From: an uncultured Clostridia bacterium
Lineage (GTDB): Bacteria; Bacillota; Clostridia; Christensenellales; Borkfalkiaceae
Direction: 5' to 3'
DNA length: 44,675 nucleotides
Assembly: GCA_944336975.1 (NCBI GenBank)
Contig: CALVLH010000011.1
Span: forward strand, 1-44,675
The position numbers were made by a program, and so were the translations under genes. Below are positions 1 through 44,675 of this stretch, one piece after another; within the stretch, counting starts at the first letter, position 1, and each line of letters opens with the position of its first letter. Below the pieces are notes generated by a model. The model had not been told where the DNA came from. It searched no databases and was given only the letters and a program-made list of their open reading frames with translations.

Positions 1-852
1 CGTCAGGTCGGCGTGCCTTACATCGACGTGTTGATGAACAAGTGCGATCAGGTGGACGATCCCGAGCTTCTCGAGCTCGTCGAGATGGAGATCAGAGAGC
101 TCCTTTCCTCTTACGAATTCCCCGGCGAGGATATTCCCATCGTCAAGGGCTCCGCGCTTCTTGCGCTTCAGAAGGCTACTTCCGGCGCTTCCAACGAAGA
201 GATCCTTGCTGCTCCCGAATGCCAGTGCATCCTCGAGCTCATGGACACCATCGACGAGTATATCCCCACGCCTACGCGTGAGGACAGCAAGCCTTTCCTG
301 CTTCCCGTCGAGGACGTCTTCACGATCTCCGGCCGCGGCACGGTCGCTACGGGCAGAGTGGAGCGCGGTGTTGCGCACGTTGGCGATCCTGCAGAGATCG
401 TCGGTCTGATCGACAAACCCAAGACCACCACGATCACCGGTCTCGAAATGTTCCACAAGCAGCTCGACGAAGCGATGGCGGGCGATAACGTCGGTGCTTT
501 GCTCCGCGGTATCAACAGAACGGACGTCGAAAAGGGCCAGGTCATCGCGAAACCCGGTTCCGTTCCCACGGCAACCTCTTTCGCTGCTCAGGTCTACGTC
601 CTGACCAAGGATGAAGGCGGCCGTCACACGGCATTCTTCAACCACTATCGTCCTCAGTTCTTCATCAGAACGACCGACGTTACCGGTTCCATCGAGCTTC
701 CCGAAGGAGTCGAGATGGTCATGCCCGGCGACCACGTCAACCTGAAGGTTGAACTCATCAAACCCGTCGCAATCGAAGAAGGTCTCCGCTTCGCTATCCG
801 TGAAGGCGGCAGAACGGTCGGCTCCGGCGTCGTTTCCAAGATCCTGAAATAA
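1..852 (+). CDS. tuf: Elongation factor Tu, C-terminal 283 residues (5' end outside the window)
   Basis: GTPase that delivers aminoacyl-tRNA to the ribosome. The reading frame is open from base 1, so the gene begins upstream; about 115 residues (P-loop and switch regions) are missing compared with the usual 395-400. Visible are the guanine-specificity motif NKCD near residue 14, the SALLAL segment that closes the G domain, then domains II ([21 protein letters not shown]) and III ([13 protein letters not shown], ending [10 protein letters not shown]). Sequence is typical of bacterial EF-Tu with no damage. A hairpin terminator follows the stop directly, so tuf ends its transcript and is separate from the ATP synthase operon downstream. 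Confidence 0.98.
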
Positions 853-867
853 GTTTTTCGGATATAG

Positions 868-897
868 TAAAAAGCACAGCTTCGGCTGTGCTTTTTT
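868..897 (+). terminator. Rho-independent terminator of tuf
   Basis: Arms AAAGCACAGC and GCTGTGCTTT with a TTCG tetraloop, followed by a T run. It begins 16 bases after the tuf stop. Confidence 0.92.
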
Positions 898-1597
898 CAT
901 GTCGAAAATTTCGCCTTACCGTCGGTCCGAGCGGTATCACGGCGGAAAGAGAAAGGGAAGTGACGTTTAGAGGAGACTGCGAACGTAATTTGCGGCAATA
1001 GGGCGGCGGCATGCTGCGCGAGGGAAGGCAACGGCCAACTTACTCAAAGTCTAATGTTCAAGGGAAGCCGCGCCCAAGAGGGAGGAGAAAACGCGCGGCT
1101 GAAAACGGACAATCGAGAGTTTGGGAAAAAATCAAAAGTGATGGGAAGAGCGAGAGAAGAGGATCAAGCTTCGTAAGACGGGCAGACATAGGCGACAAAA
1201 AAGTTTCGCGCCGATTTTTTCAGAAATATTACGCCCGAAATCGATTTTTTGGACCCAATATGGAGGTCTTCGTAAGATAATTACCTGCGCTTGCGCCATA
1301 ATAAAATAAGTATAGCTTATATTTTCGTCTGAACCTGTCTCTTTTTTTGCCGCCGAAAAAAAATAACGGGAAAATCATTTTATGTAGTTGATATTATTGA
1401 AAAATTTTCAGAAAATGGACTTTTTTTAAGATATGACGGCAAGAAATTGACTCGGGCAGGCAGAAAAAGATTGCTTCGGCGCATAGAGCGGGCGAAGGAA
1501 CGCTTCAAAGAGAAAAAATTTGTCTGTCGGGCGCGTTTTTTCGCGAAAAAAATCGAAACTATATGAATTTATTATACTTGTATCAAAAAGCGATAAT
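898..1597. other. Non-coding gap before the ATP synthase promoter
   Basis: About 700 bases without a convincing gene. The longest reading frame (1011-1280, plus) has no ribosome site and a low-complexity Arg/Lys/Ser-rich product. It contains AT-rich tracts and a perfect 16-base palindrome at 1536-1551 (TTTTTTCGCGAAAAAA). No tRNA or recognisable riboswitch was seen. Confidence 0.5.
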
Positions 1598-1626
1598 TTG
1601 ACAAATGGCGCTCCGAGAGATATAAT
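1598..1626 (+). promoter_or_regulatory. Consensus sigma-A promoter of the ATP synthase operon
   Basis: -35 TTGACA (1598-1603), 17-base spacer, -10 TATAAT (1621-1626): a perfect match to consensus. An AAGGAGG ribosome site follows at 1672-1678, four bases before atpB. Confidence 0.9.
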
Positions 1627-1682
1627 AGATGAAATGATATAAAAATACTTTTCTTCCTCGCGAAGCGAAGAAAGGAGGTCAC

Positions 1683-2456
1683 ATGATTACGGGCAACTTA
1701 CTTGCGGAAGAAGGCGACATCGGCGAGATGATGCAGGAAGCGCTCTTTCCCGACAACGTCGAGTTTTTGGGCATGAGCATCAATCCGAGTCTGCGCACGG
1801 CATTCCTTCTCACCGCCGCCGTCATCGTGATCGGGCTCATCCTGCGACTGTTCGTCATTCCGCGTTTCAAGACCGTGCCCGGCAGATTTCAGTGCCTGCT
1901 GGAGAAGGCGTGCGAATTTGTGGAGAATATCGCAAAGGAAAACAGTCCGCACAGTTACGGGTTTGTCGGTTGCGTTTGTTTCGGCGCGGTCATCTACATT
2001 TCGATGGGCACGCTGTGCGAGCTTTTGGGCATCCGCGCGATCCTGGTCGATCTGAACGCCTGCCTTGCGCTGGCGGTCACGGCATATTCGATCATGCTCG
2101 CGGGCGGCATCAAGTTCAACAAACTGCGGGGGGCGGGCAGCGTCCTTAAAGATTTCTCACTGTTGCTCTCGATGAGTTTCCGTCTCTTTGGCAGCATGAT
2201 CGGCGGGCTGATGATGACGGAACTGGTTTATTCCGTTCTCTTCCTCTCCATCGGACTTCCCGTGTTGGTGGGCGTGGTGTTCACGATCTTCCATGCGGTC
2301 ATTCAGTCGTATGTCTACATCCTGCTTCTGACGATGTTCTACGGCGAGGCGGCGGAACCGAGAATGCTTAACGGCGAGAAGGCGAACAAAAAAGAAAAAA
2401 AGAACAAAAAAAATAAAAACAATATCGATCAGACGATCGAAAGGAGTTATGTATGA
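1683..2456 (+). CDS. atpB: F-type ATP synthase subunit a
   Basis: Membrane stator subunit that forms the proton (or Na+) half-channels next to the c-ring. 257 residues with several hydrophobic helices. The essential channel arginine is R167 in SMSFRLFGSMIGG (family usual RLFGN; Asn is Ser here), and the last helix carries the IQSYVYILLLTMFY segment. The C-terminus has an unusual hydrophilic Lys/Asn-rich tail (KKEKKNKKNKNN). The start is fixed by AAGGAGG at 1672-1678. First gene of the operon; no atpI precedes it. The stop overlaps the atpE start (ATGA type). Its N-terminus MITGNLLAEE resembles those of the c and b subunits that follow. Confidence 0.96.
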   Translation: MITGNLLAEEGDIGEMMQEALFPDNVEFLGMSINPSLRTAFLLTAAVIVIGLILRLFVIPRFKTVPGRFQCLLEKACEFVENIAKENSPHSYGFVGCVCFGAVIYISMGTLCELLGIRAILVDLNACLALAVTAYSIMLAGGIKFNKLRGAGSVLKDFSLLLSMSFRLFGSMIGGLMMTELVYSVLFLSIGLPVLVGVVFTIFHAVIQSYVYILLLTMFYGEAAEPRMLNGEKANKKEKKNKKNKNNIDQTIERSYV

Positions 2457-2731
2457 ACATGATTACGGCATTATTGGCAGATACGGCGGAAGCCGCGGCA
2501 AATTTCAGCGATAAGGCGCTGATCGCGATCGCGGCGGCTGTGGCGATCCTCGTCGCGGCGGCGGCGGCGATTGCAATGGGCATGGCGGTCAGCAAGGCGC
2601 TGGAAGCCATCGCGCGTCAGCCCGAAGCGGACAAGAAGATCTCCAAATCGCTCATCCTCGGGCTTGTCTTCATCGAGACGTGTATCATTTACGCGCTCGT
2701 CGTGGCGATCCTCATCATCTTCGTAATGTAA
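2453..2731 (+). CDS. atpE: F-type ATP synthase subunit c
   Basis: Rotor ring subunit; a two-helix hairpin carrying the ion-binding carboxylate. 92 residues, longer than the usual 70-85 because of about 20 extra N-terminal residues. The polar loop RQP is at 55-57 and the ion-binding glutamate is E75 in FIETCIIY. Helix 1 is alanine-rich (VAAAAAIAMG) where most families have a GxGxGxG pattern. The Gln of Na+-binding rings is replaced by Met, while Thr follows the Glu, so coupling-ion choice cannot be settled. The start ATG overlaps the atpB stop; AAGGAG lies at 2441-2446. A second ATG at 2459 is also possible. Confidence 0.95.
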   Translation: MNMITALLADTAEAAANFSDKALIAIAAAVAILVAAAAAIAMGMAVSKALEAIARQPEADKKISKSLILGLVFIETCIIYALVVAILIIFVM

Positions 2732-2749
2732 TCTGAAAAGGAAAAAAAC

Positions 2750-3280
2750 ATGATGAACTATGCGGCATTATTGGCAGAATCCTCGGGCGGTCTCCTCGGA
2801 CTGAGCTGGACGGATTTTCTGCTCCATTTGCTCAATTTCGCCATTCTGATCACGGTGGCGGCGTTTCTCATCTATAAACCCGTGACCAAGTTCATGCGGG
2901 AACGCAGAGAAAGCATCCGGAAGCAGATCGACGAAAACAAGCAGAAATCGGAAGAGGCTGACCGCCTGAAAGAGGAGTATTCCGAACGCCTGACGCAGGC
3001 GGACCGGGAGATTTCCGAGAAAAACAAGCTCGCCGACGAACGCATCGCGGCGCGTACGGGAGAGATGCTCGACGAAGGCAAGCGCCGCGCCGAGCAGATC
3101 GTCCGCCGCGCGGAAGAAGAGGCGAAGGCGGAGCGCGCAAAGGCGATGAACGCCGTCAAGGACGACGTCGCCGAAGCGGCGGTCATGATCGCGTCCGGCA
3201 TCCTCGAGCGCGAGATCACGCCCGAAGAAAACGACAAGATCATAGACGAATGTCTGAAGGAATGGGCAGACAATGATTAA
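2750..3280 (+). CDS. atpF: F-type ATP synthase subunit b
   Basis: Peripheral stalk subunit: one N-terminal membrane helix and a long charged coiled coil that holds the alpha3beta3 head still. 176 residues. The membrane segment lies around residues 20-43 (DFLLHLLNFAILITVAAFLI), followed by Glu/Lys/Arg-rich helix to about 150 and a short C-terminal part. Two adjacent ATGs (2750 and 2753) are possible behind AAAAGGAA. The N-terminus (MMNYAALLAES) resembles that of subunits a and c. The gene overlaps atpH by 8 bases. Confidence 0.93.
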   Translation: MMNYAALLAESSGGLLGLSWTDFLLHLLNFAILITVAAFLIYKPVTKFMRERRESIRKQIDENKQKSEEADRLKEEYSERLTQADREISEKNKLADERIAARTGEMLDEGKRRAEQIVRRAEEEAKAERAKAMNAVKDDVAEAAVMIASGILEREITPEENDKIIDECLKEWADND

Positions 3281-3668
3281 GTTTACCGTAACCACGCGGG
3301 AAGAACTCAGCGACGCCGAAAAACGCGAGCTGGAAGCGAAATTCCGCGCGGAATACCGAGACGAAGTCGAAGTGGACTATCATACCGACGCCGTATTGGT
3401 CGGCAATATGGTCATTTTCGACGGTAAAAAGGAGAAGAGCGTCGTCAAACTTACGGTGACGACGAGTCTCCCGCTCACCGACGAGCAGAAGCGCAAGGTG
3501 GAGGCGACGTTCGCGCCCAAATACAGCGAGGAACTGTTCACGGAGTATTTCGTGGACGATACCCTGTTGGGCGGGATCATCGTCTTTGACGGCAAGACGG
3601 TCTACGACGGTTCGGTAAAGAGCAAACTCGACAAAATCAGGGAAACCATCGGCAATGGAAAAGCATGA
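3273..3668 (+). CDS. atpH: ATP synthase delta subunit, rebuilt: N-terminal domain absent, C-terminal domain duplicated
   Basis: Position between b and alpha and the C-terminal signature ([25 protein letters not shown]) identify the delta/OSCP subunit. The protein has only 131 residues instead of about 180 and lacks the six-helix N-terminal domain that normally grips the alpha N-termini. It consists of two copies of the C-terminal beta-alpha domain: copy 1 about residues 3-52 and copy 2 about residues 59-108, roughly 44% identical by eye (shared TVTT, L.D..KR..EA.F, Y, D..L.G, FDGK). The first copy has lost the YDGS tail. The frame is intact and overlaps atpF by 8 and atpA by 14 bases, so this is an operating gene and not a wreck. 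Confidence 0.85.
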
Positions 3669-5162
3669 ATTTTCGTTTATAACGGACGAACTCAAAGAAC
3701 AGATCCGTTCGTTCAGATTCGATAACGGCATGAAGGACGCGGGGCGCCTGGTCGCCTGCGGCGACGGCGTGCTGACCATCGAAGGGCTGACGAACGTCAA
3801 GAACGGCGAGCTCATCTACATCAACGGCGGGAAATACGCGCTCGCGATGAACCTCGAAGAAAAACAGGTGGGCGCGATCCTTCTCACCAACGCGTACGAC
3901 CTTTCGGAGGGCGATCTCGCCTATTCGACGGGGCGCATCGTCAGCGTGCCCGTGGGCGACGAGCTGCTCGGGCGCGTAGTCAATCCGCTGGGACTTCCGT
4001 TGGACGGCGGGAAACCCATCCCCGGGGAAAAACTGCGCAACATCGAGGCGCCCGCTCCCGCGATCTTCGACCGCGCGAAGGTGGACGAGCCGCTGTATAC
4101 GGGCATCATGGCGCTCGATTCCATGATCCCCATCGGCAAGGGGCAGCGTGAACTCATCATCGGCGACCGTCAGACGGGCAAGACCGCGATCGCGGTGGAC
4201 GCCATCCTCAATCAGAAGGGGAAGGACGTCATCTGCGTCTATGTCGCGATCGGGCAGAAGATCGCTTCCGTCAACAGCGTCATCCAGACGCTGAAAGCGC
4301 ACGACGCGATGGACTATACGGTGGTCGTGTGTTCGACGGCGAGCGAAACGGCGCCCCTGCAATATCTCGCGCCCTATACGGGCACGGCGATCGCGGAAGA
4401 GTTCATGTACTCGGGCAAGGACGTGCTCATCGTCTACGACGATCTGTCCAAGCACGCGGTGGCGTACCGTACCATCTCCCTGCTCTTGAAACGCCCTTCG
4501 GGACGCGAGGCGTATCCGGGCGATATTTTCTATATCCATTCCCGTCTGCTCGAACGCAGCGCGAAGCTGAGCGAGAAGATGGGCGGCGGATCTCTGACCG
4601 CGCTTCCCATCATCGAAACGCTGGCAGGCGATATTTCCGCTTACATCCCGACCAACGTCATTTCCATTACGGACGGTCAGATCTATCTGGAAAGCGAGCT
4701 CTTCCATTCGGGCATCCGCCCCGCGGTAAACGTGGGGCTTTCCGTCTCGCGCGTCGGCGGTTCGGCGCAGTGCAAGGCGATGAAGAAGGTGAGCGGACAG
4801 GTGCGTCTCGACCTCGCGCATTATCGCGAAATGGCGCAGTTCTCGCAGTTCGGCGCCGATCTCGATCTGGCGACGATGGCGGTATTGGGCAAGGGCGCGA
4901 GACTGACCGAGAGCCTCAAACAAAACCAATGCGCGCCCAAAAAGATGTGCGACATGGTCGTATCCCTCGTCATCACGATGAAGGACTGGCTCTCGGACAT
5001 CGCCGTGAAGGACGTCAATCCCTTCCTGGACGGGTTCCTGCGCGACCTTCATCTCAATCATCCGGAACTCACCGACCGTCTGGAACGGGAGCAGACTTTC
5101 TCGGACGAAGACGCAGACAAGATCAAGGAATACCTTACGCAATATAAGGAATCGAGAAAAGC

Positions 5163-5166
<4 letters not shown>
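3655..5166 (+). CDS. atpA: F-type ATP synthase subunit alpha
   Basis: Non-catalytic nucleotide-binding subunit of the F1 head. 503 residues, normal length. P-loop GDRQTGKT at 170-177, preceded by the usual N-terminal beta barrel ([10 protein letters not shown]); the [13 protein letters not shown] segment supplies the alpha arginine finger. The N-terminal helix (about residues 6-20), which normally meets the delta N-terminal domain, is still present although that domain is missing from AtpH. The start overlaps the end of atpH by 14 bases; the stop overlaps atpG (ATGA). Confidence 0.97.
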
Positions 5167-7773
<2,607 letters not shown>

Positions 7774-7777
7774 GAGA

Positions 7778-7810
7778 AACGCCCCGCGGCTTGCAAAGCC
7801 GCGGGGCGTT
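7778..7810. terminator. Strong GC-rich terminator after the ATP synthase operon
   Basis: Perfect 15-base arms AACGCCCCGCGGCTT and AAGCCGCGGGGCGTT around GCA. Symmetric, so it can also stop transcription from the minus strand (MATE remnant). Confidence 0.9.
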
Positions 7811-8098
7811 GTGTTCGGCGTATATCGGAAATTCCTTTTCACAAGTGGCCCGAGATGTTATGATCTGTGCGAGCGTATTGCAAAATTTGTCGCCCGCGAG
7901 CGCGGCGGCGCCCGTTACGGGGCTTTGCCCGACGCAGGTGCGGACGAATACGGGACAGAACACGTTGACGAGCTGTGCAAAAAAGGAGGGGATCGTCAGC
8001 CCCAGCACGACTTTCAGCGGATTGGCTTCGGCGAGGTAACGCTCGCCGTGTTTTTTGGGATGAAAATGAGGGCGTTTGATCGGGTTCATGACGTTCAC
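7811..8098 (-). pseudogene. N-terminal remnant of a MATE-family efflux transporter
   Basis: The minus-strand frame from 8098 gives a clear MATE N-terminus: a hydrophilic lead (NPIKRPHFHPKKH), then NPLKVVLGLTIPSFFAQLVN and a degraded VDRxxIGxxxGxxALA region (VRTCVGQSPVTGAAALAG). Similarity fades after about 75 residues, and the remaining ~370 residues of a normal transporter are absent because the frame runs into the atp terminator. A usable promoter survives upstream. The MATE call rests on family recognition; an unrelated short membrane peptide is less likely. Confidence 0.65.
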
Positions 8099-8115
8099 CG
8101 ATAGTACGGTTTCAT

Positions 8116-8143
8116 ATTATAGCCATTTTTTCGGAAAAGGCAA
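8116..8143 (-). promoter_or_regulatory. Promoter facing the MATE remnant
   Basis: Minus-strand -35 TTGCCT (8143-8138), 16-base spacer, -10 TATAAT (8121-8116). Confidence 0.6.
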
Positions 8144-8172
8144 CCGATCGGATGAGAAAATATGTCTTTCCG

Positions 8173-8200
8173 TTTAGATCGTATCATTTTGTGGTATATA
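8173..8200 (+). promoter_or_regulatory. Possible promoter of the Ca2+ ATPase
   Basis: TTTAGA (8173-8178), 16-base spacer, TATATA (8195-8200) preceded by TGG (extended -10). A second candidate -10 (TATAAA, 8222-8227) lies closer to the gene. The choice is uncertain. Confidence 0.4.
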
Positions 8201-8246
8201 TCAAATAATACTGATATTCGGTATAAAATCAAAATAAGGAGTTAGT

Positions 8247-10925
8247 ATGGACGGACAGGACGGGAACAGTCGCGTGCCTTGGCACGCGAAGACGTCGGAG
8301 GAAGTGCTGAGCGCGCTCAACGCGACCGAAGAGGGATTAAGCGATGCCGAGGCGGCGAAACGGCTCTCGGAGCATGGCAGGAACGTATTGAAAGAAAAAA
8401 AAGCGAAAAGCATCTGGAAGATGCTGTGGGAGCAGATCAGGGACGTCATGGTCCTTATCCTCATCGCCGCGGCAGTTGTGTCCATGATCTTTTCCGAATG
8501 GGCGGAAGCGGTCGTCATTCTCGTGATCGTCGTGCTCGACGCGGTGATCGGTATCGTACAGGAGAAAAAAGCGGCGAACGCATTGCGCTCATTGATGGAA
8601 CTGAGCGCGCCGACGGCGCGCGTGTTGCGTGAGGGCGAAGAGAGCATCGTCCCCGCCGAACAGCTTGTTCCGGGCGACATCGTCTATCTCGAAGACGGTT
8701 GCGTCGTCCCTGCGGACCTGCGCCTGTTGCAGGAATCCAATCTCAAGATACAGGAAGCGTCTCTGACGGGCGAAAGCGTGCCCGTCGATAAGGACGCGAC
8801 GGTCGCTCTGCCCGAGGAAGCGGCACTGGGCGATCGCATCAATATGGCGTATTCTTCCTCCGTCGTCATGTACGGCACGGGCGTCGGCGTCGTCGTGGAT
8901 ACCGGTATGCGCACGCAGGTGGGCAGCATTGCGGGGATGCTCGACAATCAGGACGAACTGGACACGCCGCTCAAAAAGAAACTCAACAGCGTCGGCAAGA
9001 TCCTGAGCATCGTCGGGCTCATCATCGGCGTGCTCATCTTTGCGATCGGGCTGGCATACGGCAGGAACTGGCTTCCGCTCCTCATGACGGCGGTCTCGCT
9101 TGCCATCTCCATCATCCCCGAAGGGCTTCCCGCGACGGCGACCGTCGTCATGGCGCTCAGCGTACAGCGCATGGCGAAGCAACAGGCGCTCGTGCGCTCG
9201 TTGCCCGCGGTGGAAACGCTCGGCAGCGCGACGGTCATCTGTTGCGACAAGACGGGTACGCTCACGCAGAACCGCATGACCGTCACTCATTTCGCGGTGG
9301 ACGGGGATTTTGTCAGCGGCGTGCCTACGCCGCTCACGGACGAAGCGTCCGCCAAGGCGGAACGCTATCGCGAACTGCTCTACGCTTCCGCGCTCTGCAA
9401 CAATGCGGCGAAGGATCCCGACCGTCCCGGCGAGACGCTGGGCGATCCCACCGAAGGCGCGCTCCTCTATTTTGCCGACAGATTCGGCGTGGATAACGAG
9501 GCGCTGGAAGACGATTGTCCCCGCGTCTATGAACAGCCGTTCGACTCGGACAGAAAGAGGATGTCTACGGTCAACCGCACGCAAGCGGGACTGACCGTCT
9601 ACACCAAGGGCGCGGTGGACGAACTTCTGCCGCTGTGCACCCGCTTCCTCGACGACGACGGGATACGACCGATCACGGACGAGGACAAAGAGCGCATCCT
9701 TTCGCTCAGCAATCAGATGTCCGAACAGGCGCTTCGCGTGCTCGGTTATGCGACGAAGCAGATCGGCGAAGTTCCCGAAGACGGTACGGATATTGAATAC
9801 GACCTGACCTTTATCGGACTCACTGGGATGATCGACCCGCCCCGCACGGAGGTCATCAAGGCGGTGGAGACCTGCCATACGGCGGGCATCCGCGTCGTCA
9901 TGATCACGGGCGACCACAAGACGACGGCGGTCGCGATCGCGCGGCAGTTAAAGATCTACAGAAAGGGGAACACGGTCATTTCCGGTCCCGAACTGGACGA
10001 GATGACGGACGAACAGCTCGACGCGGCGGTGCGCACGACCACGGTGTTCGCGCGCGTGTCGCCTTCGGATAAACTGCGCATCGTGCAATCGCTCCAAAGA
10101 ACGGGCGAAGTGGTATCCATGACCGGGGACGGCGTCAACGACTCTCCCGCGTTGAAGGCGGCTGACATCGGCGTTGCGATGGGGGCAGGTACGGACGTCG
10201 CGAAGGGCGCCTCGGACATGGTCCTCATGGACAACAACTTCACGACCATCGAATACGCGGTGCGCGAAGGCAGAAGGGTATACAGGAACATCCAGAAGGT
10301 CATTCAGTTCCTCCTCGCGGGCAACATCGCGGAGATCATCGTGCTGTTCCTCGCGACGCTGTTCAACTGGGAAGCGCCCATTCTCGCGGTACACGTCCTC
10401 CTCATCAACCTCGCAACGGATACGCTCCCCGCGCTCGCGCTGGGCGTCGATCCCGCGAGCAAGAACATCATGAAGCATCCGCCCGTCAAATCGGGTACGC
10501 TGTTCGAACGCGGACTCATCATCCGCGTATGCACGCACGGTGCGATCATCGGCGCGGCGACGCTCGCGGCTTACTTCATCGGACTTACCGACAACCATAC
10601 GGTCGGCATGACGATGGCGTTCACCGTGCTCGCGCTCTCGCAGCTCATCCACGCGCTCAATCAGCGTTCCAATACCGAGTCGGTATTCGCCAAGGGCAAC
10701 GGGCATAACCCTTATCTGTTTGTCGCAATGGCGGCTTCCGCCGTCATCCTCGCGCTGGTACTGTTCGTGCCGCCTATTCAGGCGTTTTTCAGCCTTACCT
10801 TCCTCACGTGGAAAGAATATCTCATCACTGCGGCGCTCTCGCTGGCGCCCATCGTCCTCGTCGAGATCATCAAGGCGATCAAAAGAGCGGTCAACCGCAA
10901 GAAGAATATTGTGGAAGAAGAATAA
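8247..10925 (+). CDS. Calcium-transporting P-type ATPase (P2A, SERCA-like)
   Basis: Membrane pump expected to export Ca2+ at the cost of ATP. 892 residues with the full set of P-type motifs: cation-ATPase N-domain at the start, actuator TGES at 174-177, the Ca2+-site helix PEGLPA at 291-296, phosphorylated D334 in CDKTGTLT, nucleotide-domain residues, the hinge TGDGVNDSP from 626, and a C-terminal bundle of membrane helices (NLATDTLPALALGVDP). PEGLPA and the N..TD helix 6 pattern favour Ca2+ over Na+/K+ or heavy metals. Start supported by AAGGAG just upstream. Single-gene unit between a promoter region and a bidirectional terminator. Mn2+ transport is an alternative. Confidence 0.93.
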   Translation: MDGQDGNSRVPWHAKTSEEVLSALNATEEGLSDAEAAKRLSEHGRNVLKEKKAKSIWKMLWEQIRDVMVLILIAAAVVSMIFSEWAEAVVILVIVVLDAVIGIVQEKKAANALRSLMELSAPTARVLREGEESIVPAEQLVPGDIVYLEDGCVVPADLRLLQESNLKIQEASLTGESVPVDKDATVALPEEAALGDRINMAYSSSVVMYGTGVGVVVDTGMRTQVGSIAGMLDNQDELDTPLKKKLNSVGKILSIVGLIIGVLIFAIGLAYGRNWLPLLMTAVSLAISIIPEGLPATATVVMALSVQRMAKQQALVRSLPAVETLGSATVICCDKTGTLTQNRMTVTHFAVDGDFVSGVPTPLTDEASAKAERYRELLYASALCNNAAKDPDRPGETLGDPTEGALLYFADRFGVDNEALEDDCPRVYEQPFDSDRKRMSTVNRTQAGLTVYTKGAVDELLPLCTRFLDDDGIRPITDEDKERILSLSNQMSEQALRVLGYATKQIGEVPEDGTDIEYDLTFIGLTGMIDPPRTEVIKAVETCHTAGIRVVMITGDHKTTAVAIARQLKIYRKGNTVISGPELDEMTDEQLDAAVRTTTVFARVSPSDKLRIVQSLQRTGEVVSMTGDGVNDSPALKAADIGVAMGAGTDVAKGASDMVLMDNNFTTIEYAVREGRRVYRNIQKVIQFLLAGNIAEIIVLFLATLFNWEAPILAVHVLLINLATDTLPALALGVDPASKNIMKHPPVKSGTLFERGLIIRVCTHGAIIGAATLAAYFIGLTDNHTVGMTMAFTVLALSQLIHALNQRSNTESVFAKGNGHNPYLFVAMAASAVILALVLFVPPIQAFFSLTFLTWKEYLITAALSLAPIVLVEIIKAIKRAVNRKKNIVEEE

Positions 10926-10935
10926 CGAGAATAAA

Positions 10936-10971
10936 AAGAACAGCCCTTCCCGAACGGGAAGGGCTGTTCTT
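10936..10971. terminator. Bidirectional terminator between convergent genes
   Basis: Arms AAGAACAGCCCTTCCCG and CGGGAAGGGCTGTTCTT, 17 base pairs with an AA centre. It lies 10 bases after the Ca2+ ATPase stop and 27 bases from the stop of the convergent minus-strand gene. Confidence 0.88.
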
Positions 10972-10997
10972 CTGTAAGAAATTAAGAAACCAGGATA

Positions 10998-11474
10998 TTA
11001 CTTTTTGAAGACGAGGCGAAGCAGTTCGCACGCCGCCGCGATCAGGGAGAATACTCCGCACAGGATCGCGCCGACCATGAGGCTGGCACTGATCTGAACC
11101 CAATCGCTGCCGATGACGGTAGCGGGGAAGGTCGTTGTCATAAGGAAAGCGAATACGCCTGCGACCGCAAAGATCGCACAGGAGATAAGGGAGAGCAGTT
11201 TGGATTTGATCCCGACGAGTGCGACGACGATCCCCGCGACGGGAAGCAGGTAAGCGAGCATTGCCAGAACGTTCGGGGAGAGGATCTCGGTCTTGATGGG
11301 ACCGAGGGATTCAGTGTATCCGAACGCGGTCTGCACGCCCGTATAAACCGTCCCGAGCGCCGTTTCGATCGCGTCGAGGAACATCATGCACACGGCGGCG
11401 ATGCCCATGATGCAGGCGATCCCCGTCAGGAGAGTCCCGATCGGAAGCGAGGATTTCTTTCTTCTTTTTGCCAT
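10998..11474 (-). CDS. Small four-helix membrane protein, function unknown
   Basis: 158 residues. Begins MAKRRKKSSLP, a positively charged cytoplasmic N-terminus, then four hydrophobic segments: about 12-32, 67-87, 93-115 and 130-152, ending LLRLVFKK. No catalytic motif or recognisable family. The start at 11474 is chosen because AAGGAG lies just upstream and a perfect promoter lies behind it; a longer frame to 11627 would run over that promoter. Stands alone, convergent with the Ca2+ ATPase and downstream of lacI in the same direction. Confidence 0.8.
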   Translation of the reverse strand: MAKRRKKSSLPIGTLLTGIACIMGIAAVCMMFLDAIETALGTVYTGVQTAFGYTESLGPIKTEILSPNVLAMLAYLLPVAGIVVALVGIKSKLLSLISCAIFAVAGVFAFLMTTTFPATVIGSDWVQISASLMVGAILCGVFSLIAAACELLRLVFKK

Positions 11475-11504
11475 AGCTAACTCCTTAACAAGTTTTATGA
11501 TGCT

Positions 11505-11533
11505 ATTATACGGCATATCGGGCGATCTGTCAA
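11505..11533 (-). promoter_or_regulatory. Perfect consensus promoter of the small membrane protein
   Basis: Minus-strand TTGACA (11533-11528), 17-base spacer, TATAAT (11510-11505). Matches consensus at all 12 positions. Confidence 0.88.
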
Positions 11534-11643
11534 GATGCGCGGAAAAAAAAGTGCATAAAGGATATTTGATGACTGACGACAGTTCTGCCTCCGTATTGAT
11601 CCGTTTGCGCGGAATTTGCCATTGCATCGCAGGGAGAAAGCGA

Positions 11644-12597
11644 TTATGTCGAACGGATAACGAGTTGTTCCGGGACCTTGAAGCACCGCGGCGCGCCGTC
11701 GGGGCGGAGAATGAGTTCGCAGATATTTTCCACCAACTGAGAAGTGCCTTGTCTTACTGCGGTGATGCCGTAGCAATCGAACCAACTGTTATCGTCGAAC
11801 GAGACGAAACGAAAATCAAATTTTTTGTTGTGGAGGAGCGTGGCGAGATATTGTCCCGTCTTTCCGATCCCTGCGATGACGCCGTCGGGAGAGTATTCGG
11901 TCAGGATCTTTTTCAGCGCATCCACGGCGTTTTCGGAATAAGGGTCGTAATTGACGACGATCTTTTCCGCCGTGCCGCCGCTTCGTTTCATTCCCGCCTG
12001 TCGGCTGGGGGAAACGTTTGCCGGGTTGAAATTCTTGTAAGGTGCGTCGAGAAGCAATATTTTTTTGCACCCCTGTTCCGCGAGATGCTCGGCGGCAAGC
12101 GCGGCGCCTTGCTCGTCGTCGTTGATGACGGTATCCAGATTTTCGTACGCTCTGACAAAAAGCTGAATGACGTTGATGTCGTTTTTCTTTGCCAGCGAAA
12201 GCACGTATTGCTGTTGTTCGGAAGCGGGGACAAACAGGATCGTCGACACGCGGTTGCTGATGAGGTAGCGGAAGTTCTTTTCCTCTTCTTCGAATTTTGC
12301 TGAACTGTAAAGCACGAGAATGCGGTAGCGGTGGGGAAGCAGCTTTTCGTTCAGTTGCGCGATCACTTTCAGGAAATAATCATTGGTCGATTCCGATATG
12401 ATGATCCCGACGGTTTTTTCCGCGCTTGCGGAACGGATCTGCTGCGCGCTGTAATTTGCGACGTAGCCCAATTCTTCCGCCGCTTTCAGAACGTTGTTCC
12501 GTACTTCTTCGCTGATATAGCCGACGTTTCGCAATGCTCTCGAAGCCGTGCCGACGGATACGCTTGCGCGTTCTGCCACATCCTTGACCGATGCCAT
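11644..12597 (-). CDS. LacI-family repressor of the fructan locus
   Basis: 317 residues. N-terminal helix-turn-helix (VKDVAERASVSVGTASRALR, about 4-23) and hinge (AAEELGYVANYSAQQ), then a periplasmic-binding-protein-like ligand domain (TVGIIISE..., VRAYENLDTVINDDEQGA, NVSPSRQAGMKR). Divergently placed from the GH32 operon, with operator-like sites at its own promoter and on both sides of the operon promoter, so it very probably represses the locus and itself and is released by a sugar inducer. The inducer cannot be read from the sequence. Ribosome site GGAGGG lies just upstream of the start. Confidence 0.93.
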   Translation of the reverse strand: MASVKDVAERASVSVGTASRALRNVGYISEEVRNNVLKAAEELGYVANYSAQQIRSASAEKTVGIIISESTNDYFLKVIAQLNEKLLPHRYRILVLYSSAKFEEEEKNFRYLISNRVSTILFVPASEQQQYVLSLAKKNDINVIQLFVRAYENLDTVINDDEQGAALAAEHLAEQGCKKILLLDAPYKNFNPANVSPSRQAGMKRSGGTAEKIVVNYDPYSENAVDALKKILTEYSPDGVIAGIGKTGQYLATLLHNKKFDFRFVSFDDNSWFDCYGITAVRQGTSQLVENICELILRPDGAPRCFKVPEQLVIRST

Positions 12598-12616
12598 CGT
12601 TCCCTCCTTGTTTTCG

Positions 12617-12637
12617 ATGTAAAATCGTTTTCGTACA
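12617..12637. promoter_or_regulatory. LacI-type operator O1 (own promoter)
   Basis: ATGTAAAATCGTTTTCG followed by TACA, immediately downstream of the lacI -10 box. It shares ATGTAAAA-CG with O2 and O3; suggests autoregulation. Confidence 0.6.
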
Positions 12638-12638
12638 G

Positions 12639-12667
12639 ATTATAATATATTTTCGGATAAAATTCAA
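12639..12667 (-). promoter_or_regulatory. lacI promoter
   Basis: Minus-strand TTGAAT (12667-12662), 17-base spacer, TATAAT (12644-12639). Confidence 0.75.
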
Positions 12668-12767
12668 GTGGTAAATTCAAAAAATTTCCATTATTTTTGA
12701 AATAAAGGAAAAATCTGCCGGAGATGAAAATTTCGTTTGAAATAGACAAAATATGTTACATTAAAAA

Positions 12768-12784
12768 ATGTAAAAACGATTTTA
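12768..12784. promoter_or_regulatory. LacI-type operator O2, upstream of the GH32 operon promoter
   Basis: ATGTAAAAACGATTTTA, 10 bases upstream of the -35 box. Its left end is also part of a perfect inverted repeat TTACAT/ATGTAA (12756-12773). Confidence 0.62.
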
Positions 12785-12794
12785 TAAAAAACTA

Positions 12795-12823
12795 TTGACA
12801 AAATTTGCAAAGTGGTATATAGT
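12795..12823 (+). promoter_or_regulatory. Promoter of the GH32/ABC operon
   Basis: TTGACA (12795-12800), 17-base spacer, TATAGT (12818-12823). Bracketed by operators O2 and O3. Confidence 0.85.
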
Positions 12824-12837
12824 GATTACAGAAATAA

Positions 12838-12853
12838 GAAAACGTTTTTACAT
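12838..12853. promoter_or_regulatory. LacI-type operator O3, downstream of the GH32 operon promoter
   Basis: GAAAACGTTTTTACAT; its complement shares the 11-base core ATGTAAAAACG with O2, in opposite orientation. It sits just after the expected transcript start, a repressing position. O2-O3 centres are about 66 bases apart. Confidence 0.65.
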
Positions 12854-12864
12854 GAGAGGGAAAG

Positions 12865-14292
12865 ATGTTTTACAGGCCAAAAGGGAAAGCCGTCTGCGCA
12901 GACGTCATACCGTTTTATGAAGACGGGGAATTCAAGCTCTTTTATCTGAAAGATTATCGCGACATCGGGCGTTACGGCGAAGGGTGCGATTGGAATCTGC
13001 TCACAACGCGCGATCTGGTGCATTATGCCGATCACGGCGCGGTGTTGAAAAGAGGGACGAGCGAGGAACAGGATCTGTACGTTTATACAGGCTGTTGCAA
13101 CCGTTGCGGCGACGATTACTTTATCTATTATACGGGACACAATCCGTACATGAAGGAAAAAGGCGAGCCCGTACAGAAGATCCTGCGGGCAAAAAGCCGC
13201 GATCTGTTTCATTGGGAAAAGGACGCGTCTTTTTCCATGCAGGCGCCTGCTTGGCTGGAAGCGGACGATTTCAGAGATCCCTATATCTTTTACGACGACG
13301 AGTCTGCAAGATATGTGATGCTTCTCGCGGGCAGACTGAAAAACGGCGATCCCGAGAACTGCAAAGGCGTCACGCTTGCGGCATACTCAAAGGATTTCCT
13401 GACCTGGGAAGTGAGCGACGCGCCGTTCTTTGCGCCGTCTGCCTATTTCACGCACGAATGTCCCGATCTGTTCCGCATGGGCGATTGGTGGTATCTCGTG
13501 TTCAGCGAATTTACCGACCGTTTTGTCACGACGTATCGCATGAGCAGGAGTCTATCGGGTCCTTGGGTCACGCCCGAGGTGAATACGTTCGACGGGCACG
13601 CGTTCTATGCGGCGAAGAGCGTTTCCGACGGAAAGCGCCGCATCCTGTTCGGGTGGAATCCCATCAAGGAGGGCGAAAGCGATCTTGCGCCCTGGCAATG
13701 GGGCGGCTCGATCGTCGCGCATGAGATTGTGCAGAACGCGGACGGAACACTGAGCGTCAGATGTCCCGACGAGGTTCGGTCCAATTACGGCGCGCCCCGC
13801 ATTCCCGAAAAGACCTTTACCATGGGAAGCGTTGCGCGGTCGGAAAACGTCTTCACGGTCGGGAACGAATACGGCAGGAGCATCCTCATGTTCGGGGAAC
13901 AGCCCCGTCGCTGTAAGATCGAAGCGGATTTTATCCTCGGAGGGAAAACGGGAGATTTCGGTCTGTTGCTCGGTGCCGATTTTTCAGAAAATCAGTTTTA
14001 TACGCTGCGTTTGGAACCGTCTTTCCGTCGGATGACGTTGGACAGGTGGCCGCGGAAAGATCTTTTCTGTCATTCTCCGACGGATACCGAGCGTAACGTC
14101 CGCCTGAAAGCGGGGGAACGTCATCGACTCACCGTTCTCATCGAGGACAGCGTTCTCGAGGTCTATCTCGACGACAGCGTCGCGATGGGGGCGCGGATGT
14201 TCGATCTCAGAGGCGAGTGGGGCGTTTATGCGATGAGCGCCGTCGTGCGCTTTGAAAATATCACCGTCAGCGAGGCAAAAGATGAGAAATAA
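12865..14292 (+). CDS. Cytoplasmic GH32 beta-fructosidase
   Basis: Glycoside hydrolase expected to release fructose from sucrose or fructo-oligosaccharides. 475 residues and no signal peptide, so intracellular. Likely catalytic set: nucleophile D13 in ADVIPFYEDGEF (this GH32 subgroup lacks the classic WMNDPNG), transition-state stabiliser D138 in FRDPYIFY, acid/base E198 in HECPDLF. A five-bladed propeller region is followed by a C-terminal beta sandwich (about 320-470; FGLLLGADFS, LEVYLDDS). First gene of the operon; AGAGGGAAAG just before the ATG. The exact substrate (sucrose, levan or inulin oligomers) is inferred from family and context. Confidence 0.88.
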   Translation: MFYRPKGKAVCADVIPFYEDGEFKLFYLKDYRDIGRYGEGCDWNLLTTRDLVHYADHGAVLKRGTSEEQDLYVYTGCCNRCGDDYFIYYTGHNPYMKEKGEPVQKILRAKSRDLFHWEKDASFSMQAPAWLEADDFRDPYIFYDDESARYVMLLAGRLKNGDPENCKGVTLAAYSKDFLTWEVSDAPFFAPSAYFTHECPDLFRMGDWWYLVFSEFTDRFVTTYRMSRSLSGPWVTPEVNTFDGHAFYAAKSVSDGKRRILFGWNPIKEGESDLAPWQWGGSIVAHEIVQNADGTLSVRCPDEVRSNYGAPRIPEKTFTMGSVARSENVFTVGNEYGRSILMFGEQPRRCKIEADFILGGKTGDFGLLLGADFSENQFYTLRLEPSFRRMTLDRWPRKDLFCHSPTDTERNVRLKAGERHRLTVLIEDSVLEVYLDDSVAMGARMFDLRGEWGVYAMSAVVRFENITVSEAKDEK

Positions 14293-16615
14293 GGGCAAAG
14301 CGGCGGTTTTGACGTTATCGCTGATCATGGTTTTAGGAAATGCGGGTTGCGGGGATACGACGATGAACGAAACGGAAAACGGAGTATACAAGAGCAAAGC
14401 GGAGATCTATTTTTCCTTTGAAAGCACGGATCTGCTCAGAGAGGAGATCTCGGGAAGCGAATATCCGCTCCGCTATATCTTTTCCGAGGCGAAATACAAA
14501 TCGTCGCAGAATGCCGCCAATCCCGACGGGGTGCGCGGAAAGAGCGCGCTGTTTGACGGATACAGCACCTGTTCGGATACCTGCCAAACGCGGGAATATG
14601 AAACGATGACGGTGAGCGTATGGGTAGCGCCGCGCGCGTTTGATACGCGCACGGACGGAAAACCGATCGGGATCCTCTCCTGTTTTGACGGGAGCGGCGG
14701 ATTCGAACTCGGCATATACAATTACGGGACGTGGGGCTTCAAAGCGGCTACGGATATGGGGACGTTTCAGGTCCGCTGCGAGGAGTCGCCCGTCGATCTT
14801 TATTGCTGGAACTATCTTACGGCGGTCTTCGACGGAAAAAATCATAAGATGTCCCTATATAAAAACGGAGAAAAGGTCGCCGAAAGCAGCTTGCCGGGCG
14901 GAAAGATCTTCGCTTCCGCGAAAGCGTTGCGCGTCGGCGGCATTTACGGCGGCGCCGTCGCGGAGAATGTGTTCGACTGCAACATCTTTTCGGGACTGAT
15001 GGATGAGCTGGAAATTTACGGTTCGGCGCTGAGCGAGAAGCAGATCGCGGAGAAGTTCGCTTCTCTGAAGGATGAATGCGGGCTAGACGTGTACGGCGAT
15101 CTTTGGCTGGATCCCGATCTCCTTGCGGATGACCGCTATGCGCCGCAATACCACCTGCGCACGGCGCAGAACTGGCAGAACGAAACGTACGGCTTTTTCT
15201 ATTACAACGGGTATTATCATGCGTTCTGTCAGCAGAACGCCCTGGCGCCCTATTATACGGACGGGCAGCGCTGGGGGCACTTTATCAGCAAGGATCTCGT
15301 TACCTGGGAGGAACTCGTCCCCGCGCTGATCCCCGAACAGAACGGGATCGACGACAATCATGTCTTTTCGGGCGGCGCGGCGCTGGACGCGGACGGGAAT
15401 CCCGTCCTCTTCTACACGGGCGTGAATTACGGCAATGCCTATCTCAATCTGATCTCGTCGGCGCGCCCTGCCGATCTTTCGGACAAAACGCTGGAAAAGT
15501 GGACGAAGTCGGGGAAGATCGTCGCAGAGCAGGGAGATCTCAGCACGCGGGACAACTTCCGCGATCCGTTCATCTATCGGGAAAACGGAGAGTATTTCAT
15601 GTTCATCGGCGGAACGGACAGGGAAAGCGGCAACGGCGCCGTCTATTGCTACAAGGCGACGGACGGAACGCTGGAGCATTGGGAGTATCTCTCCTGTCTG
15701 TACAGCGGAGACAGGAGCAGATATCCGTATCTGGGGACCTGTTACGAATTGCCCAATCTCTTCCGCCTGGAAAACGAGGACAAGACGCTTTCGAAGTATA
15801 TGCTCATGCTCTCGCCTATCGGCGGGACGGTCAACGGCGTATATTACCTTCTGGGCGATTTCGACGCGGCGACGGGGAAATTCACGCCCGAGCGGGAGGA
15901 ACCGTACCGCTACGATCTGGGGCCCGTGTCACAGGTACTCTGCCCGAGCGGATTTTACGACGAGCGGACGGACAGGAATCTCTTCCTTACCATGTCGAGG
16001 ACGGGCATGACGGCGCAGGACCGGCTGGAAAGCGGCTGGACGAACGTGATGACGCTGTTCAAAGAGATCTTTCTGGACGACGAAGGGAACGTCTGCTTTG
16101 CTCCGATCCGGGAATATCAGCTGTTATACGACGATTGCCTGATCGATACGGGCGGAGAATATACCGTCGCGCAGGCGAACGATCTTTTGAGCACGGTCGA
16201 AGGCGATCTGCTGAAGATCTGTATAGAAATCGATCCCGCCGAAGACAGCGAGGTGGGGCTGTATGTCAAATGCGAACTCAGCGGCGGCGAATATGTGGAG
16301 ATCTCGTACGACTGTACGGAGCAGTATTTCTATACCAGCGCGGCGCGGAGCAGCACGGCGATGCGCAACAACGGCGCGGGCGGCGGGACGGTTTCCGTGG
16401 AGGGAAATCTCGTATTTACCGTCTATGTCGACCGCGCGATGGTGGAAACTTATCTCAACGGAAAAAATCAGTCTACGGTGTTCGGATATAACCAGTCGCC
16501 GACCGCAAACGGCGTCAAAGTGTTTTCGTCGGGGAAAACGGCGAAGATCAGAAAAATCACGGTGTACCGTATGAACAGTGCGCACGGAGACACCGTCCCC
16601 GCATATTGGGGTTAA
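14282..16615 (+). CDS. Secreted LamG-GH32 lipoprotein (putative fructanase, altered nucleophile)
   Basis: 777 residues from the ATG at 14282, which gives a lipoprotein signal (KGKAAVLTLSLIMVLGNAGC); an ATG 30 bases earlier would spoil it. Overlaps the preceding GH32 gene by 11 bases. Order: lipobox, LamG/concanavalin-like domain (about 38-250; RGKSALFDGY, GLMDELEIYGSALSEKQI), GH32 propeller (about 285-600), C-terminal beta sandwich. The family motif WMNDPNG reads WQNETYG, placing E301 where the nucleophile Asp is expected; RDP (D428) and the acid/base E489 (CYELPNLF) are kept. It should act outside the cell on polymer or large oligosaccharides, or could have become a binding protein if E301 is not functional. 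Confidence 0.85.
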   Translation: MRNKGKAAVLTLSLIMVLGNAGCGDTTMNETENGVYKSKAEIYFSFESTDLLREEISGSEYPLRYIFSEAKYKSSQNAANPDGVRGKSALFDGYSTCSDTCQTREYETMTVSVWVAPRAFDTRTDGKPIGILSCFDGSGGFELGIYNYGTWGFKAATDMGTFQVRCEESPVDLYCWNYLTAVFDGKNHKMSLYKNGEKVAESSLPGGKIFASAKALRVGGIYGGAVAENVFDCNIFSGLMDELEIYGSALSEKQIAEKFASLKDECGLDVYGDLWLDPDLLADDRYAPQYHLRTAQNWQNETYGFFYYNGYYHAFCQQNALAPYYTDGQRWGHFISKDLVTWEELVPALIPEQNGIDDNHVFSGGAALDADGNPVLFYTGVNYGNAYLNLISSARPADLSDKTLEKWTKSGKIVAEQGDLSTRDNFRDPFIYRENGEYFMFIGGTDRESGNGAVYCYKATDGTLEHWEYLSCLYSGDRSRYPYLGTCYELPNLFRLENEDKTLSKYMLMLSPIGGTVNGVYYLLGDFDAATGKFTPEREEPYRYDLGPVSQVLCPSGFYDERTDRNLFLTMSRTGMTAQDRLESGWTNVMTLFKEIFLDDEGNVCFAPIREYQLLYDDCLIDTGGEYTVAQANDLLSTVEGDLLKICIEIDPAEDSEVGLYVKCELSGGEYVEISYDCTEQYFYTSAARSSTAMRNNGAGGGTVSVEGNLVFTVYVDRAMVETYLNGKNQSTVFGYNQSPTANGVKVFSSGKTAKIRKITVYRMNSAHGDTVPAYWG

Positions 16616-16638
16616 AGAAGGATAAGGAGGGGTTATTT

Positions 16639-18504
16639 ATGGATAAAAGAAAAGCGGCGGTTTCCGTATTGCTGGCGGGTGCGATTGCCCTGTCCGTACC
16701 CGTATCGCTGACGGGCTGCGGCGGAGGTGCAAACAACGACGAACTCGTCTATGTGCATTCCTGGACGGAGGAGGGACTCGGCGGGCATTACTATTCGGGC
16801 GCGTCTATGGGCCCCGTCTCCTGGTTTGTCGTAGAGGGGCTGGGCGATTTCCTGCGCACGCAGGACTATGTCTATTATACGACGGCGGAGAGCATCGGGC
16901 ATACCGCCGAAGTGAGCACCGTAAAACTGCGCTCCGACGTGACTTGGCAGGGAACGGGCGATAAATTTACGGCGATGGACGTCGTGAGTTTCTACTATCT
17001 CAACAATACGTCGCTGACCAAGTATGTGACGAAGATCGAGGCGGACGGCGAAGAGACGGTCAGGATCTTCTGGAACGACGATTATCAGCTGACCGACGAG
17101 ATCAAGACGTTGCTGCTCGTCACGGACAGAGTCGCGTGCGTTCCCTATAACGTCTTCAAGACGTTTGCGGATACGGCGATCTCCATCTATGACAATGCCG
17201 CGGAATCGACGAGCGGAAAAATGGAGACGTTCGGGAAAGAACTCACGATCGAGGAATCCATGCAGCTTGCCGAAAATTACAGCAACTATCAGGCATTCGT
17301 TCCCGAATATTTCCCCGCGACGGGGCCGTACACGATCGCAAATTACGACGCGAACGAGATGATCCTCGTCAAAAACGAGAATTGGTACGACAAGGATAAA
17401 GTGGGTTTTCAGCGGATCCGCCTCATCAACAGCGTCGGGGACGCGTCGCTGTTCGCGAGCATGCTGATCAACAATCAGATCGACTTATGGCTGAATACGC
17501 CTGCAAAGCCCATCGTGGAGAGCATTCTCTCTTCCAACGAGGACATCGTGTTTTATAAAGTCCCGTCGCCTTACGCGCACGGCGTGAAGTTCAATATGCA
17601 GAAGCGGGATACGCTCTGGACGGACAAAGTTCGCGAAGCGATGCAATACGTCTTCGATCGCGACGAGGTGCGCGCGCTCGCCTGCTATTATGCGGTCACG
17701 AGCTATACGCCGATGACGGGCATGACGGATACCGATATGGAGAGCTGGATGTCGGACGGCGCTTACGGCGAACTGTCCGAGCAGTATACCTATTCTTACG
17801 ACTGGACGAAGGCGGAAGAACTGCTCAAAGAGGCGGGGTGGTCGCGCAAGAGCGGAAAATGGTACGACGCGAGCGGAAACAAAGTGGAGATCGTCATCGG
17901 ATACGACGGTTCCAACACCGTCCCGTCCACCGTCGCCGAGGCGATCCAGGCGCAACTCGTCAATTTCGGGATGTCGGCGAGCCTGAAACGCGCTTCCGGC
18001 TATGCGGAGTTCTATGCGCTCGCCACGCAGGAAAACAGCCCTTACGATCTGGTGTGCGACAATACCTCTTACAATGCGTCCTATAACTATCCTTCGGCTT
18101 GTTTCAACGAATTTTACAATTCGGGCGTAGGCGCGACCGCCAATCTCAAATACCTCAAAGACGAAACGCTTTCGGGTTATAACGGGCATTCCTTCAAACC
18201 GTCCGATTATATAGATAATCTGCTCACATACAGCGGCGAGACGCTGACTTCGGCGGTGGACGATCTCGTCCTCGGAGTGGCGAAACTCAACGTCGGCATC
18301 ACCATGTTCCAGGAATGCTCGGGCGGACTTTACAATTCCGCAAAGATCGGCGGATTGCCTTTCCCCGAGGAGATCGAGAAAAATCACGACATCCAATACA
18401 TTCCCGAAAGCGGAACGGAAGATCATATCGCGCTCTTGTATACGATCCTGTTCTACGATCACGGAGCGGCGCTCTATAACGGGATGTTGTACCCCGCAAA
18501 CTGA
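16639..18504 (+). CDS. ABC transporter solute-binding lipoprotein, family 5 (Opp/Dpp type)
   Basis: 621 residues. Lipoprotein signal MDKRKAAVSVLLAGAIALS followed by the lipobox LTGC and a Gly/Asn linker, then a family-5 solute-binding fold (WQGTGDKFTAMDVVSFYYL, ATGPYTIANYDANEMILVKNE, KVREAMQYVFDRDEVR). The start at 16639 is set by AAGGAGG at 16624-16630. Family-5 proteins mostly carry peptides but some carry oligosaccharides; its place between GH32 genes and the matching permeases suggests a fructo-oligosaccharide ligand. The ligand is inference. Confidence 0.9.
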   Translation: MDKRKAAVSVLLAGAIALSVPVSLTGCGGGANNDELVYVHSWTEEGLGGHYYSGASMGPVSWFVVEGLGDFLRTQDYVYYTTAESIGHTAEVSTVKLRSDVTWQGTGDKFTAMDVVSFYYLNNTSLTKYVTKIEADGEETVRIFWNDDYQLTDEIKTLLLVTDRVACVPYNVFKTFADTAISIYDNAAESTSGKMETFGKELTIEESMQLAENYSNYQAFVPEYFPATGPYTIANYDANEMILVKNENWYDKDKVGFQRIRLINSVGDASLFASMLINNQIDLWLNTPAKPIVESILSSNEDIVFYKVPSPYAHGVKFNMQKRDTLWTDKVREAMQYVFDRDEVRALACYYAVTSYTPMTGMTDTDMESWMSDGAYGELSEQYTYSYDWTKAEELLKEAGWSRKSGKWYDASGNKVEIVIGYDGSNTVPSTVAEAIQAQLVNFGMSASLKRASGYAEFYALATQENSPYDLVCDNTSYNASYNYPSACFNEFYNSGVGATANLKYLKDETLSGYNGHSFKPSDYIDNLLTYSGETLTSAVDDLVLGVAKLNVGITMFQECSGGLYNSAKIGGLPFPEEIEKNHDIQYIPESGTEDHIALLYTILFYDHGAALYNGMLYPAN

Positions 18505-18522
18505 TACGGGAAGGGTAAAGAT

Positions 18523-19551
18523 ATGACCATTGCGCTTGGGAAGATAAAGAGTTTCTTCTATAAGACAAAATACTTCTGGACAAAATTGCTCGTCACGCTG
18601 CTGACGCTGTTCATCGTGGCGGTGCTGTCCTTCGTGCTCATCAAGAGCCTGCCCGGCGACGTCGTGCATAACTATGCCGTCAATTTGCAGAACACGCTCA
18701 AAGTCTCCTATGAGGAGGCGTACGAGACGGCGACGCGTCTGCTCAATTACGATCCCGAGCAGAACATCGCGGCGGCGTTCGTGAGCTATCTCGGCGGGCT
18801 GTTCCGCGGAAATCTCGGACAGAGCATGTATATGGACAACGTGACCGCCAACACGATCATCCGCGACTATCTGCCGTGGACGTTGCTCGTGTCCAGCGTT
18901 TCGCTCTTTTTCAGCTTTCTGATCGGAACGGCGATGGGGGTACGGATGGCGCGCAACCGCAACGGCGCGACGGATACCGTCTGCACGGGCATCATCACCG
19001 TGACGAGTTCCATTCCCGACTACCTGCTCGGCGTCATCCTGCTCATGTTCTTCGGCTCCGTGCTCGGCATCTTCCCGACGTACGGCGCGTATGATCTCGC
19101 GACGAAAGGGGATACCTGGAAATTTATCCTGAGCGTGCTCCATCACGCCGCTCTGCCCATCATCACTTATACGATCTCGCAGATCGGCGGCTGGGCGCTG
19201 ATGGCGAAAGGCTCGGCGGTCTCCGTCCTCGGCGACGATTATGTCAACGCCGCCGTCATGCGCGGACTGCCGCCGCGGCTGATCGAGCGGAAATATCTCA
19301 AACGCAACGCGATGCTGCCGCTCGTGACCTCGCTGGTCATCAGCCTGGCGTACCTGTTCGGAGGTTCGGCGGTCATGGAAAGCGTGTTCGCTTATCCCGG
19401 GATCGGCAGGGCGTTCACCACCTATATCGGGAAACGCGATTATTTTGTCATTCAGGGGTTGTTTCTCTTCCTCAGTTTCTTCATCATAATCGCCAATCTC
19501 GTGGCGGACGTCCTGTGCGGGTTGCTCGATCCGCGCATCAGAGAGAGGTGA
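18523..19551 (+). CDS. ABC transporter permease (DppB/OppB type)
   Basis: 342 residues. One N-terminal membrane helix (LLVTLLTLFIVAVLSFVLI), the typical PGD motif and an external loop (about 40-110), then five further helices. The EAA-type coupling region is around LGDDYVNAAVMRGLPPRLIERKYLKRNAMLP and the C-terminal signature is ESVFAYPGIGRAF. Forms the translocation pore with the next gene. Starts 18 bases after the binding-protein gene behind GGAAGGG. Confidence 0.92.
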   Translation: MTIALGKIKSFFYKTKYFWTKLLVTLLTLFIVAVLSFVLIKSLPGDVVHNYAVNLQNTLKVSYEEAYETATRLLNYDPEQNIAAAFVSYLGGLFRGNLGQSMYMDNVTANTIIRDYLPWTLLVSSVSLFFSFLIGTAMGVRMARNRNGATDTVCTGIITVTSSIPDYLLGVILLMFFGSVLGIFPTYGAYDLATKGDTWKFILSVLHHAALPIITYTISQIGGWALMAKGSAVSVLGDDYVNAAVMRGLPPRLIERKYLKRNAMLPLVTSLVISLAYLFGGSAVMESVFAYPGIGRAFTTYIGKRDYFVIQGLFLFLSFFIIIANLVADVLCGLLDPRIRER

Positions 19552-19555
19552 TACC

Positions 19556-20464
19556 GTGAAAGAGAAAATCATGAAGCCGTTGAAGGCGGCGGGGAGTTTT
19601 TTTGCCGATCTGTGGAAGAGTTTCAGGACGTTCTGTTCCATGATCTATTCCAACAAAAAGGCGTTTGCGGGCGCGATCATCCTGCTCGTGTTTGTCTTTC
19701 TCGCCCTGTTCGGGCGGCTGATCTTCCCGTACGACGATACCACGTCGTTTGCCGATATGTACAAACAGCCGTCCTGGGAGCATTGGCTCGGGACGGACGG
19801 CATGGGCAGAGATCTGTTCGATATGATCATCTACGGCACCCGCGACGTTATGACGATCGCCTTTCTGACGGCGCTCATCACCGTCAGCATCGGCGTCATC
19901 GTGGGCATGGTGGCGGGATACGCAGGGGGATGGACGGATAAGATCATCGGCATGGTCACCAACGTATTCATGTCGTTGCCGACCTTTCCCATTCTGCTCA
20001 TCCTCTCCATGTTCATCACGATCAAGGATAACTTCACGCTCGCCGTCATTCTGAGCGTGTTCAGCTGGCCGGGGCTCGCCCGCGCGGTGCGTTCGCAGAT
20101 CATTTCGCTCAAAGAGCGGGACTTCATTCAGATCTGCAAGGTCATGGGCGTGGGAAGAGGGCATATCGTCTTTTCCGAGCTCATGCCCAACATCATGTCC
20201 TTCATTGCCATCAATTTTATCAGCAGCATGAAGAACGCGATCACCGCCAGCGTGGGCATGATGACGCTCGGGCTCGCTCTGTTCGAGCCGACCAACTGGG
20301 GCGGCATCATCGTCAGCGCGCGCAACAGCGGCGCGTTCGCGATCCCCGCGGCGCAGCTCAGCATCGTCGCGCCCGTCGTGACGATCATGATCTTTCAGAT
20401 CGGCGCGATTCTCTTTTCGAACGGCCTTGACGAGGCGTTCAATCCACGGCTGAGGAAGAATTGA
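19556..20464 (+). CDS. ABC transporter permease (DppC/OppC type)
   Basis: 302 residues beginning at GTG (19556) with GAGAGGTGA upstream; an ATG at 19571 is the alternative. N-terminal helix (AGAIILLVFVFLALFGRLI), the family motif HWLGTDGMGRDLFDMIIYGTR and an EAA coupling segment (ARAVRSQIISLKERDFIQIC). Second half of the importer pore. Four bases after the preceding stop; the stop lies three bases before the next gene's ATG. Confidence 0.92.
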   Translation: MKEKIMKPLKAAGSFFADLWKSFRTFCSMIYSNKKAFAGAIILLVFVFLALFGRLIFPYDDTTSFADMYKQPSWEHWLGTDGMGRDLFDMIIYGTRDVMTIAFLTALITVSIGVIVGMVAGYAGGWTDKIIGMVTNVFMSLPTFPILLILSMFITIKDNFTLAVILSVFSWPGLARAVRSQIISLKERDFIQICKVMGVGRGHIVFSELMPNIMSFIAINFISSMKNAITASVGMMTLGLALFEPTNWGGIIVSARNSGAFAIPAAQLSIVAPVVTIMIFQIGAILFSNGLDEAFNPRLRKN

Positions 20465-20466
20465 TT

Positions 20467-21471
20467 ATGGAAAATGAAAACATCGTCACATTCGACAACG
20501 TCACCATCGATTATGTGATGAAAAAGTACAATTTACGGGCGGTCACCGATTTTACCCTGAATATCAGGCGCGGCGGCATCACGGCGTTCGTGGGCGAAAG
20601 CGGAAGCGGCAAGACCACGGCGGTCAGCGCGCTGTTGCAGGCGATCTCTTCTCCCGGGAAGATCACGCAGGGGAAAGTCGTCTTTCACGGCGACGAGGAC
20701 GTGGACGTTTCGGAGCTGAAAGGGGAAGAATTGCGGCGTTTCCGCTGGGAACAGGTATCCATGGTGTTTCAGGCGTCGCAGAGCACGCTCAATCCACTCA
20801 TGACCATATACGATCAGTTTTATGAAACGGCGTTCTATCACGGCGCGGTCGCTTCCAAAGAGGCGTTTGCCGAGCGGCTGGACGAGCTGTTCGATATGGT
20901 CAAACTGGACGCGAGGCGGGTGCTCAAAGCATATCCGCATCAGATGTCGGGGGGAATGAAACAGCGCGTGATGATCGCGTTCGCGCTTCTGCTCCGCCCG
21001 AGCCTCGTCATTCTGGACGAACCGACGACGGCGCTCGACGTGATCACGCAGAAATATATCTTCAATCAGCTCATCGAGATTAACCGCAAACTCAACACGA
21101 CGTTTCTTCTGCTGACGCACGACATCGGGATCGTCGCAAAAGCCGCCGATTACGTCGCGGTCATGTATGCGGGCAGTATCATGGAATACGCGGACGTCTA
21201 TACCCTGTTCGGCGAGAAACTGCATCCGTATACGCGCGGGCTCATCAATTCGACGCCGTCGCTCATCCGCGATGCAGGGGAGATCAAGCCCATTCCCGGG
21301 GCGCCTCCCGATATTCGCAGCCTTCCCGAAGGCTGTCCCTTCCATCCTCGCTGTGAATTCTGCACGGAACGCTGTAAGACGCAGAAACCAAAACTTATCC
21401 GCCGCGGGGAACATCATTGGATCGCGTGTCATTTGTACGGACAGGACGGGGGAGAACATGAAAATTCTTGA
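20467..21471 (+). CDS. ABC transporter ATPase (DppD/OppD type)
   Basis: 334 residues. P-loop GESGSGKT at 43-50, signature MSGGMKQR, Walker B LVILDEPTTALD, switch histidine in LLTHDIG, and the oligopeptide-type C-terminal domain with its Cys cluster (GCPFHPRCEFCTERC). The ATG at 20467 is preferred because AGGAAG sits nine bases upstream; a TTG two codons earlier is possible. Pairs with the following ATPase to power the importer. Confidence 0.93.
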   Translation: MENENIVTFDNVTIDYVMKKYNLRAVTDFTLNIRRGGITAFVGESGSGKTTAVSALLQAISSPGKITQGKVVFHGDEDVDVSELKGEELRRFRWEQVSMVFQASQSTLNPLMTIYDQFYETAFYHGAVASKEAFAERLDELFDMVKLDARRVLKAYPHQMSGGMKQRVMIAFALLLRPSLVILDEPTTALDVITQKYIFNQLIEINRKLNTTFLLLTHDIGIVAKAADYVAVMYAGSIMEYADVYTLFGEKLHPYTRGLINSTPSLIRDAGEIKPIPGAPPDIRSLPEGCPFHPRCEFCTERCKTQKPKLIRRGEHHWIACHLYGQDGGEHENS

Positions 21472-22486
21472 AATCGAAAAACTCAACATGGTGTTTTCTT
21501 CCCGCGGACTCAACGGGACGGAGCGGGTACACGTTCTGCGCGACATCGACCTGGACATCGAAGAGGGCGAGATCATGGCGCTCGTCGGGGAATCGGGCTG
21601 CGGCAAGACGACGCTCGGCAAGATCGTGACGGGGCTTCTCGACGCGACTTCGGGGAGCGTCCGATTTGAAGGGAACGACATCGTGCGGTGCGGAAAAAAG
21701 GAGAAGAAGGAATACCGCAAGAGCGTCCAATTTATTCAACAGGACAGCTATGCCGCGCTCAATCCCGTCAAGACCGTTTACAGCTCCATGTTCGCCCCTG
21801 TCAGGGCAAACAACCGCAAGATGCCAAAAGCGGAGATCGACCGCATGATCGCGGACTATCTCGAAATGGTAGGTCTGACGCCCGCATCGCTCTTTTTGGG
21901 GAAGTATCCGCATCAGCTTTCGGGCGGACAGCGGCAGAGAGTGCTCATCGCGCGGGTGCTTTCGCTCAAACCGCGGCTGATCGTCGCGGACGAGCCCATT
22001 TCCATGATCGACGTTTCCCTCCGCTTGTCCATCCTGCAACTGCTGTCCGAACTCAACAAAAAACTCGATCTTACCATCGTCTATATCACGCACGATCTTT
22101 CGACGGTGCGGTATGTGGTGGGCGAAGGGAGAATGGCGGTGATGTATCTCGGCGAGATCGTGGAATTCGGAAAGGTGAAAGAAGTGATCGGCAATCCCGT
22201 ACATCCTTATACGCAGGCGCTGATCTCCTCGGTGTCCATTCCCGATCCCGTCGTCGAGCGATCGAAGCCTGCCATACAGCTCAGGAGCATGGAGGTGCCC
22301 GACATCCGCCGCCGTTGCGACGGCTGCGGGTTCTCCGATCGGTGTCTGTATGCCGACTCAGAATGCAGCGGGTGGAAACTGAAAAACACGAACACGCGGG
22401 AACACGCGGTCAAATGCAAAAACATCGCGGCGGTGCCGCGGTATGACGTTTTCGGAGAACGATATGGGAAAGAAAATCATTCTTGA
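21458..22486 (+). CDS. ABC transporter ATPase (DppF/OppF type)
   Basis: 342 residues from the ATG at 21458, behind GGGGGAGA and overlapping the previous gene by 14 bases. P-loop GESGCGKTT from residue 44, signature LSGGQRQRVLIA, Walker B LIVADEPISMIDVS, switch histidine in YITHDLS, and a short C-terminal Cys-rich segment (CDGCGFSDRC). Second motor subunit of the importer. Confidence 0.93.
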   Translation: MKILEIEKLNMVFSSRGLNGTERVHVLRDIDLDIEEGEIMALVGESGCGKTTLGKIVTGLLDATSGSVRFEGNDIVRCGKKEKKEYRKSVQFIQQDSYAALNPVKTVYSSMFAPVRANNRKMPKAEIDRMIADYLEMVGLTPASLFLGKYPHQLSGGQRQRVLIARVLSLKPRLIVADEPISMIDVSLRLSILQLLSELNKKLDLTIVYITHDLSTVRYVVGEGRMAVMYLGEIVEFGKVKEVIGNPVHPYTQALISSVSIPDPVVERSKPAIQLRSMEVPDIRRRCDGCGFSDRCLYADSECSGWKLKNTNTREHAVKCKNIAAVPRYDVFGERYGKENHS

Positions 22487-23387
22487 TACGGATCTCGGCG
22501 ACGATATTGACGACGCGCTCGCATTGCTCCTTTTGCTGAAAACGGACGCGGAACTCATCGGCGTGACGACGGTGTTCCGCAATACGCCACTCCGCGCGCG
22601 GCTGGCAAAGCGGATCCTCTCCCTTGCGGGGAGAGAGGACATCCCCGTTTATGCGGGATACGGAAAACCGCTCGCAGCGGACGCCGATGAAAACGCGACG
22701 TTCGTGCAATACACTCCCGAGCTGGAAGAGAAAAAATACGCTCCCGATAACCGTGACGAACGGGACGGAGCGGAAGCGGCGGAGTTTCTGCTCCGTGCGG
22801 CGCGAAAGTACGGAGGACAACTGACCGTCCTCGCCATCGGGCCGTATACCAATCTCGCGAAGGCGTATCTTGCCGATCCCGAGGCGTTTTCCGAGTGCAA
22901 CATCGTCCTGATGGGCGGGTGTTTTTACGAGCAGTTCATCGAATACAATGCTGCCATGGATCCCGAAGCGTGCGACGTACTGATCCGCTCGGAACTTCCG
23001 CTCAAATTTATCGGAGCGGACGTGACGTGGAAAGCGCAGCTCGACGACGGACAGACTGCCGCCGTGCTCGCGCTCGAATCTCCCGACCTGAAAGGGTATT
23101 GCGCTCAGCTCGTGCGGCTGTGGAAAAAGGGATGCTGGTTCAATCCCGTGTTGCACGATCCGCTCGCCGCATATTTCGCGACGGACGAGACGATCTGCGA
23201 GATGGAGGAAGTATGGGCGGAAGTCGAACTGAAAGGGGAACATACGCGCGGCATGACGGCGAACATGGATCACTTTTATAAGTATCTGGAACACAAGACG
23301 GAGGGAAAGCGGCGCGTGCTTTGCGCGAAAAGCGTGGATGAAAAGCGGTTTATCCGTATCTTCCTCGAAAAGACGTTCGGATTTTGA
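22464..23387 (+). CDS. Nucleoside-hydrolase-fold enzyme (IunH family)
   Basis: 307 residues when started at 22464 (GGAGAAC upstream), overlapping the ABC ATPase gene by 23 bases. The N-terminus IILDTDLGDDIDDALAL carries the Ca2+-binding aspartate cluster of inosine-uridine nucleoside hydrolases (D8, D10, D13/D14, D16/D17); the LAIGPYTNLAKAYL and VLHDPLAAYF segments fit the family. Members cleave N-ribosyl bonds, so a fructan operon is an unexpected home. It may hydrolyse another furanosyl bond, since fructans are furanosides; that is speculation. The fold call is firm, the substrate unknown. Confidence 0.82.
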   Translation: MGKKIILDTDLGDDIDDALALLLLLKTDAELIGVTTVFRNTPLRARLAKRILSLAGREDIPVYAGYGKPLAADADENATFVQYTPELEEKKYAPDNRDERDGAEAAEFLLRAARKYGGQLTVLAIGPYTNLAKAYLADPEAFSECNIVLMGGCFYEQFIEYNAAMDPEACDVLIRSELPLKFIGADVTWKAQLDDGQTAAVLALESPDLKGYCAQLVRLWKKGCWFNPVLHDPLAAYFATDETICEMEEVWAEVELKGEHTRGMTANMDHFYKYLEHKTEGKRRVLCAKSVDEKRFIRIFLEKTFGF

Positions 23388-23394
23388 CAAGATT

Positions 23395-23444
23395 CCGCGG
23401 ATACGCGGGGAAAAAGGATAAGGGACATTTCCGGGGATACCCGG
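23395..23444 (+). repeat. Two small hairpins with the same GATA loop and compensating stems
   Basis: CCGCG-GATA-CGCGG (23395-23408) and CCGGG-GATA-CCCGG (23431-23444), 36 bases apart, in the leader of the next lipoprotein gene. The stems differ at one pair (C-G versus G-C) yet both stay perfectly paired. Confidence 0.5.
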
Positions 23445-23472
23445 ACGCAAATAAAAACACAGGAGAAAAATG

Positions 23473-25323
23473 ATGAGAAGAAAGTTATTGGTGTTGCTGA
23501 CATGCGCATTGGTGGTCTTCGGCGGGGCGAGCATCGCCGCCTGCGCGAACGATCCGCCTCCCGAAGAACCTGTTGCCGTACTGAAAACGGAAGAAAACAA
23601 AGCGGGGATCGACATCTATTCGGTCACTTACGTCGCGATCGACCTTCCCGCGCTGTTCGAAAAACTGCCCGAAGGCGCGGCATTTCAGGCGACGTCCGCT
23701 TCGGAACATCTCACCGTGAGCAACGTGAGTTCGGCGGGAAAGCTCAACGTCATTTCCGACGGAACCACGGGCGAGTACAAGGTCACGGTCAAGGTGAAGG
23801 TCGATGGGGAAGAGGTCTTTTCGTTCGATATTGCCGTTTCCGTGACGGACAGCGCTCCCGCGCCCGAGGTGAAGAAAGAACTGGAAGACGTGACTTTCGA
23901 CGCGCCCGTCTTCCCCGATTCGGATGCGACGTATATCGAGTATTCCCTCGATCTGTCCGAATACTTCGAAGCGGCGGACAACGTCACCTATACGCTGACG
24001 TCGGACGATTCCGTCACCATGACGGCGAGCGAAGGGGATCCCTATCTCGTCACGCTTGCGTTCACGGGGTTCGGCGAGAAACAGGTCAGGATCGGCGCCG
24101 TGCAGAAGGGAACGGAAAAGGCTTTCTCCGAATTTACCGCAACGGTGACGGCGGCGACGCCCGCACAGCTCATCAACGGCGGGTTTGAGCAGGATTACAC
24201 GGGCTGGAATCTCGATTCGTGGGCGAAAGCGGCTTACAGCATCTATGACAGCAACGTGGACATCTGGGGCAACGGCGTGGATAACGACGGGAAATATCTG
24301 TACGGATATTACAACGAAAGCGGAACGTGCGAGTTTACTTCGTCCGTCTTTGTCGCGGGAGGAAGCGGATACATCACCTGGAAGATGGCGGGCAACTGCA
24401 CCGAACGCCTGCAATTCGTCCTTATGCAATACAACGAAGGGGGAGAAGACGTCGAGATCGCCAAGTTTAACAACTGGTATTACGGTGTATATGCGGGTTC
24501 GGGATTTATTTTCCGCGAATATTATTACGAGATCCCTCAGGAATATCTGGGCAGTAAGTGTTATTTCAAAGTGGTCGACGAGGCGTCCGCCGAGGAAACG
24601 GGATTTTCGTTCATCAATCTCGACAGCATCGTGACCTATTACGAATCCGCGCCCGCGACGGGCGAAATGTATCCCGCGGGATACTGCGTGAGCCCCGAGG
24701 GCGGAGAACTGGATATGTCGGATACCTCGCAGGACGCGTTCCCGACCGATCTTTCCGCCGTGCCTTATCAGCTGGTCAACGGGGATTTCGAAAGCGGTTA
24801 TACGGGTTGGTATATGACGACGGAGGAGAAGAACGCTTACGCGATCTACGGCTCAAAGACGGATATTTGGAACAACCCCGTCAATGCGACGAACAACTAT
24901 CTGTACGGTTATGCCAACGAAGGCTTTGCCGCGGCGAATTTCCATTCCTCGCTTTTTAAGGCGGGCGGAAGCGGCATGATCACCTGGAAGATGGCGGGCA
25001 ACAGCACGGCTGATCTGCAGTTCGTCCTCATGCAATATAATCCCGAAGGGGAAGACGCCGTCGTTGCCACCTTCAACAACTGGTATTTCCCCATTTCGCA
25101 GGAATCGGGATTCATCTTCCGCAATTACTATTATCAGCTGGATATGCAGACGTACGGGGACAGCTATCTGTACTTCGTGGTCAAAGACTACAAGGCGGCC
25201 GATTTCGGGTTCATCTGCCTTGACGATATTGTCACTTACTACGAAACCGCTCCTTCTCTCGGAGAAGGTTGGTTCAAAGCGGGTTATGTCACCGATCCCG
25301 ACGCCGCATCCCCCACGGCGTGA
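23473..25323 (+). CDS. Lipoprotein with two tandem GH32-associated (fructan-binding-like) modules
   Basis: 616 residues. Lipoprotein signal (LLVLLTCALVVFGGASIAAC), a Pro/Glu linker, two Ig/cadherin-like beta domains (about 30-120 and 130-228), then two copies of a ~170-residue module starting at 233 (LINGGFEQDYTGW) and 434 (LVNGDFESGYTGW). The copies share long blocks such as AGGSG.ITWKMAGN, LQFVLMQYN and FNNWY. This module resembles the non-catalytic N-terminal domains of extracellular GH32 fructanases, so the protein probably captures fructan at the surface; it has no catalytic domain. AGGAG at 23461-23465 favours ATG 23473 over 23470. Confidence 0.82.
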   Translation: MRRKLLVLLTCALVVFGGASIAACANDPPPEEPVAVLKTEENKAGIDIYSVTYVAIDLPALFEKLPEGAAFQATSASEHLTVSNVSSAGKLNVISDGTTGEYKVTVKVKVDGEEVFSFDIAVSVTDSAPAPEVKKELEDVTFDAPVFPDSDATYIEYSLDLSEYFEAADNVTYTLTSDDSVTMTASEGDPYLVTLAFTGFGEKQVRIGAVQKGTEKAFSEFTATVTAATPAQLINGGFEQDYTGWNLDSWAKAAYSIYDSNVDIWGNGVDNDGKYLYGYYNESGTCEFTSSVFVAGGSGYITWKMAGNCTERLQFVLMQYNEGGEDVEIAKFNNWYYGVYAGSGFIFREYYYEIPQEYLGSKCYFKVVDEASAEETGFSFINLDSIVTYYESAPATGEMYPAGYCVSPEGGELDMSDTSQDAFPTDLSAVPYQLVNGDFESGYTGWYMTTEEKNAYAIYGSKTDIWNNPVNATNNYLYGYANEGFAAANFHSSLFKAGGSGMITWKMAGNSTADLQFVLMQYNPEGEDAVVATFNNWYFPISQESGFIFRNYYYQLDMQTYGDSYLYFVVKDYKAADFGFICLDDIVTYYETAPSLGEGWFKAGYVTDPDAASPTA

Positions 25324-25338
25324 CGGAAATACGGAAAA

Positions 25339-25366
25339 TGCCATCTTCCCGTACGGGAAGATGGCA
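25339..25366. terminator. 28-base perfect palindrome, weak terminator or processing hairpin
   Basis: TGCCATCTTCCCGT and ACGGGAAGATGGCA with no loop, 15 bases after the lipoprotein stop, followed by AAATTTA and not a T run. It may only partly stop transcription before the SGNH gene, 23 bases on. Confidence 0.6.
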
Positions 25367-25388
25367 AATTTATTCGGGAGGATACACG

Positions 25389-26525
25389 ATGGCACGGCAT
25401 GGCAATCAAGCGAAAACGATAAAAGCGGCGGTGTGCGCGCTCGCTTTGATGATGTTCGGCGCCTGCGCGCCGACTGATCCGACGAAAGGTGAGGAAGAAA
25501 AACCGAAGTTTCGGATCGACCTCTGCGTCGGGGACAGTTATGACTTTTACGCGATGGGGTATATCGTGGACGAAGTACAGGAGGGCGTCCTTTCGCAGCG
25601 GCGCGACGTCGTCTGCGCGGAAGAGGCGGGGATCGGACTGGTTCGCGTGACCGACATCAAAACGGGCGGGAGCGCGACGGTCGAAGTGGCGGCGTATGCG
25701 ACGTCTGCGGAATTGGGAGACAGGTTTCCGGTGGACAAAGGGCTGTTCAAAGGGAAAAACGTCATCGCGTTCGGCGACAGCATTACCGACGGCTGTCTGC
25801 TCGATCCGAGCGCACCGAACACGCTTCCGAACGGGTTCAATTATGAAGATACTTATTTTGCGAAATTCTGCCGCGAACTGGAAACGGGGAGCGATCCGAC
25901 CGATTTGAAAAACAGCAATCTTGCCTGCGGCGGAACGACGCTCGTCTACGGTTATGCTCAGGCTTACGGTATAAGCGGCGCGGAACGCGTGATCGCGGAA
26001 CAGCCCGTCTATGACGCAGGGCGCGAACGGGATGTCCCGTCCGCGATCGCAACGGCCGATCTGTGCGTGATCTTTTACGGAACGAACGATTTCGGTTACG
26101 GTGTGCCCGTCGCCGCAGACGGGGAGAACGGATACAGCGATTACCCCAATCGCCTTTCCGACGTCAGGACGTACAAAGGCGGATTGTATTTCATGATCGC
26201 TCAACTTCGTCTGCGCAATCCTGCGATCAAGATCATCGTGCTTCCCATGCTGTTCCGACGGGCGGGCGGGAATCTCGTTTATTCCGAAGACCGTACGGAT
26301 GTCATCAATGCCGATGCGGGAATTCGTTGGAGCGAATATTGTGCGGCGGCGAAGGAAGTTTCGCAAATGTTCGGCGCAAAGTTTCTCGATTGGAGCGGGA
26401 CCTTTCATTATGAAAATTTCGGCACGTCGAACAAATACTCCGCAGACGGGCTTCATCCCAATGCCGCAGGACATGAGCTGATGTTCAGAGCTTTGACGGA
26501 TCTCCTCGGCGGCGCGAATAAATGA
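25389..26525 (+). CDS. SGNH/GDSL-family hydrolase lipoprotein
   Basis: 378 residues from the ATG behind GGGAGGAT. Signal peptide with lipobox FGAC, then an N-terminal beta domain (about 30-110) and an SGNH hydrolase domain: nucleophile S131 in FGDSITDG, block III Asn in GTNDFG, and the D353/H356 pair in DGLHPNAAGHE. Such enzymes at surface sugar loci are usually carbohydrate esterases that remove acetyl groups. Its presence next to the fructan genes suggests clearing of decorations on plant polysaccharide, which is inference. It may share the transcript or use readthrough past the palindrome at 25339. Confidence 0.88.
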   Translation: MARHGNQAKTIKAAVCALALMMFGACAPTDPTKGEEEKPKFRIDLCVGDSYDFYAMGYIVDEVQEGVLSQRRDVVCAEEAGIGLVRVTDIKTGGSATVEVAAYATSAELGDRFPVDKGLFKGKNVIAFGDSITDGCLLDPSAPNTLPNGFNYEDTYFAKFCRELETGSDPTDLKNSNLACGGTTLVYGYAQAYGISGAERVIAEQPVYDAGRERDVPSAIATADLCVIFYGTNDFGYGVPVAADGENGYSDYPNRLSDVRTYKGGLYFMIAQLRLRNPAIKIIVLPMLFRRAGGNLVYSEDRTDVINADAGIRWSEYCAAAKEVSQMFGAKFLDWSGTFHYENFGTSNKYSADGLHPNAAGHELMFRALTDLLGGANK

Positions 26526-26557
26526 ATGCATACGCCGAAGAAAAGAAGACAAACCGA

Positions 26558-26586
26558 TTGTGATTTGTCAGAAAATATGGTAAGAT
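26558..26586 (+). promoter_or_regulatory. Promoter of the small membrane protein, leaderless geometry
   Basis: TTGTGA (26558-26563), 17-base spacer, TAAGAT (26581-26586). Only six bases separate the -10 box from the ATG at 26593. Confidence 0.45.
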
Positions 26587-26592
26587 TGTCTT

Positions 26593-26871
26593 ATGAACAG
26601 AAATACGGTGCTGATCATTTTACGCTTTTCTATCGTCATCGCATTGTTGGCGTTGGTGTTGTTTTTCATCGTGGACGTGAACGCTCCCGAATTTATCGCG
26701 CTGTGCCTGACGCTGCTTTTCTGCACGCTCGTGTATTTTTTCGGGATCTGTCGGTTGTCTCGCGATGAATTTCGCTCGCTCGGAAAAAAAGGCGCGGCAA
26801 TGGCGATAGGTATTTATCTTGCGGTGTTGCTTGTCTGCGTCGCGGTCAGGCTTTTGACGATATTCCTGTGA
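26593..26871 (+). CDS. Small membrane protein, three helices, unknown
   Basis: 92 residues with hydrophobic segments at about 5-27, 31-49 and 69-91 and a short charged loop (RLSRDEFRSLGKK). No family recognised. There is no Shine-Dalgarno sequence; instead a promoter-like pair places the expected transcript start on the ATG itself. Last gene before the terminator that separates the sugar island from the araC gene. It could be part of the island or independent. Confidence 0.6.
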   Translation: MNRNTVLIILRFSIVIALLALVLFFIVDVNAPEFIALCLTLLFCTLVYFFGICRLSRDEFRSLGKKGAAMAIGIYLAVLLVCVAVRLLTIFL

Positions 26872-26932
26872 AGTTCAGGAAAACGTCTGCCGTTCGGCAG
26901 GGCGCCGCGAGGGGAAAGTTTCGGTTAAAATT

Positions 26933-26966
26933 AAACGGACGGGTGTTGCTCGTCCGTTTTTTCTTT
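26933..26966. terminator. Terminator between the sugar island and araC
   Basis: Arms around AAACGGACG and CGTCCGTTT with a short loop and TTTTTT on the plus side; AT-rich on the other side as well, so it may serve both convergent transcripts. Edges are approximate. Confidence 0.78.
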
Positions 26967-27052
26967 AAGAAAACCGCCATATTCGTCCTGCCGTAAACCC
27001 TTTCCCCGACTTTTACGGTGTGCTCGGGTGCTTTTTCAGCGGAGAGAACGGT

Positions 27053-28006
27053 TCAGACTTTTTTCGCCGCCTTTCTGTATTTGTGCGGAGTTGTGTCGAA
27101 TGTCTTGCAAAAAATACGGTAAAAATAGCTTTGGTTTTCGTAACCGACCGCGCGGATGATCTCTTCCACGCTGAGAGAGGTGGAGAGGAGCAGTTTTTCT
27201 GCCGCACACAGTCGCTTTCCCTGCAAGAGTTCTTGGAAGGTCGCGTGAAAGACGGCGTGAATGCGCCGCGACAGATGCGCTTGCGTATAGCCGAGCGAAT
27301 CGGCAAGCTCTTTCAGCGTCGCGGTGGGGTAATTGCGTTCCAGATAGGAAACCACGCCGCGCTTTAGCTTTGCGTCGGGCGACGCGACGCGCAGGGCGTT
27401 CACGAGCGTGTCGCTGTAATAGGCGAGATAGCCGAAGATGAGCGATACGAGCCCCGCATACATTTCCTGAGAGCGGTTGACGACGGCATAAATGAGATTA
27501 TCCATCAGATTGCGGATCGGGAAGCAGTCCTTGGTGCGGAAAAACAGATATTCGGGTTCTCCCATATCGTCGAAATTATTGGCGAGAAATTCGCTCATCA
27601 CGGGATTGTTCTGCACCTGCGGGAAAATCGCCCGCAAAAAGGGATTCGAGAGAATGAAGTTTATGCCGATGTCGTCGCGGGATGCTCGCTTGACGGAGTG
27701 GCGCGCGTGGCGGTTGAGGAAAATGACGTCCCCCCGTTCCAAAACGACCGTCTCTTTCTCGATGACGTGAGATATGCGCCCCGCATAGACGTACATGATT
27801 TCCATGTAATCGTGCCCGTGCTCGGGAAAGTCGACGAAGCGCGTATGCGGGCGAAGGGCGAGCGTCTGATCGCCCAAAAGTTTTGCGCTGTTGACGATAA
27901 AACGCTCGGAAGAGGAATAGTCCCCGCGTTTTACGTCCTGCCCTTGCAGGATGTCCCGCTCTTCGTCGGTGAGTTTCGTCAGATGTTCAATGATCTTCGC
28001 GTCCAT
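27053..28006 (-). CDS. AraC-family regulator, probably of the rhamnose genes
   Basis: 317 residues. N-terminal cupin-like sensing domain (PHTRFVDFPEHGHDYMEIMYVYAG...ERGDVIFLNRHARHSV) and a C-terminal pair of helix-turn-helices (TLKELADSLGYTQAHLSRRIHAVF; SVEEIIRAVGYENQSYFYRIFCKTF). Divergent from rhaB across 115 bases, so it likely senses L-rhamnose or a metabolite and activates rhaBA. It has no ribosome site: the -10 box ends six bases from the ATG, so the mRNA is probably leaderless. Confidence 0.88.
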   Translation of the reverse strand: MDAKIIEHLTKLTDEERDILQGQDVKRGDYSSSERFIVNSAKLLGDQTLALRPHTRFVDFPEHGHDYMEIMYVYAGRISHVIEKETVVLERGDVIFLNRHARHSVKRASRDDIGINFILSNPFLRAIFPQVQNNPVMSEFLANNFDDMGEPEYLFFRTKDCFPIRNLMDNLIYAVVNRSQEMYAGLVSLIFGYLAYYSDTLVNALRVASPDAKLKRGVVSYLERNYPTATLKELADSLGYTQAHLSRRIHAVFHATFQELLQGKRLCAAEKLLLSTSLSVEEIIRAVGYENQSYFYRIFCKTFDTTPHKYRKAAKKV

Positions 28007-28012
28007 GTCATC

Positions 28013-28041
28013 ATTCTATCACAGCCGCAAAAGAAAGTCAA
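28013..28041 (-). promoter_or_regulatory. araC promoter, leaderless geometry
   Basis: Minus-strand TTGACT (28041-28036), 17-base spacer, TAGAAT (28018-28013). The predicted transcript start coincides with the ATG at 28006. Confidence 0.65.
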
Positions 28042-28072
28042 ATTAAGATAGTATTTATCAAAAATAACGTCC

Positions 28073-28100
28073 TTGTTTAATTTTTAATCGGGGCTATAAT
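28073..28100 (+). promoter_or_regulatory. rhaB promoter
   Basis: TTGTTT (28073-28078), 16-base spacer, TATAAT (28095-28100). The weak -35 box fits activation by the divergent AraC regulator. AGGGAGG follows at 28107-28113. Confidence 0.65.
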
Positions 28101-28121
28101 GAAATCAGGGAGGACAAAAAG

Positions 28122-29420
28122 ATGAAATACTATTTAGCGATCGACATCGGAGCCTCCTCAGGGAGGCACATCGTCGGTTGGGAAAAGGAGGGACGCTTTC
28201 AAACGGAAGAGGTCTATCGCTTTCCCAACGGAACAAAAGAAGAATGCGGACATCTTGTCTGGGATGTCGCCGCGCTGTTCGCGCACGTCAAGGCGGGGAT
28301 CGCGGCGGCATTCGGGAAATATCCGCGCATCGAGAGCCTTGCCATCGACACCTGGGCGGTGGATTACGTTCTCATGGGCGGCGAAGAGGAGATCTTGCCC
28401 TGTTATGCCTATCGCGACGGGCGCACGCAGGGGGCGATCGCTGTCGTGCACGAGAAGATCCCGTTCGAGCGGCTTTATGAAAAGACGGGCATTCAGTTTC
28501 AACCCTTCAATACCGTCTATCAGCTTTGCGACGACATGGCGCGGGGGAGGTTGGACGGGGCGACCGATTTCCTGATGATCCCCGAATACCTCACCTATAA
28601 GTTGACGGGCGTGAAGGCGCACGAATATACCAACGCGACGACTACGGGCATGGTGAATGCCGCGAGCGGGGAATATGACGCGGAGATCGTCTCGGCGTTG
28701 GGACTTCCCGTGCGGCTGTTCCGTCCGCTGTCGTCGCCCGGAAGCGCGGTCGGGCAACTCTTGCCCGAGATCGCGGCGGAAACGGGAGGAAATACGCAGG
28801 TAGTGCTTTGCGCTTCGCACGATACGGCGAGTGCGGTGGAAGGGATACCCATGTCCGAGGCGGCATACCTTTCGAGCGGGACATGGTCGCTTCTGGGCGT
28901 CAGGTTGCCGAAGGCGATCTGCTCGGACGCGGCGCGCCGCGCCAACTTCACCAACGAGGGAGGCGTGGGATATGTCCGTTTTCTCAAAAATATCATGGGT
29001 ATGTGGGTCATCAACCGATTGAAGGCAGAGATTTCCCCCGATCTCTCCTTTGACGAAGCGATGAATGCGGGAAAAGGAAGCGGTTTTGAAGGCACGGTAG
29101 ACGTGAACGACGAGCGCTTCCTTGCTCCCGCAAGTATGAAGCAGGCGTTTGACAGTTGTTTCGCGGAAGGTCAGGGGCCCAAAGAGGCAGGGGATTACTT
29201 CCGTTGCGCGCATCGCAGTCTGGCGCTCGGATACAAGGCGGCGCTCGCCCGATTGGAAGAATGCACGGGCAGAACGATCGATACGCTCTGTATCGTAGGC
29301 GGCGGCGCAAAAAACGTATGGCTCAACGAACTGACCGCCGAGGCGACCGGCAAGCGCGTGGTGGCGCTTCCCGTCGAGGCGACCGCGTTGGGAAATCTGG
29401 CGGTACAGATGAAGAGGTGA
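28122..29420 (+). CDS. rhaB: L-rhamnulokinase
   Basis: Cytoplasmic FGGY-family kinase: L-rhamnulose + ATP to L-rhamnulose 1-phosphate. 432 residues, shorter than the usual 470-490. The N-terminal phosphate-binding motif YYLAIDIGASSGR is the rhamnulokinase form, followed by the substrate region LAIDTWAVDYVL, CASHDTASAV, SSGTWSLLG and the C-terminal ATP site IVGGGAKNVWLN. Preceded by a good promoter and ribosome site; rhaA follows after 93 bases. Confidence 0.93.
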   Translation: MKYYLAIDIGASSGRHIVGWEKEGRFQTEEVYRFPNGTKEECGHLVWDVAALFAHVKAGIAAAFGKYPRIESLAIDTWAVDYVLMGGEEEILPCYAYRDGRTQGAIAVVHEKIPFERLYEKTGIQFQPFNTVYQLCDDMARGRLDGATDFLMIPEYLTYKLTGVKAHEYTNATTTGMVNAASGEYDAEIVSALGLPVRLFRPLSSPGSAVGQLLPEIAAETGGNTQVVLCASHDTASAVEGIPMSEAAYLSSGTWSLLGVRLPKAICSDAARRANFTNEGGVGYVRFLKNIMGMWVINRLKAEISPDLSFDEAMNAGKGSGFEGTVDVNDERFLAPASMKQAFDSCFAEGQGPKEAGDYFRCAHRSLALGYKAALARLEECTGRTIDTLCIVGGGAKNVWLNELTAEATGKRVVALPVEATALGNLAVQMKR

Positions 29421-29513
29421 ATGCGAGCGGTTTCTTTTTCGGCGCAAAACGGCGTTGCGGGAAGAGCGAGGCATGACAAAATAACGATACGATAAACAAA
29501 ACATGGAGGGAAC

Positions 29514-30755
29514 ATGAGTTATCAGGAAGCAAAAAGATCTTATGCGGCGATCGGGGTAAATTCCGATGCGGCGATCGAAACTTTGAAAAAAGTCCCCGTC
29601 TCGGTGCATTGCTGGCAGGGGGACGATGTTCTCGGCTTCGAAGGCGCGGAAAGCCTTTCGGGAGGGATACAGACGACGGGAAACTATCCCGGCCGTGCGC
29701 GTACGCCCGAAGAGCTGATGGCGGACTACGCCTATGCGCTTTCGTTGATGCCCGGGAGCAAACGCATCAACATCCACGCGAGTTATGCGTTCCTCGGCGC
29801 GGACAAAGGCAAGATCGACCGTGACGCCTATCGTCCCGAGCATTTTGCGCCCTGGGTGAAATTCGCGAAGGAACACGCGATCGAAGGCATCGATTTCAAT
29901 CCGACTTTCTTTGCGCATCCCAAGATGAAAGACGGGCTGACGCTTTCATCTCCAGATGAGGGGATCCGCGCCTTTTGGGTGGAGCACGGAAAGCGGTGCA
30001 TGGAGATCGCGGCGTACCTGGGCAAAGAGATGAACAGTCCTTGCCTCGTCAACATCTGGATCCCCGACGGATATAAAGACATTCCCGCCGACCGCCTTTC
30101 GCCTCGCCTGCGATATGCGAAATCGCTGGACGAGATCCTGAAGGAGTATGACAGACAGTGGGTGATCCCCGCAGTCGAAAGCAAGGTGTTCGGGATCGGC
30201 GTGGAGAGCTATACGGTGGGGTCGGGTGAGTTTTGTCAGAATTATGCCGCGACGCGCGGGATCTGCTCTCTGCTGGATAACGGACATTATCATCCGACGG
30301 AAGTCGTGTCGGATAAGATCCCGTCCATGCTCGTTTTCCATGATAAGGTCGCTTTGCACGTTTCCCGTCCTGTCCGTTGGGACAGCGATCACGTCGTCAT
30401 TTTCGAGGACGAACTCAAAGAGATTATGAAAGAGGTCGTCCGCAACGACGCGCTCGGCAAAGTCAAGATCGCGCTCGATTATTTCGATGCGTCCATCAAC
30501 CGCGTATTTGCATGGGTGACGGGACAGCGGTCGGTGGAGAAGGCGCTTTTATATGCGCTGCTTCTTCCCGACGCGGAACTCAAAGCGGCGCAGGAACAGG
30601 GGCAATTCACTCGTCTTATGTATTTGCAGGAACGCGTCAAGACGCTTCCCTTCGGCGAAGTCTGGGCGCAGTATCTCAAAGAAAACGGGATGGACGAGGA
30701 TTATTTTACACCCGTCGCGGAATATGAAGAGAAAGTCATGAAGGGAAGGGCGTGA
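29514..30755 (+). CDS. rhaA: L-rhamnose isomerase
   Basis: Interconverts L-rhamnose and L-rhamnulose, the first step of the pathway, with divalent metal. 413 residues, usual length. The N-terminus VPVSVHCWQGDDVLGFE and the segments NIHASYAF, GIDFNPTFFAHP, LDNGHYHPTEVVSDK and RPVRWDSDHVV carry the family's metal and substrate residues. GGAGGG lies before the ATG. Together with rhaB it forms the core of the rhamnose operon; the aldolase rhaD is not in the window. Confidence 0.95.
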   Translation: MSYQEAKRSYAAIGVNSDAAIETLKKVPVSVHCWQGDDVLGFEGAESLSGGIQTTGNYPGRARTPEELMADYAYALSLMPGSKRINIHASYAFLGADKGKIDRDAYRPEHFAPWVKFAKEHAIEGIDFNPTFFAHPKMKDGLTLSSPDEGIRAFWVEHGKRCMEIAAYLGKEMNSPCLVNIWIPDGYKDIPADRLSPRLRYAKSLDEILKEYDRQWVIPAVESKVFGIGVESYTVGSGEFCQNYAATRGICSLLDNGHYHPTEVVSDKIPSMLVFHDKVALHVSRPVRWDSDHVVIFEDELKEIMKEVVRNDALGKVKIALDYFDASINRVFAWVTGQRSVEKALLYALLLPDAELKAAQEQGQFTRLMYLQERVKTLPFGEVWAQYLKENGMDEDYFTPVAEYEEKVMKGRA

Positions 30756-30860
30756 AGTCCGTCTCGCGGAGCTTGCCGCGTTCCGTTTTTTTCGTTCCGC
30801 CGCTTTCCCCGCGATGCCCTTCGAAGGAGATGTGCGATGAAACGCTCTCGCAAGTCACGC

Positions 30861-30889
30861 TTGATTTGCGGCGCGGGATGTGCTATGAT
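30861..30889 (+). promoter_or_regulatory. fucO promoter
   Basis: TTGATT (30861-30866), 17-base spacer, TATGAT (30884-30889). AAGGAG at 30908-30913. Confidence 0.7.
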
Positions 30890-30921
30890 GAAGATGAAAT
30901 CAATGATAAGGAGATACTGTT

Positions 30922-32067
30922 ATGAACCGTTTTGTATTGAATGAGACCAGCTACCACGGCAAGGGCGCGATCCGCGAGATCGCGACGGAAGTCAGGGGCA
31001 GGGGATTCCGGAAGTGCTTCGTCTGCTCCGATCCCGACCTTCTGAAGTTCGGCGTCACCAAAAAGGTCACCGATGTTCTGGATGAGGCGGGGATCGATTA
31101 CGAGATCTATTCGCAGATCAAGCCCAATCCCACCATCGAGAACGTGCAGACGGGCGTTGCCGCGTTCAAGAAGAGCGGAGCGGATTGCATCGTCGCCATC
31201 GGCGGCGGCTCGTCCATGGATACGGCAAAGGCGATCGGCATCATCATCGCCAATCCCGAATTTGCGGACGTACGTTCGCTGGAAGGCGTCGCGCCTACGC
31301 GCAACAAGTGCGTTCCCATCATCGCCGTCCCTACGACCGCGGGCACGGCGGCGGAAGTCACCATCAATTATGTCATCACCGACGTCGAAAAAAACCGCAA
31401 GATGGTCTGCGTGGACGTACACGATATTCCCGTGGTCGCCGTCGTCGATCCCGATATGATGAGCAGTATGCCAAAGGGACTGACTGCCGCGACGGGGATG
31501 GACGCGCTCACGCATGCGATCGAGGGTTACATCACCAAGGGAGCATGGGCGATGAGCGATATGTTCCATCTCAAGGCGATCGAGATCATTGCCAAAAATC
31601 TGCGCGGCGCAGTCGCGAACACGCCCGAAGGCAGAGAGGGGATGGCGCTCGGACAGTATGTCGCGGGCATGGGCTTCTCCAATGTGGGACTCGGTATCGT
31701 TCATTCCATGGCGCACCCGCTCGGCGCATTGTACGATACGCCGCACGGCGTTGCGAACGCGATCCTGCTTCCCACCGTCATGGAGTATAACGCAGAAGCG
31801 ACGGGCGAGAAATATCGCGACATCGCAAAGGCGATGGGGGTTGCGGACGTGGAAAAGATGACGCTCGACGAGGCGAGAAAAGCCGCCGTTGCCGCTGTGA
31901 AACAGCTTTCCGCGGACGTGGGGATCCCGAAGGATCTTAAAGGGATCGTCAAGGAAAAGGACATCGAGTTCCTCGCACAGTCGGCGATGGACGACGCATG
32001 CCGTCCGGGCAATCCCAAAGATCCGACGAAAGAGGACATCATCGCGCTCTACCGTTCTCTTTTGTAA
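30922..32067 (+). CDS. fucO: Lactaldehyde reductase / iron-type alcohol dehydrogenase
   Basis: Group III (Fe-dependent) alcohol dehydrogenase; FucO reduces the L-lactaldehyde made by rhamnose or fucose breakdown to 1,2-propanediol. 381 residues. NAD site IGGGSSMDTAKA, then VPTTAGTAAEVT, and the metal-binding region MDALTHAIEGY with GIVHSMAHPLGALYDTPHG. High similarity by eye to FucO and its position after rhaBA support the role; a different alcohol substrate is possible. It has its own promoter and is followed by a strong terminator. Confidence 0.9.
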   Translation: MNRFVLNETSYHGKGAIREIATEVRGRGFRKCFVCSDPDLLKFGVTKKVTDVLDEAGIDYEIYSQIKPNPTIENVQTGVAAFKKSGADCIVAIGGGSSMDTAKAIGIIIANPEFADVRSLEGVAPTRNKCVPIIAVPTTAGTAAEVTINYVITDVEKNRKMVCVDVHDIPVVAVVDPDMMSSMPKGLTAATGMDALTHAIEGYITKGAWAMSDMFHLKAIEIIAKNLRGAVANTPEGREGMALGQYVAGMGFSNVGLGIVHSMAHPLGALYDTPHGVANAILLPTVMEYNAEATGEKYRDIAKAMGVADVEKMTLDEARKAAVAAVKQLSADVGIPKDLKGIVKEKDIEFLAQSAMDDACRPGNPKDPTKEDIIALYRSLL

Positions 32068-32142
32068 CTTGCGCGCAAACTTGCACGTTGCGACAATTGA
32101 TCGGATTTGAGATCGCGCACAAGTCGCGATCCGGACATGAAC

Positions 32143-32181
32143 AGCGCCCACAAAGTCAAACAGACTTTGTGGGCGCTTTTT
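32143..32181 (+). terminator. Terminator of fucO
   Basis: Arms AGCGCCCACAAAGTC and GACTTTGTGGGCGCT around AAACA, followed by TTTT. Confidence 0.92.
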
Positions 32182-32221
32182 CAGCAACGAAACTGTTCAG
32201 ATCATATCGCCGTACTTTCAG

Positions 32222-32257
32222 AAAAAAAGCTATCCGAACGGAAAAGGTTCGGATAGC
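32222..32257 (-). terminator. Terminator of tRNA-Glu
   Basis: Read on the minus strand: GCTATCCGAAC and GTTCGGATAGC around a 7-base loop, then a seven-T run. Confidence 0.9.
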
Positions 32258-32266
32258 TTTCGCATT

Positions 32267-32341
32267 TGGTGACCTTGCCGGGAATCGAACCCGGGATTGC
32301 GCCGTGAGAGGGCGCCGTCTTAACCGCTTGACCACAAGGCC
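32267..32341 (-). tRNA. tRNA-Glu (anticodon CUC)
   Basis: Full cloverleaf on the minus strand: acceptor GGCCTTG/CAAGGTC, D arm GTC...GAC, anticodon stem GCGCC/GGCGC with loop CTCTCAC (anticodon CTC, reads GAG), T arm CCGGG-TTCGATT-CCCGG, and an encoded CCA end. It has its own promoter and terminator. Confidence 0.95.
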
Positions 32342-32361
32342 GTCTTTCAAAACGCTTAACG

Positions 32362-32390
32362 ATTATATCATAAAAAATATGTTCTTGCAA
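32362..32390 (-). promoter_or_regulatory. tRNA-Glu promoter
   Basis: Minus-strand TTGCAA (32390-32385), 17-base spacer, TATAAT (32367-32362). Confidence 0.78.
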
Positions 32391-32440
32391 CTTTTTTTCG
32401 GTGTTAATTCCGAATTTTTTTGCAAGAACATCGATTTTTC

Positions 32441-32624
32441 AAAAGAGGACATCCGCCTGTGCCGCAAAACGAAAAAGGTTAACCCGCTTCTCGCAGGTGG
32501 GTGCGCGGCGCTTCCGCATCAGTCTTTCCGTTTTTCAACAGACCTTGCCTATCGAAAACGACTTACGCTCCCGAATATACTTTGTGGATTACGCATTGTC
32601 CGTATCCCGTACACCGCAGGTGTC
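32441..32624 (-). ncRNA. Structured small RNA of about 184 nt, 6S-RNA-like
   Basis: A near-consensus promoter (32631-32659) places the transcript start at 32624, and no plausible protein frame follows. The first bases (GACA) pair with bases just before the final U run (UGUC), and more pairs continue inward, giving a closing stem. The middle is largely unpaired, with a small 3'-side hairpin (CCUGC-GAGAA-GCGGG) and a terminal arm containing GGUCUGUU...AAC...AGAC. Length, closed ends, central bubble with 3' hairpin and stand-alone promoter match 6S RNA (ssrS). No decisive sequence signature was verified, so another housekeeping RNA is possible. Confidence 0.5.
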
Positions 32625-32630
32625 GATCTT

Positions 32631-32659
32631 ATTATATCAGAGTATGTGCAAAAATGCAA
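32631..32659 (-). promoter_or_regulatory. Promoter of the 6S-like RNA
   Basis: Minus-strand TTGCAT (32659-32654), 17-base spacer, TATAAT (32636-32631). Confidence 0.75.
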
Positions 32660-32670
32660 CCGTGAGAAAG

Positions 32671-32712
32671 AAAAAAATCGGGACGAAATTTGCCGTGCGG
32701 CAGTTTCGTCCC
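32671..32712 (-). terminator. Strong terminator upstream of the 6S-like RNA promoter
   Basis: Minus strand: GGGACGAAA...TTTCGTCCC outer arms with inner TGCCG/CGGCA, then GATTTTTTT. Second stop signal for pdxK transcripts. Confidence 0.85.
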
Positions 32713-32732
32713 TTCGTTATTGGAAAAAGATG

Positions 32733-32774
32733 AAAAATTAGGCGGAATTTTCCGTAATGAATGGCTTTTCCGCC
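32733..32774 (-). terminator. First terminator after the pyridoxal kinase gene
   Basis: Minus strand: GGCGGAA and TTCCGCC arms with a 20-base loop, then TAATTTTT. Confidence 0.55.
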
Positions 32775-32795
32775 CGAAACGGGCAACGCGGCGAA

Positions 32796-33602
32796 TTATT
32801 TTTTGAGCAGTACGGAAAGATCTTCCAGGAAGGGCAGAAGCTCTTTTTCGTAATTGAGCCCGTACTTGCGGTCTTTGACTTCGCGTTCCGAGCGCGCGAT
32901 GGAACGGTAACAGAAGTCGGAAGTCACGCGCAGGGCGTCTTCGAGGGCGATTCCGTTTGCGATACAGCCGCAGAACGCCGAAGCGAACACGTCGCCCGCA
33001 CCGTGAAAATTGCCGTCGATCTTTTTGAGCGGGATCCGCTTTTCGCCTTCGTCGTAATAATAGAGGAAGTATCCGTCCTTGTCGTTCGCGCCTGTGATGA
33101 CGGGGTGCGGGCAGAAGGATGCCAGCGTTTTGAGCGCGGCAGAAAAATTGCGTTCGTCCGTCAGAAGATAGCTCTCCGTCTCGTTGGGCAGAATGTAGTC
33201 CGCTTCGCGGCAGAGAGAGACCATCTCCTGCGCGAATTGAGCGTCGAATCCCTTATAAAACGTGAAGTTATCGCCGAGGACGGGATCGACGACGAATACG
33301 CCGTTTTCTTTGAGGAGGCGGCGTTTGACGTCTTTGACGAACTCGATCTGACTGCGGCTTCCGAGGTATCCGCTGCAAATAAGGTCGAACTGAAGGCCGA
33401 ACGTTTCCCAATGCGCGCAGATCTTTTCCATTTCCGAGGAAAGATCGAGGAAGGTGTATCCCGTGAATCCGCCCGTATGCGTGGAGAGCAGGGCGGTGGG
33501 CAGGATGTCGCAGGTCGCGCCGCACGCAGAGATCACGGGCATGGCGACGGTCAGAGAGCATTTTCCGACGCAGGAAATATCGTTGATGGCAAGAACGCGC
33601 AT
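32796..33602 (-). CDS. pdxK: Pyridoxal/pyridoxamine kinase
   Basis: Ribokinase-fold enzyme that phosphorylates B6 vitamers to feed the pyridoxal-phosphate pool. 268 residues. Start MRVLAINDISCVGKCSLTVA, with the pyridoxal kinase N-terminal pattern, LPTALLSTHTGGF, the VVDPVLGD segment, and the anion-hole/catalytic motif FHGAGDVFASAF near the C-terminus (family usual GTGD, here GAGD). The start at 33602 follows GGAGGC; a longer frame reaching 34193 would cross the promoter and the divergent gene and is rejected. A leader hairpin (GCCGTC/GACGGC, 33615-33631) lies before the ribosome site. Confidence 0.9.
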   Translation of the reverse strand: MRVLAINDISCVGKCSLTVAMPVISACGATCDILPTALLSTHTGGFTGYTFLDLSSEMEKICAHWETFGLQFDLICSGYLGSRSQIEFVKDVKRRLLKENGVFVVDPVLGDNFTFYKGFDAQFAQEMVSLCREADYILPNETESYLLTDERNFSAALKTLASFCPHPVITGANDKDGYFLYYYDEGEKRIPLKKIDGNFHGAGDVFASAFCGCIANGIALEDALRVTSDFCYRSIARSEREVKDRKYGLNYEKELLPFLEDLSVLLKK

Positions 33603-33644
33603 AAAGCCTCCGCAGCCGTCTTTCGGACGGCGATTTTGAGCGTT

Positions 33645-33673
33645 ATTATACGCGCTCGCGCGGTAAAAGTCAA
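33645..33673 (-). promoter_or_regulatory. pdxK promoter
   Basis: Minus-strand TTGACT (33673-33668), 17-base spacer, TATAAT (33650-33645). Confidence 0.82.
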
Positions 33674-33712
33674 TCGTTGCGGCGGCACGTACGGACAAAA
33701 AATGTAAAAGGC

Positions 33713-33740
33713 TTGCAATTTTGCGCAAAAGTGATACAAT
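33713..33740 (+). promoter_or_regulatory. Promoter of the HMA protein, leaderless geometry
   Basis: TTGCAA (33713-33718), 16-base spacer, TACAAT (33735-33740). The ATG begins six bases after the -10 box. Confidence 0.65.
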
Positions 33741-33746
33741 ACAGGT

Positions 33747-33971
33747 ATGAAAAAGGTCATCGAAGTAGAGGGGATGTGTTGTGCGCGGTGCGCGGAACGC
33801 GCGGAGAAGAAACTGCGCCTGCTCGAAGGCGTATCGGGCGCAAAGGCAAATTACAGGAAGAAACTCATCTTTGTGGAGAGCGATCTTCCCGACGCGGCGC
33901 TCGCGGAATGCGTGACGGAAGCGGGCTTCGAGGTGAAGAATGTCCGTCCGCGCAAGGGGATCTTCGGCTGA
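33747..33971 (+). CDS. HMA-domain metal-binding protein (CopZ-like)
   Basis: 74 residues forming a single heavy-metal-associated domain: metal loop GMCCARC (CxxC at C15/C18) followed by the AERAEKKL helix and a second beta-alpha unit. Such proteins carry Cu+ or similar soft metals to P-type ATPases; no copper ATPase is in the window. An additional Cys precedes the first ligand pair position (MCCARC). There is no proper ribosome site, and the promoter places the transcript start on the ATG. A hairpin at 34015-34034 without a T run is its only possible terminator. Confidence 0.82.
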   Translation: MKKVIEVEGMCCARCAERAEKKLRLLEGVSGAKANYRKKLIFVESDLPDAALAECVTEAGFEVKNVRPRKGIFG

Positions 33972-34062
33972 GAAGCCGCTTTGCACGTCGGGCGGATAAG
34001 GCGCGGTCGGACACGGCGGCGGAGAAGCGCCGCCCGAAATTCTCCAAATACGGCGAAAACGC

Positions 34063-34091
34063 TTTACAAGCGCGCGGAAAACGGTTATAAT
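34063..34091 (+). promoter_or_regulatory. Promoter of the ileS T-box leader
   Basis: TTTACA (34063-34068), 17-base spacer, TATAAT (34086-34091). Transcript start expected near 34098. Confidence 0.8.
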
Positions 34092-34097
34092 ATAGAA

Positions 34098-34336
34098 AAA
34101 AAGGGCGCTTATAAAGGACGCGTCCGCCGTGCGTTCGGTTTTCAGAGAGCTTTCGGTCGGTGTGAGAAAGCAGCCTGTCGCGGCGGGTATCACCTTTCAG
34201 CCCACGGGGCGAGATCTGTCTTGCAGAGCGTAGCTTCGTGCGCGGTATCCTTTCCGCGTTATCAAAAGAGGCGTATGTTTGTATGTTTTGGTGGTTATAA
34301 GTCATCGTATTTGATCCAAAATACGGTGATTTTTTT
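34098..34336 (+). promoter_or_regulatory. T-box riboswitch for isoleucyl-tRNA, upstream of ileS
   Basis: Stem I contains the AGAGAGC...GGTCGGTG...GAGAAAGC block (AG-bulge region, 34144 onward) and the specifier ATC (Ile) at 34189-34191 within GGTATCACC. The antiterminator pairs GTATGTTTTGG (34281-34291) with CCAAAATAC (34316-34324), leaving TGGT (34292-34295) free to bind the uncharged tRNA ACCA end. The competing terminator uses TCATCGTATTT and AAATACGGTGA, so the two folds are mutually exclusive. The T-box sequence itself (GGTGGTTATAAG) departs from the common form after GGTGG. Confidence 0.88.
34302..34336 (+). terminator. Regulated terminator in the ileS leader
   Basis: 11-base arms TCATCGTATTT (34302-34312) and AAATACGGTGA (34319-34329) followed by seven Ts. 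Formed when tRNA-Ile is charged. Confidence 0.88.
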
Positions 34337-34402
34337 ATTGCCGGGTCTGCGGCGATCTCAGAAAATACGTTACATCCCCGCGGCGGCGGGAAAGGAGCGG
34401 TC

Positions 34403-37400
34403 ATGTACAAGAAGGTAGACACATCCCTCAACTTCGTGGAGAGGGAAAAAGAGGTCATCGAGTTCTGGAAGAAGAACGGCGTCTTTGAAAAGAGCATCAG
34501 CAAGAACGAGGGCGGGGAGGAATTTTCCTTCTTCGACGGCCCTCCCACGGCGAACGGTAAGCCGCACATCGGGCATATCCTCACGCGCGTCATGAAGGAC
34601 ATCATCCCCCGCTATCAGACGATGAAGGGCAAGCACGTCCTCCGCAAGGCGGGCTGGGATACGCACGGCCTTCCCGTCGAGCTGGAAGTGGAAAAATCGC
34701 TCGGCATGGACGGAAAACAGGATATTGAAAAATACGGCATCGAGCCGTTCATCAAACAGTGCAAAAAGTCCGTCTGGAAGTATCAGAGCGAGTGGGAAAA
34801 GATGTCCGACCGCGTCGGCTACTGGGTGGATATGGAGCACCCGTACGTCACCTATCACGACGATTATATCGAATCGGAATGGTGGGCGCTCAAAGAGATC
34901 TGGAAGAAAGGGCTGCTCTACAAGGGGCACAAGATCGTTCCCTATTGCCCGCGCTGCGGCACGGCGCTCTCCTCGCACGAGGTCGCGCAGGGCTATAAGG
35001 ACGTGAAGGAGACGTCCGTTGTTGCGCGCTTCAAGGTGAAGGGAAGAGATAATTGCTATATTCTTGCCTGGACGACGACGCCCTGGACGCTTCCCTCCAA
35101 CGTCACGCTGTGTATGAACCCCGACGAGACGTACGTCGAGATCGAGGCGGACGGCGTGCGCTACATCCTCGCCGAGGCGCTCGTTCCCAACTTCTTCGAA
35201 CAGTATGAGGTGAAGGAAAGAAGAACGGGCAAGGAGTACGAGGGGACGGAGTATGAGCCGCTCTTCCCGTATGCCGTCGGCACCTTCCGCGAAAAGGCGT
35301 TCTATGTGGTCAACGATACCTACGTCACGCTGACCGACGGTACCGGCGTCGTTCACATCGCGCCCGCGTTCGGCGAAGACGACTATAAAGTGGGCAAGAA
35401 ATACAACCTTCCCGTCGTGCAGATGGTCAACGAGCGCGGCTGTTTCGACGCGCGCTGTCCCGAACTGGACGGGTTGTTCGCCAAGAAGGCGGATAAGGTC
35501 ATTCTCGATATGCTGGAAGAGAAGGGGCTTTTGTTCCGCAAAATTCTGTTCGAGCACAGCTATCCGCACTGCTGGCGCTGCGATACGCCTCTCCTTTACT
35601 ATGCGCGTTCGAGCTGGTTCGTGGAGGTGACCAAGGTGAAAGACCGCCTGATCGCCGCCAACCGTTCGGTCAACTGGATGCCCGAGACCATCAAGGAAGG
35701 GCGTATGGGCAACTTCCTCGAAAACGTCATCGACTGGGGACTTTCCCGCGACCGCTATTGGGGAACACCGCTTCCCGTCTGGGTATGCCCCGACTGCGGC
35801 GAGATCCTCGTCATCGGCTCCAAAGCGGAACTCAAAGAGCGCTGCGGAGTGGAAGGAGACATCGAACTTCACCGCCCGTATCTCGACGATCTGACCTGCG
35901 CCTGCCCCAAGTGCGGCGGAAAGATGAAGCGCACGCCCGAGGTCATCGACTGCTGGTTCGACTCGGGGTCCATGCCTTTCGCGCAATATCACTATCCGTT
36001 TGAAAACGCGGATCTCTTCCAAGAGACCTTCCCCGCAGACTTCATCTCCGAGGCGGTCGATCAGACGCGCGGCTGGTTCTATACGCTCCTCGTCATTTCG
36101 ACCATCCTCTTCGATTGCGCGCCCTTCAAGAATTGCATCGTGCTCGGACACGTCAACGACAAGAACGGCATCAAGATGAGTAAGCACAAGGGCAACGTCG
36201 TCGATCCCTGGAGCGTGCTCGACAAACAGGGCGCCGACGCCGTACGCTGGTATTTCTATACGGGCAGCGCACCCTGGATCCCGTCCCGCTTCGGCGAGGA
36301 GGCGGTCTCCGAAGTGCAGAGAAAGTATATCGGCACGCTGTGGAACACCTACGCCTTCTTCACGCTGTACGCTCAGATCGATCAGTACGATCCTTCCCGC
36401 TATCAGCTCAAAGACTGCAAGCTCTCGCTCATGGACCGTTGGATCCTGTCCCGCCTCAACACGCTCGTGAAGGACGTGGATACCATGCTCGCGCAGTATA
36501 ACATCACCGATAGCGCGAGAGAGATTCAGGATTTCGTCGACGTGCTTTCGAACTGGTATGTCCGCCGCGGCAGAGACCGCTATTGGGGCAATACCATGTC
36601 CGAGGATAAGGTGGCGGCATATACCACCCTGTACCATGTCCTCGTCACGCTTGCAAAGGTAACGGCGCCTTATACCCCGTTCCTGGCCGAGATGATGTAC
36701 CGCAATCTCGTGCCCGCGTTCTATCCCGAGGCACCCATGTCCGTGCATTTGTGCGATTTCCCCGTCGCGGACGAGATCGCGATCCTGCCCGATCTCGAAA
36801 AGGGTATGGGCGACGTGCTCGACGTCGTCGTGCTGGGCAGAGCGGCTCGCAATGCGGGCAATCTCAAAAACCGTCAGCCGCTCGCCGAGATGATCGTCGC
36901 GAGCGAACGCGAACTGGAGATCGACGCGGAGCTCAAAGCGGTCGTCCTCGACGAACTGAACGTCAAAAAATTCACGCTTGCGGAGAATGCGGACGCGCTC
37001 ATCCGCTATACGCTCAAACCGCAGCTCAAAACGCTCGGCCCCAAATACGGCAAGAAGCTGAAAGCGATCACGCAGTTCCTTTCCGAATGCAACGCGAAAG
37101 AGGTTGTGGACGCAGTGAAGGACGGCGGAAGCTATACCGTCGATCTGGACGGCCCCGTCGTGCTGTTTGAGGAAGATTTACAGATCTTTACCGAATCGGC
37201 AAAGGGGTATGTTTCCGCGACGGATAAGGGCATTACCGTGGCTTTGGATACGGCGCTTACGCCCGAGTTGATTGAAGAGGGCGTGGAACGCGAACTCGTT
37301 TCCAAGATCCAGACGATGAGAAAGGAAGCGGGTTTTGAAGTGACAGACCGTATTAAAGTATATTTTGAGGCGGAAGGGAAGGCTTCCGATATGCTGAAAA

Positions 37401-37519
37401 AGGGCGCGTTTGCGTCCGACGTCCTCGCGGTGAGCGTGGAAGAGGGAAGCGCGGAAGGCTTTGCCAAAGATGTGGACATCAACGGCGACCGTGCGACGAT
37501 CACGCTGGTCAAGGCGTAA
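34403..37519 (+). CDS. ileS: Isoleucyl-tRNA synthetase (type 2, eukaryote-like)
   Basis: Class I synthetase that charges tRNA-Ile. 1038 residues. HIGH motif H55-H58 in ANGKPHIGH, editing (CP1) domain with TTTPWTLPSN, KMSK motif at 591-595 (KMSKHKGN), anticodon-binding domain and a C-terminal extension (about 850-1038). The FFDGPPTANGKPHIGH start and the overall layout match the type 2 IleRS group, which is often less sensitive to mupirocin than type 1; that is family knowledge and not shown here. AAAGGAG before the ATG. Controlled by the T-box leader; followed by a terminator. Confidence 0.96.
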   Translation: MYKKVDTSLNFVEREKEVIEFWKKNGVFEKSISKNEGGEEFSFFDGPPTANGKPHIGHILTRVMKDIIPRYQTMKGKHVLRKAGWDTHGLPVELEVEKSLGMDGKQDIEKYGIEPFIKQCKKSVWKYQSEWEKMSDRVGYWVDMEHPYVTYHDDYIESEWWALKEIWKKGLLYKGHKIVPYCPRCGTALSSHEVAQGYKDVKETSVVARFKVKGRDNCYILAWTTTPWTLPSNVTLCMNPDETYVEIEADGVRYILAEALVPNFFEQYEVKERRTGKEYEGTEYEPLFPYAVGTFREKAFYVVNDTYVTLTDGTGVVHIAPAFGEDDYKVGKKYNLPVVQMVNERGCFDARCPELDGLFAKKADKVILDMLEEKGLLFRKILFEHSYPHCWRCDTPLLYYARSSWFVEVTKVKDRLIAANRSVNWMPETIKEGRMGNFLENVIDWGLSRDRYWGTPLPVWVCPDCGEILVIGSKAELKERCGVEGDIELHRPYLDDLTCACPKCGGKMKRTPEVIDCWFDSGSMPFAQYHYPFENADLFQETFPADFISEAVDQTRGWFYTLLVISTILFDCAPFKNCIVLGHVNDKNGIKMSKHKGNVVDPWSVLDKQGADAVRWYFYTGSAPWIPSRFGEEAVSEVQRKYIGTLWNTYAFFTLYAQIDQYDPSRYQLKDCKLSLMDRWILSRLNTLVKDVDTMLAQYNITDSAREIQDFVDVLSNWYVRRGRDRYWGNTMSEDKVAAYTTLYHVLVTLAKVTAPYTPFLAEMMYRNLVPAFYPEAPMSVHLCDFPVADEIAILPDLEKGMGDVLDVVVLGRAARNAGNLKNRQPLAEMIVASERELEIDAELKAVVLDELNVKKFTLAENADALIRYTLKPQLKTLGPKYGKKLKAITQFLSECNAKEVVDAVKDGGSYTVDLDGPVVLFEEDLQIFTESAKGYVSATDKGITVALDTALTPELIEEGVERELVSKIQTMRKEAGFEVTDRIKVYFEAEGKASDMLKKGAFASDVLAVSVEEGSAEGFAKDVDINGDRATITLVKA

Positions 37520-37568
37520 ACGCACTTCGGGCGCATCGTATTTCTTATGACCGAAAAACAAAAGAACG

Positions 37569-37603
37569 GGCCGCGGGCGGATATTTTCCGCCCGCGGCTT
37601 TTT
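37569..37603 (+). terminator. Terminator of ileS
   Basis: GCCGCGGGCGGA and TCCGCCCGCGGC arms, short loop, then TTTTTT. Confidence 0.92.
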
Positions 37604-37608
37604 TGGGG

Positions 37609-37638
37609 ATTGACGGTAACGGAAACTTTTGGTAGAAT
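37609..37638 (+). promoter_or_regulatory. Promoter of the two small membrane-protein genes
   Basis: TTGACG (37609-37614), 18-base spacer, TAGAAT (37633-37638). Confidence 0.6.
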
Positions 37639-37698
37639 AGAAGTATATAGTTGGGGATACCATACACTGCTGCATAAGGGAGGGGAAGGTATATAAAG

Positions 37699-38223
37699 TT
37701 GAAAAGGATATTGCGTGTACAACCTATCTATACGATGATCATCTGGGGAGTCATGTTCGGGTGCATGATGGTTTTGGTATTTTTGGAGAAAATTTTGAAC
37801 TGGGAAAAATCCGAGACAGGCATAACCATACTGTATTATTGTTTGATGGGATTGTTTGCGACCATTTCCTTCATTGGATTTTTGTACTATCTGCAATTTG
37901 CATCGGTGGATGAAAACGGTATTGTCATCCGAGGATTGTTTTATAAGATCGCGGAGGTACGTTGGACGGACATCAAAGAAATAACAATTGAACGGTTATG
38001 TACCTACGATAACAGAAGTTATATTTTTTTGCGTTGGATAATTATAAAATTAGATCGTAAAGAATATGTAAAAGGTCGGGCAGGACGTAATCGGAAGGGG
38101 AAATCTCCATGGTGTATGATTGCAAGTAAAAAGAATTTAGCGATAATAAATTATTACTATCCTTCGCTCAAAGATAATACTGTTTTGGTTCTTGAAACGA
38201 AGATTGCTTGGCGCTTTCATTAA
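37699..38223 (+). CDS. Membrane protein with a PH-like cytoplasmic domain, TTG start
   Basis: 174 residues starting at TTG (37699), with GGAGGGGAAGG about ten bases upstream; an internal ATG at 37735 is the alternative. Two membrane segments (about 10-32 and 44-68), then a hydrophilic beta-rich part (VDENGIVIRGLFYKIAEVRWTDIKEI) that looks like the bacterial PH-like domains of YdbS/YcxB-type proteins. Function unknown. The region is clearly more AT-rich than its neighbours, which suggests later arrival. The next gene has the same general plan and begins 39 bases on. Confidence 0.65.
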   Translation: MKRILRVQPIYTMIIWGVMFGCMMVLVFLEKILNWEKSETGITILYYCLMGLFATISFIGFLYYLQFASVDENGIVIRGLFYKIAEVRWTDIKEITIERLCTYDNRSYIFLRWIIIKLDRKEYVKGRAGRNRKGKSPWCMIASKKNLAIINYYYPSLKDNTVLVLETKIAWRFH

Positions 38224-38262
38224 AAATTCAGAAGCGGTTCAACAGGAAAAAGGAGATCATAT

Positions 38263-38724
38263 ACGATAGAATTCAGCGGTGCGGTTTCGGAAGAATGCAA
38301 AAAGTATATTTGGAACAGAGAGACAAGAATCGGTTCCGCGATTTGTATCATTGTGTCGCTCATATTCAGCGTCATCATGGTCGTCGTCGCGCTCATGGTC
38401 GATCTGATCGTGCTGTTGTTTTTATTGCTTTCGATCGCCTTTGCGGTCCTGGGCAGTATTCCTCAGAAAGGAATAGAAAATAAACTTCCGCAGTCCGTTT
38501 CCATAGAAAACGACGAGATCTTATTTGTATCCCAGATGTGTACGAAAAGCTTTCTCGTATCGGATGTCAAAAGAGTAAAGGATATGGGCGAATGGTATGT
38601 GATCGATTTTTATTTTCCGAATAAAAATTTATTTTGCGTCTGCCAAAAAGATCTGCTGATAGAGGGTAGCATCGACGAGTTTGAAAAACTGTTCGAAGAT
38701 AAGCTCGTCAGGACAAATGAGTGA
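38263..38724 (+). CDS. Membrane protein with a PH-like domain, apparent ACG start
   Basis: The frame is coding-like from TIEFSGAVSEECKKYIW onward, but the codon where ATG is expected is ACG (38263), seven bases after AGGAG (38251-38255). No in-frame ATG, GTG or TTG lies before the GTG at 38353, which would cut off the conserved start and part of the first helix. With ACG the protein has 153 residues: two membrane segments (about 24-62), then a beta-rich PH-like part (VSIENDEILFVSQMC, WYVIDFYFPNKN). Either a true ACG start with low output or a recent start-codon loss (ATG to ACG). Confidence 0.6.
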   Translation, partial: TIEFSGAVSEECKKYIWNRETRIGSAICIIVSLIFSVIMVVVALMVDLIVLLFLLLSIAFAVLGSIPQKGIENKLPQSVSIENDEILFVSQMCTKSFLVSDVKRVKDMGEWYVIDFYFPNKNLFCVCQKDLLIEGSIDEFEKLFEDKLVRTNE

Positions 38725-38751
38725 TCTTTTGTCTGAAAATCCTCATAAATA

Positions 38752-38807
38752 AAAAAATCTGACTGCTTATCATGCCGAAAAACACGGATGAGACAGTCAG
38801 ATTTTTT
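38752..38807. terminator. Long bidirectional terminator between convergent genes
   Basis: AAAAAATCTGACTG and CAGTCAGATTTTTT outer arms with an inner TCAT-CCG/CGG-ATGA stem. T runs occur on both sides. Confidence 0.88.
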
Positions 38808-38847
38808 ACTTTTCCTGAAAAACGAAGAAACGTCGTATAGGGGACCG

Positions 38848-40119
38848 TTATTTTGTCAGTCTGCGGAGCGCCTCCGTATAGACGTCGAGCATGAGGGATA
38901 CGCGCTCGATCGTAACATATTCGTCCGCCTGATGAATGGTGACCTCTTCTCCTTCGATTTCGGGACCAAACGCCGCGCCGCAACGCAGGGCGCGCGCATA
39001 CGTCCCGCCGCCGATCGCGATGGGTGCTTCGTCTTTGCCCGAGAACTTGCGGTATACCTCGCAGAGCGTGGAGACGAGCGGACCGTTCTTATCGTTGAAC
39101 AGGGGTGCCTGATAGCTGACTTCCGTAACGGGCACGCCGAAGCGGGAGAGAAGGGCTTCGACCTCTTCCTTTTTATGCGTGGAGGGGAAGCGGATGTCGC
39201 AGAGGACGGATAAAACGCCGTTCTCATAACTTACGACGTCGGGGGAAAGGGTGAGGTTTCCCGTCTCGTCCTGCATTTCTTTGAGACCGTATACATCGCG
39301 GAACAGGCAGTCGATCACGCGCTTTATCTCCGCGTCCTCTTCAAAATAGGAAAGCATGGGCAGAATGGCGTTCACGCCCTCTTCGGGCGTGGAGCCGTGC
39401 GCCGATTTTCCGAGAGCGATCAGCGTGCCGCCCTCGACGCGCAGTCCCAGAGAATGCGCTTTCACCGTATCGACGGGGGACAGCGGCTTCGCTTCGCAGC
39501 GGTCGCAGACCATGTTCACCCGTTCTCCACCCGAAAAGTCCGCGAACAGGTCTTTGCCGACGGGGAAGTCCGCTTTGACGTGAAGGATGCCCTTTTCCGC
39601 ATAGATGACGGGGAAATTCGCGTCGGGAGAGAACCCGATCTCGGGCATTTTCGCCACTTTGTTATAGTGTTCGATGCACTTCCAGCCGCATTCCTCGTTG
39701 CACCCGACGATGAGTTTGATCGTCATGGAAGGGAGGAACCCTTCGTCTTTGAGCGCTTTGAGCGCATACAGGCAGGCGATCGCGGGACCTTTGTCGTCCA
39801 TCGCGCCGCGGCCGTAGATCCTGCCGTTTTCCACCGTGCCGCCGAACGGCGCCTTCGTCCAGCCGCCGCCCGCGGGAACGACGTCGAGGTGCGCGAGCAC
39901 GGCAAATTCGCGCCCGCCCTCGCCGAAGACCACCTCGCCGACATAGTTATCGTAGTTGTTGGTCTCAAACCCGAGCGCCTGCGCGAGGGAAAGAAAGTGT
40001 TCAAGGCAATCCGCCGCGCCCTTGCCGAAGGGCATCCCGGGCAGGGGAGCCGACTGAGAAGAATCGAAGCGGACGCTTTCGCAGATGCTTTTCACCGCTT
40101 CGTCCGTATATCTGTTCAT
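38848..40119 (-). CDS. PepV/Sapep-type metallo-dipeptidase (M20 family)
   Basis: 423 residues from ATG 40119; the ATG at 40125 lies only two bases from AAGAGG and is less likely. Di-zinc M20 peptidase: LAHLDVVPAGGGW supplies the first His/Asp, GRGAMDDKGP the bridging Asp, CNEECGW the catalytic Glu pair, and a lid domain (about 180-310) contains GKSAHGSTPEEGVNAI. The C-terminal IAIGGGTYARALRCGAAFGPE completes the site. Probably recycles dipeptides in the cytoplasm. It has its own consensus-like promoter. Confidence 0.92.
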   Translation of the reverse strand: MNRYTDEAVKSICESVRFDSSQSAPLPGMPFGKGAADCLEHFLSLAQALGFETNNYDNYVGEVVFGEGGREFAVLAHLDVVPAGGGWTKAPFGGTVENGRIYGRGAMDDKGPAIACLYALKALKDEGFLPSMTIKLIVGCNEECGWKCIEHYNKVAKMPEIGFSPDANFPVIYAEKGILHVKADFPVGKDLFADFSGGERVNMVCDRCEAKPLSPVDTVKAHSLGLRVEGGTLIALGKSAHGSTPEEGVNAILPMLSYFEEDAEIKRVIDCLFRDVYGLKEMQDETGNLTLSPDVVSYENGVLSVLCDIRFPSTHKKEEVEALLSRFGVPVTEVSYQAPLFNDKNGPLVSTLCEVYRKFSGKDEAPIAIGGGTYARALRCGAAFGPEIEGEEVTIHQADEYVTIERVSLMLDVYTEALRRLTK

Positions 40120-40133
40120 AATCATGACCTCTT

Positions 40134-40147
40134 GCGGAAATTTCCGC
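40134..40147. promoter_or_regulatory. 14-base perfect palindrome at the dipeptidase transcript start
   Basis: GCGGAAATTTCCGC lies between the -10 box and the ribosome site, over the expected transcript start, as an operator would. No matching copy was noticed elsewhere in the window. Confidence 0.4.
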
Positions 40148-40151
40148 CGAT

Positions 40152-40180
40152 ATTGTAGCACAGGCGGCGGGGAAAGTCAA
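40152..40180 (-). promoter_or_regulatory. Dipeptidase promoter
   Basis: Minus-strand TTGACT (40180-40175), 17-base spacer, TACAAT (40157-40152). Confidence 0.78.
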
Positions 40181-40227
40181 GAAAGGGCGGGGACGGAGAA
40201 AAATATTGCGCGGAATGAGAAAAAAGA

Positions 40228-40256
40228 GTGCAAAATGCGGAGAAATGTGTTACAAT
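40228..40256 (+). promoter_or_regulatory. Promoter of the radC operon
   Basis: GTGCAA (40228-40233), 17-base spacer, TACAAT (40251-40256). The -35 is weak. Confidence 0.45.
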
Positions 40257-40301
40257 AGGAGAAAATGAGACGTTATCCATACCGGGGGGAGACGGAAACG
40301 T

Positions 40302-41012
40302 ATGCATGAAGGACACAGACAGCGCATTCTCGAGCGGTTTCGTCGGGATGAGGAGAGTTTGCAGGATCACGAACTGTTGGAGATCCTGCTGTTCAACGCG
40401 ATCCCGCGCAAAAACACCAACGAGATCGCGCACAATCTGCTCAGCGCGTTCGGGAGTCTGGAAGGGGTATTCCAGGCGGACTTCGACGCGCTCCTCGGCG
40501 TAGACGGGATCGGGGAATCTACGGCGGCGTATCTGAGGTGCATCGCGCTCTTTTACGAGAAGGTGCGGTTCGGGAAAAAGCGGGCGCCCGCGCTGTTCAG
40601 CGCGGAGGGGTTCGGCGCATATCTCACCGAACGCTATTCCGTCCTTTCGGACGAGGTGGTGGAGATCTACTGTCTCGACGCGCACAACCGCATCCGTTTC
40701 AGCAAGCGCTTTACTTCCAATCAGGCGGATAAAGTGCGGCTCGCGCCCGAAGAGGTGAGCAAATTCATCGTCGGACAGCACCCGTACGGGCTCGTGCTCG
40801 CGCACAATCATCCCAAAGGGAATTGCACGCCGTCGGCGGCGGACGACAATTTTACGGCGCAGATCCAGATGCTCTGCTCCATCAACAACATCCGTTTATA
40901 CGATCATCTCATCGTCGGCGAGGACGGCTGGTACAGCTATTACCTCACGGGACGCATGGAGGAGATCAAGCGCGCGTTCAGCGTGCAGAATATCATCGGG
41001 AAGCGATTATAA
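40302..41012 (+). CDS. radC: RadC/JAB-domain protein
   Basis: 236 residues. N-terminal helix-hairpin-helix region (DHELLEILLFNAIPRKNTNEIA, LLGVDGIGESTAAYL) and a C-terminal JAMM-type metal site: H168 and H170 in AHNHPKG with D181 in SAADD. The family name comes from an old link to DNA repair that later work did not confirm; the true activity is unsettled. Its stop overlaps the start of the histidine kinase gene by one base (TAATG), an unusual operon partner. Confidence 0.9.
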   Translation: MHEGHRQRILERFRRDEESLQDHELLEILLFNAIPRKNTNEIAHNLLSAFGSLEGVFQADFDALLGVDGIGESTAAYLRCIALFYEKVRFGKKRAPALFSAEGFGAYLTERYSVLSDEVVEIYCLDAHNRIRFSKRFTSNQADKVRLAPEEVSKFIVGQHPYGLVLAHNHPKGNCTPSAADDNFTAQIQMLCSINNIRLYDHLIVGEDGWYSYYLTGRMEEIKRAFSVQNIIGKRL

Positions 41013-42229
41013 TGTACGGCAGCGAAAAAAACAGGGAACACGGCGAAGCGCTCGTCGTCAAATACGGAAAAATTCTCATCTTCCTCGTCCTCGTGACGAT
41101 GGGGGTGGTGCTCGCCGTGAACAACAGGGAGAACTATCTCGCCATCCTGCCGCTCGAAGCCGTTCTGATCGCGGAGAACGCGGTCAAGATCTGGGGGCTT
41201 AAATCGTATAAGCCGAAGATCGTCTGTTATGTGCTCGATACGCTCATCCTGCTCCTGCTCACCTATTTTTCGGACGGGACGCTCATCTCCACGCTGTACA
41301 TGATCATTCTCACCGAGTTTTATCTGAGCCAGGAAAAACTCTCGGGGAGCATCGCGATGTGCGCGTGCAGTATCGGGCTGTTTTTGCTCACGCTCGGCGT
41401 TTCCCGCGCCATGCAGGGGGAAACGGTCGCGATCGGCGCCATGGTCGCGGGCGCGTTCAACGATCTCGTGCTCCTTTCTCTGCATTTCCTCATCGTCAAT
41501 TTTGCCTTACAGCTGTATCGGAAAAATCAGAAGATCACCAAGACGCTCGAAGAGCTCAACGCGAGCAACGAAAAACTGCGCCTTGCCTACAACGAATTGC
41601 AGGAAGTCACCGCGCTCGAAGAGCGCCAGCGCATCGCGAAGGATATTCACGATACGGCGGGGCATTCGATCACGACGGTCATCATGCAGACGGAAGCGGC
41701 GAAGCTGGTCATCGACAGCGATCCCGCCGCGGCGAAACAGAAGATCGCCGCCGCCAATCTCCAGGCGAAGCACGCGCTGGAAGAGTTGCGCGAGAGCGTG
41801 CATCTCCTCTCGGGGATCGGCGAGAACGCGACGTTGCGCGACATGCTCCTGTCTATCATCCACGATTCCACGGACGGGACCGACCTCGTCATCCGCAGCG
41901 ACATCGAGGATCTCACCCTTTCGGACGCGAAGAGCCGTTTCATCTGCAACACGCTCAAAGAGGGGATCTCCAACGGCTTGCGCCACGGCGGCGCGACGGC
42001 GTTTTATTTCGAACTGCGCAAAGAGGGGAACCGCGTGTTCTTCCTCCTTTCCGACAACGGCGAGGGGACGGACGTCAATTCGCTCAAAGAGGGCTTCGGA
42101 CTGACGGGGATGCACGCGCGCGCGGAGAGCCTCGGCGGCAACGTCTATTTTGAAACGGAACCCGGAGAAGGGTTTGAAATACATCTCGTTTTGCCCGCGG
42201 ACGCGGCGAAGCAAGGAGGGAACTCATGA
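41012..42229 (+). CDS. Sensor histidine kinase (HisKA_3/NarX-DesK type)
   Basis: 405 residues. About five or six membrane segments in residues 18-165 and no large outer sensing domain, then a coiled coil (KITKTLEELNASNEKLRLAYNE), the dimerisation helix with phospho-accepting H213 (RIAKDIHDTAGHS), and an HATPase domain (NTLKEGISNGLRHGG as N box; DNGEG; GFGLTGMHAR). This architecture fits LiaS/DesK-like sensors that feel the membrane. Start at the ATG overlapping the radC stop. Partner of the next gene. Confidence 0.9.
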   Translation: MYGSEKNREHGEALVVKYGKILIFLVLVTMGVVLAVNNRENYLAILPLEAVLIAENAVKIWGLKSYKPKIVCYVLDTLILLLLTYFSDGTLISTLYMIILTEFYLSQEKLSGSIAMCACSIGLFLLTLGVSRAMQGETVAIGAMVAGAFNDLVLLSLHFLIVNFALQLYRKNQKITKTLEELNASNEKLRLAYNELQEVTALEERQRIAKDIHDTAGHSITTVIMQTEAAKLVIDSDPAAAKQKIAAANLQAKHALEELRESVHLLSGIGENATLRDMLLSIIHDSTDGTDLVIRSDIEDLTLSDAKSRFICNTLKEGISNGLRHGGATAFYFELRKEGNRVFFLLSDNGEGTDVNSLKEGFGLTGMHARAESLGGNVYFETEPGEGFEIHLVLPADAAKQGGNS

Positions 42230-42876
42230 AAATCAAAGTGTTGATCGTGGACGATCAGGCGATCCTCGCGGACGGGATCGCGAGCGTGCTCTCCACCTGT
42301 CCCGATTTCGAGGTGACGGGCATTGCGGAGGACGGCTTCCGCGCGCTCGAAGGGATCTCCCGCAACGTCCCCGACGTCGTGCTCATGGACATCCGCATGC
42401 CCAACATGAACGGCGTGGTCGCCACGCAGGAGATCAAGCGCGCGCATCCCGAGATCAAGGTGCTCATCCTGACGACGTTCGACGACAGCGATTATATCCT
42501 CAACGCCATCAACAACGGCGCGAGCGGGTATCTGCTCAAAGACACCTCTTCTTCCGCGCTCATCGACGCGATCAAGAACGCCTATGCGGGGGATACCATT
42601 CTTCCCGCCAAGATCGCGCGCCGCATTGCGGACGCCGCGCGGATGGTCAGCAACGACAGAGAGATCAAGTTGAAGCGCAAATTCGGGTTTTCCGACCGCG
42701 AAGTGGAGATCGCGCTCATGCTCTGCGAGGGGTTCACCAACAAGCAGATCGCGTCCGCGCTCAAACTCTCGGACGGGACGGCGAGAAATTATATCTCCGC
42801 GATCTACGTCAAGACGGAATGCGAGAACCGCACCGCCGCCGTGCAGAAAATGCGCGAGGCGCTCAGCGCAAACTGA
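42226..42876 (+). CDS. NarL/LuxR-family response regulator
   Basis: 216 residues. Receiver domain (about 3-120) with acidic residues DD near 9-10, phospho-acceptor D55 in LMDIRMPN, Thr in LTTFDD and Lys in LLKD; C-terminal LuxR-type helix-turn-helix (SDREVEIALMLCEGFTNKQIASALKLSDGTARNYISAIYVK). Overlaps the kinase gene by four bases (ATGA). Target genes are not evident in the window. Confidence 0.93.
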   Translation: MKIKVLIVDDQAILADGIASVLSTCPDFEVTGIAEDGFRALEGISRNVPDVVLMDIRMPNMNGVVATQEIKRAHPEIKVLILTTFDDSDYILNAINNGASGYLLKDTSSSALIDAIKNAYAGDTILPAKIARRIADAARMVSNDREIKLKRKFGFSDREVEIALMLCEGFTNKQIASALKLSDGTARNYISAIYVKTECENRTAAVQKMREALSAN

Positions 42877-42929
42877 ATAAAAACCGCCGACGCGCCCGAA
42901 TGCGCAAGACGGATTTTGTAAACGGAACA

Positions 42930-42963
42930 AAAACCGCCGCCCCCGCAATCTTGCGGGGGCGGC
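42930..42963 (-). terminator. Terminator of pyk (minus strand)
   Basis: GCCGCCCCCGCAA and TTGCGGGGGCGGC arms with a 2-base centre; on the minus strand it is followed by GGTTTTTG. It can also slow plus-strand transcripts from the response regulator. Confidence 0.75.
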
Positions 42964-42971
42964 GTCCGTTT

Positions 42972-43019
42972 GCCGTTGATATTGTGCGGCGAGCCGCCGT
43001 TGATGTTGAGCGGCGAACC
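42972..43019. repeat. Two tandem 24-base repeats after pyk
   Basis: Copies at 42972-42995 and 42996-43019 (GCCGTTGATRTTGWGCGGCG, then ARCC) differ at three positions. Located between the pyk stop and its terminator. Confidence 0.6.
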
Positions 43020-43034
43020 GCCGGAAAGCGCCCG

Positions 43035-44447
43035 TCAGATAGTCTCGATGTCGAGCAGGTTGGAGTTTCCGCTCTTTCCGTTGGGAGTGCCGCCCGTGAT
43101 GACGATGGTGTCGCCCTTTTTGACGAGCCCCGAATCCTTCGCCGCGCACTTCGCGAAGTGGAACAGGACGTCGACCGAGTTATATTCTTCGCTCATGACG
43201 GGATAGACGCCCCAACTGAGCGCGAGTTTCTGATAGGAACGGGGATCGGTGGTCATGCCGATGATATCGATCATCGGGCGGAAGCGGGAGACCATCTTCG
43301 CGGTGCTGCCCGTCCTCGTGCAGACGACGATCGCCTTTGCCTTGATGTCGCGCGCGAGCGTGCAGGCGGAGTGGGAAAGCGCGTCGGAAAGCCCGCGGAT
43401 GAGATATTCTTTTTCGTCCACGACCTGGATAAACGCGGATTTGGTCTCTGCCTGCATGGCGATCCTCGCCATCGCTTTGACCGCTTCGACGGGGTACATT
43501 CCCGCCGCCGTTTCGCCCGAGAGCATGACCGCGCTCGAACCGTCGTAGACGGCGTTGGCGACGTCGGAGATCTCCGCACGGGTGGGACGGGGCTGTTTGA
43601 TCATGGATTCGAGCATCTCCGTCGCGGTGATGCAGCGCTTGCCCGCGATGCGGCAGGCGTTGATGATGGTTTTCTGGATGTCTGGCAGCTCCTCATAGGG
43701 GATCTCCACGCCCATATCCCCGCGGCCGATCATGATCCCGTCGGAAACTTCGAGGATGGATTGCAGGTTGTTCACGCCCGCGCGGTTTTCGATCTTCGCG
43801 ATGAGGTCGATGTCCGTCGAGCCGTGTTCGCGGAGGAAGTTCCTCACGTCGACGATGTCCTGCGCCTTGGAGACGAACGAGCAGGCGACGAAATCCACGC
43901 CCTGTTCGATACCGAAAAGCAGGTCTGCCTTGTCCTGTTCGGAAAGGTAGGTGAGTTTGAGTTCTTTGTCGGGGAAGAACATGGACTTGCGGTTGGAAAG
44001 TTCTCCTCCCACGACGACCTTGCACACGACGCAGGGCGCTTTGACTTCGACGACTTCGAAGATCATCAGCCCGTTGTTGAGCAGGATCTTGTCGCCAGGG
44101 TTCATCTCTTCGCAGATGCCCTTGTAAGAGACGGAGACGACGTGTTCGTCGCCCTCGATCTCCTCCGTCGTGAAGGAGAACTTCTGACCTTCTTTCAGGG
44201 TGACTTTTCCGTTTTTGAAGGTGCGGATGCGGAATTCGGGTCCCTTGGTATCCAGAAGGATGGGCAAGGGGATGTTTTTCTTTTCGCGCACGCGCTTGAC
44301 GACGGCGATCTTTTCGGCGTGCTCGGCGTGGACGCCGTGCGAGAAATTGATGCGGGCGACGTTCATGCCCGCGTCCGCCATGGCGGAGATCACTTCTTCC
44401 GTTTCGGAAGCGGGGCCGAGCGTACAGACGATCTTGGTTTTTTTCAT
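43035..44447 (-). CDS. pyk: Pyruvate kinase
   Basis: Last ATP-forming step of glycolysis: phosphoenolpyruvate + ADP to pyruvate + ATP. 470 residues, the short form without the extra C-terminal phosphohistidine domain. Motifs: TKIVCTLGPAS, NVARINFSHG, the metal/substrate segment LIAKIENRAGV, IGRGDMGVEIP, and TEMLESMIKQPRPTRAE followed by the MLSGETAAG loop. The start at 44447 follows AAGGAG (44455-44460); an ATG 27 bases earlier has no such site. Divergent from rnpB. Confidence 0.96.
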   Translation of the reverse strand: MKKTKIVCTLGPASETEEVISAMADAGMNVARINFSHGVHAEHAEKIAVVKRVREKKNIPLPILLDTKGPEFRIRTFKNGKVTLKEGQKFSFTTEEIEGDEHVVSVSYKGICEEMNPGDKILLNNGLMIFEVVEVKAPCVVCKVVVGGELSNRKSMFFPDKELKLTYLSEQDKADLLFGIEQGVDFVACSFVSKAQDIVDVRNFLREHGSTDIDLIAKIENRAGVNNLQSILEVSDGIMIGRGDMGVEIPYEELPDIQKTIINACRIAGKRCITATEMLESMIKQPRPTRAEISDVANAVYDGSSAVMLSGETAAGMYPVEAVKAMARIAMQAETKSAFIQVVDEKEYLIRGLSDALSHSACTLARDIKAKAIVVCTRTGSTAKMVSRFRPMIDIIGMTTDPRSYQKLALSWGVYPVMSEEYNSVDVLFHFAKCAAKDSGLVKKGDTIVITGGTPNGKSGNSNLLDIETI

Positions 44448-44489
44448 AAAATGGCTCCTTCGCGAAAATTGCAATGATTTATTGGAAAC

Positions 44490-44518
44490 ATTTTATAATA
44501 ATTTATCAAAAAATTCAA
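44490..44518 (-). promoter_or_regulatory. pyk promoter
   Basis: Minus-strand TTGAAT (44518-44513), 17-base spacer, TAAAAT (44495-44490). Confidence 0.55.
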
Positions 44519-44536
44519 GTCTTTTCGGAAAGTTTG

Positions 44537-44545
44537 TGGTATAAT
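44537..44545 (+). promoter_or_regulatory. Extended -10 promoter of rnpB
   Basis: TGGTATAAT (44537-44545) with no clear -35 box. The expected transcript start near 44552 agrees with the 5' end of RNase P RNA. Confidence 0.65.
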
Positions 44546-44556
44546 ATGTGTAATTC

Positions 44557-44675
44557 GAGTCAGTTACACGGTCGCGGCGCGCCGAAAGGCGCGATGAGGA
44601 AAGTCCGGGCATCGCAGGGCAGGACGCCTGATAACGTCAGGTGAAGGCGACTTTAAGGAAAGTGCAACAGAAATA
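44557..44675 (+). ncRNA. rnpB: RNase P RNA, class A, 5' part (continues past the window)
   Basis: Catalytic RNA that trims tRNA 5' ends. The invariant 5' core GAGGAAAGTCCGGGC begins at 44613, preceded by a P3-like GC-rich hairpin (GGCGCGCCGAAAGGCGCG region). The downstream conserved AGTGCAACAGAAA is reached at the window's end. Roughly the first 120 of an expected 350-400 nt are present. Confidence 0.93.

Follow-up and report, generated by a model that had tools for sequence, protein, structure and literature searches.

We analyzed a 44,675-nucleotide stretch of contig CALVLH010000011.1 (the window), from the draft genome of an uncultured Clostridia bacterium of the family Borkfalkiaceae. The window encodes a complete atp operon for an F-type ATP synthase on its forward strand, with a gene for a 131-residue delta-like protein at the canonical place of delta/OSCP, between atpF and atpA. 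The genes of the operon and the two modules of the delta protein, which lacks an N-terminal domain (NTD) and is built from C-terminal domain (CTD) modules, are as follows:

1683..2456, + strand: atpB, subunit a (PF00119, E 1.5e-16)
2453..2731, + strand: atpE, subunit c (PF00137, E 1.2e-14)
2750..3280, + strand: atpF, subunit b, 176 aa, upstream of and overlapping the delta gene (PF00430, E 4.1e-20)
3273..3668, + strand: atpH-like gene, NTD-less delta with two tandem CTD modules, 131 aa (PF00213 matches, alignment of the halves, AlphaFold2 model)
3273..3440, + strand: copy 1 (aa 1-56), a CTD module without the last helix, at the chain position of the lost NTD
3441..3665, + strand: copy 2 (aa 57-131), a complete delta/OSCP CTD
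3655..5166, + strand: atpA, subunit alpha, 503 aa, unfused and in a frame different from that of delta (TIGR00962, 713 bits)
5163..5999, + strand: atpG, subunit gamma (PF00231, E 1.4e-70)
5996..7378, + strand: an open reading frame that we take to be atpD, subunit beta, 460 aa, from its place, length and familiar motifs
7369..7773, + strand: atpC, subunit epsilon (PF02823, E 1.5e-9)

The delta frame opens with an ATG. As an initial sequence-only reading of this DNA had stated, it is intact and overlaps both neighbors: the end of atpF by 8 nt and the start of atpA by 14 nt. It is fused to neither neighbor: subunit b ends at 3280 with delta as a separate reading frame, and the CTD and alpha are encoded by separate overlapping frames that differ in phase. 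Downstream of the operon, on the same strand, lies a gene for an 892-aa P-type cation-transporting ATPase (8247-10925); two glycosyl hydrolase family 32 proteins followed by a family 5 solute-binding protein (12865-18504) perhaps represent a fructan-use cluster.

We found that the OSCP profile PF00213 matches the delta protein twice, once in each half, at profile positions 98-171 and 97-150 of 172 – that is, over the CTD part only. The match scores 80.1 bits against a cut-off of 22.3, placing the CTD within the OSCP family, and the protein falls under the TIGR01145 cut-off (53.8 vs 57.5 bits). The two copies are identical at 22 of 52 aligned residues (42%, E 5e-16), and shuffled versions of copy 1 reached the real copy 1/copy 2 score in 0 of 5000 trials (z 22). 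The sequence-only reading had described the C-terminal motif set as present twice in tandem, at about 44% identity; a CTD-like pair is indeed present, but the motif set of copy 1 is incomplete. In copy 1, the second G of the GG motif is changed, the YD of YDGS is absent, and there is no last helix. All three features are kept in copy 2 and in the four nearest single-CTD genes (L015, L016, L017, and L076); YDGS varies among more distant CTDs.

An AlphaFold2 model of the whole protein (5-row alignment, pLDDT 75, pTM 0.54) predicts, with moderate confidence, a pair of beta-alpha-beta-beta modules without an N-terminal bundle of helices. The model of copy 1 aligns to residues 105-161 of E. coli delta, and models and fold searches recover the delta CTD fold in both copies, through residue 161 of the E. 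coli protein. The copies are joined without a linker, sharing a long strand (54-64) in the model. The earlier claim that this delta has no NTD is thus borne out by the profile matches and by the model, from which the normal OSCP bundle that would contradict it is absent. A further claim, that the N-terminal helix of alpha is still there, holds at the level of sequence: the window's atpA encodes the N-terminal segment that is helical in known enzymes. Taken together, these results confirm the observation of tandem CTDs without an NTD, with the correction that copy 1 is incomplete.

We observed the 131-aa tandem form on two contigs of another metagenome-assembled genome (G066, 7% contamination). 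One locus (L013) encodes an identical protein and shares 95.7% DNA identity with the window locus; the other (L014) encodes a protein of 91% identity and shares 87-91% at the DNA level. These may represent two strains in one bin. Over the whole delta gene, the window and L014 differ at 61 nucleotides and 12 amino acids. Copy 1 accounts for 28 nucleotide and five amino-acid differences (dN/dS 0.063/1.08, ~0.06), and copy 2 for 33 and seven (dN/dS 0.059/0.68, ~0.09). Both copies are under purifying selection, and the gene is real. The helix and hallmark residues gone from copy 1 are what might be expected of a gene decaying in an enzyme that can now do without a firm stalk, an explanation that is contradicted by these dN/dS values and by the completeness of the operon, and that we regard as highly improbable. 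We similarly rejected a pseudogene or a sequencing error, since the layout recurs and dN/dS is low. In particular, an upstream piece of the gene lost through such an error, which would have undermined the sequence-only reading, does not fit a delta gene whose start overlaps the last 8 nt of the b gene and which has the same layout at two other loci.

The window's genome is a draft (1.72 Mb, 93.7% complete), which leaves some room for an NTD detached elsewhere or removed by an assembly or sequencing error. A PF00213 search of the whole draft genome recovered the two CTD matches only. Using a profile made from seven clostridial NTD rows, we obtained no match at E ≤ 10 in any of eight genomes with an NTD-less delta (G000, G066, G091, G039, G089, G114, G004, and G001), whereas all 12 genomes selected for a complete or almost complete delta gave a match, strong in 11 cases. 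Seven of these 12 controls are independent, as the other five (G265, G239, G106, G035, and G334) contributed rows to the profile. The weak match came from G322, where delta is fused to alpha (E 0.012); the fused second delta copy of G239 matched at 4.6e-5. Weak, below-cut-off PF00213 matches in the NTD range of long unrelated frames (G013, 14-92, E 0.017; G085, 23-123, E 0.018; G074, 11-82, E 0.07) were taken as chance.

The spacing between the b stop and the alpha start agrees with the absence of an NTD. This gap is 374 nt in the window. Sixteen loci with a single CTD have 192-295 nt, and 38 of the 40 fusions whose stretch includes a b gene have -83 to 15 nt. The gap is 445-762 nt in 13 of 14 loci labelled full delta – labels that are doubtful for L128 (G316) and for the fourteenth locus, L146 (G167), which has no b in its stretch. 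Two fused loci, L081 (G112) and L085 (G037), have ~250 nt between b and the fusion, with an open frame there in L085 and none in L081; by eye, neither spacer looks like an NTD. There is no room for an NTD between atpF and atpH in the window, and the layout is the same at the two other tandem loci. We therefore rejected a detached NTD, which neither search had found, and consider an NTD encoded elsewhere or lost in assembly to have only a minimal chance of being correct.

The sequence-only reading had called for a survey of atpH in related genomes. We examined 121, identifying an alpha gene (E ≤ 1e-60) in 48 and a delta match in 47 of these; the genome left out of the 47 (G065) has a contig-end fragment without a delta match. 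Five further genomes with weak PF00213 matches and no alpha gene were uncounted, and two contigs identical to those of L013 and L014 (L109 and L110) and a locus without alpha (L118) were dropped before counting; one of 16 fusion references, L084, was omitted from alignment A3. Based on layouts called from frame length and profile range, an NTD-less delta is present in 46 of the 47 genomes with an F-type alpha and a readable delta. The CTD lies in frame before alpha in 33 genomes, eight of which (G011, G013, G015, G043, G050, G055, G074, and G119) were called from those two measures alone. Ten genomes have a single stand-alone CTD, two have the tandem form, one (G106) has a full delta plus a separate fused operon, bringing the fused count to 34, and one (G035) has a full delta only. 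A single CTD of about 75-88 aa is enough for close relatives. NTD loss thus recurs and is not special to this gene: it is the rule among the window's relatives with an F-type enzyme, and the fused, free single-CTD, and free tandem-CTD layouts interchange between relatives.

Sampling more broadly, we found full-length delta in most of the matches listed for the class, with CTD-alpha fusions in several other families. Of 398 genomes sampled across the phylum, at least 22, from at least ten families, encode an uninterrupted CTD-plus-alpha frame. At least 19 such frames, in at least nine families, are whole, and at 589-654 aa they are too short to hold an NTD beside the CTD and alpha. At three loci (L120, L121, and L122, in G322, G239, and G386), alpha is fused to a delta of almost full length whose NTD part is degenerate, giving proteins of 669-690 aa; a separate canonical operon is also present in G239. 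G324 (L130 and L138) and G106 (L098 and L099) each have two F-type operons, of which one encodes a canonical delta and the other a CTD-alpha fusion. A 261-aa delta in G334 (L116:3271-4053) has a normal NTD followed by two complete tandem CTDs that are 55% identical – a separate CTD duplication. The surveyed operons also vary in subunit c: an N-terminal extension, signal-peptide-like by eye, precedes the hairpin pair in loci of the same genus (L103, L113, and L115), order (L099, L102, and L106), and class (L131-L134), giving proteins of 106-150 aa vs ~82-92 aa in the window and its near kin. One atp operon (L015:2919-3467) has two adjacent, very similar subunit c genes.

An internal start within fused genes would yield a mix of fused and bare alpha. 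A Shine-Dalgarno run of at least 5 occurs within 12 codons of the alpha-equivalent start in 3 of 42 fused genes, compared with 19 of 32 for unfused alphas and 23 of 42 for true fusion starts; the background is 56 of 1197 in-frame start codons. Internal starts as a rule are accordingly not supported, though the three genes concerned (L089, L090, and L107, in G028, G095, and G001) could be exceptions. Since fused genes as a set give no sign of an internal start, three CTDs per F1 head are expected in these enzymes.

To place the tandem form among these layouts, we used a 75-row alpha tree, which was built by a quick method with SH-aLRT support only. The window falls within a clade of 35 rows (SH-aLRT 99) that are all labelled NTD-less, comprising 18 fused, 14 single, and three tandem forms. 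Layout changes 17 times over the tree, vs 32.7 with shuffled labels. Because the nearest alpha rows beyond the tandem ones belong to single-CTD genes, including one from Candidatus Scatosoma, the simplest origin for the tandem form is a free CTD. Copy 1 scores 123 against a relative's CTD and 124 against copy 2, and the CTD tree does not pair the two copies; the tree does not show which copy was the source. The nine fused alphas in the tree from the window's own genus fall in another clade, beside full-delta rows, so NTD loss probably happened more than once and the window operon is probably atypical of the genus. Same-genus genomes of the window type or near it are G066 and G065, the latter represented by a fragment with 71% identity over 264 residues.

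With no NTD, a CTD-like pair, and an intact frame, the usual stalk-head joint is impossible, consistent with the earlier proposal that this joint is built differently. On balance, we favor a reading in which the delta/OSCP of the stator joint is reduced to a b-binding CTD plus a partial tandem CTD, with copy 2 capping the b dimer on alpha and copy 1 providing an extra contact to F1. The alpha-gripping NTD would have been lost, the b-binding CTD kept, and a partial CTD copy added. Copy 2 is the likely cap, as it is a complete CTD in a delta that shares its NTD deletion with an engineered enzyme described below; like the CTD of that enzyme and of ordinary ones, it would cover the C-termini of the b dimer and sit on the N-terminal helix of an alpha. 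Copy 1 occupies the chain position of the NTD and lacks the last helix, and is a candidate for a second point of attachment at the top of F1, as opposed to a binder of a second b dimer. Its role may be minor, since single-CTD relatives manage without it. For both copies, all contacts in the assembled enzyme are ones that we infer.

The sequence-only reading had also raised the possibility of two b-binding units, which might serve the two b helices separately or a pair of b dimers. Consistent with this, both copies have the delta CTD fold as far as E. coli residue 161 and both are under purifying selection. However, copy 1 has neither the last helix nor the hallmark residues (second G of GG, YD of YDGS), and the shared strand and absent linker also argue against this idea. 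We found b binding by both copies to be unsupported, and consider it doubtful. Moreover, two CTD units are not what makes the joint work, because a single CTD suffices in close relatives.

In the literature, bacterial F-type enzymes have a single peripheral stalk, an arrangement that the delta NTD is argued to enforce; we know of no sequence mark of stalk number. Under the reading that we favor, the proposed steric limit would be gone: with the NTD absent from the pseudo-threefold axis, nothing in delta would hold the enzyme to a single stalk. A possible, though in our estimation less probable, alternative is a natural multi-stalk enzyme, in which separate NTD-less deltas on two or three alpha N-termini each hold a b dimer and an a subunit, giving a higher ion/ATP ratio for low proton-motive force. 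In the PS3 enzyme, as described by Ueno et al., the delta NTD occupies a dent at the center of alpha3beta3, and the CTD connects b2 with one alpha N-terminus (PMC12229609). Deleting the NTD and fusing the CTD to alpha (delta-deltaN-alpha) gave up to three stalks with three a subunits and an H+/ATP of 5.8, from which those authors conclude that the NTD limits stalk number to one (PMC12229609). CTD-alpha fusions, for which three CTDs per F1 are expected, make up 18 of the 35 rows in the clade that holds the window's alpha; this points the same way, as do the 12 delta chains that the PDB lists in six Chloroflexus aurantiacus entries (chains S and W in 9itk). However, the window delta is encoded by a separate gene, so a 1:1 ratio with alpha is not forced, and by cryo-EM 51% of the engineered particles had one stalk and 15% none (PMC12229609). 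More tentative still is the idea that the window represents a natural F-type enzyme with more than one peripheral stalk and a free NTD-less delta, its doubled CTD bridging or thickening the joints, and that stators lacking the NTD occur widely in Clostridia as an alternative design.

The window delta adds to the natural diversity of NTD-less stators and makes stalk number testable. Its NTD-less relatives provide a set of natural enzymes in which to measure stalk number and ion/ATP ratio, and the free and tandem forms bear on whether a covalent link between the CTD and alpha is needed. Our expectation is that hosts of NTD-less enzymes live on small ion gradients.

We compared the window delta with known stator-joint systems. 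NTD loss with fusion is already known; neither a free NTD-less delta nor a tandem-CTD form turned up in the main texts of the open-access literature searched. The C-terminal domains of the V-ATPase E subunit and FliH, which belong to other machines, gave low Z and no sequence match. A search of the window genome for a V/A-type E subunit, which would point to a second rotary ATPase, gave no match at E ≤ 0.001, and same-genus matches were weak too. N-ATPases are described as having no delta and a longer b resembling the E subunit (PMC5706428). The window likewise has no delta NTD, but it keeps a separate delta CTD gene and a b of 176 aa; its alpha falls under the alternate-ATPase cut-off (596.8 vs 750.5 bits), and its b scores 48.6 bits against an alternate-ATPase b model with a cut-off of 224.7. 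Mycobacterial b-delta is described as having a duplicated alpha-binding N-terminal part and a delta fused to b (PMC8617483). It resembles the window delta in having an internal duplication in a delta-type joint protein, whereas in the window it is the CTD that is duplicated and nothing is fused.

The window delta resembles canonical delta/OSCP (PF00213; TIGR01145) in its CTD, which is homologous by sequence and predicted fold, and in its place between b and alpha; it differs in having no NTD, a nearly doubled CTD, and 131 rather than about 180 aa. Ueno et al. name natural fusions from Acidaminococcus fermentans and two UniProt entries, and their engineered fusion (PDB 9jc1) sets a precedent for a CTD alone holding b2 on alpha (PMC12229609). 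As in these fusions, the window delta lacks the NTD, keeps the CTD, and is expected on the alpha N-terminus. Unlike them, it is a protein of its own, carries a partial second CTD, and has no covalent link to alpha.
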